Part shown: positions 1 through 45,094 of the stretch, piece after piece
Numbering within the stretch: position 1 is the stretch's first letter
How the letters are laid out: each line of letters opens with the position of its first letter
Assembly (NCBI GenBank): GCA_903920005.1
Contig: CAIXKI010000012.1
Span: 1 to 45,094, forward strand
DNA length: 45,094 nt
Direction of reading: 5' to 3'
From: an uncultured delta proteobacterium
GTDB taxonomy: Bacteria > Bdellovibrionota_C > UBA2361 > OMII01
The notes under the pieces: generated by a model
Database searches by the model: none
Seen by the model: the letters and a program-made list of their open reading frames with translations, nothing else
What the model was told of the DNA's origin: nothing
Program-made: the position numbers and the translations under genes

Positions 1-1070
1 ATTGAGAGTCCGAGCAGCCATTGAGACACAGGAACACCCGACGCAACTCCACCTCCGACGATCCGAATAGTGTAGAGCATCGCCAACATAATGATATCGA
101 CAAGCGCGAGAGATTTAAGCCGATACGAGTATGCTGTCGTCAGGAACAGGTACATCCCCAGAACAACCGAGAACTCAAGCCTAACCGCCATCGCCAGACA
201 AAACGATACGACGAAGAGAACCGGAGCCAGCGCTAGAGCCGAGGCCAACGGGAGCGTTCCCGCCGCGCAGGGGCGCTTACGCTTGCGAGGGTGTTTTCTA
301 TCCGATTCAAGATCGAGTAGATCGTTAAGAAGGTATACACCTGACGCGCATAATGAGAATGAAAGCCCCGCTCCAAGCGTCTCAAGCCAACCCGAGATGT
401 CAAACCACCTATGCGCCAACAACATCGGCGCGAGAACGAGGAGGTTCTTGAGCCATTGATGAATTCGAAGCGCTTTCAGGACTACTTTGAGAGAGCACTT
501 ATCTTTTGCGAGAACCGTTACATCAGAGAATCGTTGCTGCACCTGTCGAGATAACCGCCCGCCTGAGGATACACAGACGACATGAGCGGCTTCGCGCCAT
601 ACCTCAAAATCCGCGCGAGAATCCCCGACGTACTCCCATGGAGTATCTCCAAGCGCGGCATTGATAGCCTTAGCCTTTTCGCTCCCCTTGAGGTTCGTTA
701 TCCCATCCGAGCCGATTATGTCACTCACGAACTCAAGACGCTTCGCCAGCTTCGCGACGAGAAGCTCGTCAGACGCTGAGGCGAGAACTACCTTTTTTCC
801 AGATTCAGCAGCCTCTCTTAGATATCCCACCACGCTTGGATTGAGAGGCAGAAGATCAACAGCGAGTCCAGCAGATCTGCCGGCGAGCTTCTGCTTGAGA
901 TGGGCACGCCCACGTACTAGCCAAAACGGCAGAAAGAATATCAGCCAAACGTCTTGCTTCATCGCGTAGAGAAGAGACTCGTAGAGGAGATCTGTCGCGA
1001 GGACAGTGCCGTCTACGTCAGCGCAAATAACTCGTGGCTCTTCCCTTTTTCTCAACGTCTCACCGTGCAT
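1..1070 (-). CDS. HAD-UbiA fusion prenyltransferase, DPPR-synthase-like (partial, 3' end outside window)
   Basis: This gene is absent from the ORF track because it runs off the left edge; I translated it from the reverse strand (at least 356 residues). The N-terminal ~200 residues are a HAD phosphatase-like domain with motif I 'DVDGT' and a late 'VGDSRADF' motif. From about residue 210 it becomes a multi-pass UbiA prenyltransferase with the Mg-binding motif 'NDLLDLESDRKHP' and the second conserved stretch 'YSYRLKSLALVDI'. UbiA members of this type include decaprenyl-phosphate 5-phosphoribosyltransferase, which transfers phosphoribose from PRPP to a polyprenyl phosphate. A DprE1/DprE2-like pair lies divergently next door, which supports that role rather than quinone synthesis. 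The fused HAD domain could remove the 5-phosphate (inference). Start ATG at 1070 is chosen because an in-frame stop lies 15 bases upstream; no strong ribosome site is visible. Confidence 0.85.
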   Translation of the reverse strand, partial: MHGETLRKREEPRVICADVDGTVLATDLLYESLLYAMKQDVWLIFFLPFWLVRGRAHLKQKLAGRSAGLAVDLLPLNPSVVGYLREAAESGKKVVLASASDELLVAKLAKRLEFVSDIIGSDGITNLKGSEKAKAINAALGDTPWEYVGDSRADFEVWREAAHVVCVSSGGRLSRQVQQRFSDVTVLAKDKCSLKVVLKALRIHQWLKNLLVLAPMLLAHRWFDISGWLETLGAGLSFSLCASGVYLLNDLLDLESDRKHPRKRKRPCAAGTLPLASALALAPVLFVVSFCLAMAVRLEFSVVLGMYLFLTTAYSYRLKSLALVDIIMLAMLYTIRIVGGGVASGVPVSQWLLGLS

Positions 1071-1519
1071 ATTACAACTTGTATATCAGTCTCTCTTTTT
1101 GGTCGTCATCCTCGCGAACAATCTCTCACTGCACCCTGCGCCAGAGAGGCCCACAAACCGCGTCTCAGATCGCAGCCAGGACCAGAACAACCTCCTAAGA
1201 TAAGAGTAGATAGCCCCTTTAAACGAATCGCCGCTCTAGCGATTTTGAGTCCACCCGTACCCTCTTTTCACTGATCCCAGCCCTATGGAGGGATGGTTCG
1301 CCGCTCAGTTACAACATGCAAACTGTCGTTCTATAAAATGTGACTCGAAGCGTTATCATCGCCCACTCTTAAACGATTGTGATACCCAGTCTCCGCTACT
1401 ATTGTGCGAACGAGTAGTTTCGATGCTTTCATTTTTGTAGTTTCGATTGCTCAAACCAGGCATCTAAAACCTCACGCCCAAAAGTGGCGTGAATTATCGC
1501 CATCACTTGAAGGGGCAGC
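1071..1519. other. divergent intergenic region
   Basis: This 449-base gap lies between the HAD-UbiA gene (leftward) and the DprE1-like gene (rightward), so it should carry promoters for both. Plus-strand ORFs listed here (954-1274, 1006-1203) look like shadows with no recognisable protein features. A short inverted repeat, TGGCG/CGCCA, lies just before the ribosome site at about 1485-1502. I see no RNA gene or repeat. Confidence 0.4.
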
Positions 1520-2830
1520 GTGAAACGCTACGAATCGTGGGGGAAATATCCCCCTATCTCACATCAACAGGTCCTGCAGGCGCTCTCACCAACGAGCCTT
1601 CTTCCGCTACCTGAAGACGATTCATCGGTTCTCCCGTATGGGCTCGGAAGAAGCTACGGAGATAGCTGCATCAACAACGGCAACGCGATTATCGAGACCT
1701 CCGCCCTCTCCAATTTCATTAGCTTCGACCCATCAACCGGAGTGCTCGCCGCGGAATCGGGCGTTAGCTTGGCATCCATCCTTCAGGTCTTCATTCCTCG
1801 TGGATGGTTCCTTCCAGTCTCACCTGGCACAAAATTCGTGACGCTCGGAGGAGCGATTGCAAACGATATCCACGGAAAAAACCATCACCGAGCGGGAACG
1901 TTCGGCTGTCACGTCAATAAATTTGGTCTTGTACGATCCGATGGTTCGCACCTCACCTGTTCACCAACTGAAAACGCGGGCCTCTTCAAAGCAACTATTG
2001 GTGGGCTTGGCCTCACCGGACTTATCACGTGGGCCGAGATACAACTTACTCCGATTAAGTCACCTTATCTCGACACTAAGACCGTGAAGTTTAGAAACCT
2101 TGATGAATTCGTTGAAGTGTCTAAGGCTCTCGATCCGATCTATGACTACAACGTGTCCTGGGTAGACTGCACAACTGAGGGGGACCAACTGGGTCGAGGT
2201 CTTTTCATGGCTGGAAATTTTTCGAGTCAAACAAAGAATAAAAAGCCCGCGACAATCTCACTCCCATTCCCCTGCGAAGCGCCAACCTGGCTGCTCAACA
2301 CCTATTTCATCCAAGCGTTCAACACGCTCTACTACAACAAGCAGCTTTCGCATACTGTTGAAGGCCTGACCCACTACGAACCATTTTTCTATCCACTGGA
2401 CTCAATCCTTCACTGGAACCGTATGTACGGCAAACGTGGCTTCTTCCAATATCAATTCGTCATTCCATTTGAGGAAGGCGCCCGCGCGCTCAAGGAGATC
2501 TTCTCACGAATCACCCGCTCAAAGAGGGCTTCGTTCCTCGCGGTGTTAAAGACGTTCGGAAATTTTCAGTCTCCTGGGATGCTTTCCTTTCCACGTGAGG
2601 GATTCACCCTTGCTCTCGATTTCCCAAACGACGGCCAACCAACGCTAGACTTCCTCAACGAGCTCGACACAATAGTATTTGGTGTTGGTGGATCCCTTTA
2701 TCCAGCGAAAGACGCGCGTATGAGCCCAGAGTCTTTCATCAAATCGCACCCGCGACTTGCTGAATTTGAACCGCACATCGACCCACGATTTTCTTCTAGC
2801 TTGTGGCGACGCGTAAGGAGAAAAGAATGA
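1520..2830 (+). CDS. dprE1: DprE1-like FAD-dependent oxidase (polyprenylphosphoryl-ribose 2'-oxidase)
   Basis: The 436-residue protein is an FAD-linked oxidase of the PCMH/VAO family, closest in my reading to decaprenylphosphoryl-beta-D-ribose 2'-epimerase subunit 1. Shared signatures are the 'YGLGRSYGDS' FAD-binding stretch near residue 60, 'DIHGKNHHRAGTFG' near 117-130, 'GGLGLTGLI' near 165, and a C-terminal 'YPAKDAR' holding the conserved lysine. The enzyme oxidises the 2'-hydroxyl of lipid-linked ribose so that a reductase can re-reduce it to arabinose. It starts with GTG at 1520 after an AAGGGG ribosome site, and its stop overlaps the next start (ATGA), so the two are translationally coupled. 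At the position matching the benzothiazinone-reactive cysteine of the mycobacterial enzyme it has alanine ('LALDFP' instead of 'ICVDFP', compared from memory). Confidence 0.85.
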   Translation: MKRYESWGKYPPISHQQVLQALSPTSLLPLPEDDSSVLPYGLGRSYGDSCINNGNAIIETSALSNFISFDPSTGVLAAESGVSLASILQVFIPRGWFLPVSPGTKFVTLGGAIANDIHGKNHHRAGTFGCHVNKFGLVRSDGSHLTCSPTENAGLFKATIGGLGLTGLITWAEIQLTPIKSPYLDTKTVKFRNLDEFVEVSKALDPIYDYNVSWVDCTTEGDQLGRGLFMAGNFSSQTKNKKPATISLPFPCEAPTWLLNTYFIQAFNTLYYNKQLSHTVEGLTHYEPFFYPLDSILHWNRMYGKRGFFQYQFVIPFEEGARALKEIFSRITRSKRASFLAVLKTFGNFQSPGMLSFPREGFTLALDFPNDGQPTLDFLNELDTIVFGVGGSLYPAKDARMSPESFIKSHPRLAEFEPHIDPRFSSSLWRRVRRKE

Positions 2831-3564
2831 AAAAGGTACTAATCATCGGAGCCACATCGGCTATCGCGACAGAAACCGCTCGCCTATTCGCCCAAGAGGG
2901 CGCATCTCTCTTTCTTGCCGGACGAACGAAAGAGAATCTTGAGCGTCTCGCTAAAGATCTTGAGTGTCGCGGCGCTACCGCTGTTCACACAGGTATATTT
3001 TCGGCGAGCGATCTGGCGTCACACGACCAACTTCTTGAGCAGGCGTTTCACGCACTCGGAGAAATCGATGCGGCTCTTATCGCCCATGGAGATCTTCCAG
3101 ATCAAAAAGCGTGCGAGCATTCATGGCCAATGACTGAGGACTCCCTTGAGGTGAACCTCTTGAGCCCGATCGCGTTTCTTACGTGGCTTGCGAACTATTT
3201 TGAGACACGCAAGACCGGCAATATTACAGTTATCTCATCGGTGGCGGGGGATCGTGGACGCCAAAGTAATTATGTCTACGGAGCGGCGAAAGGTGGGCTC
3301 GCTATATTCTTACAAGGGCTTCGCAATCGGTTGGCTCATCATGGAGTGTCGGTCACAACAATTAAGCCCGGCTTCGTCGATACACCGATGACGGCAAATA
3401 TTCCAAAAGGCCCCCTCTTTGCCTCACCTGAAACGGTGGGCAAACGAATTCATAAAGCGATGACGCGTGGAGAGGCGGTGGTCTACACGCCATTCTTCTG
3501 GCGGTTTATCATGGGAATAATTATGCACATCCCAGAGCAGATCTTTAAGAAGATGAAGCTGTAG
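2827..3564 (+). CDS. dprE2: DprE2-like short-chain dehydrogenase/reductase
   Basis: This 245-residue classical SDR has an N-terminal Rossmann motif 'IIGATSAIATETAR', the catalytic serine in 'VISSVAGDRG' and the Tyr/Lys pair in 'YGAAKGG'. Because it directly follows a DprE1-like oxidase with an ATGA overlap, it is best read as DprE2, the NAD(P)H-dependent reductase that converts the 2'-keto intermediate to polyprenylphosphoryl-arabinose. The ORF track extends to a GTG at 2803, but ATG 2827 has an AAGGAG site six bases upstream and is preferred. On its own the sequence says only SDR; the specific role rests on the neighbours. Its C-terminus ('IPEQIFKKMKL') is an amphipathic stretch that may touch the membrane. 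Confidence 0.8.
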   Translation: MKKVLIIGATSAIATETARLFAQEGASLFLAGRTKENLERLAKDLECRGATAVHTGIFSASDLASHDQLLEQAFHALGEIDAALIAHGDLPDQKACEHSWPMTEDSLEVNLLSPIAFLTWLANYFETRKTGNITVISSVAGDRGRQSNYVYGAAKGGLAIFLQGLRNRLAHHGVSVTTIKPGFVDTPMTANIPKGPLFASPETVGKRIHKAMTRGEAVVYTPFFWRFIMGIIMHIPEQIFKKMKL

Positions 3565-3638
3565 AACTGCGCATACAGGCGCCCGCGAAGTCACGCCTTG
3601 GGTCACTTTGCTTCTCTGCTTCGATGGACCATATAAAC

Positions 3639-3680
3639 CCTGCGCGAATAATTTTTGAAAAAATCATTCGCAATAGCAGG
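3639..3680. repeat. long imperfect hairpin
   Basis: CCTGC at 3639-3643 pairs with GCAGG at 3676-3680, and inside it GCGAATAATTTTT pairs with AAAAATCATTCGC with a single mismatch around a short loop. The T-run sits inside the stem rather than after it, so it is not a textbook terminator. It lies in the transcript downstream of the DprE1/E2-like pair. Confidence 0.5.
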
Positions 3681-3852
3681 GCGCGCGCAATCTTGGCGAA
3701 GCCAAGTTGTGCCGCAGAAAACAAATAAATCCTGCCCGAAATAGGGGCCATCTACGAGTTGCAAAGTAGCTGAACAATCCTGCGTGAGCGGGATTTTGAA
3801 CAAAAAGGAACGTTTGGTGCTAGAGCAAGAGCTCCGCTAAGATTGCGCTCGC

Positions 3853-3896
3853 CCAGCTATTCTCATTCATTTTTTGTCAAAAATGAATGAGGCTGG
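3853..3896. terminator. strong hairpin between convergent genes, likely bidirectional terminator
   Basis: A perfect 13-base inverted repeat CTCATTCATTTTT / AAAAATGAATGAG (3862-3874 and 3879-3891) has a 4-base loop. It is extended by an outer CCAGC/GCTGG stem across a TATT bulge. It lies directly before the end of the MazG-like gene and would stop transcription from either side. A clean U-tract follows on neither strand, so termination is inferred from position and stability. Confidence 0.55.
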
Positions 3897-3904
3897 ATTT
3901 ATCC

Positions 3905-4252
3905 TTACAGCTCGGTGTATTTACGATTATTACCGCGAGCTTTTTCGAGTGGGTATTTTTCTTCGTTGCGCTTCATCTTTTCAGCGAAGGACCGCTCAAG
4001 GTCGATACCAGAATCGTGCGCCATGAGGAGGACCCAGTAGAGGACATCTGAGAGCTCCTCTCCTAGTCGCTCTCTCTTTGACTCAACAACTTTCTCTAGC
4101 TCGGCCTCGCTCTTAAACTGAAAGAGCTCCCCCACTTCGCCAGCTTCAAGCATGAGCGAAAGCGCCATGTCCTTCATGTTATGAAACTGCTTCCAATCAC
4201 GGGCGTCACGAAAGGACACTATTTTCTCGGTGAGATAGCCTAAGTTTGTCAT
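3905..4252 (-). CDS. MazG-like nucleotide pyrophosphohydrolase (RS21-C6/dCTPase type)
   Basis: The 115-residue all-alpha protein carries the MazG-fold metal-binding signatures: 'EAGEVGEL' near residue 37 and 'EELSDVLYW' near residue 64, the two ExxE/ExxD pairs that coordinate Mg2+. Proteins of this short single-domain type hydrolyse dCTP or modified nucleoside triphosphates to monophosphates, usually as house-cleaning enzymes. Length and motif spacing match the RS21-C6-like family. The ATG at 4252 has a GGAGAAG ribosome site. It is transcribed in the same direction as the upstream GDP-fucose synthase but 352 bases away, so an operon is uncertain. Exact nucleotide specificity cannot be read from sequence. 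Confidence 0.85.
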   Translation of the reverse strand: MTNLGYLTEKIVSFRDARDWKQFHNMKDMALSLMLEAGEVGELFQFKSEAELEKVVESKRERLGEELSDVLYWVLLMAHDSGIDLERSFAEKMKRNEEKYPLEKARGNNRKYTEL

Positions 4253-4604
4253 ATACGCTTCTCCAGGTAGAAGGACGTTCCTGGCGCGGTGTCCAAAAGA
4301 GCCTGTCTCTCGAAACCGCGCGTCGCCGCGCTCGGGCTGCTAGTCTTCGACGCATCTCGCGTCAAAAACACTATAGAAACTGCCAGGGCCCGTCGCAACT
4401 CTCACCTCATCGGCGTGCGACAGAACTTTCGGGATGGAAGGCGCGCCGACGAGCCAAGGCAGCGAATACAGACACATATACGCACGGATATAGTGATGTT
4501 TTTTTGCAAGCTCACGAAAGAGCGGGGCTTTCCCTGCGAACCAAGGACACTCATGTCGCGAGGCGACTAAACGTCCGTATGTTTCCGAGCCACCGTGTGT
4601 GTCC
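4253..4604. other. intergenic region without recognised gene
   Basis: This 352-base stretch lies between two minus-strand genes. The minus ORF 4340-4741 is open across it but starts inside the GDP-fucose synthase gene, has no plausible ribosome site, and its product resembles nothing I recognise except a weak 'GGSETYGRL' segment. A small perfect hairpin GACGC-gagat-GCGTC lies near 4357-4371. I call no gene. Confidence 0.35.
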
Positions 4605-5621
4605 CTAAGGCCGAAGAGGTGGAGCGCTGGGGGCATTGACGCCACCTTCAGCCGCGACGATGTCAAAAGCTCCAGCCTTGAGCGCCCACTCGTACGCGAG
4701 CTTAAGGCCGATCTCAAGTGATATCCGGGGCTCCCACCCAAGAGACTTCATCTTGGTTACATCAAGGACCTTACGGGGAGTGCCATCGGGTTTAGAGGCA
4801 TCGAAGACAATCTCCCCCTTATATCCGACGACCTTAGCCATCGTATAGGCGAGCTCACGAATGGTGACATCCTCGCCGGTCCCAACATTTAAAGTCTCTG
4901 GTTTATCGTAACACTCCATCACCGTAAGAGCGGCTTCCGCGAAGTCATCCGCGTAGAGGAATTCACGTCGTGGAGCCCCAGTTCCCCAAACAACGACCTG
5001 AGATGCGCGATTTTCGCGGGCTTCGTGAAATCGTCGCATCATTCCAGGGATAACGTGTGAGTGATCAGGGTGGAAATTATCGTTCGGCCCGTACATATTT
5101 GTGGGCATCACAGACACAAAACACTTTCCATACTGCTGGTGGAATTTCTCACACATCTTGAGGCCCGCGATCTTGGCTATAGCGTATCCCTCGTTCGTCG
5201 GTTCCAGAGCGCCAGAAAGAAGCGCCTCCTCAACAATCGGCTGTGTAGCATGCTTTGGATAGATACATGAACTTCCCAAGTACAGAAGCTTCTGCACATC
5301 GTACGTCGCCGCGGCTTGAATGACGTTCGCTGATATCATCACATTTTCGTAGATGAAATCCGCTTGATGAAGTGAGTTGTGAAGAATACCACCAACCTTA
5401 GCCGCACAAAGGAAAACATAATCGATGTCCTCCTCTTTAAAGAAAGTACGGACAGCACTCTGGTCGAGGAGATCCAGCTCCGCATGAGTTCGCAGAACAA
5501 GATTATCAAAGCCGTAGGCCTTCAATCGGCGAACGATGGCGTTACCAACCAAACCCCTATGGCCGGCCACAAAAATCCGTGCGTCGTGCGTCAGTCGGGA
5601 GAAAACCTTTAGGGATGTCAT
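4605..5621 (-). CDS. fcl: GDP-L-fucose synthase
   Basis: The 338-residue extended SDR converts GDP-4-keto-6-deoxymannose to GDP-L-fucose by epimerisation and NADPH reduction. The NADP-binding '[14 protein letters not shown]' is near residue 20. The signature 'LGSSCIYPK' carries the catalytic serine and 'YAIAK' the Tyr/Lys pair, followed by '[11 protein letters not shown]', all typical of Fcl/WcaG. The product would feed LPS, capsule or glycoprotein fucosylation in the cytoplasm. The partner GDP-mannose 4,6-dehydratase is not in this window. The protein has a ~14-residue N-terminal extension and a short Ala/Pro-rich tail ('[10 protein letters not shown]') beyond the usual end. No near ATG offers a better start. 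Confidence 0.93.
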
Positions 5622-5650
5622 GCCTGTATAAGATGGGAGTCCCCCTTCCC

Positions 5651-5674
5651 CCGATTCACACCTGTTTGAATCGG
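5651..5674. promoter_or_regulatory. 7-bp inverted repeat upstream of GDP-fucose synthase
   Basis: CCGATTC (5651-5657) and GAATCGG (5668-5674) form a perfect dyad with a 10-base spacer, about 30-50 bases upstream of the GDP-fucose synthase start. The size and place suit an operator or a 5'-UTR hairpin, but no regulator is identified. Confidence 0.3.
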
Positions 5675-5856
5675 TTTGATTTGGTCAATTTTCTCCACAT
5701 TTCTAGCCGATTAGGTGCCTCAGGCACAAAAACCCCTCATACTCACAAGTGGTATCTTTTAAAACGTCCTTTTGGGCACCTCGGCCGGCATACGGTTTTT
5801 GAGGCTGTTGTGAGTAGATGTCAGTTTCGTCCCTTCCCTGACCCGTCACGAGTTTT

Positions 5857-5899
5857 GTTGCACCCTTAGCGGCTATGCATCAGCCCCTAAGGGTGCAAC
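5857..5899. promoter_or_regulatory. 13-bp perfect inverted repeat upstream of lipoprotein gene
   Basis: GTTGCACCCTTAG (5857-5869) is repeated inverted as CTAAGGGTGCAAC (5887-5899). The 17-base centre contains a further GGCT/AGCC pair, giving an almost continuous 17-pair stem broken by one C-C mismatch. No U-tract follows on either strand, so it is unlikely to be an intrinsic terminator. It lies about 55 bases before the lipoprotein start and could be an operator or mRNA structure. A second small dyad TGAACG/CGTTCA follows at 5906-5922. Confidence 0.5.
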
Positions 5900-5954
5900 G
5901 TGACTTGAACGGAGTTCGTTCAGGCGTATGCGCTCTACCTTACGAGGGTACGTT

Positions 5955-6266
5955 ATGAAGATGTGGAAGAGTGTGATGTTGATGATCCCCGCGGTGATGG
6001 TGATGGGGTGCCAAGCAACATGCAAGGCGCCAAAAACTGTCCCCTATCCCCCGCCTGGGGCTCTCATTATCCCACCGCAGGGCGTGTATGCGCCTCAATT
6101 GGCACAGCCTACGCCCGCGCCTGATAGGATCGTCCCGATCCCTGGATCCGCACCGTCGCCAAAAGCAGCTCCTGCTCCAACGACCTTGCCGGAACCAAAA
6201 ACCTCGGGATTCGATTCTTTCCGACCTTCACGACTTGATTTGATGACAGCATACCGTCGTCAATAA
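5955..6266 (+). CDS. small proline-rich lipoprotein, function unknown
   Basis: The ORF track starts at 5928, but ATG 5955 follows a GAGG-type ribosome site and gives a clean lipoprotein signal: basic start 'MKMWK', hydrophobic core and lipobox 'VMVMGC'. The predicted precursor is 103 residues. The mature part after the lipid-modified cysteine is strongly proline- and alanine-rich ('PYPPPGALIIPPQG', 'PTPAPDRIVPIPGSAPSP'), so it is probably an extended linker-like chain that spans periplasmic space or contacts peptidoglycan. It has no catalytic motif and no family I recognise. A strong inverted repeat lies upstream and a terminator-like hairpin downstream, so it appears to be a single-gene unit. 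Confidence 0.7.
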   Translation: MKMWKSVMLMIPAVMVMGCQATCKAPKTVPYPPPGALIIPPQGVYAPQLAQPTPAPDRIVPIPGSAPSPKAAPAPTTLPEPKTSGFDSFRPSRLDLMTAYRRQ

Positions 6267-6291
6267 AGTTTTGTTGGTAAGAAACTGGCCT

Positions 6292-6354
6292 CCTCACAGC
6301 AACCCGTTCGAAGTTTTTTCGTTCGTTCTTTGCTGTGAGGTGCCCTTCCTTTTT
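6292..6354 (+). terminator. hairpin terminator between convergent genes
   Basis: CCTCACAGCAA (6292-6302) pairs perfectly with TTGCTGTGAGG (6330-6340) and is followed by TGCCCTTCCTTTTT, a U-rich tail on the plus strand. It sits right after the lipoprotein gene and before the end of the response regulator gene. Confidence 0.65.
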
Positions 6355-6408
6355 CTGCTCGGCATTATGAGCGGTCGCTGTTTTCTCTGCGCGCCTTTCT
6401 GAAACGAG

Positions 6409-6900
6409 CTACATCTCGAGAAGGAACCGAATCTGCTTCACGAGCAAACTATCTGCCCTGAATTTTTCACAGAACATATCAGCCCCCCTCTCCAACGCAG
6501 AAAACTCGATATCCTCTCCACAGGCGGTAAGCACAATTACCGGCACCTCTTTGGTGTTCCATTCGGCATCGAGCTTTCGAAGCGCCTTCACAAACTCAAA
6601 CCCATTCATTTCGGGCATCTTGAAGTCTGACACTACAACGTTAAACTGCTTCTCTTCCATCAACGCAAGCGCGGCCTGCGCCGACTCCGCGATAGATACT
6701 TTGTATCCGGCGCGCTCCACCATTATCTGAAGGAGGTTTAACTGCGCCGGATCGTCATCGACTATAAGGATCGAGTTTTGTTGTTGGCGACGAGGGCGGA
6801 TGTCGAACGTGAAGTCCCATTCAGCCCCGACATCAGAAGAACCAGAGCTCCGGCCGGATGAAGACGATCCACCCCTCTTATTGCCGCGAATATTGCCCAT
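6409..6900 (-). CDS. single-domain response regulator (CheY-like receiver) with low-complexity N-terminus
   Basis: After about 40 residues rich in Gly, Ser and Arg ('GGSSSSGRSSGSSDVG'), the protein (163 residues) is a complete receiver domain. The acidic pair lies in 'ILIVDDDP', the phospho-accepting aspartate in 'VVVSDFKMPEMNG', the conserved threonine in 'VIVLTACG' and the lysine in 'CEKF'. No DNA-binding or enzymatic output domain follows, so it would act through protein contacts like CheY or Spo0F. No histidine kinase is adjacent; the partner must be encoded elsewhere. The ATG at 6900 has a good GGAGAG site. The disordered N-terminal tail is unusual for this class. Confidence 0.88.
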   Translation of the reverse strand: MGNIRGNKRGGSSSSGRSSGSSDVGAEWDFTFDIRPRRQQQNSILIVDDDPAQLNLLQIMVERAGYKVSIAESAQAALALMEEKQFNVVVSDFKMPEMNGFEFVKALRKLDAEWNTKEVPVIVLTACGEDIEFSALERGADMFCEKFRADSLLVKQIRFLLEM

Positions 6901-7333
6901 AAAAACTCTCCTGTTTCTCTAGTCATCAATCTGGGGCAGGTTTCTTCCTCATCCCTGTAGGAAGGTGATCGACACGCTTTGTCACCCGCTTTCGGGGATA
7001 GCGCTTTTTTATGTAATAAATAGTGATAATGACCATAAAGAGCGCTTTTCTTAACAATCGAGAACCTGCCGTCCACGTCGCTTTCGAGCGAATAGAGGTC
7101 CGATTCAGAATAAAAAACCCCTGAACACCGGCGCGATTGACTTTACCTATCTAGTTGTTTTAACTGGTAGGTCCTGGACAGGCGTAAAGGGCCTAGAACT
7201 CCGCGGGCCAACCGCCATCGTTTTGAGCACTCCCCCAGGATAACCAAGAGAGACACTCCGTACGGATTTCTCGTATGTGCGGGAATGGAGCGGAGCCACC
7301 TTTAAAAGACGAGAAAGGCACACGAGACCCTCT
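6901..7333. other. divergent intergenic region upstream of arg operon
   Basis: The 433 bases between the response regulator (leftward) and the GNAT gene (rightward) hold no credible gene. The minus ORF 6762-7076 is mostly out-of-frame overlap. A hairpin at 7145-7172 and a CTCCG/CGGAG pair near 7256-7297 lie in the likely leader of the arginine operon. No known riboswitch pattern was recognised. Confidence 0.4.
7145..7172 (+). promoter_or_regulatory. hairpin in leader of arginine operon
   Basis: ACCTA (7145-7149) pairs with TAGGT and the inner AGTT pairs with AACT around a GTTTT loop, with small internal bulges. It lies ~160 bases before the first arg gene. It could be an operator dyad or leader structure; nothing in the sequence decides which. 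Confidence 0.3.
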
Positions 7334-7720
7334 ATGATTAGAAAGGCAACCTTACAAGATATCCCGGGAATCCTTGAACTTGTGCAAGATAACCTCGGTA
7401 CGCTGCTCCCTCGTAGCCATCAAGACTATGTTGAGCTTATTGATACAACCTGGGTGGCGGATGATGATGGAAAGATCGTAGGCAGCGCCGTACTTGAGGT
7501 GTACAGTCCGAAGATCGCGGAGATTCGCTCGTTCGTCGTGCATAAAGACTACCGAGGACAGGGAGTAGGTAAAGGCCTGATCTCCACCGCGGTCGATGCC
7601 GCGCAAAGTAGAAATATCCGAGAGATAATGGTCGTAACTTCCGCTCGTGAATACTTCGAAAAGCTCAACTTCGGCGCGGCGCTGAACGAGAAGTTCGCGC
7701 TCTTCTGGAACGGAAAATAG
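7334..7720 (+). CDS. argA: GNAT-family N-acetylglutamate synthase (short ArgA type)
   Basis: The 128-residue GNAT acetyltransferase has the acetyl-CoA-binding motif 'DYRGQGVGKGLISTAV' near residues 75-90 and the typical strand 'EIRSFVVH' before it. The end 'YFEKLNFGA' is the usual GNAT beta6-beta7 region. Proteins of this compact type act as N-acetylglutamate synthase, the first arginine step, in bacteria lacking the long ArgA or a bifunctional ArgJ. Context supports this: argC starts 3 bases after the stop and argB follows. The ORF track begins at 7277, but ATG 7334 ('MIRKATLQDI') is the normal GNAT start. Other amino-acid acetyltransferases remain possible. Confidence 0.8.
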   Translation: MIRKATLQDIPGILELVQDNLGTLLPRSHQDYVELIDTTWVADDDGKIVGSAVLEVYSPKIAEIRSFVVHKDYRGQGVGKGLISTAVDAAQSRNIREIMVVTSAREYFEKLNFGAALNEKFALFWNGK

Positions 7721-7723
7721 TGT

Positions 7724-8776
7724 ATGGCCAAGCGCTTCGGTGTCGCGATTATCGGTGGAAGTGGATATGGAGCTGGAGAGACCATCCGACTTCTGACGAC
7801 GCATCAAGACATCGAAGTACGCAGCGTTGTCTCGCGCTCTCACGTGGGAAAGCCGATTGCCTCCGTGCACTCTCACTTAGCGGGCGTCTCGACGCTCTCA
7901 TTTGAAGAATCTGTTAACCTAGAGGCGCTCTGCTCTTATGAGAAGAGCGCGATTATCCTCGCGATGCCAAGCGGTCTGGCGGTTCCCACGATAAAAGACC
8001 TTCAAGCAAAAGGTCTCCCGCGTTCGGTAAAGATACTCGACCTGTCAGGAGATCTTAGACTTCGAGACAGGCCGACTCATGAAAAGTTCTATCAGGAGGT
8101 TCCCTTCGCCCAAGAGATTCGTGACGCGTGTGTCTACGGCCTCTCAGAATTAGCAAGGGAGGAGATCCGACTAGCTCAATTCATCACGAATCCGGGGTGC
8201 CTCGCCACCGCGGCTATACTCGCGCTCGCGCCCCTGACTGAAGACTACCTTGAGAAACACGTTGTTGTTGACGCGAAGACGGGAACCTCCGGCGCGGGGA
8301 GAGAGCCTCAAGCCTCGATGCACCATCCGAGTCGCTCCGATGATTTCACGGCGTATAAAGTGCTCCAACATCGACATGAACCAGAGATCCTCCAAGCGCT
8401 CGGAGCGAATTTCGCTCACTCTCATGAGATGAGCTTCGTCCCCCACCTTATTCCGGTCTCTCGAGGAATCTTCGTGACCGCGTACGCGACTCTCGCGAAG
8501 CCCTTCAGCCAAGCTGACATCACCGCTCGATTTACCGAATTTTACAGAGAGAGTTACTGTATCCGTATGAGAAATGGTGCTCCTCGCCTCGTTGATGTCG
8601 TTGGAACAAATTTCTGCGATATCTCCGTGCACGTTCGAGAGCGCCAACTCGTTGTGATGAGCGCCATCGATAACCTCGGGAAGGGAATGGCGAGCCAGGC
8701 GATACAGAATCTAAACATACTCTTCGGTTTACCTGAGAGCGCGGGCCTTCTATTCGCCGCTCTCGGCCCCGTCTAA
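7724..8776 (+). CDS. argC: N-acetyl-gamma-glutamyl-phosphate reductase
   Basis: The 350-residue enzyme reduces N-acetylglutamyl phosphate to the semialdehyde with NADPH, the third step of arginine synthesis. The N-terminal nucleotide-binding loop 'IIGGSGYGAGETIRLL' is followed by the catalytic cysteine in 'TNPGCLATAAILAL' near residue 155. A conserved histidine lies near the end of the substrate domain ('SFVPHLIPVSRGI'). Length and motif order match type-1 ArgC. It starts 3 bases after the GNAT gene, and argB follows 16 bases downstream, so the three form one operon. Confidence 0.96.
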   Translation: MAKRFGVAIIGGSGYGAGETIRLLTTHQDIEVRSVVSRSHVGKPIASVHSHLAGVSTLSFEESVNLEALCSYEKSAIILAMPSGLAVPTIKDLQAKGLPRSVKILDLSGDLRLRDRPTHEKFYQEVPFAQEIRDACVYGLSELAREEIRLAQFITNPGCLATAAILALAPLTEDYLEKHVVVDAKTGTSGAGREPQASMHHPSRSDDFTAYKVLQHRHEPEILQALGANFAHSHEMSFVPHLIPVSRGIFVTAYATLAKPFSQADITARFTEFYRESYCIRMRNGAPRLVDVVGTNFCDISVHVRERQLVVMSAIDNLGKGMASQAIQNLNILFGLPESAGLLFAALGPV

Positions 8777-8792
8777 CGTAAGTACGAGCTCT

Positions 8793-9602
8793 ATGAACGC
8801 CATACAGGACTTTCGCGGTAAAGTGGTTCTCATAAAGTACGGTGGCGCCGCGATGGAGGATCCGGCCACACGACAACAGGTATGCGCTGAAGTTGCCTCG
8901 CTCCATACGCAAGGCGTAAAAGTGGTGGTTGTCCACGGAGGCGGTAAAGAGATCTCCCGAATGATGGAGAGGGTCGGCCTTCAGCCTCATTTCATCGACG
9001 GCCTGCGTGTAACAGACCCGGGCGCGATGGAGATAACGGAGATGGTCCTCTCTGGCGCGATTAACAGCGACCTCTCTTCAGGCATCACACGATCCGGCGC
9101 CCCCTCGGTGGGCCTCTCTGGACGAGACGCCAAGCTGATTCAGGCGATACCCTTGAGGGGAAAAAAGGGAGAGGATATGGGACAAACAGGAGAGGTCGCA
9201 AAGATCAATCCATCCTCAATTCTCGCCCTACTCTCTCAAAATCTGGTTCCTGTAATCTCTCCCATAGGGGAAGATGATGACGGCAAGCCGATGAACCTAA
9301 ACGCCGATTACGCGGCCGGGGCGCTCGCGGGAGCGCTCAACGCCGAAGCGTGCATCTTTCTGACGGATGTCGCCGGAGTAAAGAAAGACGGGACCGTGAT
9401 TCCGCGTCTAAGCAAAGAAGAGATTAAAACGTTAATCTCAACGGGGACGATCTCTGGTGGCATGATTCCGAAGGTTGAATGCGCGACACGCGCGATCGAC
9501 GCCGGATGTGCCCGTTCGCTCATCTGTGCAGCGGCCCGCGAGAACATTATTCGGGATGCGCTGATCGGAATAGCGAATAGCGGCACGGTTATAACTCGGT
9601 AA
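8793..9602 (+). CDS. argB: acetylglutamate kinase
   Basis: The 269-residue amino-acid kinase phosphorylates N-acetylglutamate with ATP. It shows 'LIKYGGAAM' at the N-terminus, the 'VVVHGGGKEISRMM' glycine-rich loop near residue 50, 'GLSGRDAKLI' near residue 110, 'NLNADYAAGALA' near residue 170 and 'SGGMIPKVECA' near residue 225, all classical ArgB positions. It is the last gene of the argA-argC-argB unit, and the next gene runs convergently. Whether it is feedback-inhibited by arginine cannot be settled; an N-terminal helix typical of the arginine-sensitive hexameric type is not obvious. Confidence 0.96.
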   Translation: MNAIQDFRGKVVLIKYGGAAMEDPATRQQVCAEVASLHTQGVKVVVVHGGGKEISRMMERVGLQPHFIDGLRVTDPGAMEITEMVLSGAINSDLSSGITRSGAPSVGLSGRDAKLIQAIPLRGKKGEDMGQTGEVAKINPSSILALLSQNLVPVISPIGEDDDGKPMNLNADYAAGALAGALNAEACIFLTDVAGVKKDGTVIPRLSKEEIKTLISTGTISGGMIPKVECATRAIDAGCARSLICAAARENIIRDALIGIANSGTVITR

Positions 9603-9641
9603 CACAGTACCAAGAGGGAATGGGGCACGATCTGCTCCGCA

Positions 9642-10094
9642 CTACCTTTGGGTGGCTCGCGCTGAATTAGCTTTCAACATTCTTGACTTGTGGGCGATAG
9701 AGAGTGCCGCTGTAACTGGCTGCCCGCCTCCCACTCGAATTGTCGTTGGACTGACCGCGAGTTCTGAGCCCTTGAATGTCCGAACGCCATACTGCGCCTT
9801 AAGAACCCGCAGCGTGTATCGTCCCTTGGGAAGAATGCCGGTAAAATGACCGTCCTCGTCTGAAGACAGCAGAAAAGAACGACGACCACTTCGAGCAACT
9901 ATCTCTGCTTTTACAGGAATTATAGTTTGAATACAGAGGTAATCCGATTCCTGAGGAAAGAGTTCGCACGGGGACGACGCCTGAACCTCTCCGTCAATCG
10001 AATTCTTGCCTTGGGCTTGAGCGGGAACAATAGTGAGCATCGCGATACATGAGAGGAGCCCCATGATCCATGATGAAAAGTACTCGGTTTTCAT
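9642..10094 (-). CDS. small exported protein with carboxypeptidase-regulatory-like fold
   Basis: This 150-residue protein has a Sec signal peptide (basic start 'MKTEYF', hydrophobic core, cleavage near 'AQAQG'). The mature part reads as a beta-sandwich with 'DGHFTGILPKGRYTLRVL', the pattern of carboxypeptidase-regulatory or transthyretin-like domains, plus two cysteines that could form a disulphide. The first ATG is at 10103, but ATG 10094 gives a standard 'MK' signal start with GGATGG upstream, so I prefer it. No catalytic motif and no functional link to the neighbouring arg and HD genes is visible. Confidence 0.65.
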   Translation of the reverse strand: MKTEYFSSWIMGLLSCIAMLTIVPAQAQGKNSIDGEVQASSPCELFPQESDYLCIQTIIPVKAEIVARSGRRSFLLSSDEDGHFTGILPKGRYTLRVLKAQYGVRTFKGSELAVSPTTIRVGGGQPVTAALSIAHKSRMLKANSARATQR

Positions 10095-10351
10095 AAAGCC
10101 CATCCACTAGAAAGCAATCCCCCACCTATCCGCGATACCAGGTCAAATGCTTCATTGAATCTGAGTAGGTGCTTGCATATCAGGTAGTTATCACTCCCCG
10201 CGAAACTGGTCATGATTTATCCAACCACATGTTATAACAACAAAAACAATGCCTATGCTCGTGAAGCACATCACAAATAGCCGCGAAATTCTAATAACCA
10301 TGGCTGAGATTGAAGAGTGGCTTTGGGTCGCCCTTTTCATGGAGTATCAGC

Positions 10352-11161
10352 ATGTCATTCGCTAGTGTCTCGGTTCCTTCCACTGGTCTCACAGCGTCGA
10401 ATGTCGACCGTCAACAAGGGAGTACCCTCTCCCCCGCTGTAAACTCCGAAACGTCCGGCTCGTTGAATACGCTGCTAGAGGATCCGATTGTTAAGGAGGC
10501 GACGCTCCTCTTAGCCAAGAAACTTCCCGAAGGGCTTTATTATCACAACCTAAACCACACTTTGGCTGTTGTGGAACATGCCGTGAACTTCGCGGAGAGA
10601 AGCGGGCTCAGTGCTCGAGACGTCCACCTCATCGCGATCGCGGCGGCGTGGCACGACACAGGCTTTATTGAGAGACGACAGAACAACGAGCCTATCGCAG
10701 CGGATCTGGCGAAAGTAGCGATGGAGAGAAGTGGATATTTTTCCAAGAACGAGATAGCTGATGTTGTGACCGCTATTCTCGATACTCAAATTACCTACGA
10801 GACACAGAGCGGAACTCTTGTGCAAAGAGCCATGGGGAGGCTCTCGCCCTGGCTCCTTGACGCAGACTTAGCCAACTTCGGACGAAAAGACTTTTTCGAG
10901 AAGACGCTGAAGTTTTATCGCGAGATTAACGACGTAAAGGTCTCTTCCCCAGAAGAATTAAACAACGAAAAAGGAATCGCCTATCTCGCCAACATTGTTC
11001 GCATGTTAGCGCGCCATACATGGCAAACGGAGTCAGCTCGCGATCTATTACAGAACGGCAAAACGCAGAACCAGGAGTCTCTCAGCGTGCTTCTCGCAAC
11101 GATGATCAAAAGCACCCCTGAGAGTCGGATGAATGCCTGGCAACGACTTTTGCCCGCATAG
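10352..11161 (+). CDS. HD-domain phosphohydrolase
   Basis: The 269-residue protein has metal-binding histidines and aspartates in HD order: 'YYHNLNHT', 'AAAWHDTGF' and a distal aspartate in 'LLDADLANFG'. The first ~50 residues are Ser/Thr-rich and probably disordered. HD proteins of this layout hydrolyse nucleotides, cyclic nucleotides or phosphate esters; no second domain hints at the substrate. The track start at TTG 10310 is rejected in favour of ATG 10352, which has GGAG ten bases upstream. It is followed by the palindromic repeat cluster. The function stays general. Confidence 0.75.
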   Translation: MSFASVSVPSTGLTASNVDRQQGSTLSPAVNSETSGSLNTLLEDPIVKEATLLLAKKLPEGLYYHNLNHTLAVVEHAVNFAERSGLSARDVHLIAIAAAWHDTGFIERRQNNEPIAADLAKVAMERSGYFSKNEIADVVTAILDTQITYETQSGTLVQRAMGRLSPWLLDADLANFGRKDFFEKTLKFYREINDVKVSSPEELNNEKGIAYLANIVRMLARHTWQTESARDLLQNGKTQNQESLSVLLATMIKSTPESRMNAWQRLLPA

Positions 11162-11190
11162 CGTTGGCACAAAGACTCCGTGAGATTCAC

Positions 11191-11416
11191 TTGGAGGGGC
11201 ACCGACCTCGGTGCCCCCGGGCACAAATGTTTTATGCGTTGATATCCCAGGTCGCGGGCACAATTGAAGGGCCGGCGGCCTCGCCGGCCGCAGGTACAAA
11301 TCTAAGGTGGAATTTAATCGGAGGGGCACCGGCCCCGGTGCCAATGGGTACGAATATTTCATGCGTTTGACATAGCGGGTCGTGGCAAGCCGGCGAGGCC
11401 GCCGGCCCTCCAGGGG
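11191..11416. repeat. composite palindromic repeat element (four GC-rich hairpins)
   Basis: Four hairpins follow one another: GGGGCACCGA/TCGGTGCCCC (11196-11217), GGCCGGCG/CGCCGGCC (11270-11289), GGCACCGG/CCGGTGCC (11325-11342) and GCCGGCG/CGCCGGC (11389-11406). The first and third are followed by related ~65-base spacers containing 'ACAAATGTTTTATGCGTT' and 'ACGAATATTTCATGCGTT', forming a diverged direct repeat. The whole is bounded by TGGAGGG and CCCTCCA in inverted orientation. A related element lies at 26646-26710. It resembles REP/BIME-type intergenic repeats. It lies between the HD and YebC genes. Confidence 0.8.
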
Positions 11417-11495
11417 GGAATACCCCCATTTGCCTCCCCCTCTATTTAGCGATACTCTCCTTGAGTTATTGAGCAGTTTGGCACAGGAGATTGGC

Positions 11496-12215
11496 ATGGG
11501 TCGTATCTTTGAGAAGCGTAAAGATAGAATGTTCGCCCGTTGGGCAAAGACAGCCAAAGCCTTCACAAAGCTTGGGAAGGAGATCGCCATATCCGTTAAG
11601 CTCGGAGGTCCTGAGCCAACCACTAATCCTCGGTTACGGATGGCGATGCAGACGGCTCGCTCCCTCAATATGCCCAAGGACCGCATCGAGGCCGCGGTAA
11701 AACGAGCAAGCTCGAAGGAACAGGCAGACTTAAACGAAATTACCTATGAGGGATTCGCCCCTCACGGCGTCGGCCTGTTTATTGAAGCGGCCACTGACAA
11801 CCCGACTCGAACGGTGGCGAACGTCCGAAATATCTTGGTAAAGCACGAGGGCAATCTCGCCACGACCGGTGCCCTTGAGTATATCTTTGATCGAAAAGGC
11901 GTTTTCAAGATTACCCCACCAGCGGGAGACCTCGATGAGCTTGAGCTTGAAATGATCGACCACGGCCTTGAGGATATATTCGAGGCGGACGATGGTCTCC
12001 TTTTGTACTCCAACTTCAAGCAATTCGGAGATCTTCAGAAAGCTCTTGAGGCTCGGGGTGTAGAAGTAAAAAGCGCTTCCTCTCAGCGCATCCCGATGAG
12101 CCACGTGAAGGTGACCCCTGAGCAAGAGCAAGAGATCCAAAAGATAATCGATAGACTAGAGGAAGACGATGACGTTCAATCGGTCTTCCACAATATGCAG
12201 CTCGAAGGCGAATAA
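11496..12215 (+). CDS. yebC: YebC/PmpR family protein
   Basis: The 239-residue protein matches the YebC family across its full length: 'FARWAKTAKAFTKLGKEI' near residue 15, 'NPRLRMAMQTARSLNMPKD' near residues 45-62, 'YEGFAPHGVGLFIEAATDN' near 85-105, and an acidic C-terminus. Members were long described as transcriptional regulators and more recently as ribosome-associated factors helping translation through difficult (proline-rich) stretches. This is the 'MGRIFEKRK' variant rather than the 'MAGHSKW' form. The track ORF starts 114 bases earlier, inside the palindromic repeat cluster; ATG 11496 with an AGGAGA site is correct. The gene ends 3 bases from the convergent HEAT-like gene. Confidence 0.92.
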   Translation: MGRIFEKRKDRMFARWAKTAKAFTKLGKEIAISVKLGGPEPTTNPRLRMAMQTARSLNMPKDRIEAAVKRASSKEQADLNEITYEGFAPHGVGLFIEAATDNPTRTVANVRNILVKHEGNLATTGALEYIFDRKGVFKITPPAGDLDELELEMIDHGLEDIFEADDGLLLYSNFKQFGDLQKALEARGVEVKSASSQRIPMSHVKVTPEQEQEIQKIIDRLEEDDDVQSVFHNMQLEGE

Positions 12216-12218
12216 CCC

Positions 12219-13490
12219 TTACAGCTCCGTCCTACTATCATCTGGATAACCGATTAGATCTCGGGCAGAGTCAGCCACACGCGCGGACTCACATCCCGCA
12301 AGGAAGCGCAGAATGGTGCCGACTGATTTTCGAGTATCCTCGTGTTGTGGAGGATTTCTTCGAAGCACCTCAATCACCATCGACAAAATACTTGAAGAGG
12401 GGCTACGCGAAACTATCACTGAGACCCGCGTAACGATAGAAGCCTCAAACAAGGTCTGTCGCTCAACCGCCTTGAGCAAGCCCTGAAGAACCTCAGGGGT
12501 ATCATCAACCCGCTCTACCAAGGCTTCAAACAAGCAATCGAGCATATGCTCTGCCGTATGCCGCGGAACCTCCTCTAGTAGCACCCCGAGATTACTTGCA
12601 GCCGCTTGTACTATCCGCGGCTCATGGTGCCATATGCAATCGATAAGCTGCTCAACAGCCTTCGGAAGAGGAGCGACCCGAGAAAGGTACACAGCTGTAA
12701 AATCCCGGTGAAGACGCAAATTAAGATTATCACCGCACTCGATATCCTGAACCATAAGCGCCGAAACGGGACCTGACGACACCTCTCGAAACAGCTCCAT
12801 AAAAGCTTCATACTGATTGGAGTGGTTCGATAGAAACTTATGACAGGCATACGTACAAGCTGCCTCTACAACACCCCGCTGCCTTTCATTCAAACTCGCG
12901 CACGCTTTCCATAACATATGAACCGCGATCTCTTGAAGCGCGGGCGCAGGGTGACAAAGAGCCTCTACAGCACCAAGAAAAGGTCGTTGCGCTAACGCTA
13001 CGCCATCAACTACCCGATAAGGACGAAGCTCCTGATAGAGATCCTTCCCCCTAACGGCGAGCCCCGTTCGACTAAAGGCGAGCGCCAGAGCGGATTGATA
13101 GGGGAACTGAACTTCGAGCGGTATCTCAACGAACCCCGCCATCACCTCATGAACTCGCTGTACTACCATCTTTCTTGGGTCACTCAGGAAATAGGTGAGA
13201 AGCGGTCTTGCGACAGGATCGTGTGACACGAACGCCGAGACTACCTCTATTCCCTTGGCCACCAGTCGCGCATCCGACTCCTGAAAAAGCAGATCAATAA
13301 CGGCCGTCGGAACACAGCGCAACTCGCTTCGATGTTGCAGCAACTTTGCAAGCGCGTGTTCTCGCACTTGAGGTTCAGCATCCTTCAAAAAGGAGAGCAC
13401 CAATGGCAGCGACGTGCTCATACGAGCAGCCTCTTCATTCTGAGGGGAAGCCCCCCTTACCAATTTGTCGTGCGGATTTTCAGCTTGCAT
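12219..13490 (-). CDS. HEAT-like alpha-solenoid repeat protein
   Basis: The 423-residue protein is almost entirely helical, with repeated units resembling HEAT/armadillo repeats, for example 'FLKDAEPQVREHALAKLL' near residue 35, 'HPAPALQEIAVHMLWKAC' near 185 and 'HHEPRIVQAAASNLGVLL' near 290. There is no signal peptide, membrane segment or catalytic motif, so it is probably a cytoplasmic scaffold. ATG 13490 has no visible ribosome site; the internal ATG at 13421 ('MSTSLPLV') has AGAGG eight bases upstream and may be the true start. Downstream of the CHASE2 kinase on the same strand, it could be a partner of that receptor, but a 420-base gap separates them. Confidence 0.65.
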   Translation of the reverse strand: MQAENPHDKLVRGASPQNEEAARMSTSLPLVLSFLKDAEPQVREHALAKLLQHRSELRCVPTAVIDLLFQESDARLVAKGIEVVSAFVSHDPVARPLLTYFLSDPRKMVVQRVHEVMAGFVEIPLEVQFPYQSALALAFSRTGLAVRGKDLYQELRPYRVVDGVALAQRPFLGAVEALCHPAPALQEIAVHMLWKACASLNERQRGVVEAACTYACHKFLSNHSNQYEAFMELFREVSSGPVSALMVQDIECGDNLNLRLHRDFTAVYLSRVAPLPKAVEQLIDCIWHHEPRIVQAAASNLGVLLEEVPRHTAEHMLDCLFEALVERVDDTPEVLQGLLKAVERQTLFEASIVTRVSVIVSRSPSSSILSMVIEVLRRNPPQHEDTRKSVGTILRFLAGCESARVADSARDLIGYPDDSRTEL

Positions 13491-13910
13491 GAGTGTCTAA
13501 CGGGGGAGTGAACAAAGTTTCGCTGTAAGCATTTCGAGAGTGTTGGCGAAACGAGGCGGATGACGAAAAACCCGGAGATGTATCAGTTGCGATACATTGA
13601 GGATTTCTTCAGCATCTCCAACGCGGTGTCGTCCGAACTATCGAAATACGGGACAGGAAGTCATTTTCTCACCACCCTGATAAGGGTCTATAGCAAAGGC
13701 ACGAAGGTCCCTCAATGAGGAGACTTGCACTGTCTGGATCAGTACGATTCAGTAGTATTTCGATGAGCCATACTGCGAGTGATGATGGATGCGAGGCCTT
13801 CCTTCAATCGGCGCTGTGATTCCCCCTACCGGGTGAAGCACTCTGCCGGCGGCAGAGCTCTGGAGCACCGAACTTTCATCAAGTTACCGTCGGGATGTAT
13901 GACGAGGCCA
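13491..13910. other. intergenic region with two hairpins
   Basis: This 420-base gap lies between two minus-strand genes. It holds ATGTATC/GATACAT (13578-13597, 6-base loop) and CTCTGCC/GGCAGAG (13841-13857, 3-base loop). Neither is followed by a U-tract on the minus strand. ORFs 13779-14009 and 13826-14056 look non-coding. A promoter for the HEAT-like gene is expected but not clearly seen. Confidence 0.4.
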
Positions 13911-15986
13911 CTACCGACGTCGAATATTTCCGTACAGGGGGTTGCCAAGCATGATGCGGGAGAGGAGTCCAAAGAAGGTGCCGCATCCAACCGCGGTGAC
14001 AAGGGGTAGGAATAGCCCAACGGAGAAGAGTCCATATTGAAGCAAGATAAAGGCAAGTATCGAACACGGAAGAGCGACGAGTAACGTGACTCCGGAAAGC
14101 CCCAAAACTATCAGAGCAAAAAAGGTACAGACTGCGCCCTGTATTCCGATCTCACGCTGAATTGATACACGCTTGATCCAATATCTCATGAGAAGATTAG
14201 AGGTAGCGGTGGCGTGAATCTCAGTTCCGAACGTAGTGGTGTCAAACGGGGTGGTAAAGGCCTCCCTCTGCGAGGGGCCCGTTCGACTCTTCAAATTTAA
14301 GCCTACGAACACGATCTTGTCCGCGAAAACCTGCGGAGGAATTGGATGATCTTCGGCCAAGACCATATAGTACGGCACCGTTGATATCGTTCGTGACGAA
14401 CCGTAAAAGTTTATCAGGTCCCGCTCGCCTACATACTCACCAGCAAATGTAAGTCCGCTAGCAGCTTCAGCAAGACTTTGAACCTCAGGGAAAAGACTCG
14501 ATCGCGTCACGTTAAACTCGCGCGGCCTTCCATACCGAACAGGGAGCCCAACCGTTCCTATCCCCGCGGCTTTTGAAGCGAATACAGGCGCGGGCTTCAG
14601 CAGCTCCTCAAGCATATAGGATCCATTGAGTGTCGCCTGCTGAGACAGTCCAACGGCTGCGCCGAGGAAGGTGGGCATTCGCGTCATGGCAAATGCGAGC
14701 TCCTCATCCTTCTTCGGCTCCAACGACGGCTCAACAAAGAGGATATCGAACACGACCCGTTTAGCCCCAGCATCCGCAAGTTTATTGACGAGCCGCGCAT
14801 GAAGCTCTCGAGGCCATTGTGATGTGAGCGGCACAGATAGGTTGGAATAGCTCTGCTCATCCATCGAAACTATCATCACATCAGGGCTCGGTGGAGTAGG
14901 CCCCCGCAGCGCAAAGAGATTATCAAGCTGTCCTAACTCGATGCGAGAGACGGTCTCAGTCGTTGAGATAGGAAGAAACAACAGCCCCGAGAGAAGAGCG
15001 ACCATCATTTTCGCTCCCAATGTTCCCCGACGCATCGTTCGGAAAACCCGCGTATGGAGCGGGGCATCCATGAGAACCTGGTCAATAGCGAGTGTATTTG
15101 GGACGAGGTTACTCACTAAACTGACATCGATCTGCTTAGGAGCGTGCTTATCTAGATTCGCCGCAAAAGAAGAGAGCGACCTCATTCGCTCCTTCGGATC
15201 TATTTCCAGGAGCCCCAGCAAACCTGACGCTAGCCACTCTGGGGTGTCCGGTCGAAGCTCGCGCGGATCACGAGGAGCTTCCTCAACTTTTCGCATAATG
15301 ACACGCGCCGGTATCTCATCATCGATGGGCGCCTCCCCGGTTAAGAGCTGATAGAGAATCGCTCCAAGCGCATAATAGTCGACAGCTATCGTGGATTCCT
15401 CCCCCACGAGCGTCTCGGGTGCTAAGAAGGTAATCGTTCCCACTATCTCGCCAGAGGATACGGTCAACATCGAAGCGCCACCTCGTGCGATACCGAAATC
15501 GGTAATCTTAAGGCGGCCACCGGGAAGCATCATAATATTTGCGGGCTTGAGATCTCGATGGATCACGCCAACAGAGTGCACAGCCGAAATACCGCGCATC
15601 AACTGCGCGGCGATACTTAAGACCGTTGGAATCGGAATCCCACCCTGCGACAACAGCGCCTCAACCGTGCTGCCGGCAAGATACTCCATCGTGTAGAAGA
15701 GAGTGTCCCCTTCTTGCCCGAAATCAAACGTCCGCACGACGTTCTCATGGTTAATTTTGTGTGTTAATCGAACCTCTCGGAGGAATCGTTGGACGATGTC
15801 ATCTTTAAAGTGCGCGCCTTTACGAAGGATCTTGATCGCGACGGTGCTCTCACCAAGCACGATATCTTCCGCAAGATACACTGAGGCCATGCCGCCACTT
15901 CCGAGAGGGCGAATGATCTTGTATCGACTACCGACGATGTGTCCGGGGGCTAGATAATTCCCTCCCCCTTCATCGGGTGCTCCCAT
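13911..15986 (-). CDS. membrane Ser/Thr protein kinase with CHASE2 sensor domain
   Basis: The 691-residue receptor begins with a complete Hanks-type kinase: G-loop 'LGSGGMASVY' at about 28-37, lysine in 'VAIKIL' (K52), catalytic 'HRDLKPANIM' near 143, 'DFGIARGG' near 165 and 'APETL'. A membrane helix ('MMVALLSGLLFLPI', about 325-340) leads into an extracytoplasmic CHASE2 domain with the typical start 'SPDVMIVSMDEQSYS' and 'AGAKRVVFDILFVEPS'. Three hydrophobic helices close the protein (about 600-680). CHASE2 receptors more commonly have the sensor first and the output domain last, so the order here is reversed. It faces a FecR-TPR-barrel gene divergently, suggesting a shared envelope-signalling role (inference). 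Ligand and targets are unknown. Confidence 0.9.
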   Translation of the reverse strand: MGAPDEGGGNYLAPGHIVGSRYKIIRPLGSGGMASVYLAEDIVLGESTVAIKILRKGAHFKDDIVQRFLREVRLTHKINHENVVRTFDFGQEGDTLFYTMEYLAGSTVEALLSQGGIPIPTVLSIAAQLMRGISAVHSVGVIHRDLKPANIMMLPGGRLKITDFGIARGGASMLTVSSGEIVGTITFLAPETLVGEESTIAVDYYALGAILYQLLTGEAPIDDEIPARVIMRKVEEAPRDPRELRPDTPEWLASGLLGLLEIDPKERMRSLSSFAANLDKHAPKQIDVSLVSNLVPNTLAIDQVLMDAPLHTRVFRTMRRGTLGAKMMVALLSGLLFLPISTTETVSRIELGQLDNLFALRGPTPPSPDVMIVSMDEQSYSNLSVPLTSQWPRELHARLVNKLADAGAKRVVFDILFVEPSLEPKKDEELAFAMTRMPTFLGAAVGLSQQATLNGSYMLEELLKPAPVFASKAAGIGTVGLPVRYGRPREFNVTRSSLFPEVQSLAEAASGLTFAGEYVGERDLINFYGSSRTISTVPYYMVLAEDHPIPPQVFADKIVFVGLNLKSRTGPSQREAFTTPFDTTTFGTEIHATATSNLLMRYWIKRVSIQREIGIQGAVCTFFALIVLGLSGVTLLVALPCSILAFILLQYGLFSVGLFLPLVTAVGCGTFFGLLSRIMLGNPLYGNIRRR

Positions 15987-16312
15987 GCTTCCACTTTTCC
16001 TTGGTGCGTCAGAACGCGTTACCTAAAAGGATGGTGACAAAGATTACTACCGCGCTTTTTGATGGTTTAGCTGCCCCTGTCGAAAACTCCGAAAAAATAT
16101 TCTACGTGCCGTATAGGAGCACGCTCGCGTTTCTTCGGACCCTTATGCCGTGCGTCGTCTAAACTCTCAAATGCTGGCTGCGAAACCTCTTTTCACCTCT
16201 CCAGTGGGTTGTATCGGCACGTTTTGGGCCGGATATGCACGCATTCTAGGGCTTTAGCGCTTCTCAAAGGGGACTAGGAGCATCTCATCCATACGGGAGA
16301 AATAGGTTAAAC
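15987..16312. other. divergent intergenic region between kinase and FecR-barrel genes
   Basis: The 326-base region should hold both promoters and possibly shared control. It contains a CGTGC/GCACG dyad at 16105-16123. The plus ORF 15977-16162 has no protein features. A GGAGAAATAGG ribosome site lies just before the FecR gene. Confidence 0.4.
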
Positions 16313-19300
16313 ATGGCTAACTCTCAGAAATTCCTGAAGGCTTTGGTCGGCGTACTGCTGACAACCATCCTATTTGCCCGACCGGCAATCTCTCAAACGT
16401 CGGTTGTGGGAAAGCTCTATCTAGCCGAGGGCTCAGTTTTCGTGCGCCCCGCAGGAGCATCAACGTGGAATCAAATTCAGGTGGGAGCCCCACTCTCCGT
16501 CGGCGACACAGTAAGAACCGGCGATGATGGGAAAGCCGCCCTGGAGTTTATCGACGGCGCGCTCGTGCGACTCGGCCGCCTCTCCGCGATGACCTTTAAC
16601 GAAGTCAGCCCCACGGGGGCGCCTGCGGTCATGCAACACAACGGAAAAGCCTACTTCTTCTCCCGAGGGGCTCGTAAAGAGCCGTCTATCGAAACTCCGA
16701 TGGTCAACGCAGCAATTTACGGAACTGAACTCGTTGTGGATGTCACATCAGAGAAGACTACGATCGATGTTCTTCACGGCTCAATCAAAGCATCGAACGA
16801 GCTCGGAGCGGAATCAGTAGGTGTCGGTGAAAGCGTTACTGCGCGACGTGGCGCTCGCCTCACAAAAACTATCCTGGTGCGCCCACAAGATGCTGTGCAA
16901 TGGATGATTCGCTTCCCTTTTGTCATCACATCTCTTGATATCGCGCCATCGGCGGATACCTCATGCGACATTCAGTGCACCCTCTCCGCTCAAGAAGCTA
17001 TCACCAAAGCAGCGAAGGGAGCCTCCCTCTTTGATGAGGCTCGAAGAGCTCCGAAGCCCCTCTCCGCGACACCCCGCGGACGGATCCTTCAGGCGATAGC
17101 GCTCTGGCAAGTAGGAGATCTAGCATCCTCTCAGGCGATTCTCGCAAAACTTCCCAGTGCGCTTGGAGCTCGAGACGCGGCGATAAGGCATCTCCTTCAA
17201 GGATTCGCGGCGCTGCAACGAAGCGACGTAGCAGCAGCAAAGTCTCACGCGGCGGACGCGGAGCAACTGATTCCGGGTATGGTTAATACCGCCCTACTCA
17301 ATTCATATATAGCTCAGGCACAGGGTGATGTCGACCTAGCGCTAACAGAATCAACCGCCCTGCGAAAAGCGTACCCCCAAATAGCCGAGACCTACGACCG
17401 AGAAGCGGAACTCCTTCTCTCTAGTGATAAACGGGAAGCAGCATCTGAGGTAATGACGACAAGAACCTCACAGTTCGGCTCAAGCCCTCTCTCTTCGACT
17501 CTGGCCGGATTCTCAGCTCTCGCGAATAAGGAGATGGAAGCGGCGCGCTCCTATTTCGATACCGCCATAAAAAGCGACCCCTCTCAATCCCTCGCGTATC
17601 TCGGAAACGCGTTACTGGACGCTCAATCAAGGGACTACTCGACCGCTCAAGGCAACCTTTCACGAGCTATTCAATTAGATCCAAGCGTCGCCGTCTATCG
17701 CTCATACCTTGGGAAGTTATTCTTTGAGGACGAGAACTCTCCCAAAGCAATTAAAGAGTTCGACGCGGCGGTTGCTCTCGATCCAAACGATCCGACCCCC
17801 TACCTCTATCGCTCGTACGCGAAGATAGCGGAAAACGACCCCGTCGCCGGGTTAACCGATGTGGAACGCTCCATCAAACTGAATGATGGGCGCGCTGTCT
17901 ATCGGTCATCTCTCCTTCTTGACCGAGACGTAGCGGTACGAAGCGCGGGGCTCGCTCGAGCGTTCTCTGAACTTGGATTCACTGAGGCCGCGCGAATCGA
18001 GGCTATTAAATCAATCACCGACGATTATTCAAACTACTCAGCGCACCGTCTTCTCTCAGACTCATATACCTCTATTCTTGATACTGAGGGATTCAATTCT
18101 GAGCAACGAATCGCCGACCTTTTAGCTCCATTGAGCTTCAACCTCTTTAATAGCGTTGGAGAACAGGCGAGCCTTGGTGACTATAATGCTCTGTTTGACA
18201 AGAAAGAGACGAGGAAAGCGGTAGGTCTCAACTGGAGTTCAAACCAGGACCACTACGTTGGGAACCTCCTCGCGACGGGGAAGGGAGAGGACTACGGGTA
18301 TCTATTGAGCTATCGCCCGGATTACGCGTTCGGCTCGCATCACAACGCCTTCTTCGGAGATTCAAAACTCAGAGGAGCTCTCCAGTATGAAACCTCCCCG
18401 AATGACCGATTTGTGCTCGACAGCTCATGGAATTTGCGGAACGTCGAAGGTAGCCAACAGGGGGACTACTCTGAAGACGTCCACGTGGGTTCCGTCAGAC
18501 TCGGCTATAACCACAGAGTCTCTACCAATCTGAGATTCCTGGCACAGGGGGAATTCGCCCGAGATAGTGAACACACCTCAGAACGCGTACTGCGGGACAT
18601 TACGGTCGCGGTGCCTGAGTGGAACGAAGAGTTCTCGGTAGGCTCAATCGGAGACGAATATACCAGCCAACGAGTATATCGAGAAAGCCTAGCGACACAG
18701 ATGATCTATACTTCGCACTATCTTGATTCAGTAAGTGGCATTGAGGGCCTCTATGCCGACACAAGCAGACGAGGATCCTACGAACTCCTTGAGATTCAAG
18801 ACGTTCCTCCTTTTGCCACCAGCGCAAGTAGCAGTAGCGGCAACCTCTCCTCTGGAACCGTGTACGAATATGTATCTCTGAAGGTGCCACGCCGAGCGAC
18901 CCTCACCTTGGGGGTTGACGCGACCCACATCGAAAGAGACCTCACCGAAGTCGCTCCTTTTATTGATGGCAGCGACTCACAAGGCAAAGTCTCTCCAAAG
19001 TTCGGCCTCGTTCTCACTCCAACATCATGGCTCACCGGTCGAGCGGCATACTTCGAAGGGTTGCGAAAATCTGTTCTTGAGGACCTCAGTAGCTTGGAAC
19101 CGACTCTTGTGGGCGGAATCAATCAACGGTTCAATGATTTTAGCGGAACAGAGAGTAGAAATCTCGGCTTCGGTCTTGATGTCAAAGACGCCAATACGCT
19201 CTACGCTGGAGCTCAATACACACGACGACACATTATCGATTCGTTCGGAAATGTCAGCGATTTCGCGATATGGGATGGAGAATCAACGATCCCAAGTACT

Positions 19301-19759
19301 CCGCGTACCTATGGGTTTGAGGACAGTCACGCGAACTCAGACACTCTTCGCGGATACGTGTACTCAGTTCTTACACCTAAATCTGTTCTCACAGCTGATT
19401 CGCTCTACGAACATTATGCCGAGACCGATCCGGAGATAAGAGCTGACACCTCGATTGATGGGGTAATCGACACGCAGCGATATCGTTTAGGCTACAAATA
19501 TTTCCTTGGAAAGCATTTCTCCGTTGGCACGCAGGCAACCTATCGCGACCAACAACTTTCTCAGACCGACGATCCAAATGGATTCTGGCTCTTCGACCTT
19601 GGAGTCAACTACCGATTCTCGGAACAACACGGACGAATGTTCGCGCGGCTCGATAACATCCTCGACCGCGACTTTACCTACGCCCAAACAAGGGGGCTGG
19701 AGACTCAGGTGCTCGAGGGCCGCTCGTTCATCGTTGGAGTTAATTACAACTTCTGGTAG
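16313..19759 (+). CDS. FecR-TPR-outer-membrane beta-barrel fusion protein
   Basis: The 1148-residue protein has a signal peptide (cleavage near 'AISQTS', residue 27). It then has a FecR-type domain (about 35-170; 'VRPAGASTWNQIQVGAPLSV', 'VGDTVRTGDDGKAALEF') and a helical TPR region (about 215-600; 'SLAYLGNALLDAQSRDYSTA', 'SVAVYRSYLGKLFFEDENS', 'DPNDPTPYLYRSYAKIAEND'). From about 620 to the end alternating aromatic/polar strands form a TonB-receptor-like barrel that finishes 'FIVGVNYNFW', a typical outer-membrane barrel C-terminus. No obvious plug domain is present. It probably sits in the outer membrane with FecR and TPR parts in the periplasm. Transport substrate is unknown; the divergent CHASE2 kinase may sense the same signal. 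A glycosyltransferase gene follows on the same strand. Confidence 0.85.
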   Translation: MANSQKFLKALVGVLLTTILFARPAISQTSVVGKLYLAEGSVFVRPAGASTWNQIQVGAPLSVGDTVRTGDDGKAALEFIDGALVRLGRLSAMTFNEVSPTGAPAVMQHNGKAYFFSRGARKEPSIETPMVNAAIYGTELVVDVTSEKTTIDVLHGSIKASNELGAESVGVGESVTARRGARLTKTILVRPQDAVQWMIRFPFVITSLDIAPSADTSCDIQCTLSAQEAITKAAKGASLFDEARRAPKPLSATPRGRILQAIALWQVGDLASSQAILAKLPSALGARDAAIRHLLQGFAALQRSDVAAAKSHAADAEQLIPGMVNTALLNSYIAQAQGDVDLALTESTALRKAYPQIAETYDREAELLLSSDKREAASEVMTTRTSQFGSSPLSSTLAGFSALANKEMEAARSYFDTAIKSDPSQSLAYLGNALLDAQSRDYSTAQGNLSRAIQLDPSVAVYRSYLGKLFFEDENSPKAIKEFDAAVALDPNDPTPYLYRSYAKIAENDPVAGLTDVERSIKLNDGRAVYRSSLLLDRDVAVRSAGLARAFSELGFTEAARIEAIKSITDDYSNYSAHRLLSDSYTSILDTEGFNSEQRIADLLAPLSFNLFNSVGEQASLGDYNALFDKKETRKAVGLNWSSNQDHYVGNLLATGKGEDYGYLLSYRPDYAFGSHHNAFFGDSKLRGALQYETSPNDRFVLDSSWNLRNVEGSQQGDYSEDVHVGSVRLGYNHRVSTNLRFLAQGEFARDSEHTSERVLRDITVAVPEWNEEFSVGSIGDEYTSQRVYRESLATQMIYTSHYLDSVSGIEGLYADTSRRGSYELLEIQDVPPFATSASSSSGNLSSGTVYEYVSLKVPRRATLTLGVDATHIERDLTEVAPFIDGSDSQGKVSPKFGLVLTPTSWLTGRAAYFEGLRKSVLEDLSSLEPTLVGGINQRFNDFSGTESRNLGFGLDVKDANTLYAGAQYTRRHIIDSFGNVSDFAIWDGESTIPSTPRTYGFEDSHANSDTLRGYVYSVLTPKSVLTADSLYEHYAETDPEIRADTSIDGVIDTQRYRLGYKYFLGKHFSVGTQATYRDQQLSQTDDPNGFWLFDLGVNYRFSEQHGRMFARLDNILDRDFTYAQTRGLETQVLEGRSFIVGVNYNFW

Positions 19760-19934
19760 GCCTCTTACGCGATAGAGCGGACGGTATTCTTGAAAACACA
19801 TCTAGAAGAACTCTTGAAAGATTCACCGCGACACCAGGTAGGCCCTCTCTTGAGACTCGCATCATACCTCGCTTTACTCGTTGCCCTTCCCAAAACTCCG
19901 ACCGATACTTGTCGAGACTTTAGTAAGGCTTCAC

Positions 19935-21767
19935 ATGAGTATTGAGCAAGCTCGCATATTCGCCGAAAAAAAGCTCTTTCATAAGGCACTGCCACTCTTG
20001 GCCGATCTGATGGCGCAAAAGCCTCCTATTCGCGGAGCTCATCTCGAATACGCCAAAATCGTAATGAGCACTACATTCAAATATCTCGCCTTGGAAGCTG
20101 CCCGTAAGGAGCACACGCTCTTTAACTGCCCTGAGGCAAAAGATTTCGCGACATCGATCGAAGAATCAATGAAGGCGAAACAAGTAAGGCACACTGAACA
20201 TCCCCTCATCTCGCTAATCGTCGTCGCAAAATCTGGCGAGGAGGTTTTGTGGAAGCGATGCTTAGAATCGATCTCGTTACAGGTTAACACCAAGGTCGAG
20301 GTCTGTCTTATTTCTGATACTCCGCTTCCGATGTGGGGGACACTTCCCTCATCTGTATCGCTACACCCCTTGGCCTCACGTCCTTTCAGCAAGCGCGAGG
20401 AGATAACGCGAGCTCTTCACATCGCTCGGGGAGATATCGTATCCGTTATAGAACGACCCGAGACAGTGATTGGCGAATGCGGACTTCTCTTTATCGCCGC
20501 CGCATTTTACGCCATGCCGATGGCCGATGTGATCCAAAGCGAGAGAACGTTTCGTTCTGACAATCTTGTTTTTGAACCAACTCGATGTCATCAGCCACAC
20601 TGGAGCCAGGCTGTCGTTCTAGATGCTGAAACACTTGAGCCTCCAACGCTGCTCTTTTCGTGGAGGGGTGTGTTTTTTAGGAGGCAAGCTCTTCTCAACC
20701 AACTCCCATTTGAGTCAGACATAGAGGAGGCCTTAGCGCTCGACGTGGCAATAAAAACTCTCCGCTCAAAGCCTATCCACACCCTCGCTATACCGGTATT
20801 GCTTGACGAAACCCCATCTGAGGGCCGAAGCTATCAGATCGGTCTGAGAGAGATTGCGGAAGCCAAGAGCTTAATCAGTAGAGAGAAAAAGCGCCTTAAA
20901 GAGAAGCCCTCGACATCCCATCCCACGACACTAGACCCATTCACTAAACCAAACCCGGATCAAAAGTTGCCGAGAGTCGCGTCGAACCTTTTACGAGGCG
21001 GACGAGCAGCGGCGCCATCAATCTCGCTTGTAACCTCTGTGCTCAACGGCCGCGACTATATTGAGCGCTGCATCGACTCAATCCTCTCTCAAGGTTATCC
21101 TAACCTTGAGTACATTATCCTCGACGGAGGAAGCACCGATGGAACGCAGGAGGTTATAAAGAAGTACGAAAACCACCTCTCACACTGGAGCTCGGGTCCG
21201 GACGACGGTCACTATGCCTCTGTGCAAGCGGGGCTAACTCGCTCTACCGGTTCGATAATGTCATGGCTTAACGCGGATGACTGCCTCACGCCGTACTCCC
21301 TTGATCTTGCGGCCGCGATCTTTACCGGAGCCCCTCACATCGATTGGCTGACTGGCGCCCTGTGCATCTACTCCGCCGACAACCAGCTTGAGGTTGGAGG
21401 CATTCCAAGTCTCTCTGGCGAGATATATTTTAATGATGGGTTCGACGCGCCCTTTATTCAGCAGGAAGGAACGTTCTGGAAACGCTCCTTATGGGAACGG
21501 GCGGGTGGCGCACTCGATCTACGGCTGGAGCTCGCCGCGGACATGGAGTTATGGACCCGCTTCTTCCAGTATTCCCACCCCTATGCACTATCCGTTCCAC
21601 TCGGAATCTTTCAGATGCGCCCTGGTCAACGTTCAGAGATGTTCCGACACCGATACTTTGTGGAAGCCTACCGAGTAATTCAACGACTAAAAACTATCGG
21701 CATAGAACATTTCCGCCATCCTCATCCAGAGGAAACAAGATTGCCGATCCCCGTAGAGCCGGGTTAG
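19935..21767 (+). CDS. two-domain family-2 glycosyltransferase with helical N-terminus
   Basis: From ATG 19935 the protein has 610 residues (the track start at 19881 lacks support). The first ~80 residues are TPR-like helices. Residues ~85-310 resemble a GT-A glycosyltransferase ('HPLISLIVVAKSGEEVLWKR') but the expected metal-binding DXD is missing ('VSVIERPE'). Residues ~350-600 form an intact GT2 domain with 'ISLVTSVLNGRDYIERCI', 'ILDGGSTDGTQEVI' and 'MSWLNADDCLTPYS', where the aspartates bind the sugar nucleotide and metal. The first domain is therefore probably inactive or structural. The sugar and acceptor are unknown. It lies 175 bases after the FecR-barrel gene and may be co-transcribed. 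Related GT2 signatures occur in the 990-residue fusion near 43 kb. Confidence 0.82.
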   Translation: MSIEQARIFAEKKLFHKALPLLADLMAQKPPIRGAHLEYAKIVMSTTFKYLALEAARKEHTLFNCPEAKDFATSIEESMKAKQVRHTEHPLISLIVVAKSGEEVLWKRCLESISLQVNTKVEVCLISDTPLPMWGTLPSSVSLHPLASRPFSKREEITRALHIARGDIVSVIERPETVIGECGLLFIAAAFYAMPMADVIQSERTFRSDNLVFEPTRCHQPHWSQAVVLDAETLEPPTLLFSWRGVFFRRQALLNQLPFESDIEEALALDVAIKTLRSKPIHTLAIPVLLDETPSEGRSYQIGLREIAEAKSLISREKKRLKEKPSTSHPTTLDPFTKPNPDQKLPRVASNLLRGGRAAAPSISLVTSVLNGRDYIERCIDSILSQGYPNLEYIILDGGSTDGTQEVIKKYENHLSHWSSGPDDGHYASVQAGLTRSTGSIMSWLNADDCLTPYSLDLAAAIFTGAPHIDWLTGALCIYSADNQLEVGGIPSLSGEIYFNDGFDAPFIQQEGTFWKRSLWERAGGALDLRLELAADMELWTRFFQYSHPYALSVPLGIFQMRPGQRSEMFRHRYFVEAYRVIQRLKTIGIEHFRHPHPEETRLPIPVEPG

Positions 21768-21984
21768 GGATAGTAGGCCTCTCGCGGATCATGGACGGAT
21801 ACCTGCCCTACGCGAACTCCATGTTGCATTGGTGATCGTGCTCGGTAGCCTGCCGATCGTTGCGCCCCGCGGTCGAAGAGGCATGAAACATTTGCACCCG
21901 TAGGCTTGCCGAAGATAGGAGGCCTCCGCTCCATTCGCGCCTTGAATACAAAGCAGGAGGAACACATCTCACCGACCTGCTTGC

Positions 21985-22806
21985 TCACCCTAGACCAACG
22001 TCCAGCATCATCATGATTACAAACCCACCAATAAACCCGAGCGACGCGACATCGGTCGATCGGTCAAGCTGCGTCTCCGGAATAACTTCCTCGATAACCA
22101 CGTAGATCATCGCGCCAGCGGCAAACGCTAACGCATAGGGAAGGATGGGACGCATTTGAAGAACCGCCAAGGCGCCAATTACGCCAGCGATAGGCTCGGC
22201 TATGGCGGATAGCTGACCATACCAAAAGCATTTGAGACGAGAGACACCGAGGCGTCGCAACGGAAAGGCAACGGCCATTCCTTCTGGGAAGTTCTGTAGC
22301 CCGATACCGATAGCGAGAGACACCGCCGCGGCGATAGAAGTTTCAGGGATGCCTGCCGCGACACCTCCGAACAAGACACCTACAGCGAGCCCCTCCGGGA
22401 TGTTATGCAAAGTTATCGCCAACACTAACAAGGTCGTTCTGCGCCACTTAGTATGAACACCCTCCGCTTGAGACTTCGGAAAGTTAATGTGCAAGTGAGG
22501 AAGAAACTGATCCAGCGCGTACAAGAAAATGGCGCCCAAGCAAAACCCTACCGCGGCTGGCGTAGCCTTAGCGAAGCCGTCACCTTCGCTCATATCAATG
22601 GCCGGCGAAAGCAAAGACCAAAAGCTCGCGGCGATCATAACACCGCCAGTGAAGCCCAGCATGCCATCAAGAGCTTTGCGATTAAGCTCTTTAAAAAAGA
22701 AGACAAGTCCCGCACCGCACGCGGTCACAAACCACGTAAAAAGCGTGGCAACAAGAGCCCCCCAAACCGGGTGAATAGTTTCAAAAAAGCTTAAAATATA
22801 ATCCAT
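21985..22806 (-). CDS. ZIP-family divalent metal transporter
   Basis: The 273-residue integral membrane protein has about eight hydrophobic helices and the two ZIP signatures in helices IV and V: 'LHNIPEGLAVGVLFGG' and 'GLQNFPEGMAVAFP', whose His, Asn, Pro and Glu residues line the metal site. A short cytoplasmic histidine segment ('FLPHLHINF') lies before helix IV. Proteins of this GufA/ZupT-like branch import zinc and related divalent ions across the inner membrane. The gene is separated from dapF-like by 27 bases on the same strand, so the two may be co-transcribed. No metal-responsive operator was recognised. Confidence 0.92.
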   Translation of the reverse strand: MDYILSFFETIHPVWGALVATLFTWFVTACGAGLVFFFKELNRKALDGMLGFTGGVMIAASFWSLLSPAIDMSEGDGFAKATPAAVGFCLGAIFLYALDQFLPHLHINFPKSQAEGVHTKWRRTTLLVLAITLHNIPEGLAVGVLFGGVAAGIPETSIAAAVSLAIGIGLQNFPEGMAVAFPLRRLGVSRLKCFWYGQLSAIAEPIAGVIGALAVLQMRPILPYALAFAAGAMIYVVIEEVIPETQLDRSTDVASLGFIGGFVIMMMLDVGLG

Positions 22807-22833
22807 ATCGGCAGATTCCTTTACCTCGCGTAC

Positions 22834-23679
22834 CTACAGCAGATCCGCTAAGGACTCCTGGTCTAACACCCCACAGGCTATCTTGGTGACCGGACCACTC
22901 ATTCGAATGGAGAGATCCTTCCCTATCTCAATCGAGAGACGCCCACCTGGCATCTGCACTGTTACCGTTGGATCGACCAATCCCAAACGATACGCAACCG
23001 CTGCGGCGGCGCAGCTACTACTACCAGAAGCGAGCGTATATCCGGCTCCACGCTCCCATATCTCAAGAGCGATATTTTTGCGGTCGATCACTCGAAGAAA
23101 CTGAACATTGGTTCGCTTAGGGAAGTTCGGATGAACCTCTAGAAGAGGCCCGAGCTCCTTAGCTGTCTTTGCGGATACCTCGCAATTCAACACGACGCAG
23201 TGGGGATTACCAACCGTTGCCGCGCAAAACTGAACGGTACGATCTCCAAGAATCAACTCTTCGTTTATGACCTCACGAACAGCTCCAGCGACAGGAATAC
23301 GGTCACTCTGAAAACTGACAGTGCCCATGTCGACCGTGACGGACCTACCGGAGTCTTTTACGAGGCAGGTCACTGTTCCACCAATCGTATCGACCTGAAA
23401 GGGGGCCCCGTTCACGAGTTTAGTATCAAAAAGGTACCGAGCGAATATACGCAGTCCGTTTCCACTCTTTTCTGCCTCTGAGCCATCCGGATTTAGGATT
23501 TGAAGCTTAAAAGCACCAACTCTAGCGGAAGGTTGATGCACGAGAATCCCGTCAGATCCAACACCATAATGCCTATGACAGATCCGTTGGGTGATCGCCG
23601 GCGAAAGCACCACCTGAAGGCCGGAGGCCTCCATAACGATATAGTCGTTACCCAGTGCGTGATAGCGAGAGAATTTCAT
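22834..23679 (-). CDS. dapF: DapF-family epimerase homologue with Ser for both catalytic Cys
   Basis: The 281-residue protein aligns end to end with diaminopimelate epimerase: 'HALGNDYIVM' near residue 7, 'NPDGSEAEKSGNGLRIFARY' near 63-82, 'VGNPHCVVLN' near 155, and 'IWERGAGYTLASGSSSCAA' near 205. In DapF the two catalytic cysteines sit in 'CGNG' and 'ACGTG/ACGSG'; here both are serine ('SGNG', 'ASGSSSC'). All surrounding substrate-binding residues remain. Either this subfamily uses serine/another base, or it acts on a different substrate or as a dehydratase-like variant, as known for Cys-to-Thr changes in the related proline-racemase family. It may still be the only DapF in the genome. Function is therefore provisional. 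Confidence 0.8.
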   Translation of the reverse strand: MKFSRYHALGNDYIVMEASGLQVVLSPAITQRICHRHYGVGSDGILVHQPSARVGAFKLQILNPDGSEAEKSGNGLRIFARYLFDTKLVNGAPFQVDTIGGTVTCLVKDSGRSVTVDMGTVSFQSDRIPVAGAVREVINEELILGDRTVQFCAATVGNPHCVVLNCEVSAKTAKELGPLLEVHPNFPKRTNVQFLRVIDRKNIALEIWERGAGYTLASGSSSCAAAAVAYRLGLVDPTVTVQMPGGRLSIEIGKDLSIRMSGPVTKIACGVLDQESLADLL

Positions 23680-23797
23680 GACTTCCTGAGCTCCCGTAAC
23701 AGGGCAAAAGCTACCTGTCGTAACGCTAACACCGAATCGACCTTAGTTCCAGATAGTCCTCTTTGCGAGAGGGGGCAGAACACCTTATCATAGCGGC

Positions 23798-24994
23798 ATG
23801 AACCCAGCTTTGGCCTACGAAAACGCCACTTGCCCGTACTATACCCGCGGGGAGTGTAACTCATGCTCACTTTTGGGAATTACTCAGGGCTCTCGCCTCT
23901 CGTCTAAAGAGGCCTCGGTGCTCTCTGCCATAAGGGCTAAGGGAGCCTCTCCGGAGACCGTGGAAGCTATTAGAATCCCCCATCATCCCTGGGGCTCCCG
24001 GTGCAAAGTGAAGATGAATGTCACTGGCACTACCGCAGCCCCGTGTATCGGTATCATCAAAGCGGATAGAACGTCGGTAGACCTTGTGGAATGCCCGCTC
24101 CCACCTTCCCATATCAGAACCCTTCTCTCAGGCCTTCGCGGCTTCATCACGGACGCAGCTCTCGTACCGTATGACGTAGAGGCGCGCCGAGGAGAGCTAA
24201 AAAATATCATCGTGATGAGTAACCACGATGGTTCTCAGGGGATCCTTCGGTTCGTTGTTCGAACCTCTGAATCTATTCCGCGTATAAAGAAACGAGTCAC
24301 AGAGCTTCAAACCAACTATCCGTGGCTCTCGGTCATAACGTGCAACATTCAGCCCCTTCCCGCGGCTATTCTTGAGGGTCCGGAAGAGATCTTTCTCACG
24401 GATACACAGATGATAGATGAGCGATACGGGGAGCTCTTACTCTCGTTCGCGCCACAATCCTTCATGCAAGTAACGCACGAAATAGCGCAGGCACTCTACC
24501 AACGGGCGGCCAAGTATGTACGAGAGAGAAGCGTTACCCGAGCTCTCGATCTCTTTTGCGGCGTTGGCGGGTTCTCTCTGTCGATCGCGCCCGCGTGTAG
24601 GGAGGTCACAGGTGTAGAGCTCTCAGCTAGAGCGATAGAGAGCGCTCAACATTCGGCTCGACGCTCAGGGTTTTCTAACACCACCTTTGTAGCCAGTGAC
24701 GCTGAACACTTTCTCGCTCAAAACCAAGGAGCCTCATACGATCTCGTCGTAACCAATCCTCCTCGGCGAGGGTTATCCGCGGAGATACTACGCCAACTTA
24801 AGTTGCTTGCTCCATCGACGATTATATATTCTAGCTGCTCCCCGGAAACCTTTGGCCGCGACTGCGCGGCGCTCCACGATACATACCTCCTTAGGGGTAT
24901 AGCGCTCTTCGATATGTTCGCCATGTCAGAGCATTGTGAGGTGCTGGGTTTTCTCGAAAGGAGAGGGTCTCCAGAGCCACTACCGAGCCTATAA
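23798..24994 (+). CDS. rlmC: 23S rRNA (uracil-C5)-methyltransferase, RlmC/RumB type
   Basis: The 398-residue enzyme methylates C5 of a uracil in RNA using SAM. The N-terminal cysteines 'CPYYTRGECNSCSLLG' match the iron-sulphur cluster of RlmC/RlmD, and there is no TRAM domain before them, which favours the RlmC (U747) branch. The SAM-binding motif is 'ALDLFCGVGGFSLSIA' near residue 248, 'VVTNPPRRGL' near 315, and the catalytic cysteine is in 'YSSCSPETFGRD' near 345. The gene is divergent from dapF and overlaps the end of the Thr-Pro repeat gene by six bases, tail to tail. TrmA-type specificity is less likely because of the cluster cysteines. Confidence 0.9.
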   Translation: MNPALAYENATCPYYTRGECNSCSLLGITQGSRLSSKEASVLSAIRAKGASPETVEAIRIPHHPWGSRCKVKMNVTGTTAAPCIGIIKADRTSVDLVECPLPPSHIRTLLSGLRGFITDAALVPYDVEARRGELKNIIVMSNHDGSQGILRFVVRTSESIPRIKKRVTELQTNYPWLSVITCNIQPLPAAILEGPEEIFLTDTQMIDERYGELLLSFAPQSFMQVTHEIAQALYQRAAKYVRERSVTRALDLFCGVGGFSLSIAPACREVTGVELSARAIESAQHSARRSGFSNTTFVASDAEHFLAQNQGASYDLVVTNPPRRGLSAEILRQLKLLAPSTIIYSSCSPETFGRDCAALHDTYLLRGIALFDMFAMSEHCEVLGFLERRGSPEPLPSL

Positions 24995-26470
24995 CCACTC
25001 TCCGGGAATAGGCATATTTTGGTATGACGTTACCTTTGTTTTGCTCGTTATTTGTAGAACTAGGTAGGAGGTAAGGCCGTGACGAACTCCCGCAACCCGC
25101 GTAACTGAACTACCACTAGGCAGCGCAGGCACTGAAAGAGTTCGCCATTGGTTAGCGGAATCCAAGATTTGAAGCACCTGCTTCGAGCCAATTCGCGCAA
25201 GAATACTCGCCGTTGCAAGTTGCCCTTCACGCCTCGGAACGATTCCAAAAGTGACGTCAGCGCATCTCGAGTCGATTCGGGGTGATGATAGAAGCGTCAG
25301 CCCACCTTTTTTTGCCACAACGTTTAGTGTTTTTCGATTTTTGCTCTCATTCAGATAAAACACAGCACTGGTACCATCCTGTGGAGCCGCACAACGAACT
25401 TCAATCGCGGTACTCGGCACCGGCAAGCCTTTAGTCAGAAACTTCCCGTTACTAGTAAATGAGAGCGCGTTCTTCGATGTATTGAGGACCGTTGGGGTAT
25501 AATTATTATCGATATAGCAACCGACTACGGGTTCTCCCAGAGCGTTGATGGAAGCGAACTGCCGATATGGGATAGATCCAGAGAGCGAGACGACATTCCA
25601 TAGATACTTGGTTGAAGCTTTCTTAACCGTGACGATGCCCCATCCGCTATCCACTCTGCCTATATCAATCGCGACCGCTTTGGTATCCACTTGAATCTTT
25701 CTGAGGGAGCCTTCAGCATGTAACACGACCTCGGCGGCCCCCCTCACCCCAACGAACGCAGCGTCAGCTACAAGATCGCCCTCGATATCTCCCTCGACGG
25801 GAGTGGGTGTAAATGTAGGTGTGCTTACCACGGGCGGCACGACCGATGTCGGTGTTTGGGTTGGGGTACTTGTTTGAGTTTCACTTGGCGTATTGGTAGA
25901 GGTGGCGGTCGGAGTATCCGTTGGAGTGCTGGTTGGCGTTTCGGTCGGAGTCTCCGTTGGAGTATGGGTGGGAGTTTCTGTTGGTGTATTCGTTGGAGTT
26001 TCAGTTGGAGTTTCCGTCGGTGTATTCGTTGGAGTTTCCGTTGGAGTTTCCGTTGGAGTTTCCGTCGGTGTATTCGTTGGAGTTTCCGTCGGCGTTTCTG
26101 TTGGTGTATTCGTTGGAGTTTCCGTCGGTGTTTCTGTTGGTGTTTCTGTTGGTGTATTCGTTGGAGTTTCCGTCGGTGTATTCGTTGGAGTACTCGTCGG
26201 AGTATTTGTCGCTACCAAGCAGGTAGTTCTATCGGCACTCGAAATCGTTCCGTCACCACAATTTCTACAAGAAGATTTACCAGAGAGCGGTTGATATTTA
26301 CCATCAGGACAAAGGATGCACGACGCCGCGTTCTGAGTTGTACTGTATGTTCCAGGATCACACGGTAGACATTTCTTCTTAGAAACGTACATACCTGACT
26401 GGCAGGTCTGAGCCATTCCCGAGGGAGCAAAGAACAAAAGGAAAAAAAGAAGAGAAAAAATATACTTCAT
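24989..26470 (-). CDS. secreted protein with Cys-rich module, Thr-Pro repeat stalk and C-terminal domain
   Basis: The 493-residue protein has a signal peptide (cleavage near 'GMAQTC'). Residues ~22-85 are a cysteine-rich segment with '[18 protein letters not shown]' and '[15 protein letters not shown]', the pattern of GCC2/GCC3 (ephrin-receptor-like) modules. Then come over 20 'TPT' units alternating with N, S, E and D (about 90-215), an extended stalk that could be O-glycosylated. The last ~280 residues look beta-rich and have no family I recognise. ATG 26470 is preferred to the GTG at 26473. It is likely exported to the cell surface or periplasm; no anchor or sorting signal is seen. It lies downstream of transketolase behind a palindromic repeat, so it is probably transcribed separately. 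Confidence 0.75.
25850..26212. repeat. in-gene tandem repeat coding Thr-Pro units
   Basis: On the plus strand this reads as variations of GTTGGAGTTTCC and GTCGGTGTATTC, repeating every 12 bases and, less strictly, every 36. It encodes the Thr-Pro stalk on the minus strand. Several blocks are near-identical, so copy number may vary between strains by slippage, and assemblies here can be unreliable. Confidence 0.85.
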
Positions 26471-26645
26471 CACCTAGTAGCCCTGATCCTCGTGCGACCA
26501 CAACGGTCGCACAACTGCAACCTTCCGGCGGTCAATATTCATTCTCATTCGCGAGAACGAACTCTTTTAACTCGGTGTACGAGGTTCAAGTATGACGGTG
26601 ATGATGCTGAGGTGCTTACACCTCACATCTTAAATAAAACGTACA

Positions 26646-26710
26646 GCCGGCGAGGCCGCCGGCCCTCCATCGATCCCACAAGATTCGTACCTGGAGGGCC
26701 GCAGGCCCTG
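26646..26710. repeat. second copy of GC-rich palindromic repeat family
   Basis: GCCGGCG/CGCCGGC (26646-26663) and AGGGCC/GGCCCT (26695-26709) are separated by a spacer. In between, CCCTCCA and TGGAGGG form a third inverted pair. Read on the minus strand, the spacer 'CAGGTACGAATCT' matches 'CAGGTACAAATCT' after the second hairpin of the 11.2-kb element, and the first hairpin is identical to that at 11389-11406. It lies just behind the transketolase stop and may also act as its terminator or mRNA stabiliser. Confidence 0.78.
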
Positions 26711-26739
26711 CAACACGTTTTACGGAAGGTTCCTACAAC

Positions 26740-28731
26740 CTATTGCTTCAACCAGGCCGATATCTTTTCCTTCACCGCCTTCGCCGTGAAGCCGAACTTC
26801 TCGCAGAGAACTTCACCCGGAGCTGAAGCACCGTAGTGATCGATTCCGATGGCGAGGAGATCGCGACCGAGGAGATTACTCCATCCAATTGTAGTCCCAG
26901 CCTCAACGACAGCGGTCGGAACGTTCTTGGGAAGAAGCGCGTCCTTAAAGGTTGAGGATTGAGCCTTATAGAGCTCGACGCATGGCATTGAGACAACCCG
27001 CGTCGGAGTTCCTTCAGCCTCAAGCGCGGCAGCAGCCTCAACAGCGGCACCGACCTCAGAGCCTGTAGCAACGATAATGAGCTTTGGCTGAGCGACGTCG
27101 TTAAGGGCGTAGGCCCCCTTAAGCACGTCGTCCGGGCTAAACGAGGCCGGACGGGTAAGCGCTGGAAGGTTCTGACGGCTGAACAATAAGGTGCTCGGTC
27201 CATTTTTGCGGTTGAGCGCTGCCCAGTAGCTCATCGCCACCTCAACGCCGTCAGCTGGACGGAATACATGCATGTTCGGAATGAGACGAATGCTCATCGT
27301 ATGCTCGATAGGCTCATGCGTCGGCCCATCCTCTCCTACCCAGAAGCTATCGTGGGTAAAGATGTAGAGCGCCTGAAGGTGCGAGATGGCTCCCACGCGC
27401 ATCGCTGGACGCATATAATCGGAGAACACAAGGAAGGTCGCCGTATACGGAATCCAAGCTTGCGTGTACGCCAGCCCGTTAGCCGCCGAACCCATCGCGT
27501 GCTCACGAACTCCGAACCTAAGGTTCAGGCCCTTAAAGTTGTCATGCTCAAGGTCTCCCCCTCCAGACACCGCCGTCTTTGTGGACGGATCGAGGTCAGC
27601 TGAGCCTCCAATAAAGGATGGCACATGCTTGGAAATGATCTGAATAGCCTTACCGGAAAGGTTACGGGTAGCGTCCTTTTTAGGCTCCTTAAACGCCGCA
27701 AGTAGCTCATCCTTAAGTTTAGGATCGATAGCCCGAACGAGCTGAGCATCCAGTGTCTTCGAGAGGGCTCCATTTGCGGAACGCCACGCGTTGTACGACC
27801 CACTCCATGTGGCCTGTTCCTGAACTTTCTTTTCGATACTGGCGGCGCAGAACGCCTTAACCTCGTCTGGAACGAGGAACTGAGCCTCCTCTGGCCATCC
27901 GAGGTTCTTCTTGGTCGCCTTAACCTCGTCTGGTCCCAGCGGAGCACCGTGAACATCGTGAGTGTTCTTCTTGTTCGGGCTACCGAAACCGAGCACGGTT
28001 CTGCAGCAGATGAGACTTGGCTTACCCTTCTGAGCTGTCGCCTTATCAAGGGCAGCCGCGACCGCCTTCATGTCGTGACCGTCGACGCTCTGAACAAACC
28101 AACCGTACGATTCGTAACGCTTGGCGACATCTTCGGTGAAACACACTTCAGTCTCACCAGCGAGGGAGATCTTGTTATCGTCCCAGAGGTAGATAAGGTT
28201 ATCGAGCTGAAGGTGTCCCGCCATCGACGCGGCTTCAGCCGCGACACCCTCCATAAGATCCCCGTCACTCACGAGCGTGAATACGCGGTAGTTGAAATTT
28301 TCGGAGCCGTAACGAGCGGCTAGCATCTTTCCAGAGAGCGCGAGGCCTACGCTGTTAGCGGCGCCTTGTCCAAGAGGACCAGTCGTACACTCAACGCCCG
28401 GGGTAATTCCGAACTCTGGATGACCAGGGGTGAGGCTCTCCCATTGTCGGAAGCTCTGAATCTGAGACATCGGAACGTCGTACCCGAAGAGGTGCAACAT
28501 CGAGTACAGAATCATACAGCCGTGTCCAGCCGAGAGCACGAATCGGTCGCGATTAATCCACGTTGGATCCTTTGGATTGAATCGAAGGTAATTTGCCCAA
28601 AGAACTGAGGTAAAGTCTGCGGCGCCGAGCGGCAAACCTGGATGTCCGCTATTTGCCTTTTGAATGGCATCGATCGAAAGCGTCCGCACGGTCGTCGCGA
28701 GCTTTTGAAGATTAGCAAGGTCAAGTGTCAT
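26740..28731 (-). CDS. tkt: transketolase
   Basis: The 663-residue thiamine-diphosphate enzyme transfers two-carbon units between sugar phosphates in the pentose phosphate pathway. The N-terminal '[16 protein letters not shown]' and the ThDP motif '[20 protein letters not shown]' through 'DDNKIS' are classical. The middle pyrimidine-binding domain shows '[18 protein letters not shown]' with the conserved glutamate. '[17 protein letters not shown]' and a C-terminal '[17 protein letters not shown]' follow. Length is normal. ATG 28731 has an AGGAGA site. It follows the thioredoxin-like gene by 32 bases on the same strand, so the two are probably co-transcribed. It would supply ribose-5-phosphate, the source of PRPP for the DPPR-like pathway at the left edge. 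Confidence 0.97.
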
Positions 28732-28763
28732 ACATCTCCTACATCAATAAAAACAGTTTGAAT

Positions 28764-29321
28764 TTATCTCCACTTAATAGAGCACCCTAGCGGGTGTACG
28801 AACTGGGGATCTGGGGTTTGTCCGGCAAGCACCGCCTCGACAGCTTTCGAGAGGTAATCCTTCGTTACTTTGCTTGGATCGCGAGGACTATCATTAATCG
28901 TTCCGTGATACACGAGGACCCCGGACTGGTCAAAGAGGTAGAACTCAGGAGTGCATGCTGCGTCAAAGAGTTTAGCCACCTGCTGGGACTCATCGTAGAG
29001 ATACGGATACGGAAGAGGCATCGCGTGAGCCTTCTCCTTCATCTTTTCAAAGCTATCCTCCGGATACTTGCCGGCATCGTTGCTATTGATGACCACAGTC
29101 TTCAGACCTTCGCTCTGATAGCGCTGTACAATCTTGATAAGCATATCCTCACTACCCTTAACATAGGGGCAATGATTACAACCGAAAGCAACCAGCGCGG
29201 CCTTGGCATCCTTCAGATAGTCGGACCCGAGACGTCGCCCGTCTACGTTGACCAACTCAAATTTTGGGAGCGTTGAACCAAGGGGGAACGCTGTGCTGAT
29301 AGATTCTCTCTCCATGAGCAT
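28764..29321 (-). CDS. thioredoxin-fold redox protein (AhpC/TSA-like)
   Basis: The 185-residue cytoplasmic protein has a thioredoxin fold with the redox pair in 'AFGCNHCPYVKGSEDML' (CxxC near residue 48) and the cis-proline loop 'ACTPEFYLFD' near residue 120. It ends in 'HPLGCSIKWR', a conserved tail in this subfamily with a third cysteine. Such proteins are annotated as thioredoxin-family or redoxin-domain proteins; the substrate is not established. There is no signal peptide, unlike ResA/TlpA. Two starts (29321, 29315) share one GGAG site. It lies between the alpha/beta hydrolase (104-base gap) and transketolase (32-base gap). Confidence 0.85.
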   Translation of the reverse strand: MLMERESISTAFPLGSTLPKFELVNVDGRRLGSDYLKDAKAALVAFGCNHCPYVKGSEDMLIKIVQRYQSEGLKTVVINSNDAGKYPEDSFEKMKEKAHAMPLPYPYLYDESQQVAKLFDAACTPEFYLFDQSGVLVYHGTINDSPRDPSKVTKDYLSKAVEAVLAGQTPDPQFVHPLGCSIKWR

Positions 29322-29425
29322 CTTTCTCCAATAAGCCTTCAGGGCGACGCACCGTGCCCGTAGAGTGTTGAAAAAAACCTATCGTTCCGAAAACTTCGTG
29401 GATCCGTGTCGGGCGGCGCTCCGCG

Positions 29426-30271
29426 TCACGCCTTCATTGAAGCTGCGTGTCGTGAGTGCTGCTCTAGGAACCTTCGAACCTGCTCTGAGAACCACTCAGG
29501 GTGTTCAATCATCGGAGCGTGTCCGCATTTCTTAATCGTAACGAGCTGCGAGTTCGGAATGAGTTTGTGGAACATCTCAGCCACTTCCATCGTGGTTACC
29601 TGATCTTCTTCTCCCCACAAAAGAAGGGTCGGCACCTTAATCTGACCCAACAGATCTTTCAGGTTATCCTTCTTGGCGCTTCGAGCAGCGTGAATGAGGT
29701 TAAGCACACGCGTTCTATCCTCTAGGATAGTAACGATCTCATTTACAGCCTCTGGAGTGACGAACTCCTGATTGAAGAACACCTTCGACATGTGTTCTTC
29801 CACGAACTCCTTACCCGGACGGATCGGAAGGCTATCTACCGAATGTTCATAAAGACCACTCGTGGCCGTAAGAACAAGACAATCAACGAGCTGTGGAGCC
29901 GCGAGACAAAGCCTAAGAGCAACGTGACCACCGAGCGAGTTACCGCACAACGTCACAGGCGCAAAGCCACGATTACGAACGAAATACTCGGTGTAGAGCG
30001 CAAGTGCCTTCACCTTCACCTCGGACCGATGCGCGTTGAGCAGCGGCAGACTCAAAGCAATCGGCTTCGAGTATTCGGCCATGAGCGGTTGGACCGTGTC
30101 CCAATTGGAGAGAGCGCCGAACAGACCGTGGATCAGAACCATCTCTGGGCCCTTCGTTCCCATCTCGACGGTTTTAAAGGTTGGTTCCTGCTCGTTCACA
30201 ACCCACAACGGGTCTGTTGAACCTAACTTAGGAAGGGACTCTTTAATAAATTTGAAGATGCCTTTTGCCAT
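29426..30271 (-). CDS. alpha/beta-fold hydrolase
   Basis: The 281-residue protein has the alpha/beta hydrolase signatures. The oxyanion region is 'LIHGLFGALSNWD' near residue 47 and the nucleophile elbow 'LCGNSLGGHVAL' near residue 108. The acid is in 'LLWGEEDQVTT' near residue 220 and the catalytic histidine in 'KKCGHAPMIEHPEWF' near residue 252. A cap region of about 60 residues lies between. Esterase, lipase or C-C hydrolase activity is possible; substrate cannot be inferred. There is no signal peptide, so it is cytoplasmic. It is the gene after parE, 288 bases away, and precedes the redox protein on the same strand. Confidence 0.88.
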   Translation of the reverse strand: MAKGIFKFIKESLPKLGSTDPLWVVNEQEPTFKTVEMGTKGPEMVLIHGLFGALSNWDTVQPLMAEYSKPIALSLPLLNAHRSEVKVKALALYTEYFVRNRGFAPVTLCGNSLGGHVALRLCLAAPQLVDCLVLTATSGLYEHSVDSLPIRPGKEFVEEHMSKVFFNQEFVTPEAVNEIVTILEDRTRVLNLIHAARSAKKDNLKDLLGQIKVPTLLLWGEEDQVTTMEVAEMFHKLIPNSQLVTIKKCGHAPMIEHPEWFSEQVRRFLEQHSRHAASMKA

Positions 30272-30559
30272 CTGGGCCTAACTAACCGAGAACATACCGC
30301 TTGATACCGACCAGCTTTCTCGGACGGGCCGTCGATGGGGTGCGACAACCATCGGACGAACACCCTACTTTAATCGTATCCGTTAAAACCACCTGATTCA
30401 TAGTATAGACCGATAGGCCGTGTAAATACGTTGAGAAGTTAGGAACTTAGGAACCTCTTCTTGCGATGCGTTCGTGAGAGATCCTAACAATTCTTAACCA
30501 CACTCAGAAAACCCCTACCGGCGACCCTAACATACTGAAAACAAACATTTTTAGCGATC

Positions 30560-32488
30560 TTATATATCAACCTCAAGCCGGTGAGCGTTCTCCTGAATCA
30601 TACGATACCTGTCCGAGGAATCTTTCCCCATCAAACTTTCTAACATCGATTCGACCTCATCTATCTCGTCGATAGTTATCTGAAGGAGCTTCCGACTGCG
30701 GGGGTTCAGGGTAGTCTCCCAGAGCGTATCAGGGTTCATCTCTCCCAATCCTTTGAATCGGGTGATGTGAAGCTTAGAACGCGTTCCCTTCTCCTTTAGG
30801 ACCTTCTCCTTTTCCTCGTCGGAGTACACCCATACAATCTCCTCCTTCGAACCACTTCCGAACTTGAGTCGATAGAGTGGCGATATTCCGATATAGAGAT
30901 TTCCAGCAGCGACAAGTGGGCGAAGGAATCGGAAGAAAAACGCCATGAGAAGCGCGGAGATATGCATTCCATCGGCATCCGCATCAGTAAGGATAATAAC
31001 CTTTGAGTACCTAAGCTTATCGAGACGGATATCCTTGCCCGATCCACAACCGAGAGCGGACACGAGATCCACAAGCTCTTTGTTCTCCGAGATCTTTTGG
31101 TGGCTCGTCGCTACCGAGTTCAAGATCTTGCCTCGCAAAGGAAGCACAGCCTGCGTTCCTCGATCCCTTCCCTGCTTGGCGCTACCGCCCGCGGAATCTC
31201 CCTCTACGATGAAGAGTTCAGAGTTTTCCGGCTTCGTCGATGAACAATCAGTAAGCTTTCCCGGAAGATTGAGTCGGTGACTCACGCCAACTTTTCTGCT
31301 CACATTAGCGGAAGCCGACCGCGCGGCCGCCCGTGCCTTTGCGGCGAGAGTGATTCGCTCAACAAGAGCATTCGCAACGGATGGCTTTGAGTTAAGAACG
31401 TTTTCAAACGACTTAACAAGCGCGTCAACGGGAGCCTCAAGCTCTGGATTGTTCAATCTATCTTTCGTTTGACCCTGGAACTGAAGCTGACTTACAGCTC
31501 CTGGAACGCTTACCGAGAGGACAGCTACGAGCCCCTCGCGAATATCCTCTCCCGTAATCTTTACTCCCTTCGGAAGAAGATTATGAACCGAGATGTAATT
31601 ACGAAGCGCCTTTGACAATCCACTCTTGAATCCGTCTTCGTGAGTACCACCACCCTTGGTGTGGATTCCGTTCACATACGAGAACACTTGCTCCTGTGTC
31701 GATTCTGTCCAGCAGAACGCAACCTCGATCTTAATACCGTTAGCGCGATCCAGATCGAAACACTCTCCGCCAACCGGCGAAGTGCTATCACCTTCAAGCA
31801 TCGACTTAAGATACGACTTGATACCCTCTGGGTAGTAAAAGGTCTTCTCAGTGTCATCTTTCTGGTTTTTAAAGACGATCTTTAAACCCTTATAGAGGAA
31901 CGACTTCTCCTCGATAATCTTCTCGATTCTCTTCTCGGAGAACTCAACAGACTTAAAGATCTCGTTATCAGCTTTGAAATAGATGCGAGTACCCTTTTTT
32001 CTTGTCGCCCCGAGCTTCTTAATCGTGCCTTCCGTCTTCCCACGCGAGAAGTTCTGCTTCCACTCGAATCCATCACGAAACACAGTGGCTTCAAGTTTCT
32101 CTGACAGGGCATTAACGACGGACGCTCCGACTCCATGAAGGCCGCCCGCGGTCACGTAGTTGTGGTCACTGAATTTTCCTCCGGCATGTAACGTGGTGAG
32201 AATGATCTCAAGCGCCGGCTTTTTAAACTTCGGGTGGATATCGACCGGAATACCTCGGCCGTTATCCTCAACTGTAACGCTCTCACCGTCTTTGTGAAGG
32301 GTCACGGTGATCATGTCAGCGTGACCGTTCATCGCCTCGTCCACTGAGTTATCGAGAATCTCTTTGACCAGATGGTGCAAGCCCGCATGACCATCGGTTC
32401 CGCCGATATACATACCTGGGCGCTTTCGCACCGGCTCTAATCCCTCAAGGACTTCGATATCTACCGCACTGTAACTTCCCTTTGCCAT
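30560..32488 (-). CDS. parE: type IIA topoisomerase B subunit (ParE/GyrB)
   Basis: The 642-residue ATPase subunit shows the GHKL ATP-binding motifs 'EILDNSVDEAMNGHAD', 'VEDNGRGIPV' and 'GGLHGVGASVVNALS'. The TOPRIM domain has 'ELFIVEGDSAGGSAKQGRD' and 'ILTDADADGMHI', and the C-terminal 'RFKGLGEMNPDTLWET' closes the family pattern. Length lacks the long insert of proteobacterial GyrB, and the gene is paired with a short A subunit, so topoisomerase IV (decatenation) is preferred over gyrase, though the B subunit alone cannot prove this. GGAGAAG precedes the ATG. It starts 44 bases after parC. Confidence 0.92.
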   Translation of the reverse strand: MAKGSYSAVDIEVLEGLEPVRKRPGMYIGGTDGHAGLHHLVKEILDNSVDEAMNGHADMITVTLHKDGESVTVEDNGRGIPVDIHPKFKKPALEIILTTLHAGGKFSDHNYVTAGGLHGVGASVVNALSEKLEATVFRDGFEWKQNFSRGKTEGTIKKLGATRKKGTRIYFKADNEIFKSVEFSEKRIEKIIEEKSFLYKGLKIVFKNQKDDTEKTFYYPEGIKSYLKSMLEGDSTSPVGGECFDLDRANGIKIEVAFCWTESTQEQVFSYVNGIHTKGGGTHEDGFKSGLSKALRNYISVHNLLPKGVKITGEDIREGLVAVLSVSVPGAVSQLQFQGQTKDRLNNPELEAPVDALVKSFENVLNSKPSVANALVERITLAAKARAAARSASANVSRKVGVSHRLNLPGKLTDCSSTKPENSELFIVEGDSAGGSAKQGRDRGTQAVLPLRGKILNSVATSHQKISENKELVDLVSALGCGSGKDIRLDKLRYSKVIILTDADADGMHISALLMAFFFRFLRPLVAAGNLYIGISPLYRLKFGSGSKEEIVWVYSDEEKEKVLKEKGTRSKLHITRFKGLGEMNPDTLWETTLNPRSRKLLQITIDEIDEVESMLESLMGKDSSDRYRMIQENAHRLEVDI

Positions 32489-32532
32489 CTGCGCTTCTCC
32501 CGTCTCGTACGACGATTTCTGATCAAAAAAAC

Positions 32533-34854
32533 TTACGCTTCAACGATAGTCGCGCCCGCGATCTCATCACGGGAGTAGACCTTGGTGCCCTTGAGCGCTC
32601 GGTGCCCTTTCGTTACCTCCGAGAGAGGAACATCCTTTGTCTTGCCGGACTTGAGCTCAAGCATAAGAGTGCCCTTCATCTTTCCTGAGGCAACTCCGCA
32701 GCAGGCGACAAGCGCGTCGTCTTCACGAACACCCATAAGGCAGACACCCACAGCCGCGCTGTCACGAACCGGGATCTCACCCTGAGGAATCGCGAGCCCC
32801 GATCCGTCCTGAGTTATGAACACCATCAGTGGAGCTATCGGAGCAACCGCCGCCAAGAACTCACCATCACGCAGCTTCATAACGCGACGGCCCGTTCGCT
32901 TCGTCGCGCTGAGTTCATTGAGGGTCAGCCCGTAACCGGTACCCTGCTGACCAACCAAAACGAGCGTGTCCCCGTCTTTAAGCCTCTGGTCTCGCACGCC
33001 ACTCACCGTGGCATTCCCAAGTGGAAGCTGAACCTGCGCACCCGTCGCAGGAGCCGTTTGCCCGCTCGCGGAGATCCCAAACGAACGAACTATTCGCTCT
33101 CCATCCTTGAATTTGAGGAGTTTCTGAATCGGAGTTCCGTATCCGCTCGACGCTGGAAAGTCTGACACCTTCAGGACAAAGAGCGTTCCAAAACTTGTCA
33201 AAAGAGCGACTGAGTCGAGCGTTGTCAGCGCGTGCGCGGAAAGGAGCGCGTCGCCCTCACGAAGTCGAGTCGAAGTCAGATCGTTCGTTCGACGAATTCG
33301 CTTAATCCATCCATCAGCGGTGATAATAGCATGCACATCCTCTTGAACGACGTACTGGGTCTCATCGAACTCGATATCAACATTATCCTTAATGAGTTTT
33401 GATTTACGCCGATCTCCGTACTTCTCAGCGATCTTCTCAAGATCCGCGCACACCACATCTTGAAGGGCCGTCTTACTCTTGAGGAGCTTCTCAATCTCTT
33501 TAACGCGCCTCTCTTTCTCAGCAAGTTCTTTCGTAATCTCTTCGATGTTCGTCTTCGAGAGCTGATAGATGCGCATATCAACAACAGCAAAGGCTTGAAT
33601 CTCTGAGAGCTTGAATCGCGCTCGGAGCTTGTCAGCAGCATCACTTCGCCCATCGCTCTTACGAACTATCTTGAGCGCCTCATCAAGGGCGTCATAGATG
33701 ATTACCAACCCCTCAAGAATATGCATCCGCTCGAGCAGCTGTTTTCTCTCGAAGGTAAGTTTCTTTTCGGTAACATCAACGCGGAAGTCGAAGAAGTGTT
33801 TGAGACAAGACCTAAGCGAAAGGAGCTCTGGACGTGTCGACGCTCCCTCTGCAGGCACCAGCGCCGTGAGATTCACGGCGAAGTTTGACTCTAGCGGCGT
33901 ATTTTTAAAGAGGTAGGCCATTGCCACGTCAGCGTCGGCGCCAGCCGCCAACTCAAGAACAAGACGAATCTCATTGGTCGATTCATCCCGAACGTCAACA
34001 AGCTGGGGAACCTTTCTATCGATGATCAATCCCGCGATTCGCTCGACTAAGGTCGCCTTGTTCACAGCGTACGGGATCGTGGTAACAACGATGACCTGCT
34101 TGCCACGGGCCTGTTCTTCAACGCTCCACTCTCCACGCATACGAACAGAGCCGCGGCCCGTCTCGTACATCTCCACCAACTCTTTTTGCGAGTTAAGGAT
34201 ATTACAGCCGGTCGGAAAATCTGGGCCCTTGATGAGGCTGGTTAGTTTAGAGGTCGAGAGCTCCGGGTCCTTTGCCAATTCGATGATCGCTTTGATCGTA
34301 TCCTTCAAATTGTGTGGTGGAATACTCGTCGCCATACCTACGGCGATACCTGTCGCTCCGTTAATGAGGAGGTTCGGTATTCGACTCGGAAGCACAACGG
34401 GCTCCACAACCGTCGCGTCGAAGTTATCCCGAAACGATACGGTCTCTTCATTAATCTCTCCGATCACTTCAAGAGCAAGCTCTCGAAGCTTAGCCTCGGT
34501 ATATCGATACGCCGCGGCGTTATCACCATCCAGAGAACCAAAGTTTCCCTGCCCATCCACAAGCGGATAGCGCAGAGAGAAATCCTGCGCCATTCGGACC
34601 ATCGCCTCGTAACACGCTACGTCTCCATGGGGATGAAAACGAGCGAGAACCTCTCCAACCACCGCCGCCGACTTACGGTGACTCGACGAGGGCTTTAGGT
34701 TCAGATTTTGAAGCATGGCGTACAGGATTCGACGCTGCACCGGTTTGAGACCGTCACGAACATCGGGTAGCGCCCGGCCGGACACTACGCTCAGCGCGTA
34801 GGTAAGGTATCGGTCACGAGACTCTTGCTGAAGGCTTGTCTTAAAAGTTGCCAT
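32533..34854 (-). CDS. parC: type IIA topoisomerase A subunit (ParC/GyrA)
   Basis: The track ORF starts at 34962, but ATG 34854 ('[17 protein letters not shown]') has an AGGAG site and matches the family start, giving 773 residues. The breakage-reunion domain includes '[20 protein letters not shown]', the DNA-binding helix '[17 protein letters not shown]', '[20 protein letters not shown]' with the active-site tyrosine, and '[15 protein letters not shown]'. A coiled-coil stretch (about 420-480) is followed by beta-pinwheel blades. It would cleave and rejoin DNA with the adjacent B subunit. At the quinolone-determining positions it has Val for Ser83 and Glu for Asp87 (E. coli GyrA numbering). 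Confidence 0.92.
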
Positions 34855-35046
34855 AGAACTCCTAACAACGAGGCGAATGAAATAGCAGCCAGGCCCCCTT
34901 TGGGGACGATTTGTCGCAGGGCATCCGAGGCCCCTTCGAGGAAAACAGTGATTTATTAGCACCCTGATACCGTTCAGGGAACACTTTTCCCAGAACTAGC
35001 ACTTGAAAGTTGTCGCATATCCAGAGCTTGGGCGCACCCCGAAAGC

Positions 35047-35075
35047 ATAAAAAAAGCGCCCTTTTCAGGGCGCTT
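35047..35075 (-). terminator. intrinsic terminator of outer-membrane barrel gene
   Basis: On the minus strand AAGCGCCCT pairs with AGGGCGCTT around a 4-base loop and is followed by a run of seven or more U. It lies 39 bases past the stop of the barrel gene, a textbook Rho-independent terminator. Confidence 0.9.
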
Positions 35076-35113
35076 AGCACAATTCCAGATACTTCCTAGA
35101 ATCGCTTTAGGAA

Positions 35114-35728
35114 CTACATGGTCAAACGAAGACCTGCTGTGAGGTTTACGTTTGTCTCCTCGTCGATTCCAGCTGAAACCTTGAGAGCAAGGTCATCAGC
35201 AAGAGTCTGAAGAGCTGTTGCTGTGTAGGTCCATCCACCACCGTTGGTGTTAGCAATGGTGTTCATGTTGCCGTACGTAGCGTCAAGGTTACCCTCGAGA
35301 GTCTCTGTGAGGAGCGTACGAAGACCAAGGCCTGCGTATACACCAGAGTCGCTGCTGTCGATACCAACCTGGTCGAAGAGGTCGCTGTCGATAGAAACGT
35401 TTGTTCCGCCTACTCGAGCGATAAGGTCATAGTCGTTGCAGAATGTGTCATAGAACGCTGCGCCGTACTTGAATGTGTTCTGGTTGATGTTACCAGCTAC
35501 GTCAGTAAAGCTTGAGTTAGCGTAGTTGTATCCACCCTCCAAAGCAACGTGATCAACGATGCCGTACGAGATCTTGGTGTCAAGTCCGTTCGAATTATCG
35601 AATGCGTTAGAATCAAGGTATGACCACTGATACGATGCATCGAAATAGTTGTACTTCATCAAGGGCTCTGCTGATACAGAGGTAGCGCTGCAAGCAAGTC
35701 CGAGCGCAGCAATAAGAATCTTCTTCAT
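35114..35728 (-). CDS. small outer-membrane beta-barrel protein
   Basis: From ATG 35728 (GGAG site) the precursor has 204 residues with a signal peptide ('MKKILIAALGLACSATSVSA'). The mature chain alternates polar and aromatic residues in strands such as 'YNYFDASYQWSYLDS' and 'VALEGGYNYANSSF'. It ends 'VNLTAGLRLTM', fitting an eight-strand OmpA/OmpX-like barrel. The ORF-track start at 35740 lacks a ribosome site. Codon use looks more biased than that of neighbours, and a strong terminator follows, so it is probably a highly expressed single gene. No pore, adhesion or peptidoglycan-binding motif is visible; role unknown. Confidence 0.82.
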   Translation of the reverse strand: MKKILIAALGLACSATSVSAEPLMKYNYFDASYQWSYLDSNAFDNSNGLDTKISYGIVDHVALEGGYNYANSSFTDVAGNINQNTFKYGAAFYDTFCNDYDLIARVGGTNVSIDSDLFDQVGIDSSDSGVYAGLGLRTLLTETLEGNLDATYGNMNTIANTNGGGWTYTATALQTLADDLALKVSAGIDEETNVNLTAGLRLTM

Positions 35729-36310
35729 ACACGTCTCCACATAATGTTTAGAGTTGGACTAGTGTCCAGGGCGGAATATTTCAAGAAGATTTCTCTGGCG
35801 CAACAGAGAAAATGAGGAACGACGCTCTGGATACTATTCAGTCTAGTAAATACCGCAGTTGTTTCGGGTGTCCGCCACTTAACTGGATAGAGTACTTGAT
35901 AAAATTCCTCAAGCGCTCACAGACCCTCTCCGCATACCAATGTTTGAAAACAGGGACCGATTACGACGAAATGGCCAACCCCCTCGCCCGGAGGTGGCCC
36001 GCGACCTCGAAGCACTCTCCAAGATTTGGCCTATGAATAATAAACAGTCGACCGATGAGACGCCGCGGCCTAGGGAATATTCAATAAATTCCGGCGCACT
36101 ATAAAATTGAAAGAACCCAAAATAACGCCCGGCCGCCCCGGTGAACAAAAAGGTGAAGAAGAGCGCCGAACCTTCGCCGGAAAGCACAGCTGACCGCAGC
36201 GATGCTTCGTGACTCACCCTTATGTTTCGAGCATCGACAAGCCAGACGCTTGCGGCGGCACAACAACCACCTGTACACCGAGCAGAACATACAGTAGGAC
36301 GTACCCCTAT
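35729..36310. other. divergent intergenic region without recognised gene
   Basis: This 582-base gap lies between the barrel gene (leftward) and thymidylate kinase (rightward). The minus ORF 35909-36400 overlaps the kinase start and has a cysteine- and phenylalanine-rich, unstructured product; the plus ORF 35812-36036 is equally unconvincing. A TGGAC/GTCCA dyad at about 35755-35768 lies in the barrel leader. Promoters for both genes are expected here. Confidence 0.4.
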
Positions 36311-36964
36311 ATGATAGTGACACCGAGCTTCACCCTCTCCAGAAAACCAGCCTTCATAGCATTTGAGGGGATCAACGGGTGCGGCAAGACCACGCTGCAT
36401 AGAGGCTTATCGGCCAAGCTCTCGACGGCCGGAGAACAGGTCATCGACACCCGCGAGCCAGGCGGAACTCCCCTGGGTCAAGAGCTAAGAAAGCTCCTCC
36501 TTAACTGGCAGGGCGAACCAAAGTCTCCCAGAGCTGAACTACTTCTCTTTGCGGCAGACCGAGCTGAACATGTCGACAAAGTTATCCGCCCCGGAATTAA
36601 CAGTGGCTCATGGGTTCTCTGTGACCGCTTTCTCTATTCTACCATCACGTTTCAAGGTCACGGCCGAGGGCTCGACCGAGCGTGGATAGACCAGGCTAAT
36701 AATTTGGCTGTTCAGGGCACCCTTCCCGACCTCGTTGTTCTCCTCGACCTCTCGCCCGAGGAGGCTTTCAAGAGGATCGCGAGCCGGACGGGATCCGATC
36801 CCGACTCGTTCGAACACGAACAGCTCGACTTCCACACCCGCATTCGAAACGGATTTCTGGAGTGCGCCAACGATCTTCCCGTCCCCTTCCTCGTTCTGGA
36901 CGCGACCAAGACACCAGAGGAATTGCTGGAAATAACCGCGCTAGCATGCGGGCTAATGGGGTAG
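36311..36964 (+). CDS. tmk: thymidylate kinase
   Basis: The 217-residue kinase phosphorylates dTMP to dTDP. The P-loop 'FEGINGCGKTT' lies near residue 15, the 'TREPGGTPLGQELRKLLL' motif near residue 45, 'LLFAADRAEHV' near 78, 'CDRFLYSTITFQGHGRG' near 103 and a lid-region arginine stretch 'RIASRTGSDPDSFE' near 155. ATG 36311 is chosen; the track start at 36209 adds 34 residues unlike the family. It is followed by holB after 178 bases, a frequent tmk-holB pairing. Confidence 0.94.
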   Translation: MIVTPSFTLSRKPAFIAFEGINGCGKTTLHRGLSAKLSTAGEQVIDTREPGGTPLGQELRKLLLNWQGEPKSPRAELLLFAADRAEHVDKVIRPGINSGSWVLCDRFLYSTITFQGHGRGLDRAWIDQANNLAVQGTLPDLVVLLDLSPEEAFKRIASRTGSDPDSFEHEQLDFHTRIRNGFLECANDLPVPFLVLDATKTPEELLEITALACGLMG

Positions 36965-37142
36965 TAAAAAAAATCATTTCCTGTCGCCCATGTCGATACT
37001 TCGGCGAGTCGCTGAGCTCTCTCCGTTTTTAAATCATCTTCACCCCGTCTTCGTCAAAGCTCCAAAAATGGTGACGACGGAACCTCTTTCCCCACACTGC
37101 TAGACACTTCCTATCGGAAGGATTTAGTCCTACAGTACGGGC

Positions 37143-38126
37143 GTGAACACACTCGTCGGACACTCCCCACAACGCACACAACTTTCCCAACTCGCGAGAG
37201 AAGAGCGCCTTCCTTCCGCGCTTATCTTTTCGGGTGTTCACGGAATCGGAAAATTCGCCGCCGCTCAAGAGCTCGCAAGGCAACTTCTCTGCGCGACTCC
37301 AAACGCCCCTCAAGGCGGTTGCGGTTCGTGTCGCACATGCTCGCTCTATGATTCGAACAACCATCCAGATCTCCACCGACTTACCTTCTCTGGCGAGCGG
37401 AGCGCGACTGTCGACGACATCAGAATCGCCCTGGACAACCTGAGTTTAAAGCCGTTTATGGGCGGCAGGAAGGTTGCGGTCCTCAACGACGCCGACGAGA
37501 TCTCAATAGTCGGAGCGAATATCCTCCTCAAATCTTTAGAGGAACCCCGACCTGAGACATTCTTTATCCTGATCGTGGCGAACCCCTCACGACTTCCTTC
37601 TACAATCCTCTCACGGTGTCAGCGTATCTTTTTCGATCGACTTTCAACCGAGGAGCTCCAGACGATCGCGGATCAATTAGGACTCCCAAAGATCGACGCG
37701 AGCGCGGCTGCCCTCGCTGATGGCTCAGCGGCAGGACTCGACTCCCTTCAGGCTCGCGCCGAGATGCACGACGATGTGAAGTCAGTTCTTGATCGCGCGT
37801 TCAATGGAGACACGACCACTATCGGCAGAGCCGCTCAAGAATGGGGCGCCGAAAAAAGTCTTCTAAGAGAGCGCCTTGCGTTTCTCCGAACAACTATCCG
37901 GCAAAAACTTTTAGAGAGCGCACGTGACAGAGACTCCGCCGCCGTCTGGGGCAACGCCCTTCAAAATGCGCTCGACGCGGAGTACCTCATCCTAGACCGC
38001 CATGTAAATCCGACTCTCTGCCTCCTGAAAATCCTTCAAGGATGTAGCCGTGAGCTCTCGGCTACCTACCAGAGCATTCCGAATAGCGCGCCGTCGTTGG
38101 GCGAGCTTTTGCTCAACGAACGATAA
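37143..38126 (+). CDS. holB: DNA polymerase III delta' subunit
   Basis: The 327-residue clamp-loader subunit has a Walker A region 'FSGVHGIGKFAAAQELA' near residue 30, the zinc-binding cysteines 'GGCGSCRTCSLYDSNNHPD' near residues 58-77, 'NILLKSLEEPRPETFFIL' near 120-137 and the SRC arginine-finger motif 'STILSRCQRIFF' near 150. The modified 'SGVHGIGKF' still holds the lysine, but delta' proteins usually do not need ATPase activity. GTG 37143 is the start; the ribosome site is weak. The C-terminal third is less conserved, as usual. It loads the beta clamp together with delta and the DnaX subunits. Confidence 0.92.
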   Translation: MNTLVGHSPQRTQLSQLAREERLPSALIFSGVHGIGKFAAAQELARQLLCATPNAPQGGCGSCRTCSLYDSNNHPDLHRLTFSGERSATVDDIRIALDNLSLKPFMGGRKVAVLNDADEISIVGANILLKSLEEPRPETFFILIVANPSRLPSTILSRCQRIFFDRLSTEELQTIADQLGLPKIDASAAALADGSAAGLDSLQARAEMHDDVKSVLDRAFNGDTTTIGRAAQEWGAEKSLLRERLAFLRTTIRQKLLESARDRDSAAVWGNALQNALDAEYLILDRHVNPTLCLLKILQGCSRELSATYQSIPNSAPSLGELLLNER

Positions 38127-38271
38127 CGCGCTGCTCCCCACACGAGGCGCGGCAATCGCGGAAGAGCCCAATCCCCCGCTCAAGACAACCTGTGTTCCCC
38201 ATCACCGCCTACGTTTTCCTACGCGAGTCGTGAGGTGTAATTAGCCATAGTTCGTGCTAGGCTCCCGTTCC

Positions 38272-38691
38272 ATGGAAACATCAGATAAAATTGAAATCCC
38301 GGCACTTGTCGAATCAACACCAGCTCCGAGCCAGCCAGTAACCGCTCCGATCGTTGACGACGAGATTGAGATCGACCTCTTCGCTAGAGTCAAACTTCGC
38401 ACAGCGACCATCGAGGCCGTTGAGTCAGTTCCAAAGTCGAAAAAGCTGTACCGCATTCAGCTTGACGTTGGAGAACTCGGCAAGAGACAGATCGTTTCTG
38501 GTATCGCTCAGCACTACACTCCAGAACAACTCATCGGTCGTCAGATCGTTATTGTCGCCAATCTGAAACCAGCGAAGCTCATGGGTGTTGAGAGCCAGGG
38601 AATGCTCCTCGCGGCGTCCACAGATGGAGATGGCGCCCTCGCGCTTCTCACTCCGGACAAGCCGATCCCCTCGGGCGCACGAGTACGCTAA
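38272..38691 (+). CDS. stand-alone tRNA-binding OB-fold protein (MetRS beta-like)
   Basis: The 139-residue protein has a Pro/Ala-rich lead of ~35 residues and then the EMAP-II/Trbp111-type OB fold found at the C-terminus of many methionyl-tRNA synthetases: 'IDLFARVKLRTATIEAVESV', 'YRIQLDVGELGKRQIVSGI', 'IVANLKPAKLMGVESQGML'. It would bind tRNA nonspecifically and may dimerise or associate with MetRS. The catalytic MetRS is not in the window; in other bacteria metG often sits right before tatD, the next gene here. ATG 38272 is preferred over the GTG at 38254. CsaA chaperone-like function is an alternative. Confidence 0.85.
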   Translation: METSDKIEIPALVESTPAPSQPVTAPIVDDEIEIDLFARVKLRTATIEAVESVPKSKKLYRIQLDVGELGKRQIVSGIAQHYTPEQLIGRQIVIVANLKPAKLMGVESQGMLLAASTDGDGALALLTPDKPIPSGARVR

Positions 38692-38700
38692 GCAAACTCC

Positions 38701-39474
38701 ATGAATCTCACCGATTCTCACACGCACCTCGATTCAGAATCGTTTGATTCGGATCGGGACGCGTGCGTTGAACGAGCCATGAAAGCTGGTGTTGCTCGGA
38801 TGCTTTCGGTCGGAACCGGAGACGGCCTCGCTGGAGCGCAGCGCGCCATCGCGCTCGCCGAAAAACATCCGTGCGTATGGGCAAGCGTTGGCGTCCATCC
38901 CCACGATGCTGCCCATGAAATAGACCCCCTCCTCTTCGAAAAGCTCGCGAGCCACCCAAAGGTTGTGGCAATTGGAGAAACAGGCCTCGACTTCTACCGC
39001 GACTGGGCCCCCGTTGATAAGCAATACGAAAAGTTTGAGATGCAAATCGAACTCGCAAAGAGGGTGCGGAAGCCCTTGATCATTCACTCCCGTAGCGCGG
39101 GAAGCGAGTGCATTACGATGCTTACCTCGAAGGGCGCTGAAACCGTGGGGGGAGTTTTTCACTGCTTTGCTGAGAACGCGGAGTTCGCGAAACGGTTGTG
39201 GGAGATCGGCTTTTACGTCTCATTTCCGGGACTTCTTACCTTTAAGAAAGCGGAAGAGGTCAGAGCTATCTGCGCGGCTATTCCTCTTGAACAGATCCTC
39301 GTGGAAACAGACGCGCCGTTTCTCGCTCCCGAACCTCATCGTGGAAAGCGATGTGAGCCCGCGTTCGTGGCGGAAACCGCGAAACGCCTCGCCGCAATTA
39401 AAGGATTGTCCCTCGAAGAAGTTGCGGAGATAACTACTCAGAACACGCTCAAACTCTTCTCGACCATGAGGTAA
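38701..39474 (+). CDS. tatD: TatD-family metal-dependent DNase
   Basis: The 257-residue TIM-barrel hydrolase shows 'DSHTHLDSESFDSDRD' (metal-binding HxH) at the start, 'VGVHPHDA' near residue 63, 'AIGETGLDFYRD' (glutamate) near residue 90, 'PLIIHSRSAGSECI' near residue 123, 'GVFHCFAENAEFAK' near residue 152 and 'LVETDAPFLAPEPHRGK' (aspartate) near residue 200. The full set of metal ligands is intact. Family members are 3'-5' exonucleases or deacylases. It begins 9 bases after the tRNA-binding gene and ends 5 bases before the enoyl-CoA hydratase gene, so the three are one operon. Confidence 0.95.
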   Translation: MNLTDSHTHLDSESFDSDRDACVERAMKAGVARMLSVGTGDGLAGAQRAIALAEKHPCVWASVGVHPHDAAHEIDPLLFEKLASHPKVVAIGETGLDFYRDWAPVDKQYEKFEMQIELAKRVRKPLIIHSRSAGSECITMLTSKGAETVGGVFHCFAENAEFAKRLWEIGFYVSFPGLLTFKKAEEVRAICAAIPLEQILVETDAPFLAPEPHRGKRCEPAFVAETAKRLAAIKGLSLEEVAEITTQNTLKLFSTMR

Positions 39475-39479
39475 GACCT

Positions 39480-40265
39480 ATGGCTTCTCAAACAGTCCTC
39501 GTTACCGAATCTGCCGGCCTTATTACGATCACGATCAACCGCCCTTCCGCACGCAACAGCCTCAACGCGGAAACAGTTCTATCTCTCTGTGCGGCAGTAG
39601 ATGCCGCGACCGCGAATGCTCGTGCGCGATGTCTCCTTCTCACCGGTTCCGGGAGCGAAGCGTTCTGCGCTGGCGCGGACATCGCCGAGCTCGTCGCAAA
39701 CGCCGCTCCAGCAGCTCGCCGAGCTTTCTTTCAATCGATCGCTAATCTTATCGAGAAGATTCAAACAACCCACCTTCCAGTCGTAGCGTCGGTACACGGC
39801 TTTGCGCTTGCAGGTGGATGTGGGCTCGCGGCGGCGTGCGACATCACGCTTGCGGCAGACGATGCCATCTTTGGCCTACCGGAAGTGGCGATCGGACTCG
39901 CGGCTCTTGTTGTCATGGCCCCGATCAGTCGCCTCATCGGAAAGAAAGCACTCGCCCATCTCCTGATGACCGGAGAGAGGATCTCCGCTCAACGTGCCCT
40001 TGAGATCGGCCTCATTACGTCGGTGCATCCAAAGGGATCGCTCGATCAGACAGCCCAAGAGATGTGCGCAAAGCTTATGAGGCAGGGACCAGGCGCTCTC
40101 AAAGCATCGAAAGAAGGACTCCTTGAAATAAGCGAAAAGGAATATCACTCGGCAATTCGTGAATTTGCTGACCGCAGCGCTCTCTTAAGCATTGGGGCGG
40201 AAGCGTCCGAAGGTCTCCTCGCCTTTACCCAAAAACGAGACCCATCGTGGCGAAGGAATCCCTAG
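39480..40265 (+). CDS. enoyl-CoA hydratase/isomerase family protein
   Basis: The 261-residue crotonase-fold protein binds acyl-CoA. Oxyanion-hole segments are 'FCAGADIAELVAN' near residue 62 and 'GFALAGGCGLAAACDITLAA' near residue 105. The later 'GLPEVAIGLAALVVMAPISR' carries one catalytic-region glutamate (near 136), and 'SAQRALEIGLITSVHP' follows. At the first catalytic position the usual glutamate after 'GGG.E' is replaced by 'GGCGLAAACD', so the activity may be hydratase, isomerase or another crotonase reaction. It starts 5 bases after tatD. No other fatty-acid genes are nearby. Confidence 0.88.
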   Translation: MASQTVLVTESAGLITITINRPSARNSLNAETVLSLCAAVDAATANARARCLLLTGSGSEAFCAGADIAELVANAAPAARRAFFQSIANLIEKIQTTHLPVVASVHGFALAGGCGLAAACDITLAADDAIFGLPEVAIGLAALVVMAPISRLIGKKALAHLLMTGERISAQRALEIGLITSVHPKGSLDQTAQEMCAKLMRQGPGALKASKEGLLEISEKEYHSAIREFADRSALLSIGAEASEGLLAFTQKRDPSWRRNP

Positions 40266-40341
40266 CAGGGTGATAAAAAACTAGGGGAGTGGGAACCAGG
40301 CCTACGTGGGTTCTCAACCAACACGTCCGACACTCTCTTCA

Positions 40342-43314
40342 TTACGAATGGGCAACGCTCATTCCCGATGCGGTCGCGGTTCTCTGAGGTCCACGCGAAG
40401 ATCCTTTGAATTCGGCCACAGGACCAACGCCTTCACGCACCACGATCACATCTCCCAACTCAGCAAACTGTCCGTAGTCTGTCTCAGGAGATGGGTACAT
40501 CTTAAGCCCTCGCTGAGAGACTGCGGGAACGGAGAGGTAGATCTGAGCACGCTCTGGAGCTGGTCGCGTCAATCGATCTTGCACCGCCTGACGCACAACG
40601 AGCGGATCAATATCCTTAACGCATGCTGTAGTCTCGTAATTACAGTACCAATTGCATCGCGCACACGAGACAGGTGTGGACACCGCTGAGGTAAGCGCCG
40701 AATAAGGCATGAAACGACCAAAATGCCCCCCTCCAAGAATCACCACATTAGGGGTGCCAACGGCACATGCGATGTGGGCTGGTCCACTTTCGGCTCCGAT
40801 CATCAACGCGCACCGAGAGACAACCGCCGCGACATCAGTAAGACTTGTTTTTCCGAAGAGACTAACCACCCGAAGACTAGTTCCACGAATGGCTCGACCG
40901 AGACTTTCGGATTCGTGTTCCGCGCCGAGGCCAATAATCACATATCCAGCGTCGCTGAGCATCGCCATCGTCTCTGAGAAGCGTTCATAGACCCGCCCCG
41001 GAAGTTGCGCTCCGGGAGCGAACGCGATCGCCTTCTCTTGGGGGATCTGCAACTCTCGAAAGAATCTTTCGGCTGTCTGCTCTGATGTCGGATCGCGCCA
41101 TACAACCGGCTTGCGAGTACCTGCATTAACACCAAGCCTGCCAAGAAAGGCATCGTATTTTTCAATCTCCGGCATCCATGTATCGACCTCCGTTACAAGC
41201 GCCGTGTAGGGAGAATCACCTCGCGATGAAAGACTCGAGTCCTTATTTTGATCGTCCCCCTCAAACGCTATCGCCGTAGCCCCGGCAGCCCATCCACATA
41301 TCTGATCTGAAAGCACATCTCTCGAATAGGCGGTATTAAAAACAAGATCAGCGTTCCAACCGCACACCTCCCTCTCCAAATTGAAGAGCGAGGTAGGATC
41401 ATCGAGTCTGAAGGTCATTATTTTGGAGACGAACGGACAATGGGTAAAGAGTTGCGCTACTCGCTCTTGACAGACGACGGCGATCTCAGCGCCAGGATAG
41501 CAAGCCTTCAGTGGCTCAATCGTTGACGCGCCCAAAACGTTATCCCCTATAGAGTCTGTTCGCACCCATAGTATTCGACTGGCTTGCTTAGGAAGCCTCG
41601 GTGATTGGAAGTGTCCTCCATCGCTCTCTACGGTGACCGAAACCGACAGCGGCGTAGGAGTGAACTGAGCGATACAGAACCCGAATTTCTCCCTTGAGTC
41701 AGCGAGCACTTGAAATCGCGGGTCCCTCTTGAGTTGAGAAAAGCTCTTGTGGTGCTTTATGTGGTACACATCATCGAGCGCGATGATACATGGTCCCTTA
41801 AGCTTCTCTAGAAGGTACGAAAACTCCACAAAGCCCATGTGACCGGCGCTATCGAGTATGACGAAGTCGGGCCTATCCTCGAAAGCGTTAAGCGCCTTAC
41901 CAAGCAAATCCTCTTCAACTCCGTCGAAATTTGTCTCTTCATAATACAAAGTCGCTCGATTGTGCTCACGATGATCAACAAAGATATCGTCAAACTCAAT
42001 GTTGCGAACGCATGCCTCCTCAATCTGCTCAACCGTCGGAAGGACAGAACGAGGAACCGACAACCCGTGACAAAGGCGTACTAAAGGAGCAAGCCCAGCC
42101 TGAGTCAGATTGTATTGCGCCTGCGCTACATTCTGCGGGTTAACCTCTATCGAGTAGAAGCGAGTGTCGTTGAGGTTGAGTTGCCGTAGGGTCGATGCGA
42201 TTACTGAGGTTGTCCCTGTGCCGAGATACGTCCCAGTTTCAATGATCTTTGTTGGACGATACTTAGTAAATACGTCTCGAATGCTTCGAGCGAAGTCAGA
42301 CTCTTGAGAGATCTTTGTGAGATCGAGATCGCCAGCATAGTCCTCGGCCACCTTGACAGTTCTCTTCGCTGAGGCCGAGCTCTTTTGCGTCGCCGAGCAC
42401 TGCTCCAGAAGCCCCATCACCTGCTCTTGAGCCTCATTACTAGGGAAGATTTTTGAAAAGTTTACCGACGCCGCACCACCTGTCGAATTCGTCAAATAGC
42501 TCACAAGCCCGTGGCACGCTGCATCATCCGAAGGAATGCGAGACTGCTCATAAGGCACTGGACTCGCAACTCGTTGAGCATAGTAATCTCTCCAGTACGC
42601 AACCTGTTGATCCATAGGAAGCGCGCGCACGACAGGCGCAACAACTTTCCAATGCTCCTCTATCTGCTGATTCTCAGTTCCCGGGGGGTGCGATTTCGAG
42701 GCAAGGGGGGTATTTGCGAGAACCGCATCAACAAACGCAAACGATTCGTTTTTCGCGAGCTTCAAGAAAACATCATAGTCGATACTGAACCGCAGATCCT
42801 CTCGGAAGAGACCGATCGAGTCGAGAGCCTTGCGAGAAAGATAGACGCTCGATCGGTGAGGATGCCGCTCGCAAAGCCACCAGCGCACAAGCTCATGGCT
42901 TTTCGTGACAGCACCTGGCACCACAACGTACCTTTCACTCCTGGCTCCATCAACCAGCGCGCACGAACCATAGAGCACAGCGGCGTCTGGAAACTGTTCT
43001 CGTGCATTAAGAATTGCGGTAAACGCGCCCGGTTCGAGCCACTCATCGCCGTTCAACCATAGAACGAGGTCGCCCCGCGCTACTCGAAGAGCCTTATTCA
43101 ACGCCTGGCCCTCTCCAGTGTTAGGCTCCGAGAGCCATCGGAGGTGCCCATATTTAGAAAGGACCTCAACGGTCCCATCCTTCGAATCGCCGTCGACTAT
43201 GAGGTGCTCAACCCGGTGGTCCCCCTGCGACATCACACTTTCAATGCAACGAGGAAGACTCGCCGCGCAGTTTGAAACTGGCGTAATGACTGAAATGAGC
43301 GGTAGGTGCTTCAT
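40342..43314 (-). CDS. GT2-methyltransferase-GT9 three-domain fusion
   Basis: The 990-residue protein contains three enzymes. Residues 1-220 are a GT2 glycosyltransferase ('ISVITPVSNCAASLPRCI', 'LIVDGDSKDGTVEVL', 'LVLWLNGDEWLEPGAF'). Residues ~330-560 are a Rossmann-fold methyltransferase-like domain with 'KIIETGTYLGTGTTSVIAST', 'FYSIEVNP' and 'DFVILDSAGHMGFVEF'. Residues ~575-970 are a GT9 heptosyltransferase-like enzyme: 'ILWVRTDSIGDNVLGASTI', 'AFAPGAQ', 'MIGAESGPAHIACAVGTPNV' and the cysteine cluster 'CARCNWYCNYETTACVKDI'. No membrane segment is seen. It probably builds and modifies a surface glycan. The whole frame is open without frameshift, so the fusion is real in this sequence. It converges on the enoyl-CoA hydratase gene. 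Confidence 0.85.
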   Translation of the reverse strand: MKHLPLISVITPVSNCAASLPRCIESVMSQGDHRVEHLIVDGDSKDGTVEVLSKYGHLRWLSEPNTGEGQALNKALRVARGDLVLWLNGDEWLEPGAFTAILNAREQFPDAAVLYGSCALVDGARSERYVVVPGAVTKSHELVRWWLCERHPHRSSVYLSRKALDSIGLFREDLRFSIDYDVFLKLAKNESFAFVDAVLANTPLASKSHPPGTENQQIEEHWKVVAPVVRALPMDQQVAYWRDYYAQRVASPVPYEQSRIPSDDAACHGLVSYLTNSTGGAASVNFSKIFPSNEAQEQVMGLLEQCSATQKSSASAKRTVKVAEDYAGDLDLTKISQESDFARSIRDVFTKYRPTKIIETGTYLGTGTTSVIASTLRQLNLNDTRFYSIEVNPQNVAQAQYNLTQAGLAPLVRLCHGLSVPRSVLPTVEQIEEACVRNIEFDDIFVDHREHNRATLYYEETNFDGVEEDLLGKALNAFEDRPDFVILDSAGHMGFVEFSYLLEKLKGPCIIALDDVYHIKHHKSFSQLKRDPRFQVLADSREKFGFCIAQFTPTPLSVSVTVESDGGHFQSPRLPKQASRILWVRTDSIGDNVLGASTIEPLKACYPGAEIAVVCQERVAQLFTHCPFVSKIMTFRLDDPTSLFNLEREVCGWNADLVFNTAYSRDVLSDQICGWAAGATAIAFEGDDQNKDSSLSSRGDSPYTALVTEVDTWMPEIEKYDAFLGRLGVNAGTRKPVVWRDPTSEQTAERFFRELQIPQEKAIAFAPGAQLPGRVYERFSETMAMLSDAGYVIIGLGAEHESESLGRAIRGTSLRVVSLFGKTSLTDVAAVVSRCALMIGAESGPAHIACAVGTPNVVILGGGHFGRFMPYSALTSAVSTPVSCARCNWYCNYETTACVKDIDPLVVRQAVQDRLTRPAPERAQIYLSVPAVSQRGLKMYPSPETDYGQFAELGDVIVVREGVGPVAEFKGSSRGPQRTATASGMSVAHS

Positions 43315-43533
43315 AGGGCGTCACGCATAAACACTGGGGGCAAACACTACCCCTCGGTGTCTAAGATTCGGAGTTTTCATCTTCGATTCAATTAGTTAGG
43401 AGTATGGGAGCGCCTAAACCTGCCTAACAGGCTGATACAATTAAGGAAGCAGCAAAGGTAACGAGGAGCGTCCTGACTTTCACAGCCGCGCGCTCACTTG
43501 AATAGCTCCCCAGCCCCTATTACCCTGTACCGT

Positions 43534-44439
43534 ATGATCACGTACAACCCGAAGGACTGGTTCCGCCTCATCTTCCGCTTTCACAGTAGCGACACCTTTC
43601 GCATTCTACTGCCAACGATGACGATGCTAGGAGCGCTAACCGGAGGCCTAGTTTTTCTGGAGCTACACTCAAAGTTACATTTCAAGAGCCCTACGATCTT
43701 CCATCAAATCATCGGCTTCGTGCTCTCTATGCTTCTCGTGTTTCGTATTAACACTGCCTACGAGCGGTGGTGGGAGGGTCGCAAGCTTTGGGGAAGCCTC
43801 GTCAATAATTCTCGGAGTTTGATGAGCAAGATCCAGTCTCTCTTAGGCGCCAAGCATGCCGGCGATCTTGCCCTCTTGCGTGACGCGTTATCGACATTCC
43901 CGTACGCCCTAAGAGATCACCTGAGAGACGACGCACGAGCAGAGGACCTTCCGGCCTTTGGGAACGTCGACCGGCGAGCGCTTCTCACCGCGCAAAACAG
44001 ACCGCTTTACCTCCATAGTTTTCTAGTTCGGCACCTCCAAGAATTACGATCCCACGGAGTTCTTACGGATGAGCAACTACTTTACCTGAACGGCGAGCTT
44101 TTCTCGCTCATTGATATCACTGGCGCTTGCGAACGGATAAAAAACTCCCCAATCCCTTTCTCATACAGCTTATTCCTCAAAAAGATTATCTTCGTGTACG
44201 TCATTACGATGCCGATCGCGTTTTCATTCGACTTCTCTTACTGGGCCGTCCCGGCTGTAATGATCATCTTCTACGCCTTCGCTTCCCTAGAACTTATTTC
44301 AGAAGAAGTTGAGGAGCCCTTCGGCACTGAGGCAAACGACCTACCTACTGATGAGCTCGCGGACAAGATTCGAGCGGATATCTTAACCATCACCACTCCG
44401 GCGTTGAGCCGGGAACGGATACCGAAGATACCGGCATAA
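43534..44439 (+). CDS. bestrophin-like (UPF0187/YneE family) membrane protein
   Basis: The 301-residue protein matches bacterial bestrophin homologues: start 'MITYNPKDWFRLIFRFHSSD', 'FVLSMLLVFRINTAYERWWEGR' near residues 70-90 (the family signature), and 'EEVEEPFGTEANDLPTDEL' near the C-terminus, the conserved acidic Ca-clasp-like segment. Four hydrophobic helices are apparent. Bacterial members form pentameric ion channels selective for sodium in the case of the Klebsiella protein; chloride conduction is typical for animal forms. ATG 43534 is preferred to the TTG at 43498. A hairpin terminator follows. Confidence 0.9.
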   Translation: MITYNPKDWFRLIFRFHSSDTFRILLPTMTMLGALTGGLVFLELHSKLHFKSPTIFHQIIGFVLSMLLVFRINTAYERWWEGRKLWGSLVNNSRSLMSKIQSLLGAKHAGDLALLRDALSTFPYALRDHLRDDARAEDLPAFGNVDRRALLTAQNRPLYLHSFLVRHLQELRSHGVLTDEQLLYLNGELFSLIDITGACERIKNSPIPFSYSLFLKKIIFVYVITMPIAFSFDFSYWAVPAVMIIFYAFASLELISEEVEEPFGTEANDLPTDELADKIRADILTITTPALSRERIPKIPA

Positions 44440-44455
44440 CCGCATTAAGACATCG

Positions 44456-44489
44456 CAAGCCCTAGCTCAATAGACGAGAGGCTTGTTTT
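44456..44489 (+). terminator. terminator after bestrophin-like gene
   Basis: CAAGCC (44456-44461) pairs with GGCTTG (44480-44485), with an inner CTC/GAG pair, and is followed by TTTTCC. It lies 16 bases after the stop codon. Confidence 0.6.
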
Positions 44490-44517
44490 CCAATTACTCG
44501 CAGGAAATTAGCGAGCA

Positions 44518-44537
44518 AGGGAGCGTCCCTTTTTATA
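44518..44537 (+). terminator. small second terminator-like hairpin
   Basis: AGGGA-GCG-TCCCT is followed by TTTTAT on the plus strand. The stem is only five pairs, but the U-tract is immediate; it may back up the preceding terminator. Confidence 0.45.
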
Positions 44538-44624
44538 GTAAAGGGGTAGAACCCTCATAGCGCGACACACCCTAAGGCGTGTATGTTATTGTGGCAACGT
44601 CAACACCTTTCAGTACAATCCGCC

Positions 44625-45094
44625 ATGAAGATAGGACGATTCTCAATTCAGGAAGTAATCTTCGGTTTCTTCCGCTTAGACGGCGGATGCATGTTCGGAT
44701 CTGTCCCCAAAAATCTCTGGTCAAAGAGCATCCCGGCGGACAACGAAAATCGCATTCGTCTCGCGTGTCGCTCGTTAATTATCCACGATGGATCCCGTCG
44801 TTTCTTGATCGACGTTGGAATGGGAGAGAAGTGGTCCGACAAGCAACGTCAGATTTACGCGATTGAGAACAATCCACCGTCAACCTGGGGATTCGATCCG
44901 ACAACGATTACAGATATCATACTAACCCATCTTCACTTCGATCATGCTGGGGGAATCTCCCACCTCGATACGGCTGGAACTCCACAGCTCTCTTATCCCA
45001 ACGCGAGAGTCCACCTCCAAAAGGCGAATTGGGACCACGCTCAAAATCCGACCTTGAAAGACCGCGCAAGTTATCTTCCTGATACGGTGCTTCC
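44625..45094 (+). CDS. metallo-beta-lactamase-fold hydrolase (partial, 3' end outside window)
   Basis: The open frame from ATG 44625 ('MKIGRFSIQEVIFG') runs off the right edge (156 residues seen) and is therefore not in the ORF track. It shows 'FLIDVGMGEKW' near residue 63 and the zinc-binding signature 'ILTHLHFDHAGGISHL' near residue 98, the HxHxDH motif of the superfamily. No signal peptide is present. Members with this N-terminus include lactonase-like and general MBL-fold hydrolases; the substrate cannot be determined from the fragment. No clear ribosome site was seen, so the exact start is uncertain. Confidence 0.85.
   Translation, partial: MKIGRFSIQEVIFGFFRLDGGCMFGSVPKNLWSKSIPADNENRIRLACRSLIIHDGSRRFLIDVGMGEKWSDKQRQIYAIENNPPSTWGFDPTTITDIILTHLHFDHAGGISHLDTAGTPQLSYPNARVHLQKANWDHAQNPTLKDRASYLPDTVL

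Follow-up and report, generated by a model that had tools for sequence, protein, structure and literature searches.

Here, we identify an 1148-residue protein with FecR, TPR and β-barrel domains, encoded on a contig of 45,094 nucleotides from an uncultured delta proteobacterium (the whole stretch analysed, hereafter the window), as a probable NsrA-type surface receptor in the outer membrane. We suggest, with a probability of roughly 0.7, that it relays signals from outside the cell over both membranes to a Ser/Thr protein kinase with a CHASE2 sensor domain. This reading builds on four computed properties, i.e., the domain architecture, a plugless barrel of 22 strands, co-location with CHASE2 genes in matching clades, and NsrA-like homology along the full length. 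Few bacterial systems are known that pass an extracellular signal across the outer membrane to an inner-membrane enzyme without TonB. The features are collected in Table 1.

Table 1. Features of the receptor locus (window positions; residues are those of the encoded protein)
Feature	Position	Strand	Basis
Receptor gene, FecR-TPR-plugless 22-strand barrel protein, 1148 aa	16313..19759	+	ORF (ATG at 16313, stop ends 19759), Pfam, homologue alignment, AlphaFold
Sec signal peptide, residues 1-27	16313..16393	+	Inspection; homologues also start hydrophobic, signal-like
FecR domain, residues 31-187 in model (Pfam 65-159)	16403..16873	+	Pfam, AlphaFold; putative contact with CHASE2
Periplasmic solenoid of TPR helix pairs, residues 220-614	16970..18154	+	Pfam, AlphaFold
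Conserved TPR-barrel linker segment, residues 595-632	18095..18208	+	Conservation in homologues
Plugless outer-membrane barrel of 22 strands, residues 633-1148	18209..19756	+	Pfam, AlphaFold, Foldseek
Partner gene, Ser/Thr protein kinase with CHASE2 sensor domain, 691 aa	13911..15986	-	Pfam; divergent from receptor
Cytoplasmic kinase domain of partner, residues 22-268	15183..15923	-	Domain search
CHASE2 periplasmic sensor domain of partner, residues 337-610	14157..14978	-	Domain search
Intergenic region of 326 bases from which kinase and receptor genes diverge	15987..16312	.	Gene neighbourhood
HEAT-repeat protein adjoining kinase	12219..13490	-	Near kinase in 3 syntenic relatives

Architecture of the receptor

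The receptor reading frame is kept at full length in relatives, and this conservation rules out a chance ORF. By eye, the protein begins with a Sec signal (KFLKALVGVLLTTILFARPAIS), and the mature N-terminus leads directly into the FecR fold (Pfam, 3e-11). About eleven TPR helix pairs follow, with the Pfam TPRs falling within about residues 285-530, and residues 643-1116 match the Pfam family TonB_dep_Rec_b-barrel (7.7e-10). An AlphaFold2 model of the whole receptor, built on a 44-sequence alignment of relatives, has a mean pLDDT of 84.6 and comprises a β-rich FecR fold, TPR helices and 22 strands at residues 633-1147; folded by itself, the barrel again has 22 strands (pLDDT 89.1). The gaps between strands alternate between short (2-5 residues) and longer ones (4-29 residues), and this alternation together with the count of 22 places both ends of the barrel, and with them the N-terminal domains, in the periplasm. 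In Foldseek searches of the PDB, all 50 matches listed were TonB-dependent transporters, whether the query was the whole model or just the barrel (E-values for the barrel to 1e-18, TM about 0.66 by query length), while a sequence search against solved structures returned TPR matches only. The protein ends on an aromatic residue (...GVNYNFW), and homologues end in NF or NFF. Thus, the first-pass annotation was right to describe an exported FecR domain fused to TPRs and to a barrel with a C-terminal aromatic residue, and the structure prediction and strand counting that it called for gave 22 strands in each of two AlphaFold runs; a soluble C-terminal domain is ruled out by these two predictions and by Foldseek.

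The same annotation saw no plug, and Pfam indeed finds no Plug domain (PF07715) in the receptor. Because four Plug domains were found elsewhere in the same genome, the absence is specific to the receptor. No TonB box was seen by eye, the motif being too weak for a firm test. One alternative is that the protein is a TonB-dependent transporter that has lost both plug and TonB box yet continues to import a substrate, the uptake of which the CHASE2 kinase would regulate or sense. By sequence and predicted fold, the barrel belongs to the transporter type, and TonB-like genes are present in the genome. However, beyond the missing Pfam match, the model leaves no room for a plug between the TPR region and the barrel, and no conserved uptake genes adjoin the receptor. 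Moreover, the plugless layout is common to several phyla and so does not represent local decay. We therefore regard import as very unlikely and favor a surface receptor.

Two further properties of the protein are relevant to this putative receptor function. First, its outer surface is acidic, with 46 acidic and 14 basic residues (net -32), and the outer part is the least conserved region of the protein, at 40% compared to 64% for the barrel core and FecR domain among kinase-linked members. Second, the linker at residues 595-632 is strongly conserved (consensus RIAxLLAPLSFN...SLNEYSALFD), with low AlphaFold confidence at residues 614-623. We speculate that this segment might be a lumen gate and could fill the barrel in place of a plug; the NsrA-type reading itself leaves the sealing of a plugless 22-strand barrel unexplained.

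Recurrent pairing with CHASE2 proteins

The first-pass annotation overlooked the divergently transcribed CHASE2 kinase gene, which is key to the function of the receptor. Its product is a transmembrane protein with an N-terminal Pkinase domain followed by CHASE2 (E 9.5e-35), and the catalytic motifs VAIK, HRDLKPAN and DFG are all present. A promoter scan gave nothing useful. The adjoining HEAT-repeat protein is conserved but lies inside a generally syntenic block, and its proximity possibly reflects shared synteny only rather than a third component. On the other side, between the receptor and dapF, glycosyltransferase and ZIP transporter genes (19881-22806) are absent from syntenic relatives and constitute a local insertion. 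The glycosyltransferase was accordingly rejected as part of the system, having no counterpart at the syntenic loci of relatives, in three of which dapF directly follows the receptor. Further along, the window encodes an exported, cysteine-rich, ephrin-receptor-like protein with a long repeat tract (24989-26473) and a 990-residue protein that joins family 2 glycosyltransferase, methyltransferase-like and family 9 glycosyltransferase domains (40342-43314).

Several lines of evidence support the pairing of receptor and CHASE2 genes. First, the same genome carries a second FecR-TPR-barrel gene (31% identity) that is divergent from a CHASE2 adenylate cyclase gene. Two of the three CHASE2 genes in the assembly thus adjoin its only two receptors, an arrangement with a chance probability of about 4e-6 if roughly 3100 genes are assumed. 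Second, a scan of 84,980 genomes yielded 54 receptor loci, which according to the submitters' record titles include Pseudomonadota, Bdellovibrionota, Myxococcota, Thermodesulfobacteriota, Acidobacteriota, Verrucomicrobiota and Chlamydiota. A CHASE2 gene adjoins the receptor in 22 of the 27 loci of the class with assessable flanks; among 26 further loci outside the class, it is adjacent in 14 and nearby in 2 more, and in rhizobia it lies directly downstream in all seven sampled loci with a downstream gene in view. At five loci in the class and at ten outside it, CHASE2 is not among the neighbours, such that the two genes either are not always paired or can cooperate in trans. Third, receptor and CHASE2 co-occur in a set of 38 relatives: each of the 22 receptor-bearing genomes also has CHASE2, and none of the 11 that lack CHASE2 carries a receptor (Fisher p 3.6e-6, uncorrected for kinship and incomplete assemblies). 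Fourth, in trees of the genus, the receptors fall into a kinase-linked clade and a cyclase-linked clade, and the CHASE2 domains split to match. Distances in the CHASE2 domain correlate with those in the FecR domain (0.76), the barrel (0.71) and the TPR region (0.56), all above 2000 permutations; the matching trees and these correlations also partly reflect shared descent.

The kinase form was found in the genus of the window, and the cyclase form in paralogues of that genus and in other families. In a gammaproteobacterial locus (L091 2-8192), a receptor is clustered with a CHASE2 cyclase and with a CHASE2 kinase whose kinase domain is C-terminal, i.e., at the other end, which suggests that kinase output arose more than once. 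In the window's genus, a second group of genes for CHASE2 Ser/Thr kinases (G001:C149, G004:C271, G008:C56 and G008:C283; L129-L132) has no receptor alongside, and a CHASE-PAS hybrid histidine kinase gene is the divergent neighbour of one receptor with no CHASE2 gene nearby (L052 4691-8155).

The composition of these neighbourhoods also bears on the earlier suggestion of a structural or export platform. As an export or secretion platform like PgaA, BcsC or Slam, the protein might handle β-propeller proteins, with CHASE2 proteins controlling export. Known exporters of this kind do combine TPRs with an outer-membrane barrel, and genes for secreted β-propeller proteins (PD40 or FG-GAP, with an Fn3-resembling C-terminal domain) adjoin many relatives. 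Such genes lie beside receptor/CHASE2 pairs or CHASE2 kinases at L033 3767-5503, L045 1117-4842 and L034 13740-16628 as well as in L046, L053, L055, L040, L129, L132 and L134, and their products are possible ligands, co-receptors or cargo. However, no propeller gene lies beside the window pair. The barrels of PgaA, BcsC and Slam have 14-16 strands, and the barrel described here is of the 22-strand transporter type rather than of this smaller TPR-linked kind; the PgaA model reaches 13.6 bits, far under its cut-off of 366.65. Similarity to PEP-CTERM PrsT, PilW and MamA (NCBIfam) stays far under the cut-offs and is confined to the TPRs. No polymer synthase or substrate gene is conserved next to the receptor, the window glycosyltransferase being missing from syntenic loci, and the conserved partner is instead a CHASE2 signalling protein. 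We therefore consider an export function improbable, if somewhat less so than import; the conserved CHASE2 partner points to an NsrA-type surface receptor.

A possible route from the cell surface to the kinase

Among relatives studied by experiment, the closest is the product of the gene immediately upstream of cyaK on pSymB of Sinorhizobium meliloti; this protein has 1197 residues, a FecR domain at residues 66-160 and TPRs. In hhalign, the family of the window protein aligns with that of the S. meliloti protein over columns 1-1144 with a probability of 100 (E 1.5e-73); for the barrel by itself, the probability is still 98.2 (E 2.7e-13). By position, length and barrel coordinates, this gene is almost certainly nsrA. 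NsrA is reported to be an outer-membrane receptor whose barrel spans residues 600-1200 and whose outer loops are acidic; it is reportedly needed for signalling by CyaK and CyaD1/D2, and CHASE2 cyclases are reported to require it to perceive a plant protein signal (PMC7529298, PMC13001267). At two rhizobial loci (L061 8307-8852, L062 8241-8780), the nsrA-cyaK pair has a divergent gene upstream that encodes a Pycsar-effector-like (PycTM) membrane protein, beside a cyclase.

These findings are consistent with a model whereby the acidic, variable and fast-evolving outer loops of the barrel would bind an external ligand. Binding may move the barrel or the conserved segment at residues 595-632, and the TPR solenoid and the N-terminal FecR domain, spanning the periplasm, would carry the signal inwards. 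We suggest that the FecR domain then touches the CHASE2 domain of the partner in the inner membrane and in that manner switches the cytoplasmic Ser/Thr kinase on or off. FecR is the likely partner of CHASE2 because FecR beside CHASE2 recurs in a different architecture in Burkholderia (PMC5192318). Computation supports export, the periplasmic position of FecR and TPRs, the plugless transporter-type barrel and the partnership with CHASE2; ligand binding, the FecR-CHASE2 contact, control of the kinase and a barrel free of cargo are what we infer.

More broadly, we see about even odds that these proteins constitute a multi-phylum family in which a plugless transporter barrel serves direct signalling from the outer to the inner membrane via FecR-CHASE2, with swappable outputs, the form in the window being an outer-membrane receptor that drives a eukaryote-like Ser/Thr kinase. 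The present evidence assigns NsrA, which has been studied as one rhizobial receptor, to a widespread group of proteins that share a transporter-type barrel and recurrent FecR-CHASE2 pairing and have interchangeable outputs, among them a Ser/Thr kinase. CHASE2, the inputs of which are mostly unknown, gains a testable partner in FecR, and the plugless 22-strand barrel gains a testable role other than transport.

Comparison with known systems

The receptor resembles TonB-dependent transporters (OprC, FhuA, FpvA and others) in its predicted 22-strand barrel, Pfam barrel match and Foldseek matches but differs in lacking a Plug domain and in carrying FecR and TPRs fused N-terminally; no TonB box is recognisable by eye. 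Like the FecA-FecR-FecI pathway, it brings together an outer-membrane barrel and a FecR domain; in contrast to that pathway, its FecR domain is exported, fused to the barrel and without an anti-sigma part, and the output is a kinase. No sigma factor gene was found among the receptor neighbours examined. The cytoplasmic anti-sigma region, inner-membrane helix and nearby sigma factor gene that characterise FecR anti-sigma regulators are thus all missing, and the initial impression that the protein is unlike both an anti-sigma FecR and an ordinary transporter holds. PgaA, BcsC and Slam share the order of periplasmic TPRs followed by an outer-membrane barrel but are exporters without a FecR domain and with dedicated synthase or cargo genes.

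In the BiofilmReg operon of Burkholderia, a LysM-FecR protein, the LysM part of which is predicted to bind the cell wall, is encoded with a CHASE2 histidine kinase (PMC5192318). The operon is similar to the window pair in that a FecR protein is encoded beside a CHASE2 sensor protein and different in that its FecR protein has neither TPRs nor a barrel and the output is a histidine kinase. Together with the extension of TPR and FecR domains towards the inner membrane, this operon would fit a structural envelope protein, an adhesin or inter-membrane tether, with the CHASE2 link monitoring the state of the envelope and not an external ligand. By contrast, the fast evolution of the acidic outer surface suggests varied external ligands, and added protein triggers NsrA-dependent signalling; we judge a structural role to be as remote as import and retain the surface receptor. 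In Campylobacterota clusters with CHASE2 adenylate cyclases, unlike in the window, FecR and TPR are described as separate genes and the output is a cyclase (PMC9239204). CHASE2 kinases in themselves have a precedent in cyanobacteria (PMC2176072). In the literature searched, to which subscription papers contributed little, we found no description of an outer-membrane receptor for a CHASE2 kinase.

NsrA and the window receptor are colinear along their full length, from signal peptide through FecR and TPR to the C-terminal barrel, with about 24% identity over the N-terminal half; both are encoded next to a CHASE2 gene and have acidic outer loops (PMC7529298). They differ in their partners: NsrA works with the CHASE2 cyclases CyaK, CyaD1 and CyaD2, whereas the window receptor is divergent from a CHASE2 Ser/Thr kinase, and no cAMP output is predicted for the window pair. 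The domain order, full-length homology and adjacent CHASE2 gene are those of an NsrA-type receptor, while the adenylate cyclase partner of the NsrA cAMP system is replaced by a Pkinase protein. Because the partner is a Pkinase protein and the cyclase pairs with the paralogue, we place the window protein in the NsrA receptor family and not in the cAMP system; what is new relative to NsrA is a predicted kinase output in place of cAMP.

Follow-up and report, generated by a model that had tools for sequence, protein, structure and literature searches.

A GT2-methyltransferase-GT9 fusion protein from an uncultured delta proteobacterium and the recurrence of its methyltransferase-GT9 module in other phyla

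Glycosyltransferases (GTs) and methyltransferases (MTs) that share one polypeptide chain have been described in a viral and in a bacterial system. The chlorovirus protein PBCV-1 A064R contains two GTs and a SAM methyltransferase in the order GT-GT-MT (638 aa); all of its activities were shown, and the enzyme builds and O-methylates part of the capsid N-glycan (PMC9614988). ORF6 of Klebsiella pneumoniae O7 is arranged as MT-kinase-CBM-coiled coil-GT2-GT2, and its MT methylates the phosphate cap (PMC11231755). In E. coli O9a, the methyltransferase WbdD is tied to O-polysaccharide assembly and export (PMC3482155). As A064R and O7 ORF6 are active GT and MT fusions, the principle of such an enzyme is already known.

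The protein described here can be likened to A064R on domain content, since two GT domains and one MT were recognised in one chain by Pfam and Foldseek; it differs in the order GT2-MT-GT9 and in its GTs, which in the viral enzyme are GT34-like and of a new family. With O7 ORF6 it has in common that it is a bacterial chain with an MT, two GTs, GT2 modules and a glycan context, but ORF6 carries a kinase and a coiled-coil ruler and has no GT9. WbdD is an MT-kinase with a coiled coil and without a GT domain. The open-licence literature yielded no account of a fusion with the order GT2-MT-GT9 or MT-GT9. The statement of the first-pass annotation that no named enzyme has this order thus stands, whereas the underlying concept has precedents (PMC9614988, PMC11231755). 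New here are the MT-GT9 module, its spread across phyla and the compact GT2-MT-GT9 order.

The window, that is, the whole stretch of 45,094 nucleotides that was analysed (contig CAIXKI010000012.1), carries the fusion gene on the reverse strand (Table 1). By frame inspection it has an ATG start, 990 codons and one stop, and the third-position GC content (GC3) is coding-like in all three domains. The earlier claim that a single 990-residue frame holds a GT-A domain, a Rossmann MT and a GT-B domain was confirmed by frame inspection, Pfam, structural models and Foldseek. The full-length model (pLDDT 79.5, pTM 0.54), which was built from an alignment (A8) whose ends are slightly misplaced, delivered the structure prediction proposed at that stage: three globular parts, matching GT9 and GT2 structures, with stretches of low confidence between the domains (residues 206-220, 249-283, 306-315 and 556-569). 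The MT-GT9 join was found again in nine other loci and therefore does not stem from an assembly error of the window contig; an artefact at this join was considered and judged unlikely. The GT2-MT join was observed directly in the window contig only, with no contrary evidence among the findings, and among the loci recovered the direct order GT2-MT-GT9 was found in the window protein alone.

Table 1. Features of the fusion gene and of its locus (positions are those of the window; residues are those of the fusion protein).
Feature	Position	Strand	Basis
GT2-MT-GT9 fusion gene, 990 aa	40342..43314	(-)	single open frame and domain matches
GT2 (GT-A) domain, residues 4-201	42712..43305	(-)	PF00535, PDB profile match, Foldseek
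N88-G89-D90-E91 motif of GT2	43042..43053	(-)	alignment A7
Mostly helical linker, residues 202-317, low model confidence	42364..42711	(-)	alignments and model
Class I SAM-dependent COMT-like O-methyltransferase domain, residues 318-556	41647..42363	(-)	homologues, model, Foldseek
SAM-binding motif I, E359-TGTYLGTGTT-369	42208..42240	(-)	alignment A4
D488, putative metal ligand after strand 4 (topological match of COMT D141)	41851..41853	(-)	A4 and model strand order
D514-D515, putative metal ligands after strand 5 (topological match of COMT D169/N170)	41770..41775	(-)	A4 and model strand order
GT9 (GT-B) domain, residues 578-930	40525..41583	(-)	PF01075, Foldseek, homologues
D591 of RTDSIGDN, opposite WaaC catalytic-base region (S-x-GD)	41542..41544	(-)	alignment to WaaC
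C-x2-C-N-W-x-C-x6-C motif of the GT9 subfamily, candidate metal knuckle	40621..40665	(-)	subfamily alignment
4.3-kb block with fusion gene and bestrophin gene, between enoyl-CoA hydratase and metallo-beta-lactamase-like gene	40266..44582		synteny

The middle domain was matched by Methyltransf_24 (PF13578) over residues 358-455 with an E value of 5.3e-5 and 24.5 bits, just below the Pfam cut-off of 26.3 bits; the homologous loci L051 and L050 scored 27.0 and 28.2 bits. This marginal match was made firm by nine homologues with 49-57 % identity to the window MT, by a confident AlphaFold2 model of the domain (mean pLDDT 90.2, pTM 0.88) and by Foldseek, with which TrmR/COMT was the best match (E 6.6e-10) among 475 PDB matches at E<=0.001. 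With 49-59 % identity across phyla, as compared with 30-40 % for GT9, the MT is the best conserved part of the module. The motif I pattern E-T-G-T-Y/F-x-G-x-G-T-T is kept in all ten sequences of alignment A4, in which E359, G365, G367 and T369 (A4 E52, G58, G60 and T62) are invariant, as is the acidic residue after strand 2 (E390; A4 E83). The assignment of the middle domain as a SAM methyltransferase was upheld by this motif and by the Rossmann fold of the model.

Also invariant in ten of ten sequences are D488 and, four residues further on, H492 (A4 D181 and H185), as well as D514 and D515 (A4 D207 and D208). From alignment and strand order, D488 and D514-D515 appear to occupy the places of the COMT metal ligands; the local HMMER alignment picks a different Asp. 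The domain thus shares with COMT and TrmR the Rossmann fold, the SAM motif, an Asp and an Asp-Asp pair by topology, and a nearby invariant His. It differs from COMT-like enzymes in sequence (11-18 % identity), in a helical insertion between strands 3 and 4, and in conserved signatures of its own family (FVDH, LDSAGHMG and ALDD..H.KH). A metal-plus-histidine mechanism is known from the sugar O-methyltransferase MycE (PMC9539859). Conservation above that of GT9, together with the invariant SAM motif, D488, D514, D515 and H492, argues for an active MT, for which methyl transfer is predicted.

Residues ~310-945 can be aligned without a break, at 38-45 % identity, in nine loci from four further phyla: L045 (Syntrophobacterales), L048/L077 and L055 (Verrucomicrobia and Verrucomicrobiia), L050 (Limisphaerales), L051 and L061 (Bacteroidetes), L074 (Geomonas paludis, cultured) and L076 (Phycisphaerales). 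These loci were recovered by a search with the GT9 alignment, so that the set favours sequences with the C-x-x-C-N-W and VRTDxIGD patterns; a single-sequence scan of genome contigs with the whole protein gave no relative. The carrier frames range from 1203 to 4712 aa, several of them with additional GT2, GT4, other MTs or TPR repeats, and in the ten fused proteins 4-22 residues separate the MT from GT9. A GT2 lies further upstream in the same chain in L061, L074 and L076, and directly before MT-GT9 in the window only. The longest frame, in a Bacteroidetes MAG (JAKAJV010000089.1; L061:632-14767, 4712 aa), combines seven or more GT2 with one GT4, several methyltransferases, the MT-GT9 pair and TPR repeats, and appears to be a whole glycan assembly line in one chain. 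In four loci (L049, L053, L058 and L063) a polysaccharide pyruvyltransferase domain stands directly before the same GT9 subfamily in place of the MT, as called with a profile built in this analysis in three cases and with Pfam in L053. A modifying enzyme in front of this GT9 subfamily, be it a pyruvyltransferase or an MT, is therefore a recurrent and exchangeable arrangement.

In Nitrospirota (L063, L064 and L068), MT and GT9 are encoded by separate, neighbouring genes. In L064 and L068, the MT has a gene of its own, ~1 kb away from a GT9-GT2 gene and encoded on the other strand. In L063, the MT family forms the C-terminal domain of an ABC_tran-Wzt_C protein (ABC transporter ATPase; L063:5933-7945), the gene of which overlaps a GT9-GT2-pyruvyltransferase-GT9-GT2 gene. 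Two order-level relatives of the host have more distant MTs: one (G019, identical with L036/L075) fused to another GT and GT9, the other (G023, identical with L044) free and beside a related GT gene. When viral contigs (IMG/VR) were scanned with the MT alignment, 65 loci were obtained, mostly free-standing genes for 215-245 aa, which are common in the contigs L094-L159; contigs of 370 and 494 kb are among them, and some of the MTs are near multi-GT genes. Annotated phage records gave no match, and matches in plasmid records were ordinary separate GT2 or GT9 genes only. A split in relatives, which the first-pass annotation had named as evidence against the fusion, thus occurs, both as separate genes in Nitrospirota and as the MT alone in viral contigs, but it does not undo the fusion. 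The occurrence of MT and GT9 as neighbouring genes in one lineage and as a fusion in another suggests that they work together. An export and glycan context for the module is provided by the Wzt-type fusion of L063 and by the neighbours of the L074 gene (an ABC ATPase, an ATP-grasp protein, a DegT aminotransferase and GTs).

The fused MTs cluster almost completely in the MT tree (2 label changes, as compared with a mean of 8.8 in shuffles); the lone intruder, L107, is cut by the contig end, and a fused state is possible. Sequence pairs with a higher MT identity also tend to have a higher GT9 identity (Mantel r 0.42, p 0.005). Unbroken descent of MT-GT9 from a single origin was nevertheless rejected, because a single clade of the MT-partnered GT9s is rejected in the GT9 tree (AU p 1.4e-6); the module has therefore been broken or rejoined during descent.

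The GT9 domain was recognised with Glyco_transf_9 (PF01075; residues 726-888, E 5.2e-20, 72.2 bits at a cut-off of 22), and the corresponding part of the full-length model has a GT-B fold by Foldseek (3tov, TMt 0.75-0.77; WaaF 1psw, 0.72). A role as LPS-core heptosyltransferase, as implied in the first-pass annotation, found no support, since the bit scores fell far below the cut-offs of the NCBIfam equivalogs (HepI 60.5/134.6, HepII 55.3/185.3 and HepIII 53/170.2). With WaaC, WaaF and WaaQ the domain has in common the family-level match, the fold and the conserved Asp region; unlike these enzymes it sits inside a multi-domain protein, and its Cys motif is missing from the aligned WaaC/WaaF stretches. 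It belongs to a GT9 subfamily of its own, which is marked by a Cys motif and occurs in giant glycan enzymes with many domains, although the universality of this motif is partly a matter of ascertainment because part of it served as search pattern. The RTDSIGD block is kept in the window GT9, and D591 (A3 D283) is invariant in alignment A3; an R stands at the lysine position of WaaC/WaaF, and the domain lies on a long branch (1.57) of the GT9 tree.

The N-terminal domain was matched by Glycos_transf_2 (PF00535; residues 8-114, E 3.7e-22, 79.5 bits at a cut-off of 23.3). A profile search against the PDB matched chondroitin synthase (E 1.7e-55), and in Foldseek the GT2 part of the full-length model matched 6p61 (TMt 0.84) and also SpsA. 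Most relatives have N-x-D-D where the window protein has N-G-D-E; in alignment A7, D90 is invariant, and the Asp at position 91 is nearly invariant except here. An NXD motif is active in a GT2 of K. pneumoniae O7 ORF6 (PMC11231755). Taken together, the N-G-D-E motif, the long GT9 branch and the R at the lysine position indicate that one of the two GTs may have changed or lost its activity.

Residues 1-305 are 35 % identical to GT2-GT4 fusions encoded in the host's own genome and elsewhere in its genus (~33-36 % for L002, L019, L020 and L039), which have the GT2 and linker in common with the window protein and carry GT4 in the C-terminal half instead of MT-GT9. The boundary of the mosaic lies near residues 306-310; helices were modelled with low confidence at 214-309. 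The protein is a mosaic of a genus-typical GT2-linker block and an MT-GT9 block, so that the notion of the fusion as one fixed unit was not borne out.

In all ten congeners with an orthologous enoyl-CoA hydratase gene, the metallo-beta-lactamase-like gene comes directly after it; at the window locus the block with the fusion gene and the bestrophin gene, both of which the congeners lack there, is inserted, as shown by synteny. No convincing direct or inverted repeats, and hence no ends of a mobile element, were found at its edges. The GC content is 0.495 in the MT part and 0.53-0.54 in the GT parts; a foreign base composition was considered, and no claim of recent foreign DNA is made, because GC3 is host-like in all domains. 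The remainder of the window mostly contains housekeeping genes. It also encodes a 1148-aa protein with an unusual order of FecR domain, TPR and TonB-receptor-like beta-barrel (16313-19759 (+)), a CHASE2 sensor domain joined to a protein kinase (13911-15986 (-)), a 494-aa protein with a match to the ephrin-receptor-like cysteine-rich repeat (24989-26473 (-)) and, between holB and tatD, a stand-alone tRNA-binding domain of the MetRS C-terminal type (38254-38691 (+)). The host genome has six other GT9 matches.

The most likely reading of the fusion is that it adds a sugar, methylates and extends. We consider it probable that the protein works in the cytoplasm as a soluble enzyme with three activities, by which part of a surface glycan is extended and O-methylated, with an O-polysaccharide or similar glycan as the presumed acceptor. 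The GT2 domain would add one sugar and the GT9 domain another; the MT between them would O-methylate a hydroxyl group of one of the added residues by using SAM and probably a divalent metal, all three domains being held on one chain by flexible linkers. The methyl group would presumably be placed on the sugar made or used by GT9. The protein arose when a GT2-linker module, normally fused to GT4 in the genus, was joined to the widespread MT-GT9 module. The gene is an orphan, with neither a glycan cluster nor wzm/wzt beside it, which counts against the surface-glycan reading.

A capping or export role is made possible by the exporter fusion in L063, in which the same MT family is joined to ABC_tran-Wzt_C. 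The protein would then act as a chain terminator for an ABC-transporter-dependent polysaccharide, its MT capping the non-reducing end and the exporter reading the methyl group through the Wzt C-terminal domain, as with WbdD and O7 ORF6; methylated or methylphosphate caps that are read by exporters are known (PMC3482155, PMC11231755). Of the 20 genomes or records with the module or its GT9 subfamily that were searched, 10 contain Wzt_C and the other ten gave no match, although MAGs may be incomplete, and two Wzt_C proteins are encoded in the host genome on other contigs (C203 and C133). We nevertheless regard chain termination as rather unlikely, as a Pfam scan gave no kinase domain in the window protein, no coiled-coil ruler was recognised in it (its helices at 214-309 being modelled with low confidence), and no exporter gene adjoins its gene. 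Unlikely, too, is the broader proposal that MT-GT9 is a mobile methylate-and-extend (or cap) module of giant glycan synthases, swappable with a pyruvyltransferase, the methyl group of which is read by a Wzt-type exporter; the window protein would then represent this module in compact form, with three domains.

The Cys4 motif of the GT9 subfamily recalls the iron finger of TibC (PMC4358343), and TPR repeats occur in many relatives, as might be expected if GT9 glycosylated a protein in the manner of the bacterial autotransporter heptosyltransferases (TibC/AAH) and GT2 and MT elaborated the glycan. This is quite improbable: the cysteines are spaced C-x2-C-x3-C-x6-C, as compared with C339, C342, C358 and C370 in TibC (PMC4358343), the window protein has no N-terminal beta-barrel, and no autotransporter or flagellin gene was recognised within the window. 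A recent, partly decayed mosaic, in which one GT is dead (GT2 with N-G-D-E, or the fast-evolving GT9) and the MT and the other GT are active, would account for the altered GT2 motif, the long GT9 branch, a GT2-MT join unique to the window and a locus missing from congeners. Against this very improbable explanation stand the full-length open frame with coding-like GC3 throughout, the conserved Asp and motif blocks of GT9, and the fact that GT2 N-x-D motifs can be active (PMC11231755).

The wider finding is a tightly conserved, uncharacterised O-methyltransferase family: across several phyla it is linked to one GT9 subfamily within giant multi-enzyme glycan synthases, and viral contigs carry it as a stand-alone gene. 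O-Methyl groups on surface sugars influence how phages and antibodies recognise them and can control the length of the chain. With a compact version of 990 aa and a cultured carrier, Geomonas paludis, the question becomes testable.
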